Positions 1-64,000 of a stretch of DNA of 64,000 nucleotides are shown one piece after another; position 1 is the stretch's first letter; every line of letters starts with the position of its first letter. Both the position numbers and the translations under genes were made by a program. Where the stretch lies: the NCBI GenBank assembly GCA_900472785.1, contig UCJH01000014.1:1-64000 (forward strand). The letters run 5' to 3'. The stretch is from Hyphomicrobiales bacterium (lineage in GTDB: Bacteria; Pseudomonadota; Alphaproteobacteria; Rhizobiales; Rhizobiaceae). The notes below the pieces were generated by a model. That model did no database searches. It was not told where the DNA came from and was given only the letters and a program-made list of their open reading frames with translations.

Positions 1-237
1 CCTTCACCGGACGCTTACTTTTCTTCGCCAGACGCGCCAAGTGAGGAGATGGGGTCAACGTCCAGCGGTCTCACATGGAGGCTGAAGCGTGAGCCGTTTT
101 TTATGGGGGAAGGAAATGGCGAGGCTATAGCCGACAAATTAACGTTGGAGGTTACAACGCAGACAGATGGCAATATCCATCGGCGCTACGTTTCCTATCG
201 TTCTGTCAGATCGAGTGAACTCAACAATGCGCAATAA
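1..237 (+). CDS. Type II secretion minor pseudopilin GspI-like, C-terminal part
   Basis: The frame is open from the first base of the window, so only the last 78 residues are seen. They contain GLTWRLKREPF followed by an LTLEV strand, the pattern of the globular beta domain of GspI-type minor pseudopilins. The stop lies 11 bp inside the next gene, which encodes a clear prepilin, so the two are probably one operon and translationally coupled. The family call rests on this weak similarity plus context; the prepilin leader that would prove it is outside the window. It would sit in the periplasmic pseudopilus tip of a type II secretion system. Confidence 0.5.
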   Translation, partial: PSPDAYFSSPDAPSEEMGSTSSGLTWRLKREPFFMGEGNGEAIADKLTLEVTTQTDGNIHRRYVSYRSVRSSELNNAQ

Positions 238-910
238 AGTTGAGCGGGAAAACAGCGCCTGTGGAGGAAAACGGCGATCAATTGACCAGGCGTATATTCG
301 CGCGTCTCCATGTTCGGAAAACGCGGGTTTTACGCTCGTTGAAATGCTGGTGGTACTCGTTATCACCGCAGTGATGGCGGCAATGATGGTGGTTGGCATC
401 CGGCAGATGCAGGCTTGGACGCAGCTTGAGGAACGGCAATCTGTCCAACTAACCCTTGAGGCTGTTGCAGATCACATATCCGGCGAACTCTCCGGAGCAC
501 TTTTACTACCCCTGTTCGAGGGGGAAAATGAAGGCTTCACCCCCATGAAAGGTACCGGCGACAGCCTTCAGTTCGTGGCGGTGATCAGAACGGGATTTTC
601 GACAAAGGGATTGCGCGAGACTTGGTATGCAACAGAACCATCTTCATCTGGACAAATCTTGGTTCGAAAATCAAGACCCCACCGCTTCCTGCAGCAGGGT
701 GAAGTGCCGGCGCTGCAAACCGATGAGTTATACGACGGTGTGACGCGACTTGAGTTTGACTATTTGATGCGTGACAGCGAGGACGTCGTTGCTTGGCTGG
801 ACACGTGGACGAAGCAGACACAACTCCCTGCCGCAATTCGGATTACAATTTATCGAACGGTGGGTCGACATGAATTGAATGCGTCTCGAACAGTCTCGCT
901 ATCACACTAA
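227..910 (+). CDS. gspJ: Type II secretion minor pseudopilin GspJ-like
   Basis: A protein of 227 residues with a type IV prepilin signal: cleavage is expected after Gly34 in GFTLVEM, with the conserved Glu at mature position 5, followed by a hydrophobic helix of about 20 residues. The mature length of about 190 residues and the RITIYRT strand near the C terminus fit GspJ. The leader is long (34 residues), so the start is uncertain; ATG 227 overlaps the upstream stop by 11 bp, while ATG 167 would lengthen the leader further. GspJ joins GspI, GspK and GspH in the pseudopilus tip. No gspK follows: the next 110 bp are noncoding and lead into the CRISPR array. Confidence 0.75.
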   Translation: MRNKVERENSACGGKRRSIDQAYIRASPCSENAGFTLVEMLVVLVITAVMAAMMVVGIRQMQAWTQLEERQSVQLTLEAVADHISGELSGALLLPLFEGENEGFTPMKGTGDSLQFVAVIRTGFSTKGLRETWYATEPSSSGQILVRKSRPHRFLQQGEVPALQTDELYDGVTRLEFDYLMRDSEDVVAWLDTWTKQTQLPAAIRITIYRTVGRHELNASRTVSLSH

Positions 911-1022
911 ACAACGCGCTTAGCACTCCGATAACCACCGATGTCCATTCGGATCGCCGCTGCTCAAGGATCGCTTCCTGCGTAAGCGTACCTATTGGTA
1001 CCATCGCTCTCGACGGTCAGAC

Positions 1023-1322
1023 CGGGCGGCTGGACCGCGTTTTCTGATCTGCTAAGCTAGGTCGCCGGCGCGGTAGCCGAGCATGACGGTTGCGGCTGGA
1101 CCGCGTTTTCTGATCTGCTAAGCTGCTGGCGAATGTCGACCGCATTTTGCTGCTGTTGCGGCTGGACCGCGTTTTCTGATCTGCTAAGCTTCCGCATCGG
1201 GCCACAGTGCGTGGTCCTTGGTTGCGGCTGGACCGCGTTTTCTGATCTGCTAAGCTTTTCCTACATCGAAGTATATGCAGATGGTGGTTGCGGCTGGACC
1301 GCGTTTTCTGATCTGCTAAGCT
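1023..1322 (+). CRISPR. Type II-C CRISPR array, 5 repeats and 4 spacers
   Basis: Five 36-bp repeats start at 1023, 1089, 1155, 1221 and 1287, separated by four different 30-bp spacers (1059-1088, 1125-1154, 1191-1220, 1257-1286). In the plus orientation the repeat begins GTTGCGGCTGG and ends TGCTAAGCT. Four copies are identical; the first has CGG in place of GTT, a degenerate end repeat distal to cas2. Complementarity to the tracrRNA-like sequence at 6086-6115 shows crRNA reads on plus, opposite to the cas genes. The end TGCTAAGCT resembles the extended -10 element embedded in Neisseria II-C repeats, so each spacer may have its own promoter. The 72 bp between the last repeat and cas2 is the other flank. 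Confidence 0.97.
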
Positions 1323-1394
1323 CGATCCTCGGTTAATCCTCTGATTCTAAAAGAAGATTGGCCGGGGTGACGGCGGCGGAAATGGGTGCCAGCT

Positions 1395-1760
1395 TTAGAA
1401 AAGCGCCAGTTGGTCGGGATTTTTCTTTCGTCGTTTTCTTGCTTGGTCAGAAAAACGGATGATATTTTCGTATTGCCGGTCGGTGAACTGGAAAATGTAT
1501 ATATCACCCCATTCGGGCAGGATGCTCTCGATCTGACGGGCATAGCTTTCAAACTGCTCCTTACCACTGCAAAAGCGAAGATAGTTGGAAAGTTGGCTCA
1601 TTTCAAAGCCTATGTCGAGAAGGCGCTGCCGGAATTTCGTGGCTGCATGGCGCTGCTTCTTGGTTTCGACCGGAAGATCGAATGTCACGAGCATCCACAT
1701 GATTCTATACCCGCTCAAATGTCGTGGCCCACTATTGGCCTTGTGAAGAGAGGCTGTCAT
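1395..1760 (-). CDS. cas2: CRISPR-associated endonuclease Cas2 (subtype II-C)
   Basis: A 121-residue protein. LSGYRIMWMLVTFDLPVET carries the Cas2 first strand with the conserved Asp (residue 28), and the C terminus NPDQLALF is typical of type II Cas2. Cas2 dimers bridge two Cas1 dimers in the spacer-integration complex. ATG at 1760 overlaps the cas1 stop (ATGA), implying translational coupling. Met21 would also give a normal-length Cas2, but the LSGYRIMW stretch before it is conserved in II-C relatives, which favours the upstream start. It is the last cas gene before the array. Confidence 0.95.
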   Translation of the reverse strand: MTASLHKANSGPRHLSGYRIMWMLVTFDLPVETKKQRHAATKFRQRLLDIGFEMSQLSNYLRFCSGKEQFESYARQIESILPEWGDIYIFQFTDRQYENIIRFSDQARKRRKKNPDQLALF

Positions 1761-2695
1761 GTGCCCTCCCGCTCAATGGACTGCTTTCCAAGTGCTGCGA
1801 GATGCAAGGCCGATGGCAGGTTTGGCAGATCCAGCCGCACCTCTCCTGTCTCGAAGCCGACCGCGACCGAATGAACGAACCGGCCGATCTGAACCGAAAG
1901 CGGCGAAACGCCTATGTCCGTATCGAGATCGAACGTGCCGATGGATGTCAGCGACCGTTTCGTTTCGGGCGAAAGGTCCGTTTTCCCGGCCGCGGCAAGG
2001 TTGAGAGCCAGTTGATCCACGAGCGGCCGATAAGGCTCCATCAGATCGTCGGCGAGCGCGAAGGCGTTGGCCCTGTTGGAGTGGAAAACGCCGATTGTGG
2101 GATGCAGGCCGGAAGCACAGATTGCCCGCGCAACGATGGCGCGTAGCACCGTATAACCATAGTTCAGAAGGACATTGACACCTTCCGCATCCGGGTCACG
2201 ATAGAAGTCAGGGCCAAAAAGGGTCTTCCAGTAGCGCCGCGCAGCCTGCGCTTCGATATTGTCTGGATCGCCTGAACGAACGTTGCGGGCAAGCATGTCG
2301 AAGGCGCCCGCCTCCAGCCCATTGGTGGCAAGTACGTGCCCCTGCATCCTGATCTTCGCGGAGACAATCCTTCGCCAGATTTGCTTTTGCAACGGTTTGG
2401 AAGCGTCAATTTGCGCGCGCAGTCTCGCACCCTGAGCATGATGGCCCTCCAGCGGCCAGACGACTGCCACCGGTGCATGGTTTGCGGCACACAATACGAC
2501 AGGGACGCCGCGCTCGGACATTTTGACAAAGACATGATTTGACCATGTGGTCCCGTGAGCATGCACGATCAGCGCGCCGACATCATCGAGCGCGATACGC
2601 CCAACCTCGTCCCCACCGTTTTTCGATACAGTGAGAAAACCCCTGTGGACGGCTAGGTGCAAGCCATCTGTCGATATATCAACAATCCGGTCCAT
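1757..2695 (-). CDS. cas1: CRISPR-associated integrase Cas1 (subtype II-C)
   Basis: Cas1 integrase, which inserts new spacers together with Cas2. The start MDRIVDIST and the strand GALIVHAHG match II-C Cas1 N termini. Metal ligands are visible: Glu in NIEAQAARRYW, His in GVFHSNRANAF and acidic residues in ALADDLMEP, so the enzyme looks intact. I chose ATG 2695, giving 312 residues; a TTG at 2713 would add six. The gene starts about 50 bp after the cas9 stop and overlaps cas2 by 4 bp. No csn2 or cas4 is present, which fits subtype II-C. Confidence 0.96.
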   Translation of the reverse strand: MDRIVDISTDGLHLAVHRGFLTVSKNGGDEVGRIALDDVGALIVHAHGTTWSNHVFVKMSERGVPVVLCAANHAPVAVVWPLEGHHAQGARLRAQIDASKPLQKQIWRRIVSAKIRMQGHVLATNGLEAGAFDMLARNVRSGDPDNIEAQAARRYWKTLFGPDFYRDPDAEGVNVLLNYGYTVLRAIVARAICASGLHPTIGVFHSNRANAFALADDLMEPYRPLVDQLALNLAAAGKTDLSPETKRSLTSIGTFDLDTDIGVSPLSVQIGRFVHSVAVGFETGEVRLDLPNLPSALHLAALGKQSIEREGT

Positions 2696-2732
2696 CCGAA
2701 CAGAGTGACGCAAAAAAATGAAACAATCATAA

Positions 2733-2748
2733 AGGGAATTTTTTCCCT
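2733..2748 (-). promoter_or_regulatory. Small hairpin at the cas9 stop / cas9-cas1 junction
   Basis: AGGGAA and TTCCCT form a perfect 6-bp stem with a 4-base loop, overlapping the cas9 stop codon; on the minus strand it is followed by only three T. It could attenuate cas1-cas2 transcription or protect the cas9 mRNA 3' end. No function is demonstrated. Confidence 0.35.
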
Positions 2749-5700
2749 ATGCACGTCCCTTCGACTGTCTCGCTTCCCTGTCTTGAGGGCCCGGGTCGAA
2801 GACCCGGCCGGCCGCATCAATCCGCACCTGCCGGCATTTGATGTCCCGCAATCCATTGTTCGCCTTGGCAAAGTAGGTGAAGGGGTCACCTTTGTCCGCA
2901 TCACGCGCCTTCAGGCTGCCGCTCTCGCGGTGGGATGCGAAATAGATCCGTTTGTCATTCGAGAATTTCACCACACGCGCAATCGTATATCCGTCGGCAG
3001 GATGCTCATAGGCCACCATGTCGTTCTGCTGAAGCTTCAGGACACGGCGAGCGGCGGGATGCTGTCTATGGAAAGGCGATTGCCAGCCCGGTTGATGGGC
3101 GTCGAACATGGACACGACCTCCGTATGCCACCTGCCATCCAGGGTCTCCCAGACCTCGTAGCGATAATTGGCATCGCCCTTGTAGCCCTTGTAGGCCTTT
3201 CCGTTGTTGTCGACGATCGGGATGACCGAGAGCGCTTCCAGCACGCGCACGCGCCTGATCCCCTTGAACTGCGGATGCCTGTCGCGAAAACGGACGAGTG
3301 CTTCCTGCAGCGCCTTCTTCTCTGTCAGGCTGCCAATGGCATCGTAAAGCGCCGACTGCAGTTCCGTGTCGCGGATCGAGGCGATATCCTTGACCTCCAA
3401 CGCCATGAACGGCTTGCGCCGCACGACAAGCGGACTGCCCTTCATATCCTGCAGCCCGGTGATGCCATAAGCGGTATCATTGTGGAGCTTGCCGGCGGTC
3501 TGGCCTTTCCCCTGCGCATAGGCAGCCCGCGACACCGTACCATGATCCGGTTTATGACTGACCGTGACACGGTTGATGCAACCGAGCAATTCTTCCCGAA
3601 AGCCCGGCCATGGCGGGTTGTCCTTGACGACCGTCCGAACGAGATCATCGAAAGCCACATCGTCCAGCCTTGCCGCCGCACCGGACATGCGCTGCAGGAG
3701 GGAGCGGCTGGTAACGCCGATGACGGCAGCGTCGATCGCGTGGTGACGATGGTCCTTGCGGTTCTTCTCCTGCGCCATCTCACCCAGATTGTGATCCGGC
3801 AAGAGAGTGTTGAGGCCCCAGTTGCGCCGCAGCAGTTCCGTCAGCCGGCCGGGCACCACATGCACCCGTTTGCGCTGGCGCAACTCACCCCATTTATCGG
3901 CTTCCTCGGACGGAAAAAGCGCGGACAGATATTCGAACGCCATGCGCGACAGATATTGCGTGTCCGTCAACTGCCGTGCCAGGAAGCCGCCTTCCGCCTC
4001 GAATTGTTGCATGGCGTCGGCGGCGAAGCGCCACCGCTTGTTCTTTGGCAGGCGCGCGGCACGCGCAAGAACCTCTTCATAGCAGTCGCGCCATTCCGGC
4101 ACGTCGGACGGTGTACGGTTGCGCTTCTGACGGTTGGCTGATTTCAGGCAAAGCAGCTTGTTCGCCTGGCTGTCATCGAGCGTTTTCGACCAGGGAAGGA
4201 TGTGATCTATATCCACTTCGCCGGAAAACAGCATGGCGATACCGATCGGTTTGCCGGAGTAAATACAGACCCGATCCTCCGGCTTGTCCTGGTTCAGCTC
4301 CTCCCAGAGCTTCAGAAGCAGCCGGTTATAGCCCGTGTCGAGCTGGCCCATTTCGATCAGCTTCTGCGAACGCCCCTCGGCTTCGCGGGTATTCTTCGCA
4401 ATCCTGCGGTTGACATCAGCCTTCTGCTTCTCGGAAAGCTGGAGGTCTCGGGCAAGTTCCACGACAATATGCCGGGGCTTGCCATGCCGCTTTATCAGCG
4501 CATTGACGACGCGGCGAAGTTGATTCAGCCCGATATGGACCGTCGGATTGGTGATACGGCCCTTGCGGATATCGTAGATATCGTCGGGATCTCCGGTGCC
4601 CGGAGGAATGTGCCGCTCCAGGATTTCCTGGTATTCCGGAAGGATGTCCAGCCCTTCATCCTGCTCTTTTGCCAGATTGCTGTGGTCGTAGCCACAACGC
4701 TTCGCCGCCTCGGATTCAGGGATCACCGCCGTTTTCATCTCCTCCAGCATGGAGGCAAGGGCCGTCTCTCCGAGCCGGCCATATCCTTCCGGCAGCGCTA
4801 TGTTGGCAATCGCGACAACACGTTCATCATCAAGGCCGAATTCGCTTTTCAGCCAATCGGAAAGGCGGGCGGGATTCTCTTCTTCCTTCAGGTGCGTGAT
4901 GATCTCCCACTGCCGCGCGCGCGGAAAACCGCCCCAGCGCACGCCGAACATCTTCGCATCCGCCAACGCCGAATTGATCTCATCACCGAGGAGATCCTTG
5001 CGCGCTTCCGATTCCTTGTTGAAAGCGAGGTCCGGTGTCAGTTTCAACGTTCTGCGCAATACCGAAAAGCTGGCCTTCCTCGAAGATTTCAGCTTCGCCA
5101 CCAGCGCGTTGCGCTCGTCGAGCGTCAGCTTGCGGTGGCTCTGGTCCGGCAGGACCACTTCGAGATCGTTGACTTCCTTGTAGAGCCGGAACTCCTGAAA
5201 CAGCGGATGCGCACGGGAAAGCCGCGCCTCCGCCGGATTGAAGGAGCAGCGGCCGACGAGCGGCTTCTTCAGTGGCCGTTGATAAAACATTACCCGGAAG
5301 AGATGCGCCCGGCGTTCCGACGTCAGAAGCTGGGGATGATGCACCGCCTGGGCGGTCCATATCTGGCGGAATTCGTCCTCCAGCAGCGATCGTTCAGGAT
5401 AGAAGGCATAACCTTCCGCATCGAACACCTCGGAACCGGCTCGCAGCCGCACCGGATGGCCATCCGCCCGGCGCATCGCCAACCAGGCGCCGAGCGTGGG
5501 AGACCCGGAACGATGCATCGCCGCCCTCAGTTCATCGATGCCGAGCGCGATCTTGCCCTTGTCGTTGTCCTTTCGGTCGGTCTTGCGGTTCGACTTGAAG
5601 CCCCGCCTCTGGCCCAGATGAAAAAGCGCCCGGCCGATATAGAAGGGTGGCAGCTTTTCGCCGAGCGCGCGGGCTCGCAAGGCATAGGGGTTGAAACCTT

Positions 5701-6025
5701 CATCGCCTCCTTCCCGATCGCCGGTCTTCCGCAACAATGTCTCCTGCTCCACCTTGTGCGCGGGCATCAGGCCGTATTCGATCATCGTGCGCAGCGTCGC
5801 CTTGCGCCGTCGCAAAGAGCGGTCGCGCCGGCGCGACATGGCGCGCGCCTCGCGACGGGCAACAGCCAGCGAGGTTTTCGTCTGCGGATCACGACCATCC
5901 GCATAGATGCGGGCACCGAGATCAACGATACGGCAGGGGTCGCCGACCTCATCCAGCGCGAATACGCACCAGCCGATGGAGTTGGTGCCGATATCGAATG
6001 AATAGAGAAGATTATTCATGCTCAT
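2747..6025 (-). CDS. cas9: Cas9 RNA-guided endonuclease, compact subtype II-C
   Basis: A Cas9 of 1092 residues, close to Neisseria Cas9 (about 1080) and far smaller than II-A enzymes. RuvC-I has Asp11 in YSFDIGTNSIGW. An arginine-rich bridge helix lies at about 57-78 (RREARAMSRRRDR). RuvC-II has Glu523 in IVVELARD. The HNH nuclease has Asp607-His608 in DIDHILPWS and Asn631. RuvC-III has His761-His762 and Asp765 in HHAIDAAVIG. All catalytic residues are present, so it should cut both strands of protospacer DNA under crRNA:tracrRNA guidance. The C-terminal 240 residues should include the PAM-interacting domain; the PAM cannot be read from sequence. The start is ATG 6025, or ATG 6019 two codons in. 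Confidence 0.98.
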   Translation of the reverse strand: MSMNNLLYSFDIGTNSIGWCVFALDEVGDPCRIVDLGARIYADGRDPQTKTSLAVARREARAMSRRRDRSLRRRKATLRTMIEYGLMPAHKVEQETLLRKTGDREGGDEGFNPYALRARALGEKLPPFYIGRALFHLGQRRGFKSNRKTDRKDNDKGKIALGIDELRAAMHRSGSPTLGAWLAMRRADGHPVRLRAGSEVFDAEGYAFYPERSLLEDEFRQIWTAQAVHHPQLLTSERRAHLFRVMFYQRPLKKPLVGRCSFNPAEARLSRAHPLFQEFRLYKEVNDLEVVLPDQSHRKLTLDERNALVAKLKSSRKASFSVLRRTLKLTPDLAFNKESEARKDLLGDEINSALADAKMFGVRWGGFPRARQWEIITHLKEEENPARLSDWLKSEFGLDDERVVAIANIALPEGYGRLGETALASMLEEMKTAVIPESEAAKRCGYDHSNLAKEQDEGLDILPEYQEILERHIPPGTGDPDDIYDIRKGRITNPTVHIGLNQLRRVVNALIKRHGKPRHIVVELARDLQLSEKQKADVNRRIAKNTREAEGRSQKLIEMGQLDTGYNRLLLKLWEELNQDKPEDRVCIYSGKPIGIAMLFSGEVDIDHILPWSKTLDDSQANKLLCLKSANRQKRNRTPSDVPEWRDCYEEVLARAARLPKNKRWRFAADAMQQFEAEGGFLARQLTDTQYLSRMAFEYLSALFPSEEADKWGELRQRKRVHVVPGRLTELLRRNWGLNTLLPDHNLGEMAQEKNRKDHRHHAIDAAVIGVTSRSLLQRMSGAAARLDDVAFDDLVRTVVKDNPPWPGFREELLGCINRVTVSHKPDHGTVSRAAYAQGKGQTAGKLHNDTAYGITGLQDMKGSPLVVRRKPFMALEVKDIASIRDTELQSALYDAIGSLTEKKALQEALVRFRDRHPQFKGIRRVRVLEALSVIPIVDNNGKAYKGYKGDANYRYEVWETLDGRWHTEVVSMFDAHQPGWQSPFHRQHPAARRVLKLQQNDMVAYEHPADGYTIARVVKFSNDKRIYFASHRESGSLKARDADKGDPFTYFAKANNGLRDIKCRQVRIDAAGRVFDPGPQDREARQSKGRA

Positions 6026-6079
6026 CCCACGCCCCGAAGAAAGTCATCTTGACGGGAGTGAAATTTTCTTGCAACCTTA

Positions 6080-6163
6080 AACATGCAAATCAGAAAACGC
6101 GGTCTGGCCGTTAACAAGCCTCGACCAGCACCAGATAAGGCGGTCCCTCCGGGGGCCGTTTTT
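6080..6163 (+). ncRNA. Predicted tracrRNA for the II-C Cas9
   Basis: On plus, divergent from cas9, bases 6089-6104 (16 nt) match the complement of the CRISPR repeat exactly. Bases 6105-6115 extend the duplex: the differences at 6105, 6106 and 6112 are all transitions that keep G-U wobble pairs, and one extra base makes a bulge. A short linker with an AGCC/GGCG pairing follows, then a terminator hairpin with five T ending at 6163. This is the anti-repeat, nexus and terminator layout expected of a tracrRNA. The 5' end is a guess; TTGACG at 6049-6054 could be its -35 but no convincing -10 follows. Confidence 0.88.
6141..6163 (+). terminator. Rho-independent terminator of the predicted tracrRNA
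   Basis: CGGTCCC (6141-6147) pairs with GGGGCCG (6152-6158) with one G-U pair across a 4-base loop, followed by five T. It closes the RNA that begins with the anti-repeat and fixes its strand as plus. Confidence 0.85.
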
Positions 6164-6199
6164 GGTTTGGGCATCAGCCTGAGTTGAGCCGAAGGCGGG

Positions 6200-6305
6200 C
6201 GACAAACCATCTTTGGTAGCTTCCGTCGTCAAATAATGAACAACGCCGACAGATCGCTACCGGGCGCCAGGCTGCAAAGAAAGCCCGGTTCGCCGGGCTT
6301 TTTTT
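6200..6305 (+). ncRNA. Candidate small RNA ending in an orphan strong terminator
   Basis: No gene lies between the tracrRNA terminator and the methyltransferase at 6459, yet a near-perfect terminator occurs at 6282-6305. Upstream, GGTAGC (6215-6220) and GCTACC (6256-6261) can pair. Either a small RNA is encoded here or this is the 3' remnant of a lost gene. I see no confident promoter. Confidence 0.3.
6282..6305 (+). terminator. Strong Rho-independent terminator with TTCG loop
   Basis: AGCCCGG and CCGGGCT form a perfect 7-bp stem around a TTCG tetraloop, followed by an uninterrupted T run to 6305. It is not adjacent to any recognised plus-strand gene other than the tracrRNA, which has its own terminator. 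It would insulate the downstream gene from the CRISPR locus. Confidence 0.85.
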
Positions 6306-6458
6306 ATTACCGGAAATTATTCGGTCGCATGGCCCAGGGGAGGATTTCGCGGATGGCGGCTTGACCGGATCGCGGGTAAAACGGCAGTTGCGACATGTGT
6401 CGTTCGAGGCGGGGCGGCCGAGCGCCATCGCTGCATTCTCGTCAGAAAATTCGGGATC

Positions 6459-7208
6459 ATGACCAAACTGCGCCAGCACTTCCTTCCCTGGATCAAAGTT
6501 CTTCTCTCGCAGGGGCTGGCCCTCGGCGGTCTTTGGCTTCTGCCCGCCAGCATCCTGCCCGGCGCGCCGCTCATCCTGCTGCTGCAGGGCATTGCGGCCT
6601 GCGCCATCGGCCGGGCCCTCGGTCTGTCGTTGCTGTGGATCCCGATCCAGATTCTGTTGCCGCTGGCGATCGCCTACAATGCCGTCGTGCCCTCCTGGGT
6701 CTATCCGGCCGCGCTCGTCTTCTGCCTGCTGATCTACTGGAACAGCGCCTCCGAACAGGTGCCGCTCTACCTGACCAATCGCAGGACATGGAAGGCCCTG
6801 AGCGACCTTGTTCAGACATCCGGCGCCCGGACATTCGTCGATCTCGGCAGCGGCATGGGCGGGGTCGTCACCTATCTGGCGCGCGCCCATCCGAGCCTGC
6901 AGGCGGTGGGGCTTGAAACGGCGCCGCTGGTGTTCCTCGCCTCGAAAATCCGAGTCATCGCGACGGGGCGCGGCAACGCAAAGGTGACCTACAAAAGCAT
7001 CTGGGAGGAGGATTTGTCCGCCCATGACATCGTCTATTGTTTCCTCTCGCCCGTGCCGATGCCGCGGATGTTCGCGAAGGCAAAGGCGGAGATGCGGCCG
7101 GGCACGCTGTTCGTCAGCAACAGCTTTGCCGTGCCGGGAAAGGAAGCGACGGATATCAGCGACGTCGCGGACGGCCGGAAGACCAGACTCTACATATACA
7201 GGATGTGA
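6459..7208 (+). CDS. Membrane-anchored class I SAM-dependent methyltransferase
   Basis: A 249-residue protein with several hydrophobic segments in the N-terminal 100 residues (about 13-33, 36-50, 55-75 and 80-95), then a Rossmann-type methyltransferase domain. The SAM-binding motif I is FVDLGSGMGG and a motif IV-like segment is HDIVYCFLSPVP. The acceptor cannot be told from sequence. It appears monocistronic, ending 6 bp before the convergent TetR gene. It is the first apparently core gene to the right of the CRISPR locus. Confidence 0.8.
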   Translation: MTKLRQHFLPWIKVLLSQGLALGGLWLLPASILPGAPLILLLQGIAACAIGRALGLSLLWIPIQILLPLAIAYNAVVPSWVYPAALVFCLLIYWNSASEQVPLYLTNRRTWKALSDLVQTSGARTFVDLGSGMGGVVTYLARAHPSLQAVGLETAPLVFLASKIRVIATGRGNAKVTYKSIWEEDLSAHDIVYCFLSPVPMPRMFAKAKAEMRPGTLFVSNSFAVPGKEATDISDVADGRKTRLYIYRM

Positions 7209-7214
7209 GGCGCC

Positions 7215-7859
7215 TCAGTCGTCGCTCTTGAGATAGCTGACGACCGCATCGGCGATCATGCCGCGATGACGCCCCATGGTCGCCGCCTCCGAGAGGTCGC
7301 GCCGGAAGATCGTGCCGAAGGTATAGCGGTTCGACACCCGGAAGAAGCAGAAGGCGCTGATCATCATGTGGATGTCGATCGGATCGGCCCGACGCCGGAA
7401 GACCCCTTGCGAAAAGCCGCGATCGAGAACGCCGGCGATGGTTTCGATGACGGAGACGTTGAGGTCGCGGATCGCTTCGGAGCGCAGCATGTGCGCAGCA
7501 TGGTGGATATTCTCGATACTGACCAGCCGCACGAAGTCCGGATTGGCCTCGTCATGGTCGAAGGTGGTCTCGATCAACGTGCGCAGCGCCGCTTCCGGAG
7601 AAAGATTGGACAGTAGGAGATCGGCCTCCAGCGTGCGGATCTTGCGGTAGGATCGCTCGAGGACCGCGAGGTACAGCCCCTCCTTGCTGCCGAAATAGTA
7701 GTAGATCATCCGCTTCGAGGTGCGGGTTTTCTCGGCAATCGCATCGACGCGGGCGCCGGCCAGGCCATGGGTCGCGAACTCTTCGGTGGCAACCAGCAGG
7801 ATATCCTCCTGCGTTCGCTTCGGATCGTTCTTTCTCCCGTTTTCCCCGCTGCCCGCCAT
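7215..7859 (-). CDS. TetR family transcriptional regulator of the TRAP/dehydroshikimate cluster
   Basis: A 214-residue TetR repressor. The N-terminal helix-turn-helix spans about 17-63, with TRTSKRMIYYYFGSKEGLY as the recognition helix region. The remainder is a helical ligand-binding and dimer domain. It is transcribed away from the TRAP operon, with about 280 bp between starts that contains a palindrome inside a candidate promoter. By position it should control the TRAP, dehydrogenase and dehydratase genes, probably responding to quinate, shikimate or an intermediate; this ligand is inferred from the neighbours only. Confidence 0.9.
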   Translation of the reverse strand: MAGSGENGRKNDPKRTQEDILLVATEEFATHGLAGARVDAIAEKTRTSKRMIYYYFGSKEGLYLAVLERSYRKIRTLEADLLLSNLSPEAALRTLIETTFDHDEANPDFVRLVSIENIHHAAHMLRSEAIRDLNVSVIETIAGVLDRGFSQGVFRRRADPIDIHMMISAFCFFRVSNRYTFGTIFRRDLSEAATMGRHRGMIADAVVSYLKSDD

Positions 7860-7992
7860 GCCCTGCGCCGCCTATCCCACCAGTTCGTTGTTTCTGCGCG
7901 CTGATTCCCGTGACGACGGTCTCCGGCGATGGGCCGCGCAAATCCTCTTCCAGTCATATTCACCTTGTCGACATCTTTCAATAGAACGGCGC

Positions 7993-8022
7993 TTGACTTT
8001 CGAACTAGTTAGTACATTTTAA
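7993..8022 (+). promoter_or_regulatory. Candidate promoter and TetR operator of the TRAP operon
   Basis: TTGACT at 7993-7998 is a good -35. The palindrome AACTAGTT (8003-8010), extended on one side as ACTAGTTAGT, lies between it and an AT-rich stretch (8013-8022) where the -10 should be. A repressor bound here would block polymerase. The -10 is not well defined. Confidence 0.45.
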
Positions 8023-8142
8023 CTGGATCGATATCGCCGAGGAGGGCGCATCGACGACGGGTCGGACGACTGCCCCATGCTTGAAGCATGGGCGCTGGCA
8101 AGCGAAGGCAGCAACCGCCCCTACACGGGAGGAGAACACCGG

Positions 8143-8706
8143 ATGACGCGGATCATCGACTTCTATTTTTTCGCCTTGAAGGTGATCATCGCATTGCTAT
8201 TGGCCGGCATGGTGGTGCTGGTTTTCGGCAATGTCGTGCTGCGGTACGCCTTCGACCAGGGCATTACCGTCTCGGAAGAACTCTCCCGCGTCTTCTTCGT
8301 CTGGCTGACCTTTCTCGGCGCCGTCGTCGCCATGCGGGAACACGGCCATCTCGGCGTCGATTCGCTGATCAAGCGCCTGCCGCCGACCGCTGCCAAGGCT
8401 GCCGTGCTGGCCGGCCAGGGGCTGATGCTGGTTGCGACCTGGCTTCTGATCAGCGGGAGCTGGACGCAGATGCTGATCAACCTGCACGCCAGCACGCCGG
8501 CCACCGGCCTTTCCATGGGCTTCTTCTACGCCGCCGGCATCGCCTTCGGCGTCCCGACGTTCCTGATCATCCTGTGGGATGCCTTCTGCGTCGCGACGAG
8601 CCGCATCGACGTCGCGACGACGGAATTCGTCCGCGACAGCGAGGAGCAGGTCGTGCTCGACCAGCACGGCGTACCGCTGTCTGCCACCGCCGCGCGCAAT
8701 CCCTAG
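8143..8706 (+). CDS. TRAP transporter small permease subunit (DctQ type)
   Basis: A 187-residue membrane protein with four predicted helices (about 9-29, 47-63, 86-106 and 126-148). GNVVLRYAF and EELSRVFFVWLTFLGA are typical of DctQ subunits. It pairs with the large permease to form an ion-driven importer in the inner membrane. ATG 8143 is preceded by GGGAGGAG, a strong ribosome site; the frame is open further upstream. The large subunit starts 9 bp after its stop. Confidence 0.93.
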   Translation: MTRIIDFYFFALKVIIALLLAGMVVLVFGNVVLRYAFDQGITVSEELSRVFFVWLTFLGAVVAMREHGHLGVDSLIKRLPPTAAKAAVLAGQGLMLVATWLLISGSWTQMLINLHASTPATGLSMGFFYAAGIAFGVPTFLIILWDAFCVATSRIDVATTEFVRDSEEQVVLDQHGVPLSATAARNP

Positions 8707-8715
8707 GAAAATGCC

Positions 8716-9996
8716 ATGACGCTCACCATTTTCCTCGGCGCATTGCTCGGTCCCATGGCGCTCGGCGTGCCGATCGCCTTTGCCCTCATTCTCAGTGGCG
8801 TCGCCCTGATGCTGTTCATGGGCCTGTTCGATGCACAGATCGTGGCGCAAAACGTGCTCAACGGCGCCGACAGCTTCCCTTTGATGGCGGTGCCCTTCTT
8901 CCTTCTGGCCGGCGAGGTGATGAACACCGGCGGGCTTTCGCGCCGCATCGTCAATCTCGCCATGGCGCTGGTTGGCCATGTCCGCGGCGGTCTCGGCTTC
9001 GTCGCGATTTTTGCGGCCTGCGTGCTCTCCAGCCTCTCCGGCTCTGCCGTGGCGGATGCGGCCGCGCTCGGCGCCCTGCTCTATCCGATGATGCTGAAAT
9101 CCGGCCATGACCCGGCGCGCACCGGCGGGCTTCTGGCCTCGGCATCGGTGATCGGCCCGATCATCCCGCCCTCGATCGGCTTCATCCTCTATGGCGTCGT
9201 CGGCGGCGTCTCGATCACGAAGCTGTTTCTCGCCGGCATCGTTCCCGGCCTGATGATCGCGCTGGCGCTCTGCGCCACCTGGATGATCGTCGCCCGCAAG
9301 GAGCAGTTCGCGCTGCCGCCGCGCCAGAGCAGTGCTGTGCGCCTCAAGGCGTTCACGGACAGCATCTGGGCGCTGATGCTGCCGGTCATCATCGTCATTG
9401 GCCTGAAATTCGGTGTCTTCACGCCGACCGAGGCCGGCGTGGTTGCCGCGGTCTATTCGCTCTTCGTCGCCATGGTCGTCTACCGCGAACTGCCGCCGTC
9501 AAGGGTCTTCGAGGTGTTCGTCTCGGCTGCGAAAATCACCTCCGTGGTGATGTTTCTCGTCGCCTGCGCAGCCGTTTCGGCCTGGCTGATCACCGTGGCC
9601 GACGTACCGGGCGATCTCGTTGCGCTGATCGAGCCGCTGATGGACAACCAGACGCTGCTGTTGCTCGCCATCATGGGGCTGGTCGTTCTCGTCGGCACCG
9701 CCATGGACATGACACCGACCATCCTGATCATGACGCCGGTGCTGATGCCGGTGATCAAGCAGGCGGGCATCGATCCCGTCTATTTCGGGGTGCTGTTCAT
9801 CATCAACAATTCGATCGGACTGATCACGCCGCCGGTCGGCACCGTGCTCAACGTCATCTGCGGTGTTTCCAAACTGTCGATGGAAGACCTGATGAAGGGG
9901 GTCATGCCGTTCCTGATCGCCGAACTGATCGTTCTTTTCCTGCTCGTTCTGTTTCCGCAACTGGTGACCGCGCCTGCGGCCTTTTTCGGACGTTGA
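8716..9996 (+). CDS. TRAP transporter large permease subunit (DctM type)
   Basis: A 426-residue permease with about 12 hydrophobic helices; it carries the substrate path of the TRAP system. Diagnostic segments are SGSAVADAAALGALLYPMM, GPIIPPSIGFILYGVVG and GLITPPVGTVLNV. Length and order (Q-M-P) are standard. It lies 9 bp after the small subunit and 72 bp before the binding protein. Confidence 0.96.
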   Translation: MTLTIFLGALLGPMALGVPIAFALILSGVALMLFMGLFDAQIVAQNVLNGADSFPLMAVPFFLLAGEVMNTGGLSRRIVNLAMALVGHVRGGLGFVAIFAACVLSSLSGSAVADAAALGALLYPMMLKSGHDPARTGGLLASASVIGPIIPPSIGFILYGVVGGVSITKLFLAGIVPGLMIALALCATWMIVARKEQFALPPRQSSAVRLKAFTDSIWALMLPVIIVIGLKFGVFTPTEAGVVAAVYSLFVAMVVYRELPPSRVFEVFVSAAKITSVVMFLVACAAVSAWLITVADVPGDLVALIEPLMDNQTLLLLAIMGLVVLVGTAMDMTPTILIMTPVLMPVIKQAGIDPVYFGVLFIINNSIGLITPPVGTVLNVICGVSKLSMEDLMKGVMPFLIAELIVLFLLVLFPQLVTAPAAFFGR

Positions 9997-10068
9997 ACCT
10001 GAACCGCCTCTTTCAAGGCAAGACTGCAACCGGCCGGCGGGAGAGACCGGCCCATTAGGGAGGAAAGC

Positions 10069-11085
10069 ATGCTGAACACACTGACGAAACTGGCGATCGG
10101 GATCGCCTTGCCGCTGGCGCTTCTGGCCGCCGGGCCGGCATCCGCCGAGGTTCGCGAATATACGTTGAAATTCGCCTCGGCGAACAACAAGGGTCACCCG
10201 CAGGTGACGGGCATGGAGAAATTCGCCGAACTGGTGAAGGAAAAAAGCGGCGGCAAGATCGACGTCAAGCTGTTCCCGGGCGGCGTGCTCGGCGGCGACG
10301 TGCAGACCGTCTCGGCGCTCCAGGGCGGCGTGATCGAGATGACCGTGCTCAATGCCGGCATCCTGGCGAGCAACGTAAAGCAGTTCGGCGCGGTTGACCT
10401 GCCCTTCCTGTTCAAAAACGGCGAGGAAGCCGACAAGGTCATGGATGGTCCGTTTGGCACCGGCTTGATCGACCTGCTGCCCGATACCGGTCTCGTCGGC
10501 CTCGGCTACTGGGAACTCGGCTTCCGCAACCTGACGAACAACCGCCATCCCGTGGCCAAGCTCGAGGATATCAACGGCCTGAAGATTCGCACGATCCAGT
10601 CGCCGATCCCGATCGCGCTGTTCAACAGCCTCGGCGCCAATGCCGTGCCGCTGCCCTATACCGAGCTCTACACCGCGCTGGAAACGGGCACGGTCGACGG
10701 GCAGGAAAACCCGGCCGCCAACATCCTGAATGCCAAGTTCTTCGAAGTGCAGAAGTACATGACGGTCACCCGCCACCAGTACAATCCGCAGATCGTGCTG
10801 ATCAGCAAGAAATTCTGGGACGGCCTGAACGACGAGGAAAAGGCGGTTTTCCAGTCCGCCGCGACCGAGGCGCGCGACTACCAGCGCAAGGTCTCGCGCG
10901 AAGCCGACGCCAAGGCGATCGAGGCGATCAAGGCAACCGGCATGGAAGTGACCGAGTTGAGCCCGGAAGAGACCCAGAAGCTGCGCGACGCGGTCAAGCC
11001 GCTGATCGAAAAGTTCAGCGCCGACATCGGCGCTGAGACGGTCGCACAGCTAATGAAGGAACTCTCCGCCGCCCGCGGCCAGTAG
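10069..11085 (+). CDS. TRAP transporter periplasmic substrate-binding protein (DctP type)
   Basis: A 338-residue periplasmic binding protein with a signal peptide (cleavage after about residue 26, ASA-EV). The segments LKIRTIQSPIPIALFNSLGANAVP and YTALETGTVDGQENPAANI are the usual DctP substrate-binding region, including the arginine that binds the carboxylate. GGGAGGAAAGC precedes the ATG. The downstream genes suggest quinate, shikimate or dehydroshikimate as ligand, an inference from context. A 12-bp hairpin follows the stop. Confidence 0.94.
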   Translation: MLNTLTKLAIGIALPLALLAAGPASAEVREYTLKFASANNKGHPQVTGMEKFAELVKEKSGGKIDVKLFPGGVLGGDVQTVSALQGGVIEMTVLNAGILASNVKQFGAVDLPFLFKNGEEADKVMDGPFGTGLIDLLPDTGLVGLGYWELGFRNLTNNRHPVAKLEDINGLKIRTIQSPIPIALFNSLGANAVPLPYTELYTALETGTVDGQENPAANILNAKFFEVQKYMTVTRHQYNPQIVLISKKFWDGLNDEEKAVFQSAATEARDYQRKVSREADAKAIEAIKATGMEVTELSPEETQKLRDAVKPLIEKFSADIGAETVAQLMKELSAARGQ

Positions 11086-11091
11086 GATAAT

Positions 11092-11122
11092 AGGCCGACC
11101 CGCTTCTCCGGCGGGTCGGCCT
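11092..11122 (+). promoter_or_regulatory. Intercistronic hairpin after dctP
   Basis: A perfect 12-bp stem (11092-11103 with 11111-11122) around a 7-base loop starts 6 bp after the dctP stop. No T run follows, so it is unlikely to terminate fully; it probably stabilises the upstream mRNA and lowers read-through into the catabolic genes. Confidence 0.6.
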
Positions 11123-11166
11123 GCACACCGACGCATTCGCCCACAGTGAATTCATGGAAGCCGAAG

Positions 11167-12048
11167 ATGACGGACACGCTCCTGGAACAGATGACGACGG
11201 GCCTGAAGCCGCTCAAGGCCGGATTGATCGGCTCGGGGATCCAGGCCTCGCTGACGCCGGCGATGCATATGCAAGAAGGCACAGCGCAGGGTTTTTCCTA
11301 CGATTACGAGTTGATCGACCTCCATCGGCTGGGCGCGTCCGTTTCCGATCTGCCGCGGCTCCTGAAGGATGCTGAAGATCGCGGCCTTTGCGGCCTCAAC
11401 ATCACCCACCCTTGCAAGCAGGCCGTCATCGACCATCTCGACGACCTCTCGCCAGAGGCGCGCTCGCTCGGCGCCGTCAACACCGTCATCCTGAAGGATG
11501 GCCGGCGGTATGGTCACAACACCGACTGGTGGGGTTTTGCCGAGAGTTTTCGACGCGGGCTTCCCGATGCCGAGCTGACGGCTGCCGTCCAGCTGGGTGC
11601 CGGCGGGGCGGGCTTCGCAACGGCCTATGCGATCCTTTCGCTCGGCCTCAGGCAGCTTTTCGTCTTCGACCGCGAGCAGGATCGCGCCGAAGCGCTGGCC
11701 GATACGATGTCGGCGCTGTTTCCGCAGGCGAAGATTTCCGCAGGAACGGAACTGGCGGCCGCAATGGAAACCGCGTCCGGGCTCATCCATGCCACGCCGA
11801 CCGGCATGGCCAAATATCCCGGCATCCCGCTCGCCCCTGACCTGCTGCAGCCAAGGCACTGGGTGTGCGAAATCGTCTATTTCCCGCTCGAAACCGAACT
11901 CTTGCGCCAAGCGAAGCTTCGCGGCTGCCGGACGCTCGACGGCGGCGGCATGGCGGTTTTCCAGGCGGTCGGCGCCTTCGGGCTTTTCACCGGACGCACA
12001 CCCGATGCGGCGCGCATGCTGGCGCATTTCAAGACCATGACGCGCTGA
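11167..12048 (+). CDS. Shikimate/quinate 5-dehydrogenase (AroE-like, catabolic)
   Basis: NAD(P)-dependent dehydrogenase interconverting shikimate (or quinate) and the 3-dehydro acid. The N-terminal domain has GLNITHPCKQ with the catalytic Lys and YGHNTDWWGF with the catalytic Asp. The Rossmann loop is LGAGGAGFA, and DGGGMAVFQAVGAF is a conserved C-terminal segment. About 293 residues from ATG 11167, which has GGAAG upstream; ATG 11146 is an alternative. Location between a TRAP importer and a dehydroshikimate dehydratase argues for a catabolic role rather than aromatic amino acid synthesis. Whether it prefers quinate or shikimate is not visible. Confidence 0.88.
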   Translation: MTDTLLEQMTTGLKPLKAGLIGSGIQASLTPAMHMQEGTAQGFSYDYELIDLHRLGASVSDLPRLLKDAEDRGLCGLNITHPCKQAVIDHLDDLSPEARSLGAVNTVILKDGRRYGHNTDWWGFAESFRRGLPDAELTAAVQLGAGGAGFATAYAILSLGLRQLFVFDREQDRAEALADTMSALFPQAKISAGTELAAAMETASGLIHATPTGMAKYPGIPLAPDLLQPRHWVCEIVYFPLETELLRQAKLRGCRTLDGGGMAVFQAVGAFGLFTGRTPDAARMLAHFKTMTR

Positions 12049-12075
12049 CCGACCCGCAAAGCAGGAGGACCGCCG

Positions 12076-13962
12076 ATGAAGACCTCGATTGCCACCGTCT
12101 CGCTGAGCGGCGACCTGCGCGACAAGCTCGACGCCATTGCCAAGGCCGGTTTCGACGGCGTCGAGATCTTCGAGAACGATTTCCTCGTCTTCGACGAAAG
12201 TCCGCGGCAGGTCGGCCGCATGGTGCGCGACTTCGGACTGGAAATCACGCTGTTCCAGCCCTTTCGCGACTTCGAGGGCATGCCCGACGGTTTGCGCACC
12301 CGCACCTTCGATCGGGCCGAGCGGAAGTTCGACCTGATGCAGGAAATGGGCACGGATCTCGTGCTTGTCTGCTCCAACGTTTCTCCTGCCGCCCTCGGCG
12401 GCCTCGACCGCGCCGCCGCCGACTTCCATGATCTGGGTGAGCGGGCGGCCAGGCGCGGCCTGCGCGTCGGTTACGAGGCGCTCGCCTGGGGCCGGCATAT
12501 CAACGACCATCGCGATGCCTGGGAAATCGTCCGCCGCGCCGACCACCCGAATATCGGCCTGATCCTCGACAGCTTCCACACGCTGTCGCGCAAGATCGAC
12601 GTCAACTCGATCCGCTCGATCCCGAAGGAGAAGATCTTCATTATCCAGCTTGCCGACGCGCCGCTGATCGATATGGACCTGCTCTACTGGAGCCGGCATT
12701 TCCGCAACATGCCCGGCGAAGGCGACCTGCCGGTGCTCGACTTCATGAATGCCGTCGCCGCCACCGGCTATGACGGCTACCTGTCGCTCGAAATCTTCAA
12801 CGACCAGTTTCGCGGTGGCTCGGCCACGGCGATTGCCGTCGACGGCCGCCGCTCGCTCGTCTATCTCGGAGACCAGGTCAAGCGCGCCGTGCCGGAGAGC
12901 CGCCTGACGACGAAGGACATGCCGGCCCGCTCGCAGGTGAAGGGCGTCGCCTTCATCGAATTCGCCATCGACGAGACGGAAGCGCCGCAGCTGGAAGGCC
13001 TGCTGCGCAGCCTCGGATTCGCCCGGACGGCCCGTCACAGGACGAAGAACGTCGTGCGCTACCGGCAAGGCGACATAAATATCGTTGTCAACATGGACGA
13101 ACGCGGCTTCGCCAGCGCCTCCTATCTGGTGCACGGCGCCTCCGCCTATGCCATGGGTCTCATGGTCGACGATGCGCAGGCCGCTGTCGAGCGTGCCGTG
13201 GCGCTTGGCGCCGAGCGTTTCGAGCAGCCGGTCGGGCCTGGCGAGACGCAGATGCCGGCGATCCGGGGCGTGGGCGGCGGGGTGATCTATTTTCTCGATG
13301 GCTCCGCCGAACTCTCACAGGTTTGGGAAATCGAATTTGCCGCCATCGACGCATCCCAACCGGTCGACGCCGGCCTGAAATCCATAGATCATGTCGCCCA
13401 GAGCATGCGCTATGAGGAGCTTCTGACCTGGCTCCTGTTCTACACGGCGATCCTCGACACGCGGAAAACACCGATGGTCGATATCATCGATCCCTCGGGC
13501 GTGATCCGCAGCCAGGTGGTCGAGAATACGGAGGGGTCGCTGCGCATTACCATGAACGGCGCGGAAAACCGCAACACGCTGGCCGGCCATTTCATCGCCG
13601 AAACCTTCGGCTCCGGCATCCAGCACCTTGCCTTCGCGACGGATGATATTTTCAAGACGGCGGAGGCGCTGGCGAAGAACGGTTTCGTTCCGCTCGCTAT
13701 ATCGCCGAACTACTATGACGATCTCGAAGCGCGGTTCGGCCTGGAGCCGGCGCTGACGGAACGGCTCAAAACCCATAACATTCTCTACGACCGCGACGAG
13801 CATGGAGACTATTTCCAGCTCTACAGCCCGACCTATGGCGAAGGTTTCTTCTTCGAGATCGTCGAGCGGCGCGGCTATCGCGGCTATGGCGCGGCCAATG
13901 CCATCTTCAGGATCGCCGCACTTCGCAAGCACCTGCGGCCCGCGGGCATGCCGCGGGCATAA
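12076..13962 (+). CDS. 3-Dehydroshikimate dehydratase fused to HPPD-like domain (QuiC/QsuB type)
   Basis: A 628-residue two-domain protein. Residues 1-280 form a xylose-isomerase-like TIM barrel with metal-ligand regions YEALAWG, ILDSFHTLS and LSLEIFND; this half dehydrates 3-dehydroshikimate to protocatechuate. Residues about 290-625 are a vicinal-oxygen-chelate module like 4-hydroxyphenylpyruvate dioxygenase (SIDHVAQSM, GSGIQHLAF, FFEIVERRG). The fusion is known from Pseudomonas and Corynebacterium dehydratases. It starts 27 bp after the dehydrogenase and ends 4 bp before the convergent hydroxyacid dehydrogenase. No protocatechuate dioxygenase genes are nearby, so the product must be used by genes elsewhere. 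Confidence 0.9.
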   Translation: MKTSIATVSLSGDLRDKLDAIAKAGFDGVEIFENDFLVFDESPRQVGRMVRDFGLEITLFQPFRDFEGMPDGLRTRTFDRAERKFDLMQEMGTDLVLVCSNVSPAALGGLDRAAADFHDLGERAARRGLRVGYEALAWGRHINDHRDAWEIVRRADHPNIGLILDSFHTLSRKIDVNSIRSIPKEKIFIIQLADAPLIDMDLLYWSRHFRNMPGEGDLPVLDFMNAVAATGYDGYLSLEIFNDQFRGGSATAIAVDGRRSLVYLGDQVKRAVPESRLTTKDMPARSQVKGVAFIEFAIDETEAPQLEGLLRSLGFARTARHRTKNVVRYRQGDINIVVNMDERGFASASYLVHGASAYAMGLMVDDAQAAVERAVALGAERFEQPVGPGETQMPAIRGVGGGVIYFLDGSAELSQVWEIEFAAIDASQPVDAGLKSIDHVAQSMRYEELLTWLLFYTAILDTRKTPMVDIIDPSGVIRSQVVENTEGSLRITMNGAENRNTLAGHFIAETFGSGIQHLAFATDDIFKTAEALAKNGFVPLAISPNYYDDLEARFGLEPALTERLKTHNILYDRDEHGDYFQLYSPTYGEGFFFEIVERRGYRGYGAANAIFRIAALRKHLRPAGMPRA

Positions 13963-13966
13963 CGGG

Positions 13967-15001
13967 TCAGTTCACGGTGACCGGCTTGGAGCGCATCCGC
14001 GAGACGGTTTCGCGTTCGGCACGCTTGCAGCGCATCGGCGGAAGGCTGCGGTCCATCAGGTCCATGTCCTCAAGCACCATGTCGCCCATCTTCTTGAAGG
14101 CGCTGTCGAGCGCGCCGGCGCGGTGCGCCGAGCGCAGAAACCCTTTCAGCGAACGGACGGGATGGTTGAGCGGCAGCGGCTCCTCAGGGTAGACGTCGCT
14201 CGCTGCCACGATATGACCGCTCTCGACCGCCGCCATCAGCGCACCGAAATCCACCACATTGGCACGGCTGAGCAGGATGAAGGCCGCACCCGGCCGCATC
14301 GCCGCAAAGGCCCTGGCCCCAAGGAAGCCCTCGTTCTCGCTAGTGACAGCGGCGACCACGAAGATGAAATCGCTGGTTTCCAGCACGTCGTCGAGTGTCG
14401 CCGGCTGCACGCCGTTGTCGATCAGGATCGAGGCCGGCATCCAGGGGTCATAGACCTTGATCTTCGTACGGAAGCCGGAAAGCACGCGGTTCAGCGCCTT
14501 GCCGAGATCGCCGAAGCCGATGATGCCGACATTCGAGCCGGATAAAAGGCGAGCCTTGGCATTACCGTCCCCGCCCCAGAGCTCGCGGCCCTCGCGGAAA
14601 TCGACATCGGCATCAACGATGCCGCGGGCGATGTTGAGCGCCATGGCAAGGCCGAGTTCGGCAACGGGCTCGGCAAAAACCTGGCCGGTGGTCACCACAT
14701 GGATGCCCCGCGCGAACAGCACCTCATAGGGCATGTTGTTGATCAGGTTGCTTTCGACATTCAGGATCGCCCGCAGTTGCGGCATGCGCTCCAGCGTCGC
14801 GTGGTCGAGTGGCGGCTGACCGATGATGAAGCGGGCCTGCGACAGCACCTCGTCTCCAAGCCCGGCGATGTTCTCGGGGTCGGCCTCGATAATACGGTAT
14901 TTCGACTTCAGATCGGCCAGCGCCTGCGGTGTGAAGATCAGGTCGAGGGTGCGCGGTTCGGGCGCGCTGATCACCAGTGGCCGTTCGCTTGCTGACGTCA
15001 T
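13967..15001 (-). CDS. D-2-hydroxyacid dehydrogenase family protein
   Basis: A 344-residue NAD-dependent oxidoreductase. The nucleotide loop is VGIIGFGDLG, and the catalytic triad is visible as Arg in LLSRANVVD, Glu in SDVYPEEPL and His in RSAHRAGALD. Substrate is unknown; members act on 2-hydroxy acids such as glycerate, lactate or phosphoglycerate. ATG 15001 has GGGAGAG upstream; the frame extends to 15025. It is convergent with the dehydratase gene, so not in the same transcript, though it may belong to the same catabolic locus. Confidence 0.88.
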   Translation of the reverse strand: MTSASERPLVISAPEPRTLDLIFTPQALADLKSKYRIIEADPENIAGLGDEVLSQARFIIGQPPLDHATLERMPQLRAILNVESNLINNMPYEVLFARGIHVVTTGQVFAEPVAELGLAMALNIARGIVDADVDFREGRELWGGDGNAKARLLSGSNVGIIGFGDLGKALNRVLSGFRTKIKVYDPWMPASILIDNGVQPATLDDVLETSDFIFVVAAVTSENEGFLGARAFAAMRPGAAFILLSRANVVDFGALMAAVESGHIVAASDVYPEEPLPLNHPVRSLKGFLRSAHRAGALDSAFKKMGDMVLEDMDLMDRSLPPMRCKRAERETVSRMRSKPVTVN

Positions 15002-15095
15002 GATGGTCTCTCCCGCTGGCCACAAATCCGGGTGGCGACATGTCCCGGCGGGTGTTGTATGGCGTGTTCGGGCTTTTGCAAAGCCGCAAGATCCG

Positions 15096-15389
15096 TCAGT
15101 AGTTCAGCCCGCGCTTCTCGCGCTCCAGCGACGGTGGCAGCTGGTTGCTCTCGATGCTGACATCGCCCTGCCGGCAGGAATAGACGTAGGAATAGCGCGG
15201 TCCGTTGGTCGGCTCGAACGGGAAACCGTTGCGGACCAGCACCTGTTCGCATTCGGAAGAACCGGCTGAGTCGGCGACGGCCGGCGGAGTAACGCCCGGC
15301 AGGTCGGTATAGGCCAGAGCCGGAAGCGGCGCGCCGAATATTGCGAGCATTGCGGCCAGCACGATTTTTCTGCGAATATCCAAAGCCAT
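15096..15389 (-). CDS. Small secreted protein of unknown function
   Basis: A 97-residue protein with a signal peptide (cleavage near ALA-YT, residue 26). The mature part of about 70 residues has two cysteines, in SSECEQVL and YSCRQGD, which could form a periplasmic disulphide. I do not recognise a family. It lies alone between the hydroxyacid dehydrogenase and divergent RNase D genes. Confidence 0.65.
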   Translation of the reverse strand: MALDIRRKIVLAAMLAIFGAPLPALAYTDLPGVTPPAVADSAGSSECEQVLVRNGFPFEPTNGPRYSYVYSCRQGDVSIESNQLPPSLEREKRGLNY

Positions 15390-15519
15390 GCCCGTCGTTT
15401 CTCCAAAGCCGCAAGACCTGCCACAACGCCGCCGCGTTGCGATGCAAGAGGTCGGTATCGCTGGGCGTGGACATGCGTTATAGCGCAGTCAGCGCGCGAC
15501 ATTTCATGTGGGGATTTCC

Positions 15520-16146
15520 ATGGCAAATGCAATACGGTTCCACGAAGGCGATATCCCGGCGGCGGCGGCGTTGCGCTACACCGGCGCGATCGCCATCGAC
15601 ACGGAAACGCTCGGCCTGATCCCGCGCCGCGACCGGCTCTGCCTCGTCCAGCTTTCGCCCGGCGACGGCACGGCCGACGTGATCCGCATCGCACGCGGCC
15701 AGACGCAGGCGCCCAATCTCGTTGCCATGCTGGAAGACCCGGCGCGCCAGAAGATCTTTCATTTCGGTCGTTTTGACATCGCCGTGCTCTTCCATACCTT
15801 CGGCGTCACCACCAACCCGGTCTTCTGCACCAAGATCGCCTCGCGTCTGGTCCGAACCTATACCGACCGCCACGGGCTGAAGGACAATTTGAAGGAAATG
15901 CTGGACGTCGATATCTCCAAGCACCAGCAATCCTCCGACTGGGCGGCCGAGACGCTGTCGCACGCACAGCTGGAATATGCAGCCTCCGACGTTCTCCACC
16001 TTCATGCCCTGCGTGAAAAATTGACGATGCGGCTGATCCGCGACGGCAGGCTCGACCATGCGGATGCCTGTTTCGCCTTTCTGCCGACCCGTTCCAAGCT
16101 CGACCTTCTCGGCTGGGAAGAAACCGACATCTTCGCCCATAGCTGA
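15520..16146 (+). CDS. Ribonuclease D-like 3'-5' exonuclease
   Basis: A 208-residue DEDDy exonuclease domain without the HRDC domains of E. coli RNase D, the short form common in alphaproteobacteria. Catalytic residues: Asp and Glu in AIDTETLGL, Asp in HFGRFDIAVLF, and Tyr-Asp in YAASDVLHLHAL. It would trim the 3' ends of tRNA and other stable RNAs. ATG 15520 has GTGGGG upstream; ATG 15508 is less likely. The DUF817 gene starts 6 bp downstream. Confidence 0.92.
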   Translation: MANAIRFHEGDIPAAAALRYTGAIAIDTETLGLIPRRDRLCLVQLSPGDGTADVIRIARGQTQAPNLVAMLEDPARQKIFHFGRFDIAVLFHTFGVTTNPVFCTKIASRLVRTYTDRHGLKDNLKEMLDVDISKHQQSSDWAAETLSHAQLEYAASDVLHLHALREKLTMRLIRDGRLDHADACFAFLPTRSKLDLLGWEETDIFAHS

Positions 16147-16151
16147 CCCGT

Positions 16152-17012
16152 ATGCGCGATCCACGGAACGTTCACGCCACCGGCCCGACGCTCGAACCCC
16201 TGCGGCTTGTCATCCGCGGCTTGCTATCCCGTTTGCCGCCCGGCCTTTCGGAATTCATCCTGTTCGGGCTCAAGCAGGCCTGGGCTTGCCTGTTCGGCGC
16301 GCTTGTGCTGGCGCTGATCATCGTCACCAAGCTCGTCTGGCAGCCGGATTGGGCGATCCACCGCTATGACGCGCTGTTTGTCGCGGCATTGTCCATTCAG
16401 ATTCTCTTCCTGCGGCTGAAGATGGAAAGCTGGGACGAGGCCAAGGTCATCCTGATCTACCACGTCGTCGGCACGGTAATGGAGATCTTCAAGGTCCATA
16501 TGGGGTCCTGGGTATATCCCGAGGATGCCGTCATCCGGATTGCCGGCGTCCCTTTGTTTTCCGGCTTCATGTACGCCTCGGTCGGCAGCTACATGGCACG
16601 CGTCATTCGCATCTTCGACATGCGCTTCACGCATTATCCTCCCTTTGCGCTGACCGCCCTTCTCGCCGCTGCGATCTACCTGAATTTCTACGCCCATCAC
16701 TATATCGTCGACCTGCGGATTGGTCTCTTCCTTGCCACCGTCCTCCTTTTCGGCCGGGTGCGCATCTATTTCACCGTGGAGCGAAAAGCGCGCTGGATGC
16801 CGCTGGTTCTCGCCGCACTTCTGACCAGCGTGTTCCTCTGGATCGCCGAGAACATCGGCACGGCCACCGGCATCTGGCTTTATCCGGGACAGACCACCTG
16901 GCACATGGTTTCGCCGCAGAAGCTCGGCTCCTGGTATCTGCTGCTCTATGTGAGCTTCGTGCTGGTAACGATCGTCTGCAAGCCGCAGCCGCCGGATGCC
17001 GCGCGCCCGTGA
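16152..17012 (+). CDS. DUF817 family integral membrane protein
   Basis: A 286-residue protein with about eight hydrophobic helices after a 30-residue N-terminal tail. Charged patches conserved in the DUF817 family are present: KMESWDEAKVILIYHVVGT and KVHMGSWVYPED. Function is unknown. It begins 6 bp after the RNase D stop, so the pair is likely co-transcribed. Confidence 0.85.
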   Translation: MRDPRNVHATGPTLEPLRLVIRGLLSRLPPGLSEFILFGLKQAWACLFGALVLALIIVTKLVWQPDWAIHRYDALFVAALSIQILFLRLKMESWDEAKVILIYHVVGTVMEIFKVHMGSWVYPEDAVIRIAGVPLFSGFMYASVGSYMARVIRIFDMRFTHYPPFALTALLAAAIYLNFYAHHYIVDLRIGLFLATVLLFGRVRIYFTVERKARWMPLVLAALLTSVFLWIAENIGTATGIWLYPGQTTWHMVSPQKLGSWYLLLYVSFVLVTIVCKPQPPDAARP

Positions 17013-17098
17013 AATCTGGCCCGCACGGTTAAACAGCAGTTAATGGTTGTAGCCTATCGTTCGGACACCGCTTTTCGACCAACGCCGGAAAACCGACG

Positions 17099-18406
17099 AT
17101 GAACATAACCTCCCTGCAAGCCGGCGGCGCTGTCGCGACCTCGCTCGTCCAGTCCGTTCTCAACGACATCGAGAAGCGCCGTCTCGAGGAGGAAGAGAAG
17201 CTTAAGGGAAAGAAAGAGGACAAGATCCTCAAGACCAAGGTGGCCGCCGACGACGTCGCCAGGTCTGCCAACGCCAGGATCAACGAGCACTTCTTCGGCG
17301 CCCTCCAGCGCGACGAGAATCCGCTGGCGACGCTGATGGCTCGCTTCACCGCCGCCATGGGCGTGACGCAAGGTGCCGACGAATCGAACCAGGATTTCGG
17401 AACACGTCTTGAGGATGCCCTGTATTTTGCCGACTACGTCGCAAAGACGGATATCGATGGAAAGCCGACGGAGATCGGGCTTGCCACGTTCCGCGTTTCC
17501 GTAGCCGATCTCACGGCCGCTCTGGACGGATCCGACAAGACGCCGACGGCGGAGGCTTCCTTCCTCGCGCGCTTCGTCACCCAGAATGGCCTTCAACAGG
17601 CGGATGGCGAGAGTGATGACGACTACAAGCTGCGGCTGAAAGAGGCGTTGACCGCTGCCCGGCAGGATGCGCCGACAAATGTCGCAGAGGTGGAAAACCG
17701 CTCCGGCCTGACCGAACTCGGCATCAGCGCCGCGCAGATGATCGAAGCGATAAAGCGTCCCTATGGCGAGACGGCGCAGGCCATCAAGGACATGCTTGCC
17801 GACAAGGCGGCGGAAGACAAAGCCATAACGACAGAGACGACGAAGGTTCTGCAGCGCCTGGAACAGATCGCCGACCCGAAGACCGAGGAAGAACTGAAGC
17901 TCGAGCGGCTGGAAAAGGATCCGACCCGCGTCGAGGATGCCGAAACGCGCAAGGAGCGCGAAGAGGACATCAAGACGCTGGAAGCCGCCGACAAGCTCGA
18001 GGACATCGAGAAGCTGCACGAAGCGGTGAAGGACGGCAACGAAGCAGCTGCAGAGGGCAAGGAGTCCGGCGAAGACAGCGGCGGCGGGACGGACCCGGTT
18101 GCCGCGGCGCTTGAGACAATCCAGGTTCTCGCCGCGGGCGCCGAGGTCGCGCAGACCCAAGCCGATGCGGAAACGACGACGAGCAAAGCCGGCGATGCCG
18201 CGACATCGCAGGATGAAGTCGGGGGCACCGGCGAAACACCAAGCGAGGAGGAAACCAGGCAGGCACAGTTGGTCACCCTTGCGCGGGCCGGGCAGGGAAC
18301 GCAGGCGGATGCAACAGACCCATCCGCGGAGCAGGACATCTTCGCTCTCAGCATCGACGAGGACGGGCTCTACGACTATCTCGCACGCCGCAAGGAAGCA
18401 GCCTGA
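17099..18406 (+). CDS. Uncharacterised acidic, coiled-coil-rich protein with internal repeat
   Basis: A 435-residue protein with no signal peptide or membrane span and rich in Glu, Asp, Lys and Ala. Residues 75-110 and 151-186 are two copies of a module with consensus L-A-R-F, Q, E-S-x-x-D-[FY]-x-x-R-L-x-x-A-L. Residues 225-310 look like charged coiled coil, and 310-400 are low-complexity Ala/Glu/Thr. The same module occurs once in the protein encoded at 20543-22399. I do not recognise a family. It may be a soluble scaffold, but nothing proves this. Confidence 0.7.
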   Translation: MNITSLQAGGAVATSLVQSVLNDIEKRRLEEEEKLKGKKEDKILKTKVAADDVARSANARINEHFFGALQRDENPLATLMARFTAAMGVTQGADESNQDFGTRLEDALYFADYVAKTDIDGKPTEIGLATFRVSVADLTAALDGSDKTPTAEASFLARFVTQNGLQQADGESDDDYKLRLKEALTAARQDAPTNVAEVENRSGLTELGISAAQMIEAIKRPYGETAQAIKDMLADKAAEDKAITTETTKVLQRLEQIADPKTEEELKLERLEKDPTRVEDAETRKEREEDIKTLEAADKLEDIEKLHEAVKDGNEAAAEGKESGEDSGGGTDPVAAALETIQVLAAGAEVAQTQADAETTTSKAGDAATSQDEVGGTGETPSEEETRQAQLVTLARAGQGTQADATDPSAEQDIFALSIDEDGLYDYLARRKEAA

Positions 18407-18739
18407 TCAAGCCTTCCGCACGATCCCGAGCCGGGCCATGACCTGCGCGGGAATGCCGTAGCGTTCCACCGCATCGCGATTGCTGCGCAGGCCGCAAAGC
18501 TCCCGCTGGATGAAGAACGCCCAGACCTCGTCGGCAGCCGCATTCAGCAGCGCCTCGCGCCGTTCGGGCGAGACACCGCCTTCGTCCAGTACCGACAAGG
18601 CGGCGATTGCCTTTTCCACCTTCAGCCCATGACGACCGAGCGAATCGGCGCGCTCGGACATGAGCTCGTATTCGAGTGGATTGACGGCGCTGCCGGTGCT
18701 TGCCGGTCGGTACAGGGATTGCGGCGGGCGAACGGCCAT
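18407..18739 (-). CDS. DUF6665-like uncharacterised protein
   Basis: A 110-residue protein with NPLEYELMSERADSLGRHG and a helical C terminus ending VMARLGIVRKA; it resembles the small DUF6665 family of rhizobia, recalled from memory. ATG 18739 has GGAG 12 bp upstream; the frame is open to 18796. The stop abuts the convergent acidic-protein gene. It follows the phosphoribosyltransferase gene on the opposite side (18801), whose stop would lie just upstream of it, but the orientation is the same and co-transcription from nadV is possible. Confidence 0.65.
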   Translation of the reverse strand: MAVRPPQSLYRPASTGSAVNPLEYELMSERADSLGRHGLKVEKAIAALSVLDEGGVSPERREALLNAAADEVWAFFIQRELCGLRSNRDAVERYGIPAQVMARLGIVRKA

Positions 18740-18800
18740 CGCTGGGGCTCCATGATCTCTTTTAGGAAACATGATACGCGGGCATGGCGACGGCAAGGGA

Positions 18801-20183
18801 TCAGCGCGCGCGAAGGCGGATTTCGTCGAAGCTCCAGTCTTTCAGCAGCACCCCGTCCTTCCAGACGGTGGAGAGATAATTGCGCCGGTCGCCGAGTTCG
18901 TCGAGCCTTGCCGCTTCCAGTCCGGACAAGCCCTTGACCACCGCCTGGCGGCCGGCCTTGGAGGCCTTGAGGTTCATGGTTGCCGGACGCTTGTAGACGT
19001 CGCGCCAGGCGCCGGTTTCGTCCAGCCGGGCATTGGCCTTCATGGCGAAGGAGTAGGTATCGCGGTTGACCTTCTGCAACAGCGCCGATCCCATGCCGAA
19101 GGCGATGTTTTCCGCCGAGAAGCCGAAGGCTTCCATCCGCCCGAGGATCAGGCTGATGTCCGACGTCGAGATGCCGTCGCCTTGGATGACCCGGACGCTC
19201 GGATCAAGCACCTTGTAGCCCTTGCCGTTGAGCTTCGAGCCGAAATGATAGTCGAGCTGCTTGATGACATGCACCGGCGTCTCGATCGGATCGCCGCTGT
19301 CCGGACGGATGACCACAGTGCCGCCGCTGGCCTTCAGCTTTTCGCGCAGCTGCTTGCCCCAGATTTCGGAGACTGCGTAATCGATGTCGTAGCTGTCGGA
19401 GACAACGGCGAAAGTGCCGCCTTTTGCGAATGTATCGATCATGCCGCCATAGGCTTCCGTTTCGCGATCGATGCCCCAGGCCGTCATGGTGGAATGTTCG
19501 GAAGCGGGGATCGAGAAGCCGGCCATCGGCGCGCCGTAATAGCGGCGCGCATAGAGAACGCCCGTCATCGTGTCCGTGCCCATGAAATGCACGAGATGCG
19601 CCGCACCGCCGAGCCCGGCCTGCTCCAGCGAGCCCGCCCCTCGGGCGCCAAAATCGTGAAGGCGGAACGGCAGGACCGAGTCCGGGTCGTCGCAAGTCTT
19701 CTCCAGAAACGGGCGCAGGATCTGCTTGATCTTGCGGACATTGCTGGCGACGGACGACGGATACCAGACGGCACGCAGGAGGGCCGTCTCGATATAGGTG
19801 GTGAGCCAGGCGGATTGCGGGTCGGTGTTGACCACCTGCACCATCGGCACGCCGCGCCGCAGCAGCGTGCCCTCCGGGACCGCCTGAATTTCCAGCGGCA
19901 GCAGACCGCCGAAAACATGGACGATGCGCTCCCAGCCGGACCGGTTGAACGGCAGGCCGTGGGCGACGACGATCGCCTCCGCCTCGTCGATGTTCGCCAT
20001 CGTCACCGGACGCGAGAGATATTCCTTCAGGAACATCTGCAGGCCGAAAAACACCACGTCCGCCTGATCGGCCTGACCGCGCGTCTCTATGTAGGAGGAA
20101 ATCCCCTTCGTGCCGGGCGGATATTGCAGGAAATGGCTGAACTTGTAGCTATCGGTGTTCAGGATCAGGTTCGTCAGGTTCAT
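18801..20183 (-). CDS. nadV: Nicotinamide phosphoribosyltransferase (NadV/NAMPT type)
   Basis: A 460-residue phosphoribosyltransferase of the NAMPT rather than the PncB type: it starts NTDSYKFSHFLQYPPGTKG and has the HDFGARGAGS and SVVASDSYD-like (VVSDSYDIDYA) segments plus VIRPDSGDP for PRPP binding. It makes nicotinamide mononucleotide from nicotinamide and PRPP, a direct NAD salvage route that bypasses deamidation. An inverted pair CAGCCG/CGGCTG sits in the leader just before the ribosome site. Substrate choice between nicotinamide and nicotinate is inferred from family likeness. Confidence 0.88.
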   Translation of the reverse strand: MNLTNLILNTDSYKFSHFLQYPPGTKGISSYIETRGQADQADVVFFGLQMFLKEYLSRPVTMANIDEAEAIVVAHGLPFNRSGWERIVHVFGGLLPLEIQAVPEGTLLRRGVPMVQVVNTDPQSAWLTTYIETALLRAVWYPSSVASNVRKIKQILRPFLEKTCDDPDSVLPFRLHDFGARGAGSLEQAGLGGAAHLVHFMGTDTMTGVLYARRYYGAPMAGFSIPASEHSTMTAWGIDRETEAYGGMIDTFAKGGTFAVVSDSYDIDYAVSEIWGKQLREKLKASGGTVVIRPDSGDPIETPVHVIKQLDYHFGSKLNGKGYKVLDPSVRVIQGDGISTSDISLILGRMEAFGFSAENIAFGMGSALLQKVNRDTYSFAMKANARLDETGAWRDVYKRPATMNLKASKAGRQAVVKGLSGLEAARLDELGDRRNYLSTVWKDGVLLKDWSFDEIRLRAR

Positions 20184-20542
20184 CGCATTCCTCCCGAAAG
20201 CAAGACAGCCGAAGCGCTAAAATACGGCTGCCGCAGCGGAGATAAGGTGTACGTCACCGGCAGCGGCGCATAAAGCCGCAAAGAATTTCCATCCATGGTT
20301 AATATTCCGTCAATCATTTCACACTAGTCTCGACCATCATCACGCGCGTCCGCACTTTGCGTTCGCGCTGCACACGCAGTCTGGTCCGGCGCCTCTGCCG
20401 CCGGGCAGCGCATGAAGCGCCCCTTCACCGACATGACAAGCATGCGTCCGCTCCCCACCCGGGTCATGCGGCGATCTTTGAACCCGGCTGGTGACAGTCG
20501 ACCCGGGCCTTGCCCCGCAACGGAAAGCTGAAGGAGATTGCG

Positions 20543-22399
20543 ATGCTGATGCCCATTCTCACAGCCCGGACGCCGGCTCAGGCGGCGCATTCGGTTCCGG
20601 TCGAGGCAAGCCAGCCACGGGAGCGCCTGCAGGCGCTGGTGCTCTCCATCTCAGGCGCCCGTGCGGACGCCATCCTCAAAATCCTCGAAACCCTTGGCCG
20701 TCATCTGAGCGGCAGTGAAGTCCTGCCCAAGGAAGCGCTGGTGAAGCTGATGGAGACGCTGGCGCGGATCCTGAAGTTTCCGCCACTGCCGCAGGAAACC
20801 ACCCATGAATTCGGCCAGCGGCTGGCGAGCTTCCTCGAAAAACTGCCGCCGGAAGCCCGGGTCGTCCTGGAAAAACAGCTCGGTCAGCGGAACCTGGCCC
20901 TGCAGGTTCGGCTTCTTGCGGAGGTGTTGAACAACCCGGCCGCAACCGATGCCGGACGGCTGCATACCGCCCTTCAGAATCCGGCTATCAACACCAGCTC
21001 TCTGCGCGCGGAGACAGGCCAGCAGCCGCGCCCTCCCTTGCCACAGCCGGCGCTTCCCGCCCAGCACCTTGCAACGCTCACCGCCGGGTCCGCTCCGGCC
21101 ATGTTCGGGGCACCGGCGGAAGCGGTTCTCCTTCAGGCGGTGCTTCGCAAGACCTTCGAGACCGGAGAAGAACAGGCTGTTGCGGAACCGACCATCGACG
21201 GTGGTGAGCCGGAGGCCGAGGCGGCAGCCACGCCAAAGCGATCTGCCGAAGCCACGGCCAAAACCCCACCTTTGTCCCAAGCGAGCCAAGCAGCCGCTGG
21301 CCGACCGGCAACGGCCGGGGAAGCGATGCCGCTGCTGCGCGCCGCAGCGGCCTTCCTGGCGGCCGATCCGGAAGCCCTGTCGCTGGTGTCCGCCATCGCC
21401 CAGGGCGAAATCGATCCTGATCTCGAAATGGTCTTCGCACCGCAACTCGATGAAGAAATGCTTTCAGCCGGAGCCGACGCCATTTTCGAAGGCGAAGTCG
21501 AAACTGCGCCTGCTTCCGAAATGGAGACCGAAGCGCCGGTTGCAGATGCAGAACAACCGGAGACCGTGGCACGGGACGACAAGCTCTTGACGCGAATGTC
21601 CGCAGCCGGTGACCCGCCGGCCGTGAAGACGGTGGCGACGCAGGAAGGCGCGCCGATCGCGGAGCCGGTCCAGGCCGCGCTGGAAGAAGACCCTATCGCT
21701 GCAGATGAGGAGCCAGCGGAAAATCCCATCGCTCTCGCATCCGATGAAAAGCAACGACCGGAACGCCAGCCCGACAAGCCCGTGCGCATTCTCGCCGAAA
21801 CCCTCAAGGCACTGATCCAGAACACGCTGCCGCTGCCGGAAAGCGATATCTGGGAGGCAACGACAACACCTTACAAGTCACCATCCGATGCCGCTGCCCG
21901 GGTGGCAAGCCTGCAGCCGGGCGATGCGCCGGGTCTCGAGGCCATGCTGGATGCGGCGACGGTCGAAAGCGGCGCTGGCTGGACGGCCGAACTGTCTGAC
22001 GAGATCGACAGTTGGGTGGCGCAGGTCGATGCCGGCCAGGACGAGGCGTCCGAAGCCCGGCCGGCCTGGGCGCCACTGCCGAAACCGGACGAAGCGATCC
22101 GTGATCCGCTGCTGCAGCATCGCCTGATCGAAGCCATGGCCGGCCGCGACGCGATCCCCTTCGCGATCATTCCCTATCTGCCGGCGAAGACTGAAGATAG
22201 TCTGCTTGCCGAACCGGCAGACGAAGAGCAGCAGGCACCTGCAGATGAGGATGAGGCCGGCGCGCAGGCACGGGATGAGGACCAGCCCGACCCGCGCAAC
22301 AGGGAGCAAGCCGCGCCTCTGCCAGACACGGAACCTGGCGACGACGACACGACGGCGGATGCCTATGCACTTTACCTGCGAATGGGTGGGCTGGGTTAG
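20543..22399 (+). CDS. Uncharacterised large acidic protein sharing a module with the protein at 17099
   Basis: A 618-residue protein, without signal peptide or membrane span. Residues 20-120 are helical and include one copy (about 68-101) of the module found twice in the 435-residue protein: LARI, then QETTHEFGQRL and a leucine. The central 350 residues are low-complexity, rich in Ala, Glu, Pro and Asp, and the C-terminal tail ends YALYLRMGGLG. AAGGAG lies 7 bp before ATG 20543. The family is unknown to me. Its modular layout (ordered end, disordered acidic middle, short conserved tail) recalls hook-length or scaffold proteins, but no homology is claimed. Confidence 0.7.
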   Translation: MLMPILTARTPAQAAHSVPVEASQPRERLQALVLSISGARADAILKILETLGRHLSGSEVLPKEALVKLMETLARILKFPPLPQETTHEFGQRLASFLEKLPPEARVVLEKQLGQRNLALQVRLLAEVLNNPAATDAGRLHTALQNPAINTSSLRAETGQQPRPPLPQPALPAQHLATLTAGSAPAMFGAPAEAVLLQAVLRKTFETGEEQAVAEPTIDGGEPEAEAAATPKRSAEATAKTPPLSQASQAAAGRPATAGEAMPLLRAAAAFLAADPEALSLVSAIAQGEIDPDLEMVFAPQLDEEMLSAGADAIFEGEVETAPASEMETEAPVADAEQPETVARDDKLLTRMSAAGDPPAVKTVATQEGAPIAEPVQAALEEDPIAADEEPAENPIALASDEKQRPERQPDKPVRILAETLKALIQNTLPLPESDIWEATTTPYKSPSDAAARVASLQPGDAPGLEAMLDAATVESGAGWTAELSDEIDSWVAQVDAGQDEASEARPAWAPLPKPDEAIRDPLLQHRLIEAMAGRDAIPFAIIPYLPAKTEDSLLAEPADEEQQAPADEDEAGAQARDEDQPDPRNREQAAPLPDTEPGDDDTTADAYALYLRMGGLG

Positions 22400-22423
22400 G
22401 CAGTGTCATCCGGACAAACAAAA

Positions 22424-22455
22424 AGCCCGTGGGAATCGCTTCCCGCGGGCTTTCT
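22424..22455 (-). terminator. rpsA terminator (shared with the convergent gene)
   Basis: A 12-bp stem (22424-22435 with 22440-22451, one G-U pair) around TCGC. On minus it is followed by TTTTTG, so it mainly ends rpsA; on plus only CTTTC follows. It separates two convergent genes. Confidence 0.85.
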
Positions 22456-22473
22456 CATTTAGGCGATCAACGA

Positions 22474-24177
22474 TCAATCGTTGTTGCGGTTCTTCAGAGC
22501 CGCGCCAAGGATGTCGCCGAGCGAAGCGCCGGAGTCGGACGAACCGAACTGTGCGACGGCTTCCTTCTCTTCGGCAATTTCCAGGGCCTTGATCGAAAGC
22601 ATGACCTTGCGATCCTTCTTGGAGAAATTGGTGACGCGGGCGTCAACAATCTGACCAACGGAGAACCGCTCCGGACGCTGCTCGTCACGGTCGCGCGACA
22701 GGTCGGCACGACGGATGAACGAGACGATGTCTTCGTGGTTGACCAGCTTCACTTCGACGCCACCGTCATTGACGGCGATGACTTCGCAGGAAACGACGGC
22801 ATTCTTGCGCAGGTCGCCGGATGCAGCGGCGTCGCCGACCGAGTCCTTGCCGAGCTGCTTGATGCCGAGCGAGATGCGCTCCTTGTCAACGTCAACATCG
22901 AGAACGACGGCCTTGACGACATCGCCCTTGTTGAACTCTTCGATGACCTGTTCGCCCGGACGGTTCCAGTCGAGATCCGACAGGTGAACCATGCCGTCGA
23001 CATCGCCGTCGAGACCGATGAACAGGCCGAATTCGGTCTTGTTCTTGACTTCGCCTTCGACTTCGGTGCCAGCCGGGTGGCTGTGCGCGAAGGCCTGCCA
23101 CGGATTCTCGAGCGTCTGCTTGAGGCCGAGCGAGATGCGGCGCTTGGTCGGGTCGACTTCGAGAACGACCACGTCAACGTCCTGCGTCGTGGACAGAATC
23201 TTGCCGGGATGGACGTTCTTCTTGGTCCAGGACATTTCGGAGATGTGGATCAGGCCTTCGATGCCCGGCTCCAGCTCTACGAACGCACCGTAGTCGGTGA
23301 TGTTGGTGACGGTACCGGAGATCTTCTTGCCATCCGGATACTTGGCACCGATGCCATCCCACGGATCCGACTCGAGCTGCTTCATGCCGAGCGAGATGCG
23401 GTGGGTTTCCTGGTTGATGCGGATGATCTGAACCTTGACCTGCTGGCCGATGTTCAGGATTTCCGACGGATGGTTAACGCGGCGCCATGCCATGTCGGTG
23501 ACGTGCAGCAGGCCGTCGATGCCGCCGAGGTCCACGAACGCACCGTAATCGGTGATGTTCTTGACGACGCCGTCAACAACCTGGCCTTCTTCGAGGTTCT
23601 GGACGATTTCCGAACGCTGTTCCGCACGCGATTCTTCAAGAACCGTACGACGCGATACGACGATGTTGCCGCGACGCTTGTCCATCTTGAGGATTTCGAA
23701 GGGCTGCGGGTTGTGCATCAGCGGCGTAACGTCGCGGATCGGACGGATGTCGACCTGGGAGCGCGGCAGGAAGGCAACGGCACCATCCAGATCGACGGTG
23801 AAACCACCCTTGACCTGGTTGAAGATGACGCCTTCGACGCGTTCGCCGGCTTCGAACTTGACTTCGAGACGGACCCAGCTCTCTTCGCGGCGAGCCTTCT
23901 CGCGCGACAGAACAGCTTCGCCCATCGCATTTTCGATGCGCTCGACGTAGACTTCGACTTCATCGCCGACCTTCAGCGTGCCGTCCTTGGCCTTTGCGCC
24001 GAATTCCTTGAGCGCGATGCGGCCTTCGACCTTGAGGCCGACGTCAACGATCGCGACATCCTTTTCGATCGCCGTGACGATACCCTTGGTAACGTAGCCT
24101 TCGGCGAGATCGTGGGTTGCGAAGGATTCCTGCAGCAGGGCTGCGAAATCATCGCGGGTTGGGTTTGCTTGAGACAT
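22474..24177 (-). CDS. rpsA: 30S ribosomal protein S1
   Basis: A 567-residue protein with six S1 RNA-binding repeats (for example VDGVVKNITDYGAFVDLGG and ISGTVTNITDYGAFVELEP). S1 helps recruit mRNA to the 30S subunit. ATG 24177 (MSQANPTRDDFA) follows AGGAG; the frame extends upstream without support. It lies 126 bp downstream of cmk, the usual order. The leader between them is long enough for the autoregulation known for S1, but no specific element is recognised. Confidence 0.98.
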   Translation of the reverse strand: MSQANPTRDDFAALLQESFATHDLAEGYVTKGIVTAIEKDVAIVDVGLKVEGRIALKEFGAKAKDGTLKVGDEVEVYVERIENAMGEAVLSREKARREESWVRLEVKFEAGERVEGVIFNQVKGGFTVDLDGAVAFLPRSQVDIRPIRDVTPLMHNPQPFEILKMDKRRGNIVVSRRTVLEESRAEQRSEIVQNLEEGQVVDGVVKNITDYGAFVDLGGIDGLLHVTDMAWRRVNHPSEILNIGQQVKVQIIRINQETHRISLGMKQLESDPWDGIGAKYPDGKKISGTVTNITDYGAFVELEPGIEGLIHISEMSWTKKNVHPGKILSTTQDVDVVVLEVDPTKRRISLGLKQTLENPWQAFAHSHPAGTEVEGEVKNKTEFGLFIGLDGDVDGMVHLSDLDWNRPGEQVIEEFNKGDVVKAVVLDVDVDKERISLGIKQLGKDSVGDAAASGDLRKNAVVSCEVIAVNDGGVEVKLVNHEDIVSFIRRADLSRDRDEQRPERFSVGQIVDARVTNFSKKDRKVMLSIKALEIAEEKEAVAQFGSSDSGASLGDILGAALKNRNND

Positions 24178-24303
24178 TAAAACTCCTGGTGTGTGCCGCG
24201 AGGGGCACAGGCGCCGGTGGCTGGTGTTGATCAAATCCGATGGTCCATCCGCTCTCTCGATACCGAGGAGCCAAGCCGGCGCGGGGATGGAACATGCGAA
24301 TGC

Positions 24304-24936
24304 TTATTTATTCCGGGCAGCCTCGATAATCCTGCGGGCCGCCTGGAACGCCGCCTCTATACTCATTTCGGACGTATCTAGCAAGTGCGCATCGGAGGCC
24401 GGGCGCAACGGGCTGTCGGCGCGTCCCATGTCGCGCTCGTCGCGCTTGACGATATCGGCCAGGATCTCGAGAAAATCAGCCGGAACGCCATTTGCGACGA
24501 TCTCGTCGAAGCGGCGGCGGGCGCGAACTTCGGCCGACGCGGTGACGTAGAGCTTCACCGGGGCATCCGGGCAGACCACCGTGCCGATATCGCGACCATC
24601 GAGCACCGTGCCCGGCGCGCGCACCGAAAACGCCCGCTGCGCCTCGACCAGCGCACGGCGCACCGCCGGCATCACGGCGATCTTCGAGGCAGCCTCACCA
24701 ATCGAGTGCTGCGACAGAACCGAACGGTCGAGGCCCGCCAGTTCGACATCCCGTGCAACGCCCTCGGCCACCAGTTCATCATCGAGCGGCAGCCCGGCGT
24801 CGAGCAGCGCCTTGGCTGTTGCCCTGTAGGTCAGGCCCGTATCGAGATGATGGAAGCCGTATTCCTCGGCGATCCGGCGGGACAGCGTTCCCTTGCCGGC
24901 TGCGGCTGGGCCGTCGATGGCGATGATGAAAGTCAT
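24304..24936 (-). CDS. cmk: Cytidylate kinase
   Basis: A 210-residue kinase making CDP from CMP and ATP. The P-loop is [22 protein letters not shown] is the CMP-binding signature and [13 protein letters not shown] the lid region. It is followed by rpsA on the same strand. No aroA gene is found directly upstream. Confidence 0.97.
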
Positions 24937-25121
24937 GGAACCTCCGATATATCAAACGGCCTCTAAAGCAGCCCCGCGTGGCGAGTTCAAGTCCAAGTTT
25001 CCACCGACGCGCTTGCGCGGAGGCAAAGCGGAGAGATTGACCTGAAAAGTCCTCAGGGGCGGAATAAACGCTCTCCTGCCCGGCAAACAAACGGCTCGCA
25101 GCCGCCCAGACAAGTTTAGCT

Positions 25122-25150
25122 TTGACAGAGCGGGCCAAGACGATTATGGG
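25122..25150 (+). promoter_or_regulatory. Candidate promoter of the TIGR02300 gene
   Basis: TTGACA at 25122-25127 is a consensus -35; 17 bp later TATGGG is a weak -10. An inverted repeat CCGGCA-AA-TGCCGG at 25190-25203 lies between it and the GTG start and would form a leader hairpin. Confidence 0.4.
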
Positions 25151-25231
25151 GACCGGCTAATTCATTTACCCTTCAACCGCCGGGAAACCGGCAAATGCCG
25201 GTTCCGCCGGCCATTCAAGAGGCTTTGAAGC

Positions 25232-25618
25232 GTGGCAAAACCGCAACTTGGAACAAAGCGCATCGATCCGGAGACAGGCCGTAAGTTTTACGACCTGAAC
25301 AAGGACCCGATCGTTTCCCCCTATACCGGCAAATCCTATCCCTTGTCCTATTTCGAAGAGACATCGGTTGCCAAGGTTCTTGAAAAGGCCGAGGAAGAGG
25401 AAGTCGCAGAAGTCGATACCGAGAACACCGAAGTCGAACTGGTTTCGCTGGAAGAGGCCGACGAGGCCGCCGGCGGCGACGACATTCCGGATCTGGGCGA
25501 CGACGATGTCGAGATCGACGCCGACGACGACGATACCTTCCTCGAAGCCGACGAAGACGATGACGACGACGAACTCAGCGACCTGATCGGCGTATCGGAC
25601 GACGACGACGAGGTTTAA
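25232..25618 (+). CDS. TIGR02300 family (FYDLN acid) protein
   Basis: A 128-residue protein of alphaproteobacteria with unknown function. The N terminus MAKPQLGTKRIDPETGRKFY with FYDLNKDPIVSPYTG is the family hallmark; residues 55-128 are almost entirely Asp and Glu, giving a very acidic, probably disordered tail. It starts with GTG at 25232, with AGAGG upstream. A stem-loop (GGCTTCCGC/GCGGAAGCC) lies just after the stop, without a T run. A tRNA gene follows. Confidence 0.92.
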   Translation: MAKPQLGTKRIDPETGRKFYDLNKDPIVSPYTGKSYPLSYFEETSVAKVLEKAEEEEVAEVDTENTEVELVSLEEADEAAGGDDIPDLGDDDVEIDADDDDTFLEADEDDDDDELSDLIGVSDDDDEV

Positions 25619-25820
25619 CCTCTTCGAAAACCATGAGAATGGCTTCCGCGTGCCGATTGGACGGCAAAGCGGAAGCCGCATCCGGTGCGACCCAATAAAA
25701 TCGTCCCGGTTCCGTTTTTAAGGCTTGCCATCTTCCGGAAGCGGAAGTATTAAGCCGCCACCCGCCGAGGCGAACACCTCACGCGGACTTCCCGGAAACC
25801 GGCCTCGCCGGACCCGTTAT

Positions 25821-25896
<76 letters not shown>

Positions 25897-26162
25897 AATT
25901 TTCCCTGTTTGACTGGAATGCCTGCCTCTTCCGGGGTTTGCGCCGAGATTCGCTTTCGTGCAGGCAAAGGCCTTGCGTTTGCTGGCTGATATCGCCAATA
26001 GACGGCAAGGATCATGCGGTCTTGCCGATCCTCGAAAGGCCGCGGGATTCCGGAGCTTGGAACGGACACGATCTGGCTCGATGCGGGTGATGGCAGGCAG
26101 CCGCGCGGCGGCGATGTCGGACGCGATCATCTCAGGCGCGGCCATGGTCTCAAGGAGCGAAC

Positions 26163-27176
26163 GTGCGTTATCTGATTACCGGAACGGCAGGTTTCATCGG
26201 CTTTCATCTGGCAAAGCGATTGCTCGACGACGGTCATTTCGTGACCGGTTTCGACGGGATGACGCCCTACTACGACGTTCGGCTGAAGGAGCGGCGCCAT
26301 GCCATCCTGTCGCGCTCGAACGGGTTCAGGCCCGTCATCGGCATGCTTGAGGACAAGGCGGCGCTGGACAGGGCGGCGGACCTCGGCGAGCCGGACGTGA
26401 TCGTGCATCTGGCGGCGCAGGCGGGTGTCCGCTACAGCCTGGAAAACCCGAAGGCCTATGTCGATTCCAACCTCGCCGGCTCCTTCAACGTGCTCGAACT
26501 GGCGCGGACCGTGAAGCCGCAGCACCTCTTGCTTGCCTCGACCTCCTCGATCTACGGCGCCAACGAGAAGGTTCCCTTCGCCGAGACCGACCGCGCCGAC
26601 GAGCCCATGACCATCTATGCGGCGACGAAGAAATCCATGGAGCTGATGGCGCACAGCTATGCGCATCTTCACAAGGTCCCGACGACAGCCTTCCGTTTCT
26701 TCACCGTCTACGGCCCCTGGGGGCGCCCGGACATGGCGCTGTTCAAGTTCGTCGATGCGATCCTCAACGAACGGCCGATCGAGATTTACGGCGAGGGACG
26801 GATGAGCCGCGACTTCACCTATATCGACGACCTCGTTGAGGCGATCATCCGGCTGATGCACGTCGCGCCCGCGGAAGAAAACCGTGTCAACGACGGCGCT
26901 ATCGGCGAAACCCTGTCGCGGCAGGCGCCGTTCCGCGTCGTCAATATCGGCGGCGGGCAGCCGGTCGAGCTGATGCGGTTCGTCGAAACGGTGGAGACCG
27001 CCGTCGGCCGCGAGGCCATCCGCATCATGCTGCCGATGCAGCAGGGCGACGTGCCAAGAACCTTTGCCGCCCCCGACCTGCTTCAGGCGCTCACCGGCTT
27101 CACGCCGACGATCTCCGTCGAGGAGGGCGTCAGACGATTCGTCGACTGGTATCGCACGGAAATGAAGACCGCCTGA
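26163..27176 (+). CDS. NAD-dependent epimerase, probable UDP-glucuronate 4-epimerase
   Basis: A 337-residue short-chain dehydrogenase/reductase of the extended class. The NAD motif is [15 protein letters not shown], and the catalytic residues are Ser in ASTSSIYG and Tyr-Lys in [27 protein letters not shown] is typical of UDP-glucuronate epimerases such as rhizobial LpsL, which supply UDP-galacturonate for lipopolysaccharide and exopolysaccharide. The gene stands alone between the tRNA and a convergent gene. Confidence 0.88.
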
Positions 27177-27190
27177 GAGGTGGCCTGAGA

Positions 27191-28345
27191 TCAGAGCAGT
27201 CCGCGCACTGACAGGTTGCGCATGAGGGCCGAGGGGCCGAAGGTCCAGGGCGGGCATTCCGTGGAGAGCCGCACCGTATTGGTCAGCGAACCAAGTTCGG
27301 CATTGGAAATGGTGACAACATCGCCGAACTTGTGGGTAAACCCCTGCCCCGGCGCATCGCGGTCCTCGACGGGCGCAAACAGCGTGCCCATGAACAGCAT
27401 GAAGCCATCCGGATACTGATGGTGCGGGCCGATGGTCTGGGCCACCAGATCGAGCGGATCGCGGCTGATCTCCTTCATCGTGCTGGCGCCCTTCAGCACA
27501 AATCCGTCAAGGCCGTTGATCGTCAGGGCGAGATCCGCGTTTCGGACATCGTCGATCGAATAGGTCTCATCGAACAGGCGGATGAACGGACCGATGGCGG
27601 AGGAGGCGTTGTTGTCCTTGGCCTTGCCGAGAAGGAGCGCCGAGCGGCCCTCGACATCACGCAGGTTGACGTCATTGCCGAGCGTGGCGCCCTTGACGCG
27701 GCCGGCGCTATCGACGGCCAGCACGATTTCAGGCTCCGGATTGTTCCAGCGGGAAATCGGATGCAGTCCGACCGACGCACCCCAGCCGACCGAGGCCAAC
27801 ACCTGCGCCTTCGAGAAGACCTCGGCATCCGGCCCGATGCCGACCTCCAGATATTGCGACCAGACCCCTTCCTCGATCAGCGCGGCCTTGACTTTCGCCG
27901 CCTCCTCCGAGCCGGCCTTGAGGTCGCGCAGGCTGTCGCCGATGATCGCGGTGACCCGCTCGCGCATCTTTTCGGCAAGCGCCGGATTGCCCGCCGCCTT
28001 TTCCTCGATCACCCGCTCGATCATCGAGCGCGCGAAGGTGACGCCGCAAGCCTTGACCGCCTGCAGGTCGCAAGGGGCGAGAAAATGCAGGGCCGAGTGA
28101 TTTCCGGCAGCCTCGACCGAGGCCGCCAGCACGCTTTGAAGATCGGCAAGCCGCTCGCCCACCTGCGTTCGCAGATAGCCTGCCGGATCGTCCAGTTCGA
28201 GCAGATCACGCATCGTCGCGGTGGTTTTAGAGGTGACGTCGAAGAGCACGCCGTCGCGGAGCACGACCAGGCTCGGACCGGCAACGTCCGGTCGCCAGAC
28301 TCGGCCGACGAAGGTTCCGGTTTTATAGAATTCGACATCCGGCAT
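27191..28345 (-). CDS. Fumarylacetoacetate hydrolase family protein
   Basis: A 384-residue FAH-fold enzyme. The metal-binding region is NPEPEIVLAVDSAG with the ELV/E-type glutamates, and GATLGNDVNLRDVEG follows. The N-terminal half includes ACGVTFARS. The length exceeds simple FAH hydrolases and resembles sugar-acid dehydratase-like members (2-keto-3-deoxy acids). The reaction cannot be fixed from sequence. It appears monocistronic, converging on the epimerase gene with a 15-bp gap. Confidence 0.8.
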   Translation of the reverse strand: MPDVEFYKTGTFVGRVWRPDVAGPSLVVLRDGVLFDVTSKTTATMRDLLELDDPAGYLRTQVGERLADLQSVLAASVEAAGNHSALHFLAPCDLQAVKACGVTFARSMIERVIEEKAAGNPALAEKMRERVTAIIGDSLRDLKAGSEEAAKVKAALIEEGVWSQYLEVGIGPDAEVFSKAQVLASVGWGASVGLHPISRWNNPEPEIVLAVDSAGRVKGATLGNDVNLRDVEGRSALLLGKAKDNNASSAIGPFIRLFDETYSIDDVRNADLALTINGLDGFVLKGASTMKEISRDPLDLVAQTIGPHHQYPDGFMLFMGTLFAPVEDRDAPGQGFTHKFGDVVTISNAELGSLTNTVRLSTECPPWTFGPSALMRNLSVRGLL

Positions 28346-28638
28346 TGCGCTTGCTCCTCCTCATGCGGCGTCATCGCCGGATCGCCGGTGCGGAATCCGT
28401 GGCCGCTCGCAAGATAGCCGGCATCGGTTCGGGGGCAAGCGGTAAAACATCGAAACCATCGGCGCACACGCGCCGAAACAAAGCTGCAGAAAAAACGGCG
28501 ATTGCCCCAATTGTTTTCACCTCTTCAGGCGAGCAGTATATTTAAGTTTACTGATTTTCTGATAGCACAGCACGAAGCGAACAAGCGGGCCGCGTCGCCC
28601 GTTTCGCCGGCGCAGACCAGTTGGGGAGGACAGACACC

Positions 28639-29817
28639 ATGAGCTTTACCGAAACAACGACGACCTCATGGTTTTCCCGGCTGAAAAGCGGCCTTGCGGG
28701 CCTGGTCATCGGCCCGCTGCTCGTTATCGGCATGATCTGGCTTCTGTCGTGGAACGAGGGCCGTTCGGTCCAGACCTACCGGGCGCTGGTCGAAGGCGCC
28801 GGCATCGTCGTCTCGGTTGATAACGCGTCCGTCGATCCGGCCAACGAGGGCAAGCTCATTCATATCTCCGGTCCGGTCAAGCCGGATGGAACGCCGGAAG
28901 ATCCGATGTTCGGCATCGCGGCTGAAGGCGCGGCCGGCCTCAAACGCAAGGTCGAGATGTTCCAGTGGGAGCAGCAGAGCGAAAGCAAGACCGAAACGAA
29001 GCTCGGCGGCGGCGAGGAAACCGTCACGACCTACACCTACAAGAAGACATGGCGTTCAAGCCAGGTCGATTCCTCCGATTTCCGCATTCCCGACGGCCAT
29101 CAGAACCCGCAAATGCCGTTCGAGGGTGACCGCTTCACGGTGCCGAGCGCAACCATCGGCGCCTTCACCGTGGATGGCGAAGCCGTGGCCAACCTTGGCG
29201 AGGACAGTGCCGTCAAGCTGACGCCGGACGTGCTGGATCGCGTCCGCACGGCGCTCGGTACCGACAAGCCGGTGAATGCCGATGGCGTTACCGTCTACGT
29301 CTCGCAGAACCGCCAGAGCCCGGCCGTCGGCGACCTGCGCATCAGCTTCATCCGCCAGGATGTCGCGCAGGCGAGCTTCGTCGGCGCGCAGAAGGCGACG
29401 AAGCTGGGTGCCTACAAGGCATCCAACGGTCGCGAGCTTTTCCTCAGCGCTGCCGGCAATGCCTCTTCCGCGGAAATGTTCGAAACCGCGCAGAGCGAGA
29501 ATACGCTGATCACCTGGCTTATCCGCGTCGGCGGCCTCATCGGCATGTTCATCGGCTTTGCCATGATGTTGTCGATCCTCGGCATCATCGCCGATGTCAT
29601 CCCCTTCGTCGGCTCGATCGTCAGTTTCGGCACCTCGGCCATCGCCGCCATCCTGACATTGCTTTTGGGACCGCTGGTCATCGCCATTGCATGGATCGCC
29701 TATCGGCCGCTTCTGGCGATCGCCATCATTGCGGTCGGCGGGCTTCTCGCCGTGGCAACCATCTATCTGCGCCGCAACCGCGCGGCATCGGCCCCCGCGT
29801 CCGTGCGGGCCAGCTGA
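28639..29817 (+). CDS. TMEM43 family membrane protein
   Basis: A 392-residue protein with one N-terminal helix (about 17-38, GLVIGPLLVIGMIWLLSWNE), a large central domain of about 260 residues and three or four helices near the C terminus. GRSVQTYRALVEGA and KKTWRSSQVDSSDF are family features. TMEM43 proteins include a human nuclear-envelope protein; the bacterial role is unknown. ATG 28639 follows GGGAGGAC; an upstream TTG is in frame. Confidence 0.85.
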   Translation: MSFTETTTTSWFSRLKSGLAGLVIGPLLVIGMIWLLSWNEGRSVQTYRALVEGAGIVVSVDNASVDPANEGKLIHISGPVKPDGTPEDPMFGIAAEGAAGLKRKVEMFQWEQQSESKTETKLGGGEETVTTYTYKKTWRSSQVDSSDFRIPDGHQNPQMPFEGDRFTVPSATIGAFTVDGEAVANLGEDSAVKLTPDVLDRVRTALGTDKPVNADGVTVYVSQNRQSPAVGDLRISFIRQDVAQASFVGAQKATKLGAYKASNGRELFLSAAGNASSAEMFETAQSENTLITWLIRVGGLIGMFIGFAMMLSILGIIADVIPFVGSIVSFGTSAIAAILTLLLGPLVIAIAWIAYRPLLAIAIIAVGGLLAVATIYLRRNRAASAPASVRAS

Positions 29818-29954
29818 CCGGCCCCATGGACGATCGCTGCATCGCCTAAGCCTGAAAATCCCGCCCCCTTGACGACAAAGGGTGCGAGAAGCCTGCTTTC
29901 GCAACATGCAGATGTGCAGGCGGCATTGCCCTCAAACCGGAAACTTCAGGCATC

Positions 29955-30743
29955 ATGTTTCTCGCGTCAAAGCTGTTCTGGTTGCTCGCCCAGCCGTTGT
30001 CTCTGGTGTTCGTGTGCCTGATCGTCGCGATTCTCCTCGATGCCGCCGGGCTGGAGCGAACACGCGGTTTCTTTTCCGCCCTTGCCGTAACGATACTGTT
30101 CCTGACGCTCTTCACCAGCACCGGCGGTTATCTGCTGCAAAGTCTGGAGAACCGCTTTCCGCGCCCGGCAAATCCGCCGGCCGACGTCTCCTGCATCGTC
30201 ATCCTCGGCGGCGCCTTCGAGAACGAGGTCATGGCCGCGCGCGGCGGCATGGAGTTCAACCAGTCGGCGGATCGCTTCATCGAGGGCCTGCGGCTCGCGC
30301 GGCTTTATCCGGATGCGCGCATCCTCGTTTCGGGCGGCGACGGGTCGTTCAGCGGCGCCTATGCCGGCGATGCAGAGGCCTCGATGGCCTTTTTCTCGAC
30401 TTTCGGCATAGAGCCCGAACGTCTGATCCGCGAGAAAACCTCGCGCACCACCTTCGAGAACGCGACAAACACCAAAGCCTTGCTCGAGCAGAACGGCCTC
30501 AGCGATTGCCTGCTGGTCACCTCGGCGTTCCACATGCCGCGTTCCGTCGGGCTGTTCCGCAAGCTCGGCATTGGCGTGATCCCGTGGCCGGTGGATTACC
30601 GGACAAGCGGCCGATTGACCCTTTGGCCGGATTTCAGCCAGCCATCGCTCAATGCCCAGCTGACGACGACCGCCATACGCGAATGGACGGGTCTGCTGGC
30701 GCATTATATCGGCGGGCGGACCCACGCGATCTTCCCGAAATAG
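29955..30743 (+). CDS. YdcF/SanA family DUF218 membrane protein
   Basis: A 262-residue protein with two N-terminal helices (about 5-27 and 38-58) and a DUF218 domain: CIVILGGAF, ILVSGGDGSF, and TTFENATNTKALLEQ. E. coli ElyC, of this family, acts in envelope carbohydrate metabolism. The domain probably faces the periplasm. The specific function here is unknown. Confidence 0.87.
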   Translation: MFLASKLFWLLAQPLSLVFVCLIVAILLDAAGLERTRGFFSALAVTILFLTLFTSTGGYLLQSLENRFPRPANPPADVSCIVILGGAFENEVMAARGGMEFNQSADRFIEGLRLARLYPDARILVSGGDGSFSGAYAGDAEASMAFFSTFGIEPERLIREKTSRTTFENATNTKALLEQNGLSDCLLVTSAFHMPRSVGLFRKLGIGVIPWPVDYRTSGRLTLWPDFSQPSLNAQLTTTAIREWTGLLAHYIGGRTHAIFPK

Positions 30744-30824
30744 CGGCATCGCATGCCGATGGCGGCCCGTTGACGCGGCTGCGGCCATATGGTCCTTCTC
30801 ACCTCTCAGAATGGGAGCCAGGTG

Positions 30825-31460
30825 ATGCCGATACTGGAAATTCTCGACTATGCCGGCGTCGCGGTGTTTGCTGCCACCGGGGCGCTTTCGGCATCGCGCA
30901 AGCAGCTCGACATCATCGGCTACGTCTTTCTTGCTTCGGTGACCGGCATCGGTGGCGGCACGCTGCGCGATGTCATCCTCGGCGCCACGCCGGTCTTCTG
31001 GGTAACGAACCCCGTCTATCTTCTGGTCTGCACTGCGGCAGGCCTTGCCGTCTTCTTCTCGGCGCACATGATGGAATCGCGCTACCGATTTCTGGTCTGG
31101 CTGGATGCGATCGGCCTCTCGGCCTATTGCGTGATGGGAGCGGCAAAGGGGCTGGCCGCCACGGGTTCGCCGGCCGTCGCCATCGTTACCGGCATGCTGA
31201 CGGCAACCTTCGGCGGCATTCTGCGCGATCTTCTGGCGGGCGAACCTTCGGTGTTGCTACGCCCCGAAATCTACGTGACGGCCGCCCTGGTCGGCGCCGG
31301 AGCCTTCACCGGCGCAACGGAACTCGGCGCACCGCTGATCGCTGCGTCGGCGCTCGGCGTCGCCTCGGCCTTCCTGGTTCGCGGCGGCGCCCTTCGATAC
31401 GGATGGACGCTGCCCACCGGCAAGGCTGGACCGGGCCGGCATCCCGATGACGTGATGTAG
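30825..31460 (+). CDS. Trimeric intracellular cation (TRIC) channel family protein
   Basis: A 211-residue membrane protein with seven predicted helices in two tandem halves, each with the GGGTLRD / GGILRD signature (GIGGGTLRDVILG and TFGGILRDLLAG). Prokaryotic TRIC homologues form homotrimeric potassium channels. ATG 30825 has GGAG upstream; the frame is open to 30789. It is a single gene converging on irr. Confidence 0.9.
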   Translation: MPILEILDYAGVAVFAATGALSASRKQLDIIGYVFLASVTGIGGGTLRDVILGATPVFWVTNPVYLLVCTAAGLAVFFSAHMMESRYRFLVWLDAIGLSAYCVMGAAKGLAATGSPAVAIVTGMLTATFGGILRDLLAGEPSVLLRPEIYVTAALVGAGAFTGATELGAPLIAASALGVASAFLVRGGALRYGWTLPTGKAGPGRHPDDVM

Positions 31461-31487
31461 CGTGAAGGCCAGACAGCGACGTCGGGC

Positions 31488-31907
31488 TCAGCCGCGCTTC
31501 GGACGAAGCCGGATGACGACGTCGACATGGGCGATCTCCATGCCTTCCGGCGGCTCCGGGAGATTGCCGATGGAGATATTGTTCACCGGGATGTCGAGCA
31601 CCTCGTTGTGGCCCTCGACGAAGAAATGATGATGATCGGAAACGTTGGTGTCGAAATAGGTCTTCGCGCTTTCGACGGCCAGCACGCGGATCATGCCGGC
31701 TTCGGTGAACTGGTGAAGGGTGTTGTAGACGGTGGCCAGCGACACAGGCACGCCGGCCGTCACCGCCTCTTCATGCAGCTCTTCGACAGTCAGGTGCCGG
31801 TCGCCCTTGGCGAAAATCAGGTCGGCAAGGGCCATGCGCTGGCGCGTCGGCCGCAGCCCCGAGCGGCGCAGCCGTTCTTCCGAACATGTTTCAAGTACAA
31901 TCGCCAT
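31488..31907 (-). CDS. irr: Iron response regulator Irr (Fur family)
   Basis: A 139-residue Fur-family regulator. The winged helix includes VSLATVYNTLHQF, and the dimer domain has the HHH motif in SDHHHFF that binds haem in rhizobial Irr. No Cys-Pro haem regulatory motif is seen in the N terminus, as in Rhizobium rather than Bradyrhizobium Irr. Irr represses haem synthesis and activates iron uptake under iron limitation. ATG 31907 (MAIVLETCSEERLR) is preferred. It is divergent from fabA, an arrangement found in other Rhizobiaceae. Confidence 0.9.
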   Translation of the reverse strand: MAIVLETCSEERLRRSGLRPTRQRMALADLIFAKGDRHLTVEELHEEAVTAGVPVSLATVYNTLHQFTEAGMIRVLAVESAKTYFDTNVSDHHHFFVEGHNEVLDIPVNNISIGNLPEPPEGMEIAHVDVVIRLRPKRG

Positions 31908-31956
31908 GCGGCAAATCCAGATCGTCACGCTATTGCAGAATGCTTTTCCATTGCCG

Positions 31957-31984
31957 ATATAACTTTTGCTGCGAATGCTTTCAA
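31957..31984 (-). promoter_or_regulatory. Candidate irr promoter in the irr-fabA intergenic region
   Basis: On minus, TTGAAA (31984-31979) and TTATAT (31962-31957) are separated by 16 bp, a good sigma-70 type promoter about 50 bp upstream of the irr ATG. The remaining part of the 318-bp gap (31985-32225) must hold the fabA promoter; I see no clear -35/-10 pair or ICE-type iron motif there. Confidence 0.5.
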
Positions 31985-32225
31985 TAGTGCGCAGCCAAAC
32001 TGGAGCCGGCCACAGTCAGAAAACCGTCCGAATCTGGGGGCAAACCCATTTATCTCTGGCTGTGAACACCTCCATCATGTATGCGACGGCGGAAATTGGC
32101 CTTATTCTTTCATCAGGGAATGTGGCAAATCGGGATGAAGTTCACCTGGCTGTGCTTCATTTCAGTCCGAACTTGCTCTAAAGCAGGTCAACGAAAAACC
32201 TTGTCTAGCGGGGAAACGACAGTTC

Positions 32226-32741
32226 ATGACGACCAGACAATCCAGCTTCAACTATGAAGAAATCCTGACATGCGGTCGTGGTGAACTGTTTGGGCCCGGC
32301 AATGCACAGCTGCCCCTGCCGCCTATGCTGATGGTCCACCGCATCACCGATATTTCCGAAACGGGCGGCGCCTTCGACAAGGGCTATATCCGCGCCGAAT
32401 ACGACGTGCGTCCCGACGACTGGTATTTCCCCTGCCATTTCGCCGGAAACCCCATCATGCCCGGCTGCCTCGGTCTCGACGGCATGTGGCAATTGACCGG
32501 CTTCTTCCTCGGCTGGCTGGGCGAGCCCGGGCGCGGCATGGCCCTGTCCACCGGCGAAGTGAAGTTCAAGGGAATGGTTCGCCCGACGACGAAGCTTCTG
32601 GAATACGGCATCGACTTCAAGCGCGTCATGCGCGGCCGGCTGGTTCTCGGAACCGCCGATGGCTGGCTCAAGGCCGACGGCGAGACTATCTATCAGGCAA
32701 GCGACCTGCGCGTCGGTCTGTCCAAGGAAAAAGCGGCCTGA
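32226..32741 (+). CDS. fabA: 3-Hydroxydecanoyl-ACP dehydratase/isomerase FabA
   Basis: A 171-residue hotdog-fold enzyme that dehydrates 3-hydroxydecanoyl-ACP and isomerises the product to cis-3-decenoyl-ACP, the branch point to unsaturated fatty acids. The active-site His is in [16 protein letters not shown] and the Asp in the same segment. It starts the fabA-fabB-fabI operon; fabB begins 47 bp downstream. Confidence 0.97.
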
Positions 32742-32788
32742 ACCACGGCGCTGCCGCACTCAGAGACACTAAAGAAAAGGTCATCGAC

Positions 32789-34012
32789 ATGAGACGGGTT
32801 GTTGTCACGGGTCTGGGTATCGTTTCCTCCATCGGAAACGATGCGGAACAAGTCACCGCGTCCCTGCGTGAAGCGAAGTCGGGCATTTCGTTCTCGAACG
32901 ATTTCGCCGAACATGGATTCCGCTGCCAGGTCTGGGGCGCGCCCAATATCGACGTGACCGAACTGGTCGATCGCCGCGCCGCGCGTTTCCTGTCGCAGGG
33001 CGGCATGTGGAACCATGTCGCGATGAAGCAGGCGATTGCCGACTCGGGCCTTGAGGACAGCGATGTCGGCGGCAACGAGCGCACCGGCATCATCATGGGC
33101 TCCGGCGGTCCCTCGACCCGTACCCTGATCGAGGCGGCCGAAATTACCATCAAGAACAACTCGCCCAAGCGCATCGGCCCGTTTGCCGTGCCGAAGGCGA
33201 TGTCATCCACGGCCTCGGCAACGCTTGCCACCTGGTTCAAGATCCACGGCGTCAACTACTCGATCTCGTCGGCCTGCTCGACCTCGGCGCATTGCATCGG
33301 CAACGCCATGGAAATGATCCAGTGGGGCAAGCAGGACGTCATGTTCGCCGGCGGCCACGAAGACCTCGACTGGACCATGTCGAATCTCTTCGACGCCATG
33401 GGCGCCATGTCTTCCAAGTACAACGACACGCCATCGACCGCGTCTCGCGCCTACGACGTCTCGCGTGACGGTTTCGTCATTGCCGGCGGTGCCGGCGTTC
33501 TGGTTCTGGAGGAGCTGGAGCATGCCAAGGCCCGCGGTGCCAAGATCTATGCGGAAATCACCGGCTACGGCGCAACCTCGGACGGCTACGACATGGTCGC
33601 TCCGTCGGGCGAAGGCGCCATCCGCTGCATGCGCCAGGCGCTCGCCACGGTGAAGGGCGAAGTCGACTACGTCAACACCCACGGCACATCGACGCCGGTC
33701 GGCGACTCGAAGGAAATCGGCGCGATCCGCGAGGTCTTCGGCGACAAAATCCCGCATATCCAGTCGACCAAGTCGCTGACCGGCCATTCGCTCGGCGCGG
33801 CAGGCGTGCAGGAATCGATCTATTCCCTGCTGATGATGCAGGCCGGATTCATCGGCGAAAGCGCGCACATCACCGAACTCGATCCCGAATTCGACGGCGT
33901 GCCGATCGTGCGCAAGCGCATCGACAATGCCGTGATCAACACCGCGCTTTCCAATTCCTTCGGCTTCGGCGGAACCAACGCGACGCTCGTTTTCCAGCGC
34001 TACAACGGATAA
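32789..34012 (+). CDS. fabB: Beta-ketoacyl-ACP synthase I (FabB)
   Basis: A 407-residue condensing enzyme that elongates cis-3-decenoyl-ACP. The Cys-His-His triad is visible: Cys in [10 protein letters not shown], His in [11 protein letters not shown] and His in [15 protein letters not shown] 32789 ([14 protein letters not shown]) is the standard start; the frame is open far upstream through fabA. fabI follows after 4 bp. Confidence 0.97.
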
Positions 34013-34016
34013 ATCG

Positions 34017-34823
34017 ATGACCGGCATCATGAACGGAAAACGCGGCCTCATCATGGGCGTCGCCAACAGCCACTCGATCGCCTGGGGCATCGCGCAGGCG
34101 CTTTCGGGCCAGGGCGCGGAACTGGCCTTCACCTATCAGGGCGAAGCGCTCGGCAAGCGCGTGAAGCCGCTGGCCGCCGAGGTCAATTCGGATATCCTGC
34201 TCCCCTGCGACGTCGAGGATATAGCCTCCGTCGACAGCGTCATCGCAGCGCTCAAGGAAAAATGGGGCAAGCTCGATTTCATCGTGCACGCCATCGGCTT
34301 TTCCGACAAGAACGAGCTGAAGGGTCTTTACGCCGACACCTCGCGCGAAAACTTCAGCCGCACCATGGTCATTTCCTGCTTCTCGTTTACGGAGATCGCC
34401 AGGCGTGCCGCCGAACTGATGACGGACGGCGGCACCATGCTGACGCTGACCTATGGCGGCTCCGTGCGCGTGATGCCGAACTATAACGTCATGGGTGTCG
34501 CCAAGGCCGCCCTTGAGGCCTCCGTGCGTTACCTTGCGTCCGACTACGGCCAGCGCGGCATCCGCGTCAATGCGATCTCGGCCGGCCCGATCCGCACGCT
34601 GGCCGGCGCCGGCATTTCCGATGCCCGCGCCATGCTGTCCTGGCAGCAGAAGAACTCGCCGCTGCGCCGCACGGTGACGATCGAGGATGTCGGCAATTCC
34701 GCGCTCTACCTGCTCTCGCCCCTGTCCAGCGGCGTGACCGGCGAAATCCACTACGTGGATTCCGGCTACAACATCACCTCGATGCCGGTGCTGGAAACAT
34801 TGAGCAAGGCCGACAGTGAATAG
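34017..34823 (+). CDS. fabI: Enoyl-ACP reductase (FabI)
   Basis: A 268-residue NADH-dependent enoyl-ACP reductase, the last step of each elongation cycle and the target of triclosan-type inhibitors. Motifs: MGVANSHSIAWGIA for NAD, and the Tyr-x6-Lys catalytic pair in PNYNVMGVAKAALEAS. It is 4 bp after fabB, in a FabA-B-I operon. Confidence 0.96.
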   Translation: MTGIMNGKRGLIMGVANSHSIAWGIAQALSGQGAELAFTYQGEALGKRVKPLAAEVNSDILLPCDVEDIASVDSVIAALKEKWGKLDFIVHAIGFSDKNELKGLYADTSRENFSRTMVISCFSFTEIARRAAELMTDGGTMLTLTYGGSVRVMPNYNVMGVAKAALEASVRYLASDYGQRGIRVNAISAGPIRTLAGAGISDARAMLSWQQKNSPLRRTVTIEDVGNSALYLLSPLSSGVTGEIHYVDSGYNITSMPVLETLSKADSE

Positions 34824-34842
34824 CACGCATAAACTGCATCAG

Positions 34843-34877
34843 GTTGCATTAAATCCTGTTGCATTTTTTGGTTGCAT
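34843..34877. repeat. Three GTTGCAT direct repeats upstream of the S8 protease gene
   Basis: GTTGCAT occurs at 34843, 34858 and 34871, spacings of 15 and 13 bp, in an AT-rich 97-bp gap after fabI. The last copy is 43 bp before the protease ATG. They may be binding sites for a regulator or include a -35 element. Confidence 0.45.
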
Positions 34878-34919
34878 ATGTGATTTTCGACACTTTCCGA
34901 GGGGAAGGACGAATTTCTT

Positions 34920-36145
34920 ATGGCCAACACATTGCGACCAAATCCGGTTCTTGAAAATCAGCGGCCCAGACCAACCGGGTCGCTGATTGTCGCTATCCGT
35001 TCGGATGTCGACTACAGGGACGCCGTGCGCGTTCTGGAACAGCGGACACAAGCGCCGGTCAATTCATCGACGCTGAGCGCTGCAAATCTTTCCGGGCTTT
35101 CACAGAATGCACCGGTGGTCTTTATCGAAGACCTCCATGTCGCGTTCATTCCCCGCCATATCCGGGAACGAAGCTCGACATTGATGCAGACGCTGAATGC
35201 GGAAGATATGTTCGTCGAGGTCCGTCCGGAGTTCTATCTGTTCAAGCAACAGGAATTCACCGACACCGCGGCATCAACTTGGGGCGTTGCCGCCACGCGC
35301 GCGATCGACAGTCCGTACACCGGCAAAGGCATAAAGCTCTGTATTCTGGACACCGGGATAGACCGGGACCACCCGGACTTCATCCAGCGCGATATCGTGG
35401 ACAAGAGCTTTATCAAGGACGAAGATATCGACGGCCTGCGGGGCACGGGACGCATTGCGCCGGAACCGCATGCGGTTATCCCGCAAAACCCGACGTCCTC
35501 CGCTATGGAGTGGCGCCCGGCGCGAGCCTTTATGTCGGCAAGGTTCTCAACAATCGCGGATTTGGTGCCGAAGGCGATATCCTCAGCGGTATGAGCTGGG
35601 CGATCGAAAATCGCTGCGAGGTTATATCCATGTCCCTTGGAGGTACGGTTCGCGAGGGCGAAAAGCCGAGCGAGCTCTATGAGAGAATGGGGCAGCTTGC
35701 CCTGGACAACGGTTGCCTCATCATCGCTGCGGCCGGCAATGACAGCAACCGTTCCTTCGGCTTCATCGCGCCGGTGGCCTCGCCAGCCAACGCGGCGACG
35801 ATCATGGCCGTCGGAGCGGTCGATCCGAACTTCGAGCCCGCTTATTTCTCCTGCGGCGGCCTCAATCCGAACGGCGGCGAGGTTGACCTCGTCGCACCTG
35901 GCGTCGGCGTCTTTTCGACCTCGCCGGCGCCGCAGCTCTATCGGACGATGTCGGGCACCAGCATGGCCTGTCCGCATGCCGCCGGAATTGCCGCGCTATG
36001 GGCCGAGTCCGACCCCACCCTTCGCGGCGCGGAACTTTGGCGTGCGTTAAAGGAAAATGCACGCCCTCTGGAGCATCCTGTCCGGGACGTCGGGTCAGGC
36101 CTCATCATCGCCCCGGCGCCGGCGGCGGCAACGAATATCGTTTGA
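34920..36145 (+). pseudogene. Subtilisin-like S8 peptidase, interrupted by a single-base frameshift
   Basis: Two overlapping frames make one S8 protease of about 408 residues. The first frame (34920 on) has a prodomain-like region (1-125) and the catalytic Asp144 in CILDTGIDRDHPDF. At the G run 35440-35443 the homology moves to the -1 frame, which supplies the His in GHGTHCAGTACG, the oxyanion Asn in AAGNDSNRS and the Ser in SGTSMACPHAAG, ending at 36145. One more G in the run restores LRGHGTHCAG, so a base was lost, or miscalled in the assembly. No signal peptide is seen, so the protease would be intracellular. A small inhibitor/propeptide-like gene follows. Confidence 0.88.
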
Positions 36146-36224
36146 ATTCGAAACCGTCTGGCCTATATTTAGGGAACAACGTCGCGTTCCGCAGGGTTCT
36201 GCCGCGACAGTAGAGGTTAAGATC

Positions 36225-36470
36225 ATGAGCAGCTTACGATATTCGATCGTTGTCGATAGTGGGCATATCCCTGACACAGGGCTCATCGCAAAAACCGCCG
36301 TATCGAACGGCTTCGTTGTCGACAATGTCATTCCGGAAATCGGCGCCATTTTCGGTCGCGCCGAAAATCCCGGCGTGGTGGAAAAAATTCGCGACATCGT
36401 GGGTGTCGAGGACATTCGTCCTTCGCGCGATGTTCAGCTGGCGCCGTTTGACGAGCGCATCCCGCAATAG
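36225..36470 (+). CDS. Small inhibitor I9/S8-propeptide-like protein
   Basis: An 81-residue protein with an apparent beta-alpha-beta-beta-alpha-beta order (RYSIVVDSG, helix, FVVDNVIPEIGAIFGRA, helix GVVEKIRDIVG, VEDIRPSRDVQL). The end matches the pattern of I9 propeptide inhibitors of subtilisins. It lies 79 bp downstream of the frameshifted S8 protease and has no signal peptide, so it may fold or inhibit that protease in trans. The assignment is by fold pattern and context, not by a strict motif. Confidence 0.55.
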   Translation: MSSLRYSIVVDSGHIPDTGLIAKTAVSNGFVVDNVIPEIGAIFGRAENPGVVEKIRDIVGVEDIRPSRDVQLAPFDERIPQ

Positions 36471-36559
36471 GTTGATCCGAATATACTGATGTCATCCTTC
36501 TCGATTCCGGAGGAATAGGGAGAATGTATCCGCACGCCAATATTCGGATCGCTAAAACC

Positions 36560-36790
36560 TCAGGCGGCGAGCCATAGGACGGCGAGAACCGCGACCACGA
36601 TGACGCCGAAGACGATCAGCTTCTTGCGGGTCTGGTTGAGCGCTCCCGTGTCGGTCGGCGCATGGGCGCCGGTCTGGAACGCCATCGGGACTTCCGACGT
36701 CAATCCCCTGCCTTCACCGCTTTTGATGTCTTTCGCGATCACTTCCGCGACGTCTTCCGTGACAGGTGGGCGGGCTGGTCCAAATCCCAT
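36560..36790 (-). CDS. Small tail-anchored membrane protein of unknown function
   Basis: A 76-residue protein: a soluble N terminus with ARPPVTEDVAEVIAKDIKSG and a single C-terminal helix KLIVFGVIVVAVLAVLWLAA ending at the stop, so probably tail anchored in the inner membrane. ATG 36790 has GGAG 11 bp upstream; the frame extends to 36964 without support. I do not recognise a family. Confidence 0.6.
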   Translation of the reverse strand: MGFGPARPPVTEDVAEVIAKDIKSGEGRGLTSEVPMAFQTGAHAPTDTGALNQTRKKLIVFGVIVVAVLAVLWLAA

Positions 36791-36970
36791 TGTTTTGCTC
36801 CATCGAATGCCGTGCGCCCGAAGGGGCGCACATCGGCGCGACAGCAAAATGGTGGACCCGAATCGAATGCAACGCAATCGCCGTTGCATAAATCTTTGGG
36901 TGGAATCGATCCGGACGGGATCAATGCAGGTTCGCCCAGCCTGAAAAAACGTGCCGGGCGCCAAAGCGCC

Positions 36971-37987
36971 TCAGCGCTTGCCCCAGAGCACCTTGAAGCG
37001 GGCATTGCGGCAGGTCTCGCCCCACTCCTTGAACGTATCGCCCATCACCGCTTCATAGGGCATGCCGCGGTTGGCGACGAGCATCAGCTTGCCGCCGATC
37101 TTCAGCGCCTTCGCGGCCGCCTTGATCATCGCAACGCCGAGCGCCGGCTCGGCCGCATGGCCTTCGTGGAACGGCGGGTTCATGACGATGAGATCGTATT
37201 TGTCGCGCGTGTCCTCGCTCGTCAGGTCTTGCCAGAAGAAGCGGGTCGGCACCTTCGGTGCATTGGCCTTGAGATTGCCCTTCGCGGCCTCCAGCGCATG
37301 ATGGTCGGCTTCGAACAGGTCGATACCCTTGAGGTTCGGCGCGCGCGCCGCGAGCATGACCGACAGATAACCCCAGCCCGCGCCAAAATCGGCCGCATGC
37401 CCCTTGAAATCGTCAGGCAGGCGCGACGCCAGCAGTTCCGAGCCATCGTCGATCCGGTCATGCGAGAACATGCCGGGCAAGGTGTCGAACCGGCCTTCGA
37501 CGCGAACCGGCTTCTTGGAGAATTTCGCAATCACGGCCTGCGGATCTTCCGGACGGCCGAACCAGAAGGCGACGCCGTGGTATTTCGGCAGGCTGTCGCC
37601 ACCCCATCCGAGCTGGCCGACACGCTTGCGCAGCGACTGCACGCCATCTTCCTTGGATCCCGCAACGACGATCAGGCCACCGAGTTTCGTGCGCTTCAGC
37701 GCCTCGGCGATGCGGTCCTCGTTCTCGCCCTTGTGCTTGCTCAAGAGGACAAGGGCCGCATCATAGTCCTCGCCTTCGACGACAGGCGATACATTTGCCT
37801 TTGCAGCCTCGAGGCCGCGGTAAAGAGGGCGCAGGGCCTGGACGGCGACGATCGATGCCCCGAAGCCGTCCGGCAGCCTGTATCCGGCCTCAGCGCCCAG
37901 AAACAGCACGCGCTCGCCTTCTGCAGGTGCGGGCAGCACGCCGTTGTCGAAGGGGTAGAAGAGTGTTTTCAGCGCGTCGCGGCTCAT
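36971..37987 (-). CDS. RsmC-like class I rRNA methyltransferase
   Basis: A 338-residue protein with a degenerate N-terminal half (about 1-150) and a C-terminal methyltransferase. Motif I is ADFGAGWGYLS, and the N6/N2-type catalytic motif is VMNPPFHEG. This two-domain form is that of RsmC, which methylates G1207 of 16S rRNA, and RlmG. ATG 37987 (MSRDALKTLF) has AGGACC upstream. It lies between pnp and the small membrane protein, 82 bp after the pnp stop, in the pnp direction. Confidence 0.82.
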   Translation of the reverse strand: MSRDALKTLFYPFDNGVLPAPAEGERVLFLGAEAGYRLPDGFGASIVAVQALRPLYRGLEAAKANVSPVVEGEDYDAALVLLSKHKGENEDRIAEALKRTKLGGLIVVAGSKEDGVQSLRKRVGQLGWGGDSLPKYHGVAFWFGRPEDPQAVIAKFSKKPVRVEGRFDTLPGMFSHDRIDDGSELLASRLPDDFKGHAADFGAGWGYLSVMLAARAPNLKGIDLFEADHHALEAAKGNLKANAPKVPTRFFWQDLTSEDTRDKYDLIVMNPPFHEGHAAEPALGVAMIKAAAKALKIGGKLMLVANRGMPYEAVMGDTFKEWGETCRNARFKVLWGKR

Positions 37988-38069
37988 GGTCGTGGTCCTA
38001 CGTGGGTAAATAAGAAAAGGCGCGGAACGATCCGCTCCGCGCCCGATAGTCATGTCTCAAGCGTTGCGC

Positions 38070-40202
38070 TTATTCAGCCGCTTCGCCTTCGCCCTTGGCG
38101 ACTTCCTTGCCGGTTGCCTGGTCGACGACCTTCATGGAAAGGCGAACCTTGCCGCGCTCGTCGAAGCCCATCAGCTTGACCCAGACCTTGTCGCCTTCCT
38201 TGACGACGTCGGAGGTCTTGGCAACGCGATCGGACGCCAGCTGCGAGATGTGCACGAGGCCGTCACGCGGACCGAAGAAGTTGACGAAGGCGCCGAAGTC
38301 GGCGGTCTTGACGACCGTGCCTTCGTAGATCTGGCCGACTTCTGGCTCGGCGACGATCGAGTGGATCCATTTGCGGGCCGCCTCGATCTCCTTGCCGGAC
38401 GAGGACGCGATCTTGATCGTGCCGTCGTCTTCGATGTTGATCTTGGCGCCGGTCTTCTCGACGATTTCGCGAATGACCTTGCCGCCGGTGCCGATGACTT
38501 CACGGATCTTGTCGACCGGGATGTTCATGACTTCGATGCGCGGAGCGAATTCGCCGAGCTGCGAGCGGCCTTCGGTGATGGCATTGGCCATCTCGCCGAG
38601 GATGTGCTTGCGGCCGCCCTGCGCCTGGCTGAGCGCGACCTTCATGATCTCTTCGGTGATACCGGCGATCTTGATGTCCATCTGCAGCGAGGTGATGCCG
38701 TCGGTGGTGCCGGCGACCTTGAAGTCCATGTCGCCGAGATGGTCTTCGTCGCCGAGGATGTCGGACAGAACGGCGAAGCGTTCACCTTCGAGGATCAGGC
38801 CCATGGCGATACCGGCAACGGGCTTGGCCAGCGGAACGCCGGCATCCATCAGCGCGAGCGAGGTGCCGCAGACGGTTGCCATCGAGGAGGAACCGTTCGA
38901 TTCGGTGATCTCGGAAACGACGCGCAGCGTGTAGGGGAACTGGTCCGCAGCCGGCAGCATCGGGCGGATAGCGCGCCAAGCGAGCTTGCCGTGGCCGATT
39001 TCGCGGCGACCCGGGGAGCCCATGCGACCTGTTTCACCGACCGAATAGGGCGGGAAGTTGTAGTGCAGCAGGAACTTTTCCTTGTACATGCCGGTCAGGC
39101 TGTCGACGTACTGTTCGTCCTCACCGGTGCCGAGCGTCGCAACGACGAGCGCCTGTGTTTCGCCGCGGGTGAACAGCGCCGAACCATGGGTGCGCGGCAG
39201 GACGCCGACTTCCGAGACGATCGCGCGAACGGTGTCGAGATCGCGGCCGTCGATGCGGCTCTTGGTGTCGAGGATGTTCCAGCGAACGATCTTGGCCTGC
39301 AGGTGCTTGAAGACGGCACCGATGACTTCGTTCGTGTATTTCGGCTCTGCGCCTTCCGGGAAGAAATGCGCCTTGACCTTGGTCTTGACGGCATCGACGG
39401 CGGCGTAGCGGTCAGCCTTCTGGGTGATCTTGTAGGCGGCGCGCAGTTCGGTTTCGGCGATCGAAAGCATTTCGGTCTCGAGAGCCGAATGATCTTCCGG
39501 TGTGAAATCGCGCGGTTCCTTGGCAGCCACTTCGGCGAGCTTGATGATCGCGTCGATGACCGGCTGGAAGCCCCGGTGGCCGAACATGACGGCGCCGAGC
39601 ATGACGTCTTCGTTGAGTTCCTTGGCTTCCGATTCGACCATCAGGACGGCGTCCTGGGTGCCGGCGACGACGAGGTCGAGAACCGATTCCTGCATCTCGT
39701 CGAGGTGCGGGTTGAGGACGTATTCGCCATTGATGTAGCCGACGCGTGCGCCGCCGACCGGGCCCATGAACGGAACGCCGGAGATTGTCAGCGCTGCCGA
39801 AGCGGCAACCATCGACAGAACGTCCGGATCGTTTTCAAGGTCGTGCTGGATGACGGTAACGACGACCTGGGTGTCGTTCTTGTAGCCATCGGGAAACAGC
39901 GGGCGGATCGGGCGGTCGATCAGGCGGGAAACCAGTGTTTCCTTTTCCGACGGACGACCTTCGCGCTTGAAGTAGCCGCCCGGGATCTTGCCGGCAGCAT
40001 AGGTCTTTTCCTGGTAGTTGACGGTGAGCGGGAAGAAATCCTGGCCCGGCTTCGGCGATTTCGCCGAAACGACAGTGGCGAGAACGATGGTTTCGCCGTA
40101 GGTCGCGAGAACGGCGCCATCAGCCTGACGGGCGATCTTGCCGGTTTCGAGCTTGAGCGGGCGGCCTGCCCATTCGATTTCGACCGTGTGGGTATCGAAC
40201 AT
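38070..40202 (-). CDS. pnp: Polyribonucleotide nucleotidyltransferase (PNPase)
   Basis: A 710-residue phosphorolytic 3'-5' exoribonuclease and degradosome component: two RNase PH domains ([20 protein letters not shown]-type segment in the second half), a KH domain ([20 protein letters not shown] segment, residues about 555-615) and an S1 domain ([18 protein letters not shown]). It follows rpsO, the standard order, after 386 bp that include the rpsO terminator and a leader hairpin. Confidence 0.98.
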
Positions 40203-40339
40203 GTTTTGTCCTTCGTGTGCGGTCCTTGTGTGTCCGCGCCGCTGCCATCAACTGGCGCGGGCGGCTTCAAGGGTCCGCGAATATGACACATCACGGGCAA
40301 GACAGCGGGAGACTTCCAATATGGCTGGCGGGTCATTCC

Positions 40340-40367
40340 GCCCGCGAAAGCCGAAAGGCTTGCGGGC
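40340..40367 (-). promoter_or_regulatory. Hairpin in the pnp leader
   Basis: GCCCGC (40340-40345) pairs with GCGGGC (40362-40367), and inside it AAGCC pairs with GGCTT around GAAA. It lies about 140 bp upstream of the pnp ATG. In E. coli the pnp leader has a long RNase III-cut hairpin through which PNPase represses its own synthesis; this may be an equivalent. The 386-bp gap 40203-40588 also holds the rpsO terminator and nothing else I recognise. Confidence 0.4.
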
Positions 40368-40544
40368 TTGAAAAACGGGCAAGCGCCGAAGCATCCTGCA
40401 ATCCTGCCCCATGACAGGTCATCGGTTGTTTCCGCAGGGCCGGCCCATCCGGCCTGCTGGACAGTCCGCCCCTGTACGAACGCCAGTTCGGCGTGCAGGA
40501 AGGCGGGGGCAGTGACGGAACCGTTCGGTTCCGCAAAATGACGA

Positions 40545-40580
40545 CCGGCGGGCGTCCTCGTCAGGAGGAGCGCCCGCCGG
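40545..40580 (-). terminator. rpsO terminator hairpin
   Basis: CCGGCGGGCG (40545-40554) pairs with CGCCCGCCGG (40571-40580), extended inward by TCCTC/GAGGA. On minus it is followed by TCGTCATTTTG, a modest T run, 9 bp downstream of the rpsO stop. It probably allows partial read-through to pnp. Confidence 0.7.
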
Positions 40581-40588
40581 GCTTAGGC

Positions 40589-40858
40589 TTAGCGGCGGAT
40601 GCCGAGGGCGGTGATCAGCTTGGTGTACCGGTCCTCGTTCTTGCCCTTGACATAGTCAAGAAGCGAACGGCGGCTGGAAACCATTGCCAGAAGGCCACGA
40701 CGGGAGTGGTTGTCCTTCTTGTGGCCCTTGAAGTGTTCGGTCAGGTTGTTGATCCGCTCGGTGAGGATTGCAACCTGGACTTCCGGAGAACCGGTATCGC
40801 CTTCAACCGTTGCATATTCCTTGATAAGCGCAGCCTTGCGCTCTGCAGTAATCGACAT
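40589..40858 (-). CDS. rpsO: 30S ribosomal protein S15
   Basis: An 89-residue protein with the S15 signature: [22 protein letters not shown], then [16 protein letters not shown]. It binds 16S rRNA early in assembly. It lies between the SH3-domain gene and pnp on the same strand; truB, its usual neighbour, is 2.5 kb upstream. Confidence 0.98.
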
Positions 40859-41030
40859 CGTGTCATCCTTTCGATTTTTAGGATTTCGGGTCGCCAGCAG
40901 CCGGGATGTCGTCCAGCTGCGGCCGTGAAAGCAGAATGCCTTGGTCTTGGAACTTCGGTCTTTTGCTGGCGCTGCCTATAAACCATCCCGGATCAAAAAG
41001 AAAGGGGCGTTCCCGGCCTCCGGGCGCAGT

Positions 41031-41360
41031 CTAGTTGGGGGCCGCGCGCGGGTGCATCGGGGCCGCTTTCAGGCTGTCGTCGCCGTCCGTGCGGCAAACC
41101 ACATAGGCGCCGAAAACCCATCCCCGAGGCGCGCCGTCGACAGCGACCCGGATCCATTTTTTCGTGCCGAGACGGCGCTCCTCCAGGGGCTCCACCTCAA
41201 ATCCGTTCGGCAAGGTGCCGACAATCGTGCCGTTCGGCTCCTCCCGGAGATTGAGCGGCGTTCCGGTCGGGTCGGCAACCGTGCAGGCTGCCGCAAGGCT
41301 CGGCGACAATGCGGCCAGACAGAACAGCCACCGCCGGTAACATGCTCTTCCCATGTCCAT
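41031..41360 (-). CDS. Secreted bacterial SH3-domain protein
   Basis: A 109-residue protein with a signal peptide (about 1-27) and one SH3b domain: LNLREEPNGTIVGTLPNGFEV, then WIRVAVDGAPRGWVFGAYV. Such domains often bind peptidoglycan. It ends in a basic unstructured tail. Start ATG 41360 or 41354 suits the signal peptide; the frame is open to 41486. It follows the histidine kinase on the same strand with a 65-bp gap. Confidence 0.75.
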   Translation of the reverse strand: MDMGRACYRRWLFCLAALSPSLAAACTVADPTGTPLNLREEPNGTIVGTLPNGFEVEPLEERRLGTKKWIRVAVDGAPRGWVFGAYVVCRTDGDDSLKAAPMHPRAAPN

Positions 41361-41425
41361 TCTCCACTTGACCTCAAAACGGGTGGCCGTCCTGCCGGAC
41401 GAGACCAACCGACCGGCCGAAACAA

Positions 41426-43141
41426 TCATTCCTCGCTCTCGGCAAGGTGAGCGTAGAGACGCTCCCGCGGGATCGTGACACGCCATTCGATGCCGTCCTT
41501 GCGCATGTCCCGTTCCAGCTTGGCATCCAGCGCCATGCCCAGCATCCGCTCCAGCACCATGGTTCCGAAGCCCTTGCGGACCGAAGACAGGGTTTCGGGG
41601 CTGATATCGGCGCCGCTTTCCTTCCAGTCGATCAGCAGGTGCGTCGATGTCAGGGACCAGTCGAGCGCGACCACGCCCTTGCCGTTGGCAAGCGCGCCAT
41701 ACTTTGTCGCATTGGTCGCAAGCTCGTGCAGGGCCATGCCGAGCGTCTGCGAAACCTGCGTGTCCAGCCGCACCGCCGGGCCGTACAGCCGAACGCGCGA
41801 CGGATCGTCGGGAATGAAGGGCTGCAGCTGGTTCTGCGCCAGCTCGCGCAGATCCACGCCTTGCGCAGCATTGGCGATCATCAGGTCGGTGGAGCGGGCA
41901 AGCCCGGTGATCCGCTTGCGGAAGGCATCGGCGAAATCCGCCGGATTTTCGGCGGCATTCAGCGACTGGTTGAGCATCGACTGGATGACGGTCAGCTGGT
42001 TTTTCGAGCGATGCGCGACCTCGCGCATCAGGAACCGGATTTCGCTTTCCGCCTTGGCTCGCGCCTGCGCCGCCTCCGCAAGGGCGCTGGAGACGACTTC
42101 AAGCTCGGAAATCATATGTCTGCGGACCGGGATCGAGCGACCGGCACCGAGAAGATGGGCGTCCCGCGCCAGTTGCTTGACGCCCTGGGAGAGAATGCGG
42201 GCAATGGCGGCTGAGCCCGCAAGGGCGACGCCGGCAAAGATCACGCCGCCGAGCGACAGCCAGAGATAGGACCAAAGCGCCGGCGCATCGACATCGGACA
42301 TTTTCGCCCAGGCGACCACCCGCCAGCCGGTCACGAGGGAAAACTCGGTCACGGTCCTGTAGGCGACGCCGTCGTGCGTGGCCTGTCCGACACCGACCTG
42401 CAGGGCCGGCACGATATCCATGAAGAACGGCTGGCCGGCAGCCACCTTGGTGTCGGAGGAGACGATGACGTTGCCGGCGCCGTCGATCAAGGCGGCATTC
42501 CAGCCGGGCGATAGGGTGTCCCGGTTGACGGCTTTCGCCATGCTTTCAGCATCCTGGGTCAGGGTCAGCAGATAATCGGTGTTGCCGTTGGGTGTCTTGA
42601 CCGGCAGATAGACATTATAGACCCACTTCTTTGCCGTGTTTCCGAAAAACACATTGGAAATCAGCGGGCCTTGCTTGGCGAAAGCTTCGTCCACCGATTT
42701 CGGATCCGCGGATTTCTGTAGCGGTGTGTCGAAGGGCACTCGTGTGTTGAACAGCTGATTGTGCGACCGGTCGATGACGAGAAGGTTGGAATCGGTTCCC
42801 GCAAGCGCCGAAGATGCCCGATCGTAGAGATTGCGCAGATCATGCCTTTCGCTGGATTGTGTTGTGGACAAAACCCGGAGCGTCGTCAGCATGCCCTCCA
42901 CTTCGCGCTCGATGATGCGCGTGGCCGACCCTGTCGATGCCTTGAGCAGCGAAGCGACCACCTGCTCCTGCTCGTCGGAACTGCGCTTCAGGATGACGAT
43001 GGAAAAAATGAAGGATGGGACGATGGCGACCAAAAGAAGCACCGCCAGATAGAACGAGAACCGGCGCCTGGACGTGATCCGCAGGAAATCCGCCACTCGA
43101 CCCCTGCCCTGGGCGCCTTGCCTCTTCAATGCCTCGCTCAA
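41426..43141 (-). CDS. Membrane sensor histidine kinase, HWE/HisKA_2 family
   Basis: A 571-residue sensor. Transmembrane helices at about 29-51 and 293-315 enclose a periplasmic dCache-like sensor of 240 residues. A short linker leads to the dimerisation helix with phospho-acceptor His377 in LMREVAHRSKNQ and an ATPase domain with HELATNATKYGAL as N box and an IDWKESG segment. These H and N boxes mark the HWE/HisKA_2 kinases abundant in rhizobia. No response regulator is adjacent. It sits between truB and rpsO, breaking the usual order. Confidence 0.92.
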   Translation of the reverse strand: MSEALKRQGAQGRGRVADFLRITSRRRFSFYLAVLLLVAIVPSFIFSIVILKRSSDEQEQVVASLLKASTGSATRIIEREVEGMLTTLRVLSTTQSSERHDLRNLYDRASSALAGTDSNLLVIDRSHNQLFNTRVPFDTPLQKSADPKSVDEAFAKQGPLISNVFFGNTAKKWVYNVYLPVKTPNGNTDYLLTLTQDAESMAKAVNRDTLSPGWNAALIDGAGNVIVSSDTKVAAGQPFFMDIVPALQVGVGQATHDGVAYRTVTEFSLVTGWRVVAWAKMSDVDAPALWSYLWLSLGGVIFAGVALAGSAAIARILSQGVKQLARDAHLLGAGRSIPVRRHMISELEVVSSALAEAAQARAKAESEIRFLMREVAHRSKNQLTVIQSMLNQSLNAAENPADFADAFRKRITGLARSTDLMIANAAQGVDLRELAQNQLQPFIPDDPSRVRLYGPAVRLDTQVSQTLGMALHELATNATKYGALANGKGVVALDWSLTSTHLLIDWKESGADISPETLSSVRKGFGTMVLERMLGMALDAKLERDMRKDGIEWRVTIPRERLYAHLAESEE

Positions 43142-43331
43142 ACGTTCCCCACCGATTCGACTGCCGTTTAATCATCCGCCATGGGCTGCTGCACCGACGG
43201 CATCGCACCGGGCATCTCGCGACACTGTCCCGTACCACACATTCCCGATCGCAAGTGCGAATCCCGGCACGCTCGGCGAGCATCATGCGTTGGCCTGCCC
43301 GGGAAGGCAAATGGAACGGTCCGGGTGAATT

Positions 43332-44267
43332 TCAACCCGTTGCGAAAACCCGCTTGGGCCGGAATTCACCTTCGCCGATTTCGCCGATGGCAATCAGCTT
43401 GCCGCGCGCGGTGGCATAAGCCTCCGGCTCGGACAGCGGCGCATCGCGTCCGCGTACGATGATCGGGTTGCCCATCTTCAACCGATGTGCCTGGTCGTCG
43501 GTCACGGCGATATGCGGCAGGTTAGAGAGCGCTTCGCCGGTATCGATCAGAAACGCATCCAGTGCGGCCAGCCGGTCCTCGTCGCTTTCGATCGCTTCCA
43601 GCGCCACAAGTTCGGAAAGCGGCACCATGCTTTCCTCGGCAAAGGGCGCGACGAAACTGCGCCGAAGCGAGGCGATATGGCCATAGCAGCCGAGATCCCG
43701 GCCGAAATCGCGCGCCAGCGAGCGCACATAGGTGCCCTTGCCGCATTCGATCTCGAAATGCGCGAGATGGGGCGTGCAGCCGAGCAGCGACAGGCGGAAG
43801 ACTTCGACTTCCCGCGCCGGAATATCGACGGTCTCGCCTTCGCGCGCCAGATCATAGGCGCGGTTCCCGTCGATCTTGATTGCCGAGAACTGCGGCGGCA
43901 CCTGGTTGATGACACCCGTGTATCTCGGAAGCAGGGCGCGGATTTCTTCCTCGGACGGCCTGTTGTCGGAGGATTGCGTGACCTCGCCCTCAAGGTCGTC
44001 GGTCGAGCGCTCCTGCCCCCAGGCGACGGCGAACTCATAGATCTTGCGACCGTCCATGACATAGGGGACCGTCTTGGTGGCATCGCCAAGCGCGATCGGC
44101 AGCATGCCCGACGCGAGCGGATCGAGCGTGCCGGCATGACCTGCCTTTTGCGCCTTGAACAGCCACTTGATCTTCGAGACGGCCTCGGTCGAGCCGAAAT
44201 CCAGCGGCTTGTCGAGGATCAGCCAGCCGGAGACGGCACGGCCCTTGGGCTTGCGGGGTTTTGACAT
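43332..44267 (-). CDS. truB: tRNA pseudouridine(55) synthase
   Basis: A 311-residue TruB enzyme that makes pseudouridine 55 in the T loop of t[17 protein letters not shown] is the N-terminal signature, and the catalytic Asp is in [18 protein letters not shown]. It starts 4 bp after the preceding hypothetical gene, downstream of rbfA. Confidence 0.97.
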
Positions 44268-44270
44268 GAT

Positions 44271-44726
44271 TCAGGCTCTTTTTTTGCGGAACGTCGCTGC
44301 AGTCTTCGCAACGCTGCCATCCGGCATTTTCTGGCTGTTGCCCTTTTCGAAGCCGAGGGCATAGAGACGGCGCGCGATCAGATATCCGGCAACAATGGTG
44401 GCACCATTGGTGGCGCTATAATCTTCCCCCAGACCTTCGACCAGCAAAGGCTCGATGGCACCGAGCGGCGGTTTGCCGGAAGCGGCGGCGGCAAGCAGCA
44501 GCTTTTCATTGCAAGGCGAATAGACGATGGCTTCGAGCGCCTTCATCTCGCGGTCGCCATGGGCGATCTCCTTGCCCTGGCGAAACGGCAGGCCGGAGGC
44601 AACGATCATCTCGACGAGGCGGACTGCCTCGGCATTGTCGAACCGTGCAAGGCCGTTTCGATAGAATGTCTGGCGCTGGTCGAACGTCCAGGCGTTGAGT
44701 TCGTCCAGAGTGATATGCTTTGCCAT
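44271..44726 (-). CDS. Uncharacterised protein between rbfA and truB
   Basis: A 151-residue, mostly helical soluble protein ([15 protein letters not shown]; ending in a basic KKRA). No motif is recognised. Its ATG overlaps the rbfA stop (TGATG) and its own stop is 4 bp before truB, so it is part of the operon and translationally coupled. This placement suggests a link to ribosome or tRNA maturation, which is an inference. Confidence 0.7.
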   Translation of the reverse strand: MAKHITLDELNAWTFDQRQTFYRNGLARFDNAEAVRLVEMIVASGLPFRQGKEIAHGDREMKALEAIVYSPCNEKLLLAAAASGKPPLGAIEPLLVEGLGEDYSATNGATIVAGYLIARRLYALGFEKGNSQKMPDGSVAKTAATFRKKRA

Positions 44727-45130
44727 CACTGCTCGCCGTCTTCATCCTTCAGGTCGCGCTGAACTTCCGGAGACCGGAGAAGCTCATCGATCTTCTTGTA
44801 GTTGTCGAAGCTGGTATCGTCCTTGAAGCGGACTTCCGGCATATATTTCAGCTGACGGATATGCGGGGTCAGACGGCCGCGGATATATTTGGCGTGGCGG
44901 TTCAGCGCCTCGATGACGTTGGCATGATTGGCCACGCCGAGCGGTGTCACGAAGGCCGTGGCCACGCGCAAGTCCGTCGACATGCGCACTTCGGAAATCG
45001 AGATCACCGTCGTCTCGATCAGCGGATCGCGCACCTCGCCACGCTGCAGGACCTGGGTCAGGGCTGCGCGGACTTGTTCGCCGACCCTCAGCATGCGCTG
45101 CGAGGGGGCAGAGGATGTAGGTTTGCTCAT
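44726..45130 (-). CDS. rbfA: Ribosome-binding factor A
   Basis: A 134-residue KH-fold factor needed for late 30S maturation and cold growth. Features: [20 protein letters not shown] and the [19 protein letters not shown] strand region, [18 protein letters not shown] at the C terminus. ATG 45130 is the normal start. It begins the rbfA-hypothetical-truB operon. infB, its usual upstream neighbour, is not here. Confidence 0.95.
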
Positions 45131-45363
45131 GGTTTTTCCGCTGGGCTTTATCTTTTCTGGCGTTTTCTGGAACGCGACCAAGCCGGTCCAATGCAACTTT
45201 CGGGCCGAAAGGTCAAGGCTGGCACGCCGAAGTGTCTCCCTGCCGTTCAAACCTGCCGCCGAGAATAACATATTCTCCCCGCGCTTCGATGCCGAAAACC
45301 CGGCCGCAGGGACAACCGGGTTCGGGGGGAGGAGGAGGTCAGTTCGGCTGGTCGGCGGCTGCC

Positions 45364-45546
45364 TTACTTGCAGACGCGGATCTTCTTGATGATCAAGTTG
45401 CCGTAGTAGTCGTAGGACTTGATCTTCTTGATGACGCAATATTGCTGGTGGTAGCCTTCATAGCCATAGCCGCCGGCCTGCGAGGGGGCTGCGGACGAGA
45501 GGGCGGCGACAGCGGCGATGGCGGCGGACAGAACGATCTTGCGCAT
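45364..45546 (-). CDS. Small secreted peptide
   Basis: A 60-residue product: signal peptide of 23 residues ([20 protein letters not shown], cleaved after SQA), then a Tyr/Gly-rich 37-residue mature part with two Cys (QYCVIKK and IRVCK) flanking a repeated KKI motif ([15 protein letters not shown]). Similar small exported proteins are common in rhizobia and unassigned. The frame extends upstream, but the signal peptide fixes this start. Confidence 0.65.
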
Positions 45547-45722
45547 GGGGGAAATTCCTTTGATCCGGTGGGAATGAGCTCGTCTCATCCAGTGACCCGA
45601 CAATGCCACGTGCTTCAACACCGCGCTGTTTCGCGTGGAACAGGCGGAAAAATCCGGCAATCCCTTGAAAGCCCGCGGTCCGCGTGATCAATCTCGCACG
45701 ACTGGTCTGCAGCGGAGGCGAA

Positions 45723-46436
45723 ATGCGGGTTCTGGTGGTGGAAAATATGGCCGGGTCCGATCTTGGCCTGGTAGGTCTGGCGCTTTCGGAAGCCAATATC
45801 GAGATCGACCTGCGTCAGCCGTTCTCCGGTGACGCCCTGCCCGGCGGGCACGACGAACACGACGCCATCGTCGTCCTGGGCGGCGGCCAGAGCGCGCTCG
45901 ACGACCACACACACCCTTATCTTGCCGACCTTGCCGCATTGATGCGGACCTTCGGCGATGCCGACAAGTCGGTGCTCGGCATCTGCCTCGGCAGCCAGTT
46001 GCTCGCCCGCGGTTATGGCGCGACCAATATCCTCGGCGCCGCGCGCGAATTCGGCTGGCACGATGTCCACCTCACCGATGAAGGGGCCAGCGATCCGATG
46101 CTTTCCGGGATTTCGGCCAGGTTTCCGATCTTCGAATGGCACTCGGATACGTTCACGCTGCCGGACGGCGCCGTGCATCTGGCCACCAATGGCACCACCG
46201 CGCACCAGGCCTTCCGCATCGGCCGCGCCGCCTATGGCACGCAATTCCATTTTGAGGCGAGCACCACGGTGGTTGAAGACTGGAACCGCAATTTCCCTGC
46301 CGTGATCGCCGGCATCGACCCGACCTGGCTTGCCACCTATCCGGACCACGCTGCCAAACACGGTGAAACGGCCGATGCCGCCGGCCTTGCCATCGCCCGG
46401 GCCTGGGTCAGGACGATTGAAACCAGGGACCGCTGA
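45723..46436 (+). CDS. Class I glutamine amidotransferase domain protein
   Basis: A 237-residue free-standing GATase1 domain. The nucleophile is Cys88 in LGICLGSQLLA, with His176 and Glu178 in TQFHFEAS completing the triad. It would hydrolyse a gamma-glutamyl amide; free-standing members act as GMP synthase-like amidotransferases or gamma-glutamyl hydrolases, and the acceptor is unknown. ATG 45723 follows GGAGGCGAA. It converges on the phospholipid operon with a 2-bp gap. Confidence 0.88.
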   Translation: MRVLVVENMAGSDLGLVGLALSEANIEIDLRQPFSGDALPGGHDEHDAIVVLGGGQSALDDHTHPYLADLAALMRTFGDADKSVLGICLGSQLLARGYGATNILGAAREFGWHDVHLTDEGASDPMLSGISARFPIFEWHSDTFTLPDGAVHLATNGTTAHQAFRIGRAAYGTQFHFEASTTVVEDWNRNFPAVIAGIDPTWLATYPDHAAKHGETADAAGLAIARAWVRTIETRDR

Positions 46437-46438
46437 TA

Positions 46439-47095
46439 TCAGACGACCGGCTTGCCCAGCTTCAGCTGACGGACGATCCGCATGCTGCGCCGCAGGACGG
46501 TGACGGCCGCACCCAGCGCGACCACGAACAAGGCAATGGCGAGCACCTCGTCGCGGCCGCGCCAGAGCGGCTCGAGCGTCGAAAGCAGGGCGGCTGCGGT
46601 GATCGCGGCCATGCGATGCGGCTTGGCCATCGGCCCGCAGAAATCGCTTGGCAAGCCGTTGGCGCGACCGAGTTCGCGGACATAGGCAGTCAGCACCGCA
46701 AAAGCAGCCGCAGCCCAGCCGAGTTCCGGCACGTCGATGCCGTAGCCCACGCCGATGAAGATCAGGATATCGGCGATGCGATCCGGGAACTCGTTCCAGA
46801 ACGGTCCATCCGGGGCGCCCTTGCCGCCTTCGACGGCGACCATGCCGTCAAAGAGATTGCACAGCAGCCGCAATTGGCAGAATAGCGCCGCGCAGACCAA
46901 GAGGACCACGCGTCCGGCGGTCTCCATGTAACCAGCCCACCAGAATGCCGCTCCGGCAAGCGCCGCCGCGACCATGCTGGCCTGCGAGATCTGGTTCGGC
47001 GTCACGGATTTCCCCGCAAGCCACCGGGCTAGCCCCTGCGCCCAGCGCGTATTGCGGCTGGCGAGCGGACGGCGATCTCCGGTGTTTTCGGTCAT
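46439..47095 (-). CDS. CDP-alcohol phosphatidyltransferase family protein (YnbA-like)
   Basis: A 218-residue membrane enzyme that would join an alcohol to CDP-diacylglycerol. The family motif is seen in a variant form: CNLFDGMVAVEGG then NEFPDRIAD. The DG, and the last two catalytic Asp, are kept, but the first Asp is Asn, AR is AV and the middle Gly is Asn. E. coli YnbA, beside the CdsA-like YnbB, is a likely relative. It is last in a four-gene operon; its ATG overlaps the previous stop (ATGA). The alcohol acceptor is unknown. Confidence 0.82.
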   Translation of the reverse strand: MTENTGDRRPLASRNTRWAQGLARWLAGKSVTPNQISQASMVAAALAGAAFWWAGYMETAGRVVLLVCAALFCQLRLLCNLFDGMVAVEGGKGAPDGPFWNEFPDRIADILIFIGVGYGIDVPELGWAAAAFAVLTAYVRELGRANGLPSDFCGPMAKPHRMAAITAAALLSTLEPLWRGRDEVLAIALFVVALGAAVTVLRRSMRIVRQLKLGKPVV

Positions 47096-47484
47096 CGATG
47101 ATTTCCTTTGCCGGCTATCGAATAGGCATAGAGCGTCGCGTAGCTGGTCGAAACAGCCAGAGGCACGGCGATGGTCCTGAGAATTTCGGGGGTGCCGCTC
47201 AGCGTATGGATGGCAACGAGCAGCGATGTCGAGGCGACGCAGACGATAAGCGGCGGCGCCCAATAGGCGGTGCTGCCGTCAAACCGTTTCGAGAGATGAT
47301 CGATGCCGGTCTTGAGGAACAGGGTGAGCGCAGCGGACAGGACGCCTTGGACCAGCCCGGCGAGAAGCGGTTTCGGCATCGGGTGGGCGCGATTGGCAAA
47401 CGTCGCCCATCCGCCCATGGCGAAAAAGGCAAAGAGGACATGCGCCACGCCGGACCCGGCAACTGCGCGAAGCCGCCTGCTCAT
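47092..47484 (-). CDS. Small four-helix membrane protein in the phospholipid operon
   Basis: A 130-residue protein with four hydrophobic segments (about 10-27, 37-57, 74-96 and 104-124) and short loops. I do not recognise the family. It overlaps the neighbours on both sides by 4 bp (ATGA), so it is strictly coupled to the CdsA-like and CDP-alcohol enzymes and is probably a partner or transporter of the same lipid. Confidence 0.72.
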   Translation of the reverse strand: MSRRLRAVAGSGVAHVLFAFFAMGGWATFANRAHPMPKPLLAGLVQGVLSAALTLFLKTGIDHLSKRFDGSTAYWAPPLIVCVASTSLLVAIHTLSGTPEILRTIAVPLAVSTSYATLYAYSIAGKGNHR

Positions 47485-48431
47485 GTCAGCGACCATCCAT
47501 AGCGGACGATGTGGAAGAAGATCGGCGCCGAGAACACGACGGAATCCAGCCGGTCGATCAGCCCGCCGTGACCGCCGATCAGGTGGCCCCAGTCCTTGAC
47601 GCCGCGATCGCGCTTGATCGCCGACATTACCAGCCCGCCGAAAAAGCCCATGATGGCGATGGTGAAGGCCAGCAGCCCGGCCTGAAGCGCAGAAAAAGGC
47701 GTGATCCACCACAGGCTCGCCCCGATAAGCGTGGCGCTGGCCACCCCGCCGACAAAGCCTTCGACGGTCTTGGAAGGCGATAGCCTTGGCGCGATCTTGG
47801 TCTTTCCGAACAGCTTGCCCCAGACATATTGCAAGACGTCGCTCAACTGCACGACGATGACGAGGAAGGCGATGAGCAGGACGTTGCGATCCTCATAGCC
47901 GGGAATATCGAGGCTGAGCAGCGCCGGCACATGACTGGCGCAGAAGACGCAGATCATCAGCGCCCATTGCACCTCGGCGATGCGCACGAGAAACCGCTCG
48001 GTATCGCCGCGAAACACCGCCATGATCGGCATGAACAGGAAGGCATAGACCGGAATGAAGATTGAATAGAGCCCGTACCACTCGGTGGCGATCAAATAAT
48101 ACTGGAGGGGCAGCACGATGAAGAAAGCGCAGGCGAGCGCCCAGTGATCGGCGCGGCGCGTGTTGGTCAGCGTCACGAATTCGCGCAGCGCCGCAAAAGA
48201 GCAGAAGCCGAACAGCACGACGACGCCGATGCGGCCCGCGAGAAAGGCGACGCCGATCAGCGCCACCATGATCCACCAGGCGTTGATGCGGGCATTGAGG
48301 TTTTCGATAACGACGTTCGAGCCGTCCGGCGACAGCCGCTGCTTCAGGACGAAACCGATGCTGGATGCAAGGACCAGCACGCCGCCGACCCCGAACAGGA
48401 GAAGCAGGAGATCCGAACCGGCCGCGCTCAT
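47481..48431 (-). CDS. Phosphatidate cytidylyltransferase (CdsA family, YnbB-like)
   Basis: A 316-residue membrane enzyme with about eight helices that makes CDP-diacylglycerol from phosphatidic acid and CTP. The signature is complete: SAIKRDRGVKDWG, then GGHGGLIDRLDS with the catalytic acidic residues. LSPSKTVEGFVGG is also conserved. It lies between an acyltransferase and a small membrane protein, overlapping each by 4 bp. It is likely a second, specialised Cds, with the housekeeping enzyme elsewhere. Confidence 0.93.
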   Translation of the reverse strand: MSAAGSDLLLLLFGVGGVLVLASSIGFVLKQRLSPDGSNVVIENLNARINAWWIMVALIGVAFLAGRIGVVVLFGFCSFAALREFVTLTNTRRADHWALACAFFIVLPLQYYLIATEWYGLYSIFIPVYAFLFMPIMAVFRGDTERFLVRIAEVQWALMICVFCASHVPALLSLDIPGYEDRNVLLIAFLVIVVQLSDVLQYVWGKLFGKTKIAPRLSPSKTVEGFVGGVASATLIGASLWWITPFSALQAGLLAFTIAIMGFFGGLVMSAIKRDRGVKDWGHLIGGHGGLIDRLDSVVFSAPIFFHIVRYGWSLT

Positions 48432-49072
48432 TGCCCGTCTCCCGCATGTTTGGGCGCTAGCGCCAGCAGCGCATCCGTCGCCCGCAGAAGAAAGGTTTCG
48501 CGCGCCTCTTCGGGCTGAAGCGTCAGCGCCTCGCCGAACGTCACGGTGCAGATCAGCGGAATGGGCACGATTTCACCCTTGGGCATGACGCGGTTGAGAT
48601 TGTCGATCCAGACCGGCACGAGGTCGATGCCCGGCCTCGCTTTGGCGAGATTGTAGAGCCCGCTGCGGAACGGCAACAGCCGCGCCTCGGTCTCGTTGCG
48701 GGTGCCCTCGGGAAACAGGATCAGCGAGGCGCCGGTGTCGAGCACGCCACTCATGACCTCGATCGGATCCTGCGCGCGTTTCTCCCGGTCCCGCTCGATC
48801 AGCACCGCATCGAAGACATCACAGCCGATGAAGCGGTTGAGCTTGGATTTCAGCCAGTAGTCCGCACCCGCCACCGGGCGCGTCCGGACCCGCATCCATG
48901 GCGGCAGCACCGACCAGATCAGGATGAAATCGCCATGGCTGGAATGATTGGCGAAATAGATGCATTGCCGCTGCGGCGGGCCGCTCTCCGGCCAGATCGC
49001 CCGCACCGCCGTGACGGCGCGCGCAAAGACGACGATCATCACCGCGACGGCTTTTGTAAACAGCGCCTTCAT
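48428..49072 (-). CDS. 1-Acylglycerol-3-phosphate acyltransferase family protein
   Basis: A PlsC-type acyltransferase of about 214 residues. The catalytic NHx4D is NHSSHGD, and the glycerol-phosphate binding motif is LFPEGTRNE. It has an N-terminal membrane helix (VAVMIVVFARAVTAV). It would make phosphatidic acid, the substrate of the next gene. Start ATG 49072 is chosen; ATG 49099 is also possible. First gene of the coupled four-gene operon. Confidence 0.9.
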   Translation of the reverse strand: MKALFTKAVAVMIVVFARAVTAVRAIWPESGPPQRQCIYFANHSSHGDFILIWSVLPPWMRVRTRPVAGADYWLKSKLNRFIGCDVFDAVLIERDREKRAQDPIEVMSGVLDTGASLILFPEGTRNETEARLLPFRSGLYNLAKARPGIDLVPVWIDNLNRVMPKGEIVPIPLICTVTFGEALTLQPEEARETFLLRATDALLALAPKHAGDGQ

Positions 49073-49312
49073 CAAAGTCGTAACGTTCCCATCCCCCATG
49101 CTTCGCCATGGATACGTCGATCCGCCGGCAAAGAACCCTCCCCGCAGCCCGTGACGATTGCCCGCCCGGATGAAACGGCCTTCCGGCACGGATTATTCAA
49201 CATCAAGTCTCGGACATCACCACCGAATACGGGAACCTCCCCGGATCCGGCCTGCCCTTCGCTGCCGATCGGCGCAGGGCGCCATTGCAAGACCGAAGCT
49301 GGACCGGGAGCG

Positions 49313-49344
49313 AAAGCCTCGTCCGGTCAATCAGACGAGGCTTT
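49313..49344 (-). terminator. yegP terminator
   Basis: A perfect 11-bp stem (49313-49323 with 49334-49344) with a 10-base loop, 7 bp after the yegP stop on minus, the stem ending in TTT. It may also act on plus. Confidence 0.75.
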
Positions 49345-49350
49345 GTACCG

Positions 49351-49725
49351 TCAGGCGCCGGCGGTCTCGTCCTCGATCGGCGCATCAGGGCCGTTCTTTT
49401 TGAGCGATTCGATGCAGTTCTTGGCGCTGGCCTTGGAGGCATAGGTTTCGGACCGAACCATGGTCTCGCCGTTCGAAGCCTTGAAGCGGACGAAATGCTG
49501 GCCGTCCTTGCTTTCGACGATCTCGAAGCGATAACCCGAGCCGCTTTCCTCCTTGGAGAGATCGACGGTGGCGGCACCCGGCGCATTCTTCTTGATGGAT
49601 TCGACGCAATTCTTGGCGCTGGCCTTGGAGGCATAATTCTCCGACCAGACCATCACCTCGGAATTGTAGACGAACTGGGTGCGGTACTCGCCCTTCTCGG
49701 TCTTCAGGATCTTGAACTTGTGCAT
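49351..49725 (-). CDS. YegP family DUF1508 protein with two tandem repeats
   Basis: A 124-residue protein made of two YegP domains of about 50 residues (FKILKTEKGEYRTQFVYNS and FEIVESKDGQHFVRFKASN), each followed by YASKASAKNCVESIKKN or the near-identical second copy. The structure is known but the role is not. Here ATG 49725 follows AAAGGTG; a GTG at 49734 is also in frame. It is monocistronic, with its own terminator. Confidence 0.9.
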   Translation of the reverse strand: MHKFKILKTEKGEYRTQFVYNSEVMVWSENYASKASAKNCVESIKKNAPGAATVDLSKEESGSGYRFEIVESKDGQHFVRFKASNGETMVRSETYASKASAKNCIESLKKNGPDAPIEDETAGA

Positions 49726-49872
49726 GGCAGACACCTTTCATCGCTCCGGCAGAACATCCTCCGGCCCTGCGCTGATAAAGGTGTAACGGAGAGGAATCAG
49801 GAGTTCAAGTTGCGACGCCATACGGATCGGCCGACCTTTTGTTGCGTCAACTCCAATGAGCCCTCGGCGCAA

Positions 49873-50172
49873 TTAAAATCCTTGAAAAAGAAAGTCCATG
49901 GCATCGACAATCATATCCGCATGGTGCGTCAGATCCAGAATATCCGACCCGAATTCGCTGAGAGATACAACGCCGACAAACTGCGTCGCCATCGTATAAA
50001 AGCGTCCCTCAATTTGAAAATCCGGATTGAGCCGTGCGATTACCGGCGAAAGTTCACCCCTCGCAACAAGTGGAACGACGGCGCGGGTCTGCAAGCTTGA
50101 TAGAAGATCGGATTGCACGACCAGAACCAAGGTGCCGTCCTGCTTCATTCGATAGACGTGAAACCGCGCCAT
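49873..50172 (-). CDS. ccdB: CcdB family toxin
   Basis: A 99-residue CcdB-like protein: MARFHVYRMKQDGTLVLVVQSDLL, then RAVVPLV, LNPDF, and the C-terminal SDILDLTHHADMIVDAMDFLFQGF. CcdB proteins poison DNA gyrase; the C-terminal residues that contact GyrA (Trp-Gly-Ile in F-plasmid CcdB) are Phe-Gln-Gly-Phe here, so the target should be tested. The start overlaps the antitoxin stop. The 150 bp upstream of yegP beside it hold no other gene. Confidence 0.9.
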   Translation of the reverse strand: MARFHVYRMKQDGTLVLVVQSDLLSSLQTRAVVPLVARGELSPVIARLNPDFQIEGRFYTMATQFVGVVSLSEFGSDILDLTHHADMIVDAMDFLFQGF

Positions 50173-50402
50173 CAGAACTGGCGATATTTCGCAAGCGGCA
50201 GACCATGCTTCTCTACATATCTGTTCGACGCCTCGATCGCCTCGGCGTTCTCGATCCGCCAGAGACGCTCGCGCTCGCTGCGGACCGCCCGTTCGATCCC
50301 GTCTTCAGCGGCACGCGACAGGTTGATCTTCAGGTCGCGCGCCTGCGAGACAAGATTGCTGTCCAGGGACAGATTGGCAGGCTTGCGGGAAGGCTGGGAC
50401 AT
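50172..50402 (-). CDS. ccdA: CcdA family antitoxin
   Basis: A 76-residue antitoxin with an N-terminal ribbon-helix-helix (ANLSLDSNLVSQARDLKINLS) for DNA binding and a C-terminal toxin-binding tail (ENAEAIEASNRYVEKHGLP). It neutralises CcdB and, with it, represses the operon. GGAGG precedes the ATG. A palindrome 30 bp upstream is a probable operator. Confidence 0.92.
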   Translation of the reverse strand: MSQPSRKPANLSLDSNLVSQARDLKINLSRAAEDGIERAVRSERERLWRIENAEAIEASNRYVEKHGLPLAKYRQF

Positions 50403-50417
50403 ATCGACCTCCAGAGT

Positions 50418-50441
50418 TCATGCGCCCAATATATGCGCATA
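50418..50441 (-). promoter_or_regulatory. Candidate CcdAB operator
   Basis: TATGCGCATA is a perfect 10-bp palindrome at 50432-50441; a related half site (CATGCGC) lies at 50419-50425. They are 16-40 bp upstream of the ccdA ATG, where a ribbon-helix-helix antitoxin would bind. Confidence 0.5.
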
Positions 50442-50562
50442 ACCGATGGAGGAAAAGGGCCTGTTCGTGCCAATCGCCCTGCCAGCTTCCCGGTGCTCCA
50501 ATGCTCCGCTTGCGGGCGCCGCCGCCGGTCTGCAAAATGGAAGTCTTGGTCAGGAGGATGGG

Positions 50563-51117
50563 GTGGCGGACAGCGAACGGACAAAAATGGAGGCGGGCCA
50601 ATGGTACAATTGCCTCGATGCGGGACTCGAGGGCTTGCGGCAAAAGGCGCGCGAAGCGGTGCACCGGCACAACACGATGCCGCCGGCCGAGCGCGGACAG
50701 GCGGCACCGGCGCTTCAGGCGCTTTTTCGCGCCGCCCCCGAAAATTTCATGATCGAGGCGCCATTTCATTGTTCCTACGGCATGAACATCGCGCTCGGCG
50801 AGGATGTCTACCTGAATGCCGGCTGCACCATCCTCGATTCAGCACCCGTGCGCATCGGCCGGGGCTCGATGCTGGGACCGGCCGTGCAGATCTATTGTGC
50901 CGTCCACCCCAACGATCCCGCCTTACGCAGGACCGGACTTGAACTCGCCAAACCCGTAACGATCGGCGAGGACGTCTGGATCGGCGGCGGCGCCATCCTC
51001 CTGCCGGGCGTCACCATCGGCGAGGGCGCGGTCGTCGGTGCAGGCGCCGTGGTGACAAAGGACGTGCCGGCCGGGGCCACCGTGGTCGGAAACCCGGCGC
51101 GGCGTCTGGAGCGATAG
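50563..51117 (+). CDS. Sugar O-acetyltransferase (maltose/galactoside acetyltransferase type)
   Basis: A 184-residue left-handed beta-helix acetyltransferase. The N-terminal MAC domain has GQWYNCLDAGL, and the hexapeptide repeats include VTIGEDVWIGGGAILLPGVTIGEGAVVGAGAVV, read here in parts (VTIGEDVWIGGG, GVTIGEGAVVGAG). The catalytic His is in YCAVHPNDP. It transfers acetyl from acetyl-CoA to a sugar hydroxyl. GTG 50563 follows AGGAGG; ATG 50590 is an alternative. It is divergent from ccdAB. Confidence 0.92.
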   Translation: MADSERTKMEAGQWYNCLDAGLEGLRQKAREAVHRHNTMPPAERGQAAPALQALFRAAPENFMIEAPFHCSYGMNIALGEDVYLNAGCTILDSAPVRIGRGSMLGPAVQIYCAVHPNDPALRRTGLELAKPVTIGEDVWIGGGAILLPGVTIGEGAVVGAGAVVTKDVPAGATVVGNPARRLER

Positions 51118-51243
51118 AGCGGCACGCGCAGTAGCCTTCTACAGGATGCCACCGTAACCGTAGTTTCCGGACTAAAAGCCCTGAAAATGCACATATCTGA
51201 TGGAAGAAAGAACTGCTTCCCGCCTACTTTGGGGACTGCCAAC

Positions 51244-52356
51244 TTATAATTTCTTCGTATTATCAACAGCAAGCGAGATATTTTGATTCTGTTGGCGACT
51301 TTGCCGACCAATATCCTCATTTCCGACAACGCTGAATATTGCGATGTTAAAAAGTAGATCCTTAATATCATTGTCCGAAACACCTAGTTCGTCCGCGATA
51401 TTGCCAATTCCGATTCCCTCAGATTTTAGCTCTTCCAGAAAAAGCTGAACCAACTTAGACATTTCTTGCTTTTGGTCGAAAGGCTCCTTGCTTCTATAAC
51501 CTCGCTGCGAAATTTGTTGAAATAAGGTGCGGTAATGCCAGTCACCGATAAGTTTCAAACGGTGCAGTCGCACAATGTATGCGGCGACAGAAACGCCCCA
51601 ATAACTTTTGTGTTCGATAATGTTTTTAAGGTCGGCAAGCCTCGGAGCGGTAGCGGAGAACCCAGATCTAGGCATTAGAAATGCTGAGGAAAACTCGTCA
51701 GCTTCGGCTTCAGTTACCCTTCCATCATAATCACCATGTCGGTGCAGAATTAAGTGTCCAAGTTCGTGCGCCGCATCAAAGCGCCGCCTCGCATTTGATT
51801 TTTTGGTATTGAGAAACACGTAAGGAATATTGTCTTGCCACGTGCAAAACGCGTCAACATCGGCGATATCAAGTGCTAGTGAAAATACCCTAACCCCCTT
51901 AGATTCAAGAAGATGAATCATATTCGATATAGGTTTTTCACCTAGCCCCCACATGTATCGAAGAGTTAGAGCGGCCTGTTCAGGACCTTCCTGCCGCAAA
52001 TCTGGCAAATCTGGTTTTGGTAAATCGAACTTGGTTTCTAGCCATTCGCAAAGTGCGAAAGCAATTGCACCACTAGCCAGAGCCATATCGCGCTTAGCAG
52101 CAGAAAGTTTTGAAAAAGCACGGAAACTTGCTTGAGCCGGCTCTGGCCCGTTAAATGTGCCCTTCCTAAAGAATTCTCTTTTAACATTTAAAGCGCTTGC
52201 AAGTCTTAAAAGTGTATCTTCACCGGGCTCAAATTCACCGGCCTCATATGCAGATACACTTCTGAGATCGACACCAACCGCATTAGCGAGAGCAGTTTTA
52301 GTGAGGCCTCTTTTTTTTCGCATCCATACCAATCGATCTGGGAAAAATACGGTCAT
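51244..52356 (-). CDS. XRE helix-turn-helix / ImmA-IrrE metallopeptidase fusion
   Basis: A 370-residue protein. Residues 5-65 are an XRE-type HTH (TALANAVGVDLRSVSAYEAG). Residues about 150-260 are an ImmA/IrrE (M78) zinc peptidase with HELGH at 197-201 and a third ligand in EAEADEFSSAFLMP. The C-terminal 100 residues are helical. Such proteases cleave repressors to induce mobile elements or defence genes. Base composition is clearly AT-richer than the surroundings, which indicates transfer. Its ATG overlaps the stop of the upstream partner gene by 4 bp, so the two work as a unit. Confidence 0.9.
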   Translation of the reverse strand: MTVFFPDRLVWMRKKRGLTKTALANAVGVDLRSVSAYEAGEFEPGEDTLLRLASALNVKREFFRKGTFNGPEPAQASFRAFSKLSAAKRDMALASGAIAFALCEWLETKFDLPKPDLPDLRQEGPEQAALTLRYMWGLGEKPISNMIHLLESKGVRVFSLALDIADVDAFCTWQDNIPYVFLNTKKSNARRRFDAAHELGHLILHRHGDYDGRVTEAEADEFSSAFLMPRSGFSATAPRLADLKNIIEHKSYWGVSVAAYIVRLHRLKLIGDWHYRTLFQQISQRGYRSKEPFDQKQEMSKLVQLFLEELKSEGIGIGNIADELGVSDNDIKDLLFNIAIFSVVGNEDIGRQSRQQNQNISLAVDNTKKL

Positions 52357-52979
52357 TTCTTTCTGCTTAATTTCACTTCAAATCCACCGTCGTCAAAACC
52401 TCCGACAGACACTTCAACGCCATCCTCTGGCAGCACTGGCAACATTATTCTCTCACGCCAAAGGGAAATGTGCTTATCCACCAGTCCTACCGGAAGTGAT
52501 AGCTCAGCATGTATGCCGTTGATCTTCTTTCTAAAAAGGAGATACCAAGTGGGACGTTGGTTTGTGCCGACCACTTCTGGGGCAGGAAGGTCCAACAAAT
52601 ACTGATTTGCGCCAATCGCGGCCTCAGTACAAACACCCTTTTCGGAGGATGTCTCTACGTTCACTTTAGGATCGCCGGTTCCTTCGTCCCCCTTAGCAAT
52701 ATTAACCGCCAACTTCCCATCTGGATGAACTGTTAGAGCGAACCCTTTTTCCTCTTGTCGCGTCCAACCTTCCGTTTTCATGCGACTTCTGAGCGCAAAT
52801 ACTGCCTCGCTAGCGGGGCTAATTCCCCGCCCCCAAGAAGGATGGTCATCAGTTTGGCTATTTAGCGAAAGGGCATAATGCCTTAGCACATCAAGAAGCG
52901 CCTCTATCGTGAGTCCAAGCTCAGCCAGCCGACGGCGAACGTCTTCAAGCTCAACAAACATTTTCGCTTTAACCGGCAT
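52353..52979 (-). CDS. Unknown partner protein of the XRE-ImmA/IrrE gene
   Basis: A 208-residue soluble protein. The N terminus (about 4-40) is helical, with FVELEDVRRRLAELG; the central part has SWGRGISPASEAVFALRSRM, and the C-terminal half is beta-rich (PTWYLLFRKKINGIHAEL, VEVSVGGFDDGGFEVKLSRK). I do not recognise a family. It is first in the operon, translationally coupled (ATGA) to the protease and AT-rich like it. A cleavable repressor, toxin or sensor are all possible roles. Confidence 0.7.
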   Translation of the reverse strand: MPVKAKMFVELEDVRRRLAELGLTIEALLDVLRHYALSLNSQTDDHPSWGRGISPASEAVFALRSRMKTEGWTRQEEKGFALTVHPDGKLAVNIAKGDEGTGDPKVNVETSSEKGVCTEAAIGANQYLLDLPAPEVVGTNQRPTWYLLFRKKINGIHAELSLPVGLVDKHISLWRERIMLPVLPEDGVEVSVGGFDDGGFEVKLSRKK

Positions 52980-52988
52980 GACACTCCC

Positions 52989-53032
52989 ACTTCCGATTCT
53001 CTAACCACAAATGTGGGGGAAAAATCGGAAGT
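52989..53032 (-). promoter_or_regulatory. Nested inverted repeats upstream of the two-gene island
   Basis: Outer arms ACTTCCGATT (52989-52998) and AATCGGAAGT (53023-53032) are a perfect 10-bp inverted repeat; inside lies CCACA-AA-TGTGG (53005-53016). The element ends 10 bp before the ATG of the unknown partner gene, overlapping the ribosome site GGGAG at its edge. It may be an operator for the XRE domain or a leader hairpin. Confidence 0.6.
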
Positions 53033-53056
53033 CGTCAACGCCGTTCTTAAAAGTGC

Positions 53057-54883
53057 CTACTCATCCCCCATCTTAAGCGCCGCAATAAACGCTTCCTGCG
53101 GGATTTCCACCTTGCCGAACTGGCGCATGCGCTTCTTGCCGGCCTTCTGCTTGTCGAGCAGCTTGCGCTTGCGCGTGGCGTCGCCGCCGTAGCATTTGGC
53201 GGTGACGTCCTTGCGGAGCGCCGAGATGGTTTCGCGGGCAATCACGTTGCCTCCGATGGCGGCCTGGATCGGGATCTTGAACATGTGCTTGGGGATCAGC
53301 TCCTTGAGCTTCTCGCACATGTCGCGGCCGCGCTTTTCGGCCGCCATGCGGTGGACCATCATCGACAGCGCATCAACCGGCTCGCCGTTGACGAGGATCG
53401 ACATCTTGACCAGATGGCCTTCCTGATGCTGCGTGATGGCATAGTCGAAGGAGGCATAGCCTTTCGAGATCGACTTCAGCCGGTCGTAGAAATCGAAGAC
53501 AACTTCGTTGAGCGGCAGGTCGTAGGTCAGCATGGCGCGGGTGCCGACATAGGTCAGCTCCACCTGGATGCCGCGGCGGTCCTGGCAAAGCTTGAGGATG
53601 CCGCCGAGGTATTCGTCGGGGGTGAGGATCGTGGCGCGGATCCACGGCTCGTGGATTTCGGCGATCCTGACGACATCCGGCATATCCGCCGGATTGTGCA
53701 GTTCGCGCTCGGTGCCGTCGTTCATGAACAGCTTGTAGACAACCGAGGGAGCAGTGGCGATCAGGTCGAGATCGAACTCGCGCTCGAGGCGCTCCTGAAC
53801 GATTTCGAGATGCAGCAGGCCGAGGAAGCCGCAACGGAAGCCGAAGCCGAGAGCAGCCGACGATTCCATTTCGAAGGAGAAGGACGCGTCGTTGAGGCGC
53901 AGCTTGCCCATCGCGGCGCGCAGATCCTCGAAATCGGCGGCATCGACCGGGAACAGGCCGCAGAACACCACCGGCTGTGCCGGCTTGAAGCCCGGCAGCA
54001 TGTTGGCGGTCGGGCGCTTGTCTTCGGTGATCGTATCGCCGACGCGGGTGTCGGCCACTTCCTTGATCGAGGCGGTGATGAAGCCGATCTCGCCCGGGCC
54101 GAGCGCATCGACGGTCAGCATCTTCGGCGTGATGACACCGACGCGTTCCACCTGGTATTTGGCATCCGTGCCCATCATCCGCACAGTCTGGCCCTTTTTC
54201 AGGATGCCATCGAGAATGCGCACGAGAACGATGACGCCGAGATAGGTGTCGTACCACGAGTCGACGAGCAGCGCCTTCAGCGGCGCGGTCTCGCCGCCCT
54301 CGCTCTTCGGCGCCGGCAACTGGTGGACGATGGCTTCGAGCACGTCGGGAATGCCCAAGCCGGTCTTGGCCGAGATCAGCACCGCCTGCGAAGCGTCGAT
54401 GCCGATGACTTCCTCGATCTGCTCGCGAATGCGGTCGGGCTCTGCCGCCGGCAGGTCGATCTTGTTGAGGACGGTGACGATCTCGTGGTTGTTGTCGATC
54501 GCCTGATAGACGTTGGCGAGCGTCTGGGCTTCGACGCCCTGGGAGGCATCGACGACCAGCAGCGAGCCTTCGCAGGCCGACAGCGAGCGCGAGACTTCAT
54601 AGGCGAAGTCGACATGCCCAGGCGTGTCGATCAGGTTCAGCACATAGGTCTCGCCATTGTTGGCGACATAGTGCAGGCGCACGGTCTGCGCCTTGATGGT
54701 GATGCCGCGCTCCTTCTCGATGTCCATGTTGTCGAGAACCTGCTCGGACATCTCGCGATCGGCGAGACCGCCGGTCGTCTGGATCAGCCGGTCAGCCAGC
54801 GTCGACTTGCCATGGTCGATATGGGCGACGATCGAGAAATTGCGGATGTGGGACAGGGGCGTCTTTGAAGGTGTTGTGCTCAT
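53057..54883 (-). CDS. lepA: Elongation factor 4 (LepA)
   Basis: A 608-residue translational GTPase that acts on stalled ribosomes. G1 is [10 protein letters not shown]3 DTPGHVDF, and G4 NKIDLP; domains II-V and the LepA-specific C terminus ([17 protein letters not shown]) are complete. It is monocistronic here, with the AT-rich island directly downstream. Confidence 0.98.
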
Positions 54884-55018
54884 GCGCCCGCATACAATGG
54901 AACCTTAAAAACTGCAAAGAATTTTACCGATTGCCGCCGACGAAATGCAATCAACGCCGGTGATCTGCCGCAAGGGGACCGAAAGGACGCAAGCCTGCGC
55001 TCCATCCGTGCGGAGGCG

Positions 55019-56347
55019 TCAGACGATCAGGAAATCACCGGCCGTCAGTTTGAGGTGGCTGTCGAGCTGCGCAATCTGGACGGCAGCCGTCTTGCCGGTC
55101 CCATCCGCATCGTAGAAAAGCCTGCCGGTCTGGCTGTCGTAGATCAGCCGGTCGTCGGCATCCAGCGCCTTCGTGCCGATGACGAAAGCCGAGGCCTTCA
55201 GGGCACCGACCGGCAGCTTCGAAAAGGCATCATGATCCAGCACCAGCCGGTCATCGACGACGTTGAAATCGGTCAACGTATCGATCGTGCCGGCGGAAGG
55301 CATGGTGTCGAACACGAACCGGTCCTTGCCGAGACCGCCGGTGAGAACATCCTTTCCGACGCCTCCGTGCAGCGTGTCATTGCCCGCGCCGCCGGAGAGC
55401 TTGTCGTTGCCGGCGCCGCCGCCAAGCACGTCGGCTCCCTCGCCCCCCGAAAGCGTGTCGTTGCCTTCGCGCCCGGTGATCCTGTCGTTTCCAGCCAGAC
55501 CATCGATCGTATCGGCAAGCGTCGAGCCGCGCAGCGTGTCTGAGCCGGCGGTCGGCCGGATATAGGCGGGATCGCCGTCATAGGTGCCGACCAGCCGGTC
55601 GAGATCGCGCTCGGGCGCTGCGAACGGAATGAACCCGTCGGCCAGCGCCATCTTGTTGAATGCATCGACGCGCGCGCTACCGTTGATGTAATCGACGACG
55701 AAGACCGGGATGCCCTTGTCGAGGAAGTCGCGTTTCAGAATGGCGATCGTCGCTTCGTCCGGCTTCAGCGGATTGTTCTCGTCCTTGTCGCCGCGATAGT
55801 AGAGATCCTCGACTGCGATGCCGCCGATGGCATCGATATAGGCCTTCTTGCGCGCGCTGTCGGCGCCGAGGTCGTCGAGGATCCAGGCGCCATTCTGCGG
55901 AATGACGAAGAAATCCGGATTGGTTTCGCGCGCATGCTTCGTCAGATCGACGACGAAATCGACCATGCGCTGCGCGGCCTGTTGCTGGTTCACCGGATCG
56001 CCGGCATGGCGGTCGGCCTTGGCGACCTCCGCCCCCCAGAAGTAATAGGCGTCGATGATGTCGAGATAGGCAGCATCGAAGCCGGCCTTGACGATGGCGT
56101 CGAGATCGCCGGTCTTCCTGTCGTTGAACATGGTGTTCTGCCATTCCTCGTCCCAGAACCGGACCTTGCGCGATTCCGGCCAGTCGGGATTGACCGGTCC
56201 GAGCCAATCCGGCGCTTCCTTGGTCAGCTTGCCCGTGGCCTTGCCGGTGGTCGTCCAGTCCTTGTCCCAGTAATCGCGGAAATCGGAGGCTTCGCCGATG
56301 GAGATATAGGAGACGACCACGGACCGCCCGCCCATACCGTCCTTCAT
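55019..56347 (-). CDS. GH114-type glycosidase with C-terminal RTX calcium-binding repeats, 5' end disrupted
   Basis: An endo-alpha-1,4-polygalactosaminidase-like (GH114) domain (VVVSYISIGEASDFRDYW, GFDAAYLDIIDAYYFW, FVIPQNGAW, AVEDLYYRG) followed by about seven RTX nonapeptides (GGxGxDxLx, for example GGAGNDKLSGGAGNDTL) and a C-terminal type I secretion-like region. The domain clearly begins further upstream: 56348-56520 in this frame reads VDNWGYQLQG and LLVIDSSRDG. That frame has no ATG, GTG or TTG; the only ATG with a ribosome site (56532, AGGAGG 13 bp before it) is in another frame that stops at 56464. A one-base shift near the start would join them, so a frameshift or assembly error is likely. 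Confidence 0.8.
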   Translation of the reverse strand: MKDGMGGRSVVVSYISIGEASDFRDYWDKDWTTTGKATGKLTKEAPDWLGPVNPDWPESRKVRFWDEEWQNTMFNDRKTGDLDAIVKAGFDAAYLDIIDAYYFWGAEVAKADRHAGDPVNQQQAAQRMVDFVVDLTKHARETNPDFFVIPQNGAWILDDLGADSARKKAYIDAIGGIAVEDLYYRGDKDENNPLKPDEATIAILKRDFLDKGIPVFVVDYINGSARVDAFNKMALADGFIPFAAPERDLDRLVGTYDGDPAYIRPTAGSDTLRGSTLADTIDGLAGNDRITGREGNDTLSGGEGADVLGGGAGNDKLSGGAGNDTLHGGVGKDVLTGGLGKDRFVFDTMPSAGTIDTLTDFNVVDDRLVLDHDAFSKLPVGALKASAFVIGTKALDADDRLIYDSQTGRLFYDADGTGKTAAVQIAQLDSHLKLTAGDFLIV

Positions 56348-56650
56348 CCGGATGATTTCGTCTGCGGTAAAGCGGCCGCCATTGGTGCCATCACGCGAGG
56401 AATCGATGACCAGCAGGTCATGGCTCGCCGAAACCAGCAGACCGACATTCTGCGGATCGCCGTTCAGCCCCTGCAGCTGGTAACCCCAGTTGTCGACGGA
56501 GACCGTGCCGGTGGATGTCTTGACTTGAGCATGACGCGGGTCCCACCTCCTGTGTCCAACGGAATGGATAGATGATGTCCGCCGGATGGATAATCGGAAT
56601 ACGCAAACAGCGTCAACGAAACCTTCGTCGCATGGCCGCGTCCCGCGCGC

Positions 56651-57901
56651 TCAAGCTCCGGTCTTTCCACCCTCGACCAGGGCGCCGGCATTGGGCATCT
56701 GCGCGCTCTTCATCTCGAAATTCTCACGCAGGTGCGGCGGCACGGTCTCGCGGAATTTCAACCGGACCGCCACGAAGACGGTATAGGCGAGCGCCGTACC
56801 CATTGCGGCATAGATGAAGGTCTTCGGCCCGAAGATCGGCGTCAGAAGTGTGATCGACAGCGGAATGATCGTGGCTGCGATCGACCAGCACATCAGAAGC
56901 GTCGAGGCTAGCGGCACGAAATCGGCAGGCGCGGTGCGGTCGTTGGCATGGGCATTGGCGATCGAATAGACCGTCTCGACGGCACCGGCAAACACCGCGA
57001 AGACCAGCATCAGCAGGATGAGGTTGGCGAAGGAGACGAACAACGCCACCACGCCGGCCAGTGCAATCAGCACGCAGACAAGGATGAGCACGATCCGTCG
57101 GTCGATACGGTCCGACAGCACGCCCATCGGATACTGGATGAAGATCAGGCCGAACTGCATCACCAGCATCAAAAGCGCCACGTCGCTCTGGCTGACGGAA
57201 TTGGCGGCGGCATAGATCGGCGTAAAACCCTGCACCGCCATCGACAGGCCGCCCGCGGCCAGAACGCCGACGAAGGCGACAGGGGAATTGCGCCAGACGA
57301 GCGGCACGTCGACACTGACCTTGCCCGGCGGGGGCGGGTTGGGCAGGCGGGTAAGTCCGATCGGCAGGATCGCCATGGTGGTGAAGAAGATGGTGAGGAT
57401 CGGCGCCAGGTTGCCCTCCGCAGGGATCTGCCCGAACAGCCAGGCGCCGAGGCCGATGGCGATGACGTAGATCATGTAGAAAAGCGACATGGCCTTGCCG
57501 CGCCAGCTGTTGGCGCTGGCATGATTGAGCCAGCTGAGCGTGATGATGAAGTTGATGTTGCCCGCCATGCCGTAGATGCCGCGGGCGAGCACCCAGAGCC
57601 AGGGCGAGACCCCGAGACTGATGAGTACCGCCGAGAGGATGACCAGCGCCATGGAGCAGGAAAAGGCCCGCGCATGGCCGACGCGGCGGATCATCGGCCC
57701 GGCGACGACGCAGCCGGCCAGGCCGCCGAAGGCAAGCGCGGTGACGGCCGCCCCGGCGACCTCCGGCGAACTGCCGCTCTTCGCCAGCATGAACGGAACA
57801 TAGGCGAACATCAGGCCATTGCCGATGCCGACACCGGCCATCGACAGCACGATGCTGGTGATCGACAGAACCGAAGACGCGGACTTCTCGGAATCGGGCA
57901 T
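56651..57901 (-). CDS. Major facilitator superfamily transporter
   Basis: A 416-residue transporter with 12 predicted helices in two halves; motif A is weak (GPMIRRVGHARAF) and a second copy is GVLSDRIDRRIVL. Substrate is unknown. It is divergent from the XRE-cupin regulator, with an inverted repeat between them, so it is likely that regulator's target. About 120 bp separate it from the GH114 gene downstream. Confidence 0.9.
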   Translation of the reverse strand: MPDSEKSASSVLSITSIVLSMAGVGIGNGLMFAYVPFMLAKSGSSPEVAGAAVTALAFGGLAGCVVAGPMIRRVGHARAFSCSMALVILSAVLISLGVSPWLWVLARGIYGMAGNINFIITLSWLNHASANSWRGKAMSLFYMIYVIAIGLGAWLFGQIPAEGNLAPILTIFFTTMAILPIGLTRLPNPPPPGKVSVDVPLVWRNSPVAFVGVLAAGGLSMAVQGFTPIYAAANSVSQSDVALLMLVMQFGLIFIQYPMGVLSDRIDRRIVLILVCVLIALAGVVALFVSFANLILLMLVFAVFAGAVETVYSIANAHANDRTAPADFVPLASTLLMCWSIAATIIPLSITLLTPIFGPKTFIYAAMGTALAYTVFVAVRLKFRETVPPHLRENFEMKSAQMPNAGALVEGGKTGA

Positions 57902-57954
57902 GCATGTCTTCCTTGCGACGCGGCGTTCATATCCGTCCTGCGGACTTTACGACA

Positions 57955-57980
57955 AGGACGCCCGTCATTTTTGGCGTCCT
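57955..57980. promoter_or_regulatory. Inverted repeat in the MFS/XRE-cupin intergenic region
   Basis: AGGACGCC (57955-57962) and GGCGTCCT (57973-57980) form a perfect 8-bp inverted repeat with 10 bp between, 54-79 bp before the MFS start. A plausible operator for the divergent regulator, or a leader hairpin. Confidence 0.4.
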
Positions 57981-58115
57981 GTTGCAAAGCAGCTTGAGAC
58001 CGACCTTATCCCCTGCTGCCGGTGCGACATTGTCGCCGGAGCGGCATGGCGGGATTTTATTTTTCTGGCCGGGCAATCTCTTGACTCCACTATAGGACTA
58101 TATAATTCTCATATC

Positions 58116-58703
58116 ATGGAAAAAATGCTTGATGATCTCGAAAGCAATATCGGTGCGCGCGTCCGCGCCATCCGCCTCGAACAGGACCTGACGCTGGATG
58201 AGCTGGCACTGCACTCCGGGGTGAGCCGGGCGATGATCTCGCGCATAGAACGCGGCGAAGCGAGCCCGACGGCCCAGCTTCTCGCCCGGCTGTGCAGCGC
58301 CCTCGGCACGACGCTGTCGCGCTTCTTCGCCTTTCAGGACGCGCCGGCAAACCCGTTGTCGCGCCGGGCGGAGCAGCGCAGCTGGCGCGATCCGGACACC
58401 GGCTATGTGCGCCGCGCGGTTTCGCCGGAAGGCATGGCCACCCCGGTGGATATCGTCGCCGTGGATTTTCCGCCCGGCGCGCGCGTGGTTTTCGATCCGC
58501 ATCCGCCGGATGCCGAAATGACGCAGCACATCTGGCTGTTCGAGGGACGGCTGACGATGACGAGCGCCGGGGAAACCTATGCGCTGGAGCCCGGCGACTG
58601 CCTGTTCATGCCGCTGGGACACGGGCACAGCTTCCACAACCCCCATTCCGAACCGGCCCGCTATGCCGTCATTCTCAACCGCAGGACCCTGAAGACACGA
58701 TGA
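58116..58703 (+). CDS. XRE family regulator with C-terminal cupin domain
   Basis: A 195-residue regulator. An N-terminal HTH (LTLDELALHSGVSRAMISRIERGEASPT, residues about 25-52) is joined to a cupin sensor domain (HIWLFEGRLTM, LEPGDCLFMPLGHGHSFHNP). ATG 58116 starts only about 10 bp after TATAAT (58101-58106), so the transcript may be almost leaderless. Its stop overlaps the acetyltransferase ATG. It probably controls itself, the acetyltransferase and the divergent MFS gene. Confidence 0.92.
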   Translation: MEKMLDDLESNIGARVRAIRLEQDLTLDELALHSGVSRAMISRIERGEASPTAQLLARLCSALGTTLSRFFAFQDAPANPLSRRAEQRSWRDPDTGYVRRAVSPEGMATPVDIVAVDFPPGARVVFDPHPPDAEMTQHIWLFEGRLTMTSAGETYALEPGDCLFMPLGHGHSFHNPHSEPARYAVILNRRTLKTR

Positions 58704-59245
58704 CCGATCCTCGCATCCGTATCCTGACCGAAGACCAGACCCGGCAGGCACTGCCTGCCCTGGCGGACATTCTCGTCGATTGCGTCGAAGGCGGCGCATC
58801 CGTCGGGTTCCTCGCACCCTACACGCAGGCGGACGCCCTGTCCTTCTGGGACGGCGTCCGGGCATCCGTCGGACAGCAGGCGACCGTGCTGCTGGCTGCC
58901 GAAGTCGATGGCGAAATCCTGGGGACGGTGCAGCTCGGGGTCAAACTGCCGCCAAACCAGCCGCATCGCGCCGATCTGAAGAAGCTGCTGGTGCACCGGC
59001 GGGGGCGCGGCCTTGGCCTCGCGCGCGCATTGATGGAAGCCGCGGAAGCCCAGGCGGCGGGGATGGGCAGGCACGTTCTGGTTCTCGATACCGCCACCGA
59101 AAGCCCGGCCGAGGCGATCTACGAAAGGCTTGGCTGGAGCCGCGTCGGCGTCATTCCGGACTATGCGATGATGCCGGACGGCAGCTATTGCGGCTCGACT
59201 TTCTTCTACAAGCGGGTGGAGCGTGCGGAGCCCGCAAACGGGTAG
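58700..59245 (+). CDS. GNAT family N-acetyltransferase
   Basis: A 181-residue acetyltransferase. The acetyl-CoA loop is VHRRGRGLGLARALM, followed by VLDTATESPAEAIYERLGWSR. Relatives acetylate small amines such as antibiotics or amino acids; the substrate is unknown. It overlaps the regulator gene by 4 bp (ATGA), so regulator, acetyltransferase and the divergent exporter could form a small-molecule resistance module. Confidence 0.92.
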   Translation: MTDPRIRILTEDQTRQALPALADILVDCVEGGASVGFLAPYTQADALSFWDGVRASVGQQATVLLAAEVDGEILGTVQLGVKLPPNQPHRADLKKLLVHRRGRGLGLARALMEAAEAQAAGMGRHVLVLDTATESPAEAIYERLGWSRVGVIPDYAMMPDGSYCGSTFFYKRVERAEPANG

Positions 59246-59396
59246 AAAGCCTCTTCCGGCCATCCTTGATCGTGCCCAAAAATGTCCCGACCATCACGCT
59301 GAAAAACCGCCGTTTTGGCGCCCCTCGCCATTTCGCATGAAAAGGCTTCGTGATAGGCGAATATTAGCCTGTCGGCGTATAACCAGAGGGAACCCC

Positions 59397-59774
59397 ATGA
59401 CGACCATTTCGACCCGTGCGCGCCTTGTCGCCCTGTCCGTATTGATGCTTGCCGGTGGCCTGCAGTCAGCGGCTGCCGCGGATGTCACCTTCCAGATGAA
59501 AAACAGCCATCCGAACGCCGTGGAGCTCGAACTCTACAGCCAGGATCGAGAGCATGTCTGGCCGGGCAACAATCAGGTCTATTATCTCGATGACGGCGAG
59601 ACCAAGCAGATTCCGCTGTCCTGCGACGAAGGCGAGAAGATCTGCTACGGCGCTTGGATTTCCGGCGACAAGGCCACCTATTGGGGGACGGGCCCGGAGA
59701 ACGCGGAAACCTGCGACGATTGCTGCTACACCTGTGAAGGCGGCACCACGGAAGAAATCAACCTGACGGAATAG
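59397..59774 (+). CDS. Cysteine-containing secreted protein of unknown function
   Basis: A 125-residue protein with a signal peptide (about 1-28, cleavage after AAA-AD). The mature part begins VTFQMKNSHPNAVELELYS, a beta-sandwich-like start, and has six cysteines (LSCDEGEKICYG, ETCDDCCYTCEGG), probably disulphide bonded in the periplasm. The family is not recognised. The start ATG 59397 is fixed by the signal peptide; the frame is open upstream to 59223. Confidence 0.7.
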   Translation: MTTISTRARLVALSVLMLAGGLQSAAAADVTFQMKNSHPNAVELELYSQDREHVWPGNNQVYYLDDGETKQIPLSCDEGEKICYGAWISGDKATYWGTGPENAETCDDCCYTCEGGTTEEINLTE

Positions 59775-59827
59775 TCAGGATGCAAGGCCGAGGCGCTCCG
59801 CAAGGACGGGGCGCTTCTAGGACCGTC

Positions 59828-60538
59828 TCACCGCGGATGCCGGGCAAAGCCCTTGACCAGGATCGGCCCGGTCGGACGACCGGTGGGTGAGCCACCGGCC
59901 TGCTCGATGGTGATTTCATACAATTGCGCTTCCTGCGGCTGCGGCAGATCCGGACCGTCCAACGTCATGGTCTGCGACTGCGGCAGCAGCCCCAGAGAAA
60001 TCGGCCCCATCTCCTTCGACGGCAGCGTCCAGACCTGCATGATGCGGCCCTTGGGCACATCGAATTCGGCCAGCGGCGTGATCCGCGCCGAGGCATTGCC
60101 GAAATCCTCCACCAGAACCAGCGGTTCCCCGGCGGCATTCAGCAACACCGCGACGACCTGCGGCTCTGGCCTGACCATCAGGCTGTAGCCGAGACCGATC
60201 GCCAGCAGCAGCGACGCGGCCATGCCGGCAAGTGCTGTCCAGCGCCAAGCCTTCTCCCGATTGTCGTTTGCCGGGGCCGTCCCGCTGTGGACAGGAGTTT
60301 GCGCCTGGGTGGCGCCATCCAGCCCCGAGGCGATCCGATCCCAGAGGCCATCCGCCTCAGTTGCGGGATGTCCCAGGAGATCAAGCGCCAGGAACCGCTC
60401 GCGGCTTGCGGCGACGGCGGCGCGCAGAGCAACATTGCTTTCGATGCGAGCCTCCACGCGGGCGTGCGCATCGCCATCCAGAAGGCCGAGCACGTATTCG
60501 TCGGCCAGTTCGTCGATATTTTCCGCAGGGCCGCTCAT
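59828..60538 (-). CDS. Anti-sigma factor, RskA type
   Basis: A 236-residue protein with a short N-terminal anti-sigma region (DELADEYVLGLLDGDAHARVE) lacking the zinc-binding His-Cys-Cys motif, one membrane helix (about 106-128, ALAGMAASLLLAIGLGYSLM), and a periplasmic RskA domain (VWTLPSKEMGPISLGLLP). It would hold the sigma factor until a signal causes proteolysis. Its ATG overlaps the sigma stop by 4 bp. Confidence 0.93.
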   Translation of the reverse strand: MSGPAENIDELADEYVLGLLDGDAHARVEARIESNVALRAAVAASRERFLALDLLGHPATEADGLWDRIASGLDGATQAQTPVHSGTAPANDNREKAWRWTALAGMAASLLLAIGLGYSLMVRPEPQVVAVLLNAAGEPLVLVEDFGNASARITPLAEFDVPKGRIMQVWTLPSKEMGPISLGLLPQSQTMTLDGPDLPQPQEAQLYEITIEQAGGSPTGRPTGPILVKGFARHPR

Positions 60539-61086
60539 GCCATGCACTCCCGGAGCGAGGCGAGGCCGCGGCGCACCCAGGCCTTGGCGGTGCCGAGCGG
60601 CACCTGCAGGCGGCCGGCGATCTCGCCGTGGGTATAGCCCGAGATGTACGCCATCAGAATGCTTTTCCGCTTGGTTTCGTCGAGGCGCGACAGGCATGCG
60701 CGCAGGCGATCATGCTGTTCGAGGTCGCTCCAGACATTGACGGCATGCTCGAAGTGCGCGGCATCCTGCAGTTCGGCGAGGCTGTCGGCATCGGTCAGTT
60801 CGATCCGCCGCCCATCCCGCAGCATGTTGAGGGCGCGGTTGCGGGCGATCGCGTAGATCCACCCCCGTGCCGAGCCGCGCTCCGGCGCATATTGCGCGGC
60901 CTTGGTCCAGATCACGATGAAAGCCTCCTGGACGACATCTTCCGCCAGATCGCGGCGCCGCAGGATGCGCTGCGCGACCGTGACCATCCGGCCGCCTTCC
61001 ATGTCGAAGATTTGCCGAAGCGCATCGCGATTGCCGCGCGCGCAGCCGGCGAGCGCATCCGCCAGTGTCTTCTGGTCATCCTGCAT
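60535..61086 (-). CDS. ECF RNA polymerase sigma factor
   Basis: A 183-residue ECF sigma. Region 2 includes DLAEDVVQEAFIVIWTKA and GWIYAIARNRALNMLRD; region 4 is YTHGEIAGRLQVPLGTAKAWVRRGLASLR. It forms an operon with the RskA-type anti-sigma. Start ATG 61086 gives a normal length; the frame extends to 61215. The DUF4394 gene diverges, and is a probable target. In the 297 bp between (61087-61383) I could not recognise a certain ECF promoter. Confidence 0.94.
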   Translation of the reverse strand: MQDDQKTLADALAGCARGNRDALRQIFDMEGGRMVTVAQRILRRRDLAEDVVQEAFIVIWTKAAQYAPERGSARGWIYAIARNRALNMLRDGRRIELTDADSLAELQDAAHFEHAVNVWSDLEQHDRLRACLSRLDETKRKSILMAYISGYTHGEIAGRLQVPLGTAKAWVRRGLASLRECMA

Positions 61087-61383
61087 CGTCGTCCCGCTGC
61101 CTCTCCCCGGAAGGGCTTGTTCCCTGCACGGCACGAAGCTAGTGCCCCTGCCGGCCATCGGCAAGCCAAAGGGCAGCAGCGTTGCATCCGACGGGCTTTG
61201 GTTCTGTGCGTCCATGAACGATTTACACGCGGGACGGTCGCCCGGATGCGGAGGTTACAAAAATAATCCGAAAATAAATTTCACGCGGCTGCATCCAGAT
61301 CGCCGCCCCCGGTGTCTCCCAAGTGGAAGGCAGACCGCAAAGGCCTGCCTCTACCAAAGAAATCACGAAAAAGGAGACTTGGG

Positions 61384-62172
61384 ATGACCACCATCAAGAC
61401 CGCACTGATCGCCTCGACCGTATTCGTGGGCAGCGCCGGGGCAGGGTTTGCCGCTCCGGTCCTCGGCCTGACCGGGGAAAAGACCCTGGTGATGTTCGAC
61501 ACCGCCAGCCCGGCTGTGACCAAGAGCATGGACGTGACCGGCGTCGACAGCCTCGTCGGCATCGATTTCCGCCCAGGCACAAAAACCGTTATCGGCGTGA
61601 CGGCGGACAGCACGATCGTCTCGATCGATCTCGCGACCGGCGCTGCCACCGAAGTCGCCAAGATGAACACGCCGCTTGCGATCGACGACGCTCCGGTTGT
61701 CGTCGATTTCAATCCGATGGCCGACCGGTTGCGCTTCATGACCGGAACCACCAACCACCGCGTCCATCCCGATACCGGCGAAGTGACGGTCGACGGCTCG
61801 CTCGCCTTCGAAGAGGGCGACATGCACAAGGGCGAGACGCCGAACATCGTGGCCGCCGCCTACATCAATTCCTTCGGCAAGCCGGAAAAGACCGGAATGT
61901 TCAACATCGATGCAACGATCGGCGGGCTGATCCAGCAGACGAAGCCGAATGACGGCACGCTGAAGGCCATCGGCAAGCTCGGCATCGAGGGCGCCGCAGC
62001 CACCTATGCACTCGACGTGCAGACCACCGAAGACGGCGCCAACACCGCATGGCTCGTCAACGGCACCAAGCTTTACACGGTCAACCTGGAAACCGGAGCG
62101 GCAACGGCAGCTGGCGAGATCACCGGAGCGTCCGGCGATATCCGCGACATCACCGTGTTGCCGGCCATGTAA
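61384..62172 (+). CDS. Exported DUF4394 domain protein
   Basis: A 262-residue exported protein: signal peptide of about 23 residues (cleavage after GFA), then a beta-propeller-like DUF4394 domain with repeated LVGIDFRPGTKTVIGVTADS, VDFNPMADRLRFMT and RVHPDTGEV segments. The function is unknown. AAGGAG precedes ATG 61384; the frame is open to 61312. It diverges from the ECF sigma/anti-sigma pair, a context that suggests an envelope-stress role. Confidence 0.85.
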   Translation: MTTIKTALIASTVFVGSAGAGFAAPVLGLTGEKTLVMFDTASPAVTKSMDVTGVDSLVGIDFRPGTKTVIGVTADSTIVSIDLATGAATEVAKMNTPLAIDDAPVVVDFNPMADRLRFMTGTTNHRVHPDTGEVTVDGSLAFEEGDMHKGETPNIVAAAYINSFGKPEKTGMFNIDATIGGLIQQTKPNDGTLKAIGKLGIEGAAATYALDVQTTEDGANTAWLVNGTKLYTVNLETGAATAAGEITGASGDIRDITVLPAM

Positions 62173-62367
62173 CAGAAGCCTGATAATCGCGCACCAACAG
62201 CCGGATCGCCGTAGGGCGGCGGTCCGGCGATTTCACAGTCGTTTCATTTTTGCGGTCATTTGCGGGAAATATTGCAAGTTTTTTTGATCGCCGCCGTTCG
62301 CCCTTCATCTTCCCGCCGCAATCGATAGTATGAAGCAAAGTGAGCACCAATGGGGACTATCGATTCC

Positions 62368-63033
62368 ATGATCAAGAAATTTGCCGTCCTGGCCGTCGCC
62401 GCCATCTATCTGTCCGGATGCACCACGACCGATCCGTATACCGGTGAGCAGAAGATGTCGAACACCGCCGGCGGTGCGCTGATCGGCGCGGGCCTTGGCG
62501 CTGCGACAGGCCTTCTGGTCGGCGGAAGCGCTGCCGGACGGCGTGACGCGGCGCTTGTCGGCGCCGGCATCGGCGCGCTCGGCGGCGGCCTGATCGGCAA
62601 TTACATGGACAGCCAGGAATCCGAACTGCGCGCACAGCTGCAGAACACCGGCGTTTCCGTCACCCGCGTCGGCGACCGCATCGTCCTGAACATGCCGGAA
62701 AACATCACCTTTGCCACCGACCAGGACCAGATGAACCCGCGCGCCTATCCGACGCTCGATTCCGTCGCAATCGTGCTGCGCAAGTTCAACAAGACGCTGA
62801 TCGATGTCGATGGCCACACCGATTCGACCGGCAGTGCTGGCCACAACCAGGACCTTTCGGAACGACGCGCCATATCGGTCGCCAATTATCTCGGCTCGCG
62901 CGGCGTCGACCAGCGCCGCATGTCGGCCGTCGGCTACGGCCCCGACCGGCCGATCACGTCGAATGCCAGCCCCGAGGGGCGCGCGCAGAACCGCCGCGTC
63001 GAAATCTCGATCGCGCCGATCAAGGAAGGCTGA
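62368..63033 (+). CDS. OmpA family lipoprotein with glycine zipper
   Basis: A 221-residue outer membrane lipoprotein. MIKKFAVLAVAAIYLSGC gives a lipobox with Cys18. Residues 35-80 are a glycine-zipper segment (GGALIGAGLGAATGLLVGG), and residues about 100-215 are an OmpA C-terminal peptidoglycan-binding domain (VDGHTDSTGS, LSERRAISVANYL, NRRVEI). It tethers outer membrane and wall, like YiaD. ATG 62350 is upstream in frame but spoils the signal peptide. A terminator follows. Confidence 0.93.
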   Translation: MIKKFAVLAVAAIYLSGCTTTDPYTGEQKMSNTAGGALIGAGLGAATGLLVGGSAAGRRDAALVGAGIGALGGGLIGNYMDSQESELRAQLQNTGVSVTRVGDRIVLNMPENITFATDQDQMNPRAYPTLDSVAIVLRKFNKTLIDVDGHTDSTGSAGHNQDLSERRAISVANYLGSRGVDQRRMSAVGYGPDRPITSNASPEGRAQNRRVEISIAPIKEG

Positions 63034-63054
63034 TCAGTCTTTTTTCGCCTTTGC

Positions 63055-63086
63055 AAAGCCGGTCCCGAAAGAGGCCGGCTTTTTTG
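63055..63086 (+). terminator. Terminator after the OmpA family gene
   Basis: AAAGCCGG (63055-63062) and CCGGCTTT (63075-63082) form an 8-bp stem, followed by a T run on plus. It lies 22 bp after the stop. On minus the sequence after the hairpin is also T-rich (TTTGC), so it may serve the convergent gene too. Confidence 0.85.
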
Positions 63087-63112
63087 TTTTGGATCGACGG
63101 AAACCCGAAAAG

Positions 63113-64000
63113 TCAGGCTGTTGGCGGATAGACGTGCTCTTCGCCCCGGAAATTCGTCACCTTGAAGCAGCCGCCGCCGGTGTCCGCGATGCTGCTGGCG
63201 CTGACCACGGCCTTGCCGTGACCGCCGGGTATGTCGAGGATATAGGCAGGCTGGCAGAGACCGGAAATGCGGCCGCGAAGCGCCGAGACCAGCGCCTGTC
63301 CTTCGGCAATCGTCAGACGGAAATGGCCGGTCCCGGGCGCGAGATCCGGATGGTGCAGGTAATAGGGCTTGATCCGGTTTTCGACGAAGCCGCGCATCAG
63401 GGCCGTTAAGGTTTCGACATCGTCGTTGACGCCTTTCAGCAGTACCGACTGGCTGATCATGACGATGCCGGCATCGACCAGTTTCGCGATGGCTCTGCTC
63501 GCCTCGGGCGTCAGCTCCCGCGGATGATTGGCGTGCAGCGCCAGATAGGTCGCCTTGCCGCTCGCCTTCAGGGCCTCGATCAGCTCGGCATCGACCCTTG
63601 CCGGCTCGACCACCGGAACGCGGGTATGGAACCGGACGACCTTCACATGCTCGATCGCCGCCAGTCTTCGCATGATGTCGTCCAGGCGGCGCGGCGAAAG
63701 CACCAGCGGATCACCACCGGTGAGGATCACCTCCCAGATCTGCGGATGCGCGCGGATATAGTCGAAGGCGGCATCCATGGCCTCCGGTGTCAGCGTGCCG
63801 AGCCCCTGCGGCCCGACCATTTCGCGACGAAAGCAGAAGCGGCAATAGACCGGGCAGACATGCACGGCCTTGAGCAGGACGCGGTCCGGATAACGATGGA
63901 CGATGCCTTCAACCGGGCTATGGGCGGCATCGCCGATCGGGTCCTGCAATTCCTCGGGTAGAATAGTCAGCTCTGAGACGTCCGGAACGAACTGCCGGGC
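63113..64000 (-). CDS. Lysine 2,3-aminomutase-like radical SAM protein (EpmB/KamA family), partial
   Basis: The C-terminal 295 residues; the frame runs off the window end. The radical SAM cluster motif is CPVYCRFCFRRE, preceded by DPIGDAAHSPVEGIVHRYPDR. WEVILTGGDPLVLSP and LHANHPRELT are family segments. EpmB converts lysine to beta-lysine for modification of elongation factor P, and in rhizobia this gene is often beside epmA and efp, which would lie just outside. KamA proper is longer; the short C terminus here favours EpmB. Confidence 0.9.
   Translation of the reverse strand, partial: ARQFVPDVSELTILPEELQDPIGDAAHSPVEGIVHRYPDRVLLKAVHVCPVYCRFCFRREMVGPQGLGTLTPEAMDAAFDYIRAHPQIWEVILTGGDPLVLSPRRLDDIMRRLAAIEHVKVVRFHTRVPVVEPARVDAELIEALKASGKATYLALHANHPRELTPEASRAIAKLVDAGIVMISQSVLLKGVNDDVETLTALMRGFVENRIKPYYLHHPDLAPGTGHFRLTIAEGQALVSALRGRISGLCQPAYILDIPGGHGKAVVSASSIADTGGGCFKVTNFRGEEHVYPPTA

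Follow-up and report, generated by a model that had tools for sequence, protein, structure and literature searches.

Does a compact CRISPR-Cas9 locus in a genome of the Rhizobiaceae constitute a working immune system, which PAM would its Cas9 read, and is its cas9 gene controlled by a guide of its own? The window analysed comprises 64,000 nucleotides (positions 1–64,000, forward strand, of contig UCJH01000014.1 from a Hyphomicrobiales bacterium of the Rhizobiaceae, GCA_900472785.1). An earlier note had claimed a complete compact II-C locus at positions 1023–6163, and an array, cas2, cas1, cas9 and a tracrRNA were all found there, with no room for an additional gene between array and tracrRNA. 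The presence of cas9 with RuvC and HNH domains, a tracrRNA and an array in which identical repeats separate unrelated spacers places the locus in type II; cas9, cas1 and cas2 are its sole cas genes and csn2 and cas4 are absent at the locus itself, as defines subtype II-C. A length of 1092 aa is a compact II-C size, TIGR01865 spans all Cas9 proteins and the tree comprises this protein's own relatives only. Judged by its sequence, this is apparently an ordinary, intact type II-C locus of a kind already known.

All three cas genes lie on the minus strand. The cas2 (1395–1760; TIGR01573, 62 bits) and cas1 (1757–2713; TIGR03639, 249 bits) ORFs probably start downstream of their first listed start codons, near 1700 and 2695, respectively, as their alignments to the families do not begin until residues 21 (cas2) and 9 (cas1). 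The cas9 gene (2747–6025) scored 585.5 bits with TIGR01865 (cut-off 100) and matched the Pfam domains HNH_4 and RuvC_III. The full RuvC/HNH catalytic set claimed for this 1092-residue protein was recovered (i.e. D11, E523, D607, H608, N631, H761 and D765). Six of these residues were identical in all 30 aligned Cas9s (the window protein and 29 relatives) and D607 was present in 29, with one E. A predicted Cas9 structure (12 sequences) was too poor for use (mean pLDDT 67.3, pTM 0.36).

The tracrRNA (6085–6163, plus strand) contains an anti-repeat (6085–6110), a nexus (GTTAACAAG) and, by folding, a terminator hairpin (6141–6158) followed by a T-run to 6163. The repeat:tracrRNA duplex had an energy of -47.6 kcal/mol, linking the repeat to the tracrRNA through a short loop gave a fold z of -8.0 versus shuffles, and the sequence was 94.9% identical to the tracrRNA of Pararhizobium polonicum. 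Rfam at the gathering threshold reported tRNA alone in the window, so that the tracrRNA, as announced in the earlier note, is called on complementarity, folding and homology. The hairpin and T-run (6141–6163) were missing from the list of a simple terminator scan. A putative promoter (6049–6077, plus strand; TTGACG, 17 nt, CAACCT, with a weak second hexamer) was picked by eye on the model of TTGACG-17-CAATAT in an A. vitis locus, and was not called by a consensus promoter scan.

The CRISPR array (1023–1322) consists of five 36-nt repeats (GTTGCGGCTGGACCGCGTTTTCTGATCTGCTAAGCT) spaced by exactly 66 nt and four 30-nt spacers, with the plus-strand orientation derived from the anti-repeat and homologous loci. 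Repeats 2–5 are identical; in the first repeat (1023–1058, plus strand), the oldest and an extra copy, the first three bases are altered and the 3' half is intact. With ≤3 mismatches allowed over 27 nt, no further copies were detected in the 5.38 Mb assembly. A candidate leader (1323–1394) separates the last repeat from cas2. The acquisition end is probably on this side, since the last repeats of relatives are mostly unchanged and the first often mutated, and 3' acquisition of spacers has been reported for II-C (PMC12080349, PMC12638026). Across 27 arrays, and with repeats carrying >12 changes invisible to the method, changes in the first repeat numbered 44 in the 5' half against 5 in the 3' half, those in the last repeat 1 and 3, respectively, and 9 of 442 inner repeats were changed. 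This asymmetry fits a first repeat whose handle is no longer needed and whose 3'-end promoter still is; the consensus scan called no promoter inside the repeats.

Spacer 3 (1191–1220, plus strand) matched a viral contig at 26/30 positions, with the last 21 nt exact and a 3' flank of CCA. Spacer 1 (1059–1088, plus strand) had two weak matches, with 4 and 5 mismatches and flanks of TCG and CCT. The last 21 nt of spacers 1, 2 (1125–1154, plus strand) and 4 (1257–1286, plus strand) were unmatched in the viral-contig set. Searches of GenBank phages produced no good match to the array (best E 0.3) and weak matches only for array stretches, whilst a search with the spacers as one string returned 0 rows at E 10, a result that is distrusted on account of the N separators. 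For A. vitis, 32 spacers were searched and 0 protospacers found; A. vitis spacer matches were seen in 19 Streptomyces phages at E 0.2.

Of 394 sampled genomes of the family, 34 (counting its own) had a match to this Cas9 (E ≤ 0.001), in keeping with the claimed rarity of CRISPR in Rhizobiaceae. A database search and a tree, both proposed in the earlier note, were run, the tree being of relatives only. The nearest ortholog found was that of P. polonicum F5.1 (NZ_LGLV01000009.1), with 92% identity overall, 91.8% identity in region 850–1092 (assumed to be WED/PAM-interacting) and an identical repeat consensus; >20 further full-length relatives had 50–70% identity. The locus is complete but not isolated, and the interpretation given in the earlier note is partly supported. 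From the array to the start of cas9, the two loci share 87.6% DNA identity over ~5 kb, and the integrity of the genes despite this divergence suggests selection. P. polonicum differs in having 30 spacers versus 4, in compared flanks that lack similarity to the window and in a cas9–tracrRNA gap of ~420 bp that contains a putative self-guide and, on the same strand as cas9, two degenerate repeats. A published compact II-C protein of 1070 aa, EHCas9 from the El Hondo metagenome, resembles the window locus in its cas9-cas1-cas2 order, 36-bp repeats and tracrRNA upstream of cas9, a likeness drawn from the published description and not from sequence identity; in the available text, its closest homologues are alphaproteobacterial (PMC10281378).

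The protospacers of the 92% ortholog predict an NGG PAM for the window Cas9, and the evidence thereby favours plain NGG over the differing PAM hinted at for small II-C Cas9s. Among P. polonicum spacers with protospacers of ≥28/30, NGG flanks were found for four out of five: spacer 1 (28/30, CGG; R. leguminosarum plasmid pRlX5), spacer 7 (30/30, TGG; S. medicae plasmid pSU277_3, with TGG at 8/8 loci read at ≤2 mismatches), spacer 9 (29/30, GGG) and spacer 22 (29/30, GGG). The target of spacer 22 is itself a spacer in a 61-nt-period array of another genome, with the GGG inside that spacer. The fifth was mixed; spacer 26 matched loci flanked by CGG, CCA and others. A novel PAM was considered and dropped for NGG, with CCA, TCG, CCT and CTC noted as counter-examples.

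Self-guides were sought at related loci. At 13 of 96 loci, that of P. polonicum among them, a repeat-like copy near the tracrRNA was preceded by 11 nt matching the upstream region of the locus's own cas9 with ≤1 mismatch and beside NGG; locus L047 is counted here although its copy (8/27 mismatches) fails the 5/16 cut. Not counted were, from the first scan, a copy at +693 in L032, which lies past the tracrRNA and gave two rows (one with AGG), one at +715 in L047, and L053, L175, L185 and L187 (two rows) and, from the new loci, L252 and two extra rows of L249. Set apart were an exact match flanked by GGT (L196), matches flanked by GGA or TGA (L063, L180, L255 and L259) and two NGG matches with 2 mismatches (L055 and L058). 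Four plasmid-borne loci with generic repeats (two Novosphingobium, Pseudosulfitobacter and Azospirillum) lacked an NGG self-guide at ≤1 mismatch; the Azospirillum plasmid locus gave GC-rich background rows only.

It is reasonably likely, from these comparisons, that alphaproteobacterial II-C loci are self-controlled by natural 11-nt self-guides that have been repeatedly gained and lost, and that the window represents a natural loss. The 11-nt guide and diverged repeat would either be continuous with the tracrRNA, forming a natural single guide, or be carried by a separate crRNA-like gene, and would lead Cas9 to its own upstream region beside NGG, where a match too short for cutting would be expected to block transcription. 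Guides and targets would vary between species, yet pair within each. The element resembles tracr-L of S. pyogenes (II-A), in which, according to the accessible portions of PMC8616872 and PMC11417352, the anti-repeat is preceded by an 11-nt guide plus a repeat-like segment and the target lies upstream of cas beside a PAM; it differs in subtype, and the window is without such an element. tracr-L was stated in 2021 to be absent from other subtypes (PMC8616872, available text), and no report of a tracr-L-like element in II-C was found in the literature. In L047, L049, L056 and L060, a short guide is attached to a diverged repeat standing alone, an arrangement reminiscent of the scaRNA of F. novicida (II-B) and predicted scaRNAs of Neisseria and Pasteurella (II-C). 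According to the available parts of these sources, the F. novicida scaRNA targets lipoprotein genes (PMC8730458) and that of N. meningitidis acts on efeO mRNA (PMC13431127); a word search of the accessible text of PMC6199352 gave no mention of cas9 promoter, rhizobi or alphaproteobacteria.

In the window, the start of cas9 and the cas9–tracrRNA gap (6014–6082) have no detectable similarity to the P. polonicum gap, ~60 bp replacing ~420 bp. No self-guide rows were obtained in a scan of 8 kb. The whole 64 kb, with 139 repeat-like sites, gave one 1-mismatch row (a minus-strand copy ~54 kb away) and three 2-mismatch rows, which are taken as chance given the number of trials. The remaining genome contributed one 16-mer with a single mismatch on another contig, outside the array, versus 5 control hits, indicating chance. 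The window tracrRNA is <100 bp from cas9, as in three other guide-lacking members of its 11-member clade. We infer that the self-guide was lost in the window lineage after its split from P. polonicum.

Could the relatives' self-matching 11-mers be by-products of chance or local duplication, and not regulators? The 11-mers are short and many positions were searched; two of the first eight copies lacked an NGG match; about half of the rows obtained with no PAM demanded are background or non-NGG; and the best predicted fold of the P. polonicum fused RNA hides the guide and leaves the repeat:anti-repeat helix unformed (4/16 positions are paired in L032). Set against this, six of eight copies chosen by repeat likeness alone matched with ≤2 mismatches beside NGG, versus a mean of 0.13 and a maximum of 2 in 1000 resamples. 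Mismatch values of 0–2 were found for 11/14 own-locus guides and 10/182 cross-locus pairs (six of the 14 having entered through the match), and a fixed rule applied to new loci gave 4/30 positives versus a mean of 0.31 in 16 shifted controls (5 NGG hits in total). Matches ended at 11 nt in five of six perfect cases extended, unlike duplication. Chance or duplication is therefore improbable as an explanation, and regulation by self-guides is preferred. The same targets bear on the PAM: without any PAM being demanded, NGG again flanked 9/19 rows in the first scan and 4/9 in the new loci. A longer or different motif, with GG occurring by chance in a few protospacers, would accommodate the non-NGG flanks of the window's own partial matches, the GGA or TGA flanks of targets in more distant relatives and the 65–66% orthologs L032 and L033, where NGG flanked one of nine match rows from five spacers (at 4 mismatches) and one spacer had two exact matches flanked by CTC, one in its own genome. 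Such a motif is nevertheless unlikely, given the four independent NGG protospacers of the 92% ortholog, 13 NGG-flanked self-guide targets among relatives and the NGG PAM measured for EHCas9 (PMC10281378, available text).

With NGG retained as the predicted PAM, the remaining alternative is an intact but idle locus, recently received, poorly expressed or decaying, with four spacers and acquisition ended. The array is short compared with those of P. polonicum (30 spacers) and A. vitis S00303 (33 spacers), Cas9 matches were found in 0/7 other sampled genomes of the genus and the cas9 upstream region is wholly unlike that of the sister locus. All genes are open, however, with the catalytic residues kept, the last four repeats identical and repeat:tracrRNA pairing intact, and idleness is improbable. 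We favour, with a probability of roughly 0.8, the view that the locus functions in adaptive immunity as a type II-C system, with NGG targets and no self-repression of cas9 by a self-guide. Transcription of the array would follow the plus strand and probably begin at promoters within the repeats; the crRNA would pair with the tracrRNA, host RNase III would trim the duplex and Cas9 would cut invader DNA beside an NGG PAM, whilst Cas1–Cas2 would insert new spacers at the cas2 side. Lacking a second, short guide on its own upstream region, cas9 would be free of such self-repression.

The predicted NGG PAM and the comparison of self-guides among relatives go beyond the first reading of this DNA. 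The window locus itself extends an already well-populated group by one more compact Cas9, which probably reads NGG. If the self-guides of its relatives work, self-repression of Cas9 by short guides is not specific to II-A but has also either originated or been retained in II-C, where it takes two architectures. Genomes could then be read directly for both the 11-nt rule and the PAM. The window and P. polonicum loci, with Cas9s that are 92% identical, one without and one with a guide, would then provide a natural experiment on the costs and benefits of self-repression.

Checks of repeats, open reading frames and protein families found the array, the three cas genes and the tracrRNA where the earlier note had placed them (window 1023-6163) and confirmed an ordinary type II-C locus. 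Repeat spacing was exactly 66 nt, with four 30-nt spacers unrelated to each other. The Cas9 (1092 aa) scored 585.5 bits against TIGR01865 (cut-off, 100), and its seven catalytic residues were kept, with one exception, across 30 aligned Cas9s. Genome-wide, there was one match each for Cas9 and Cas1 and one array of this repeat. The window is the start of its contig (i.e. C81), so the left flank of the locus ends there; beside the array at this contig end, an ORF resembling a type II secretion minor pseudopilin (167-910) carried a prepilin N-terminal motif and had weak full-length matches.

Occurrence of related Cas9s was examined in three samples, with the own genome counted in each. Matches were obtained in 34 of 394 genomes of the family (E <= 0.001, some weak), 38 of 397 of the order (E <= 1e-60) and 56 of 385 of the class (E <= 1e-30), and in none of the seven other same-genus genomes of the family sample. 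The nearest Cas9 found was that of Pararhizobium polonicum F5.1 (locus L031; 92% identity), followed by A. vitis S00303 (L041; 70%); four genomes from another family of the order had identities of 68-70%. At the DNA level, the window was 87.6% identical to L031 from array to cas9 start (1026-6013) and 94.9% identical over the tracrRNA (6083-6179), while no further similarity was found between window 1-12000 and 15 kb of L031. This patchy occurrence and sharp island of similarity would fit horizontal spread of the locus.

The crRNA strand was assigned as plus because the 5' part of the repeat in plus orientation has its complement in the anti-repeat (6085-6110). The predicted repeat:anti-repeat duplex was long (-47.6 kcal/mol) and about equal for the first repeat (-48.4 kcal/mol), in which three bases are altered at the 5' end and the 3' half is kept. 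Among 27 arrays, those nearest to cas genes, 16 first repeats carried mutations, with 44 changes falling in the 5' half and 5 in the 3' half, as compared to two mutated last repeats and 9 of 442 inner repeats. The same pattern is reported for II-C in PMC12080349, which describes the first, extra repeat as the oldest, with new spacers entering downstream and repeat mutations concentrated in the first 15 nt; PMC12638026 describes II-C acquisition at the 3' end and promoters within repeats. The first-repeat asymmetry therefore represents known II-C behaviour. By eye, we read CTGGAC-17-TAAGCT within the repeat as a putative promoter; a promoter consensus scan did not call it. In Bartonella (L035, L036, L040, L042 and L043), arrays were split into several short blocks, some starting with an altered repeat (TTGACC, ~16 nt, then TAAACT or TAGAAT) that looks like a sharper promoter and some finishing with a repeat degraded at the 3' end. 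A GC-rich hairpin followed by a T-run was seen by eye at 6282-6305, ~120 bp past the terminator of the tracrRNA; there is no obvious transcript for it, and it was absent from the terminator scan output.

Five P. polonicum spacers had protospacers matching at 28/30 or better, with flanks of CGG (sp1), TGG (sp7), and GGG (sp9 and sp22); for sp26, the flank differed between loci (CGG in one, CCA in another). The sp7 target was present in 37 Sinorhizobium plasmid records, of which five were inspected; the ORF holding it in one matched sequence (L067) looks by eye like a candidate phage terminase large subunit. The sp22 match, a shared stretch of 29 nt, sits in L065 (genome G330) inside an array with a 61-nt period and ~29-nt repeats, which appears, from its repeat, to be of type I-E. 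To judge from this match, spacer 22 and the L065 spacer are samples of the same invader taken by two different CRISPR systems. Speaking against NGG, window spacer 3 had a 26/30 match flanked by CCA, window spacer 1 had two weak matches flanked by TCG and CCT, and eight of nine match rows for spacers of the relatives L032 and L033 had non-NGG flanks. For L033 and L125, the newest-looking L033 spacer (i.e. the cas2-proximal spacer 37) was noted to match its own genome exactly in a gene that by eye is a putative methionyl-tRNA synthetase, with a CTC flank and no NGG. For EHCas9, a II-C enzyme of 1070 aa with alphaproteobacterial kin, PMC10281378 gives a measured PAM of NGG. An NGG PAM is predicted with good confidence for the window Cas9.

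Second, direct repeat-like copies near the tracrRNA were detected by an anti-repeat search (alignment score at least 14) in 8 of 30 loci (i.e. L047, L049, L055, L056, L058, L059, L060 and L063). In six of these, the 11 nt immediately before the copy matched the own cas9 upstream region beside NGG with at most two mismatches (L056, none; L047, L049 and L060, one; L055 and L058, two), as compared to a mean of 0.13 and a maximum of 2 such loci in 1000 trials with resampled upstream regions. No NGG-flanked match was found in the cas9 upstream region of L059, and the L063 guide matched at 11/11 beside GGA. A scan of 66 loci (repeat-likeness <= 5/16, guide <= 1 mismatch, PAM not required) gave 19 rows, nine with NGG, and newly found L031, L032, L033, L034 and L044, all matching at 11/11 with NGG. 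Among the rows listed, each shift of the guide by 12-27 nt produced at most one NGG match; larger shifts, with up to 6 NGG matches, reach into CRISPR arrays at some loci and are unclean controls. The same rule applied to 30 further loci gave nine rows, four with NGG (L240, one mismatch; L243, L244 and L249, none), and 16 shifted controls gave five NGG matches altogether, at most two in any shift. In total, 13 of 96 loci carried a candidate NGG self-guide with at most one mismatch and two more had two mismatches; five of the 96 yielded no full-length Cas9 and a few are short of upstream DNA (L268, none; L250, 196 nt), so lack of a self-guide is not assured in every case. GGA or TGA flanks also occurred for L259 (no mismatches) and for L180 and L255 (one each); the Cas9s of these loci and L063 are more distant from that of the window and may use NGA instead of NGG.

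The specificity of 14 elements was assessed in a cross table. Own-locus mismatches were 0 (six elements), 1 (three), 2 (two), 5 (two) and 6 (one), values that are unbiased for eight elements only, as six (L031-L034, L044 and L196) had entered via their match. Only 10 of 182 cross values were 0-2, and the sole zero came from a pair of congeneric genomes. This own-locus fit with rare cross fit suggests that guide and target change together between species. In L196 (G153), guide and target were as in the congener L033, with a GGT flank instead of GGG; this self-target may have lost its PAM. When six perfect cases were extended, the match stopped at 11 nt in five and reached 14 nt in L033.

The self-guide appears to come in two builds, fused to the tracrRNA or as a separate crRNA-like gene. 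In L031, L032, L033, L034 and L044, the tracrRNA nexus lay 56-67 nt after the copy on the same strand, so that one transcript covering both would amount to a natural single guide. In the best folds of L033, L034 and L044, the copy paired with the anti-repeat at 13-15 of 16 positions; in L031, this pairing (15/16) formed only with the guide held free, at a cost of 2.9 kcal/mol relative to the best fold, and in L032 it was poor (4 positions, or 9 with the guide free). In L047, L049, L056, L058, L059 and L060, a hairpin seen by eye separates the copy from the tracrRNA, which suggests that the copy is a stand-alone crRNA-like gene; L055 carries its tracrRNA on the opposite strand. Between cas9 and self-guide, L031 also carries two degenerate repeats with array spacing on the cas9 strand, 29-130 nt upstream of cas9 and directed towards it, which may be the remains of a small array or else a promoter within a repeat that now serves cas9.

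Comparable elements have been described in other systems. PMC8616872 describes tracr-L as a longer form of the tracrRNA that occurs in some II-A systems and is not found in other subtypes; its 11-nt match adjoins a PAM and allows binding while cleavage appears to be prevented (II-A details in PMC11417352). Further, scaRNAs have been predicted in II-C systems of Neisseria and Pasteurella, as has a single-guide-like RNA in Listeria II-A (PMC6199352). Word searches of open-access literature, with subscription papers mostly missing, turned up nothing that we recognised from titles, abstracts and passages as a cas9-directed self-guide in II-C; it is therefore described here as not found in print rather than as demonstrably new.

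In the 8 kb around the window locus, a search for repeat-like copies carrying a matching guide found none, and a search of the whole 64 kb gave chance-like rows only. The cas9-tracrRNA gap is ~60 bp in the window versus ~420 bp in L031, its sister in a quick Cas9 tree (SH-aLRT 100). Within an 11-row group (support, 89), seven rows had a guide and four had none (the window, L041, L241 and L242); the fewest changes of state were 3, a count that cannot separate gain from loss, and 10 over all rows (9 without the two-mismatch cases). The nexus was at least 256 nt from cas9 in 14 guide-bearing loci (i.e. the 13 plus L055, L058 and L196, minus L055 and L244; nexus string found) and <100 nt in the four guide-less loci of the clade. 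Gaps of >256 nt also occurred in 11 of 59 other loci with no recognised guide, so a wide gap is no proof that a guide is present. Loss of the self-guide in the window is likely, as the simplest though unproven reading. Our main explanation for the locus as a whole, a working II-C system with an NGG PAM whose self-guide was lost after the split from P. polonicum, is given a confidence of 0.82, lowered from 0.85 because the weak matches of the window's own spacers all lack NGG. The leading candidate for what is new here would be the predicted self-guides in the relatives of this locus.
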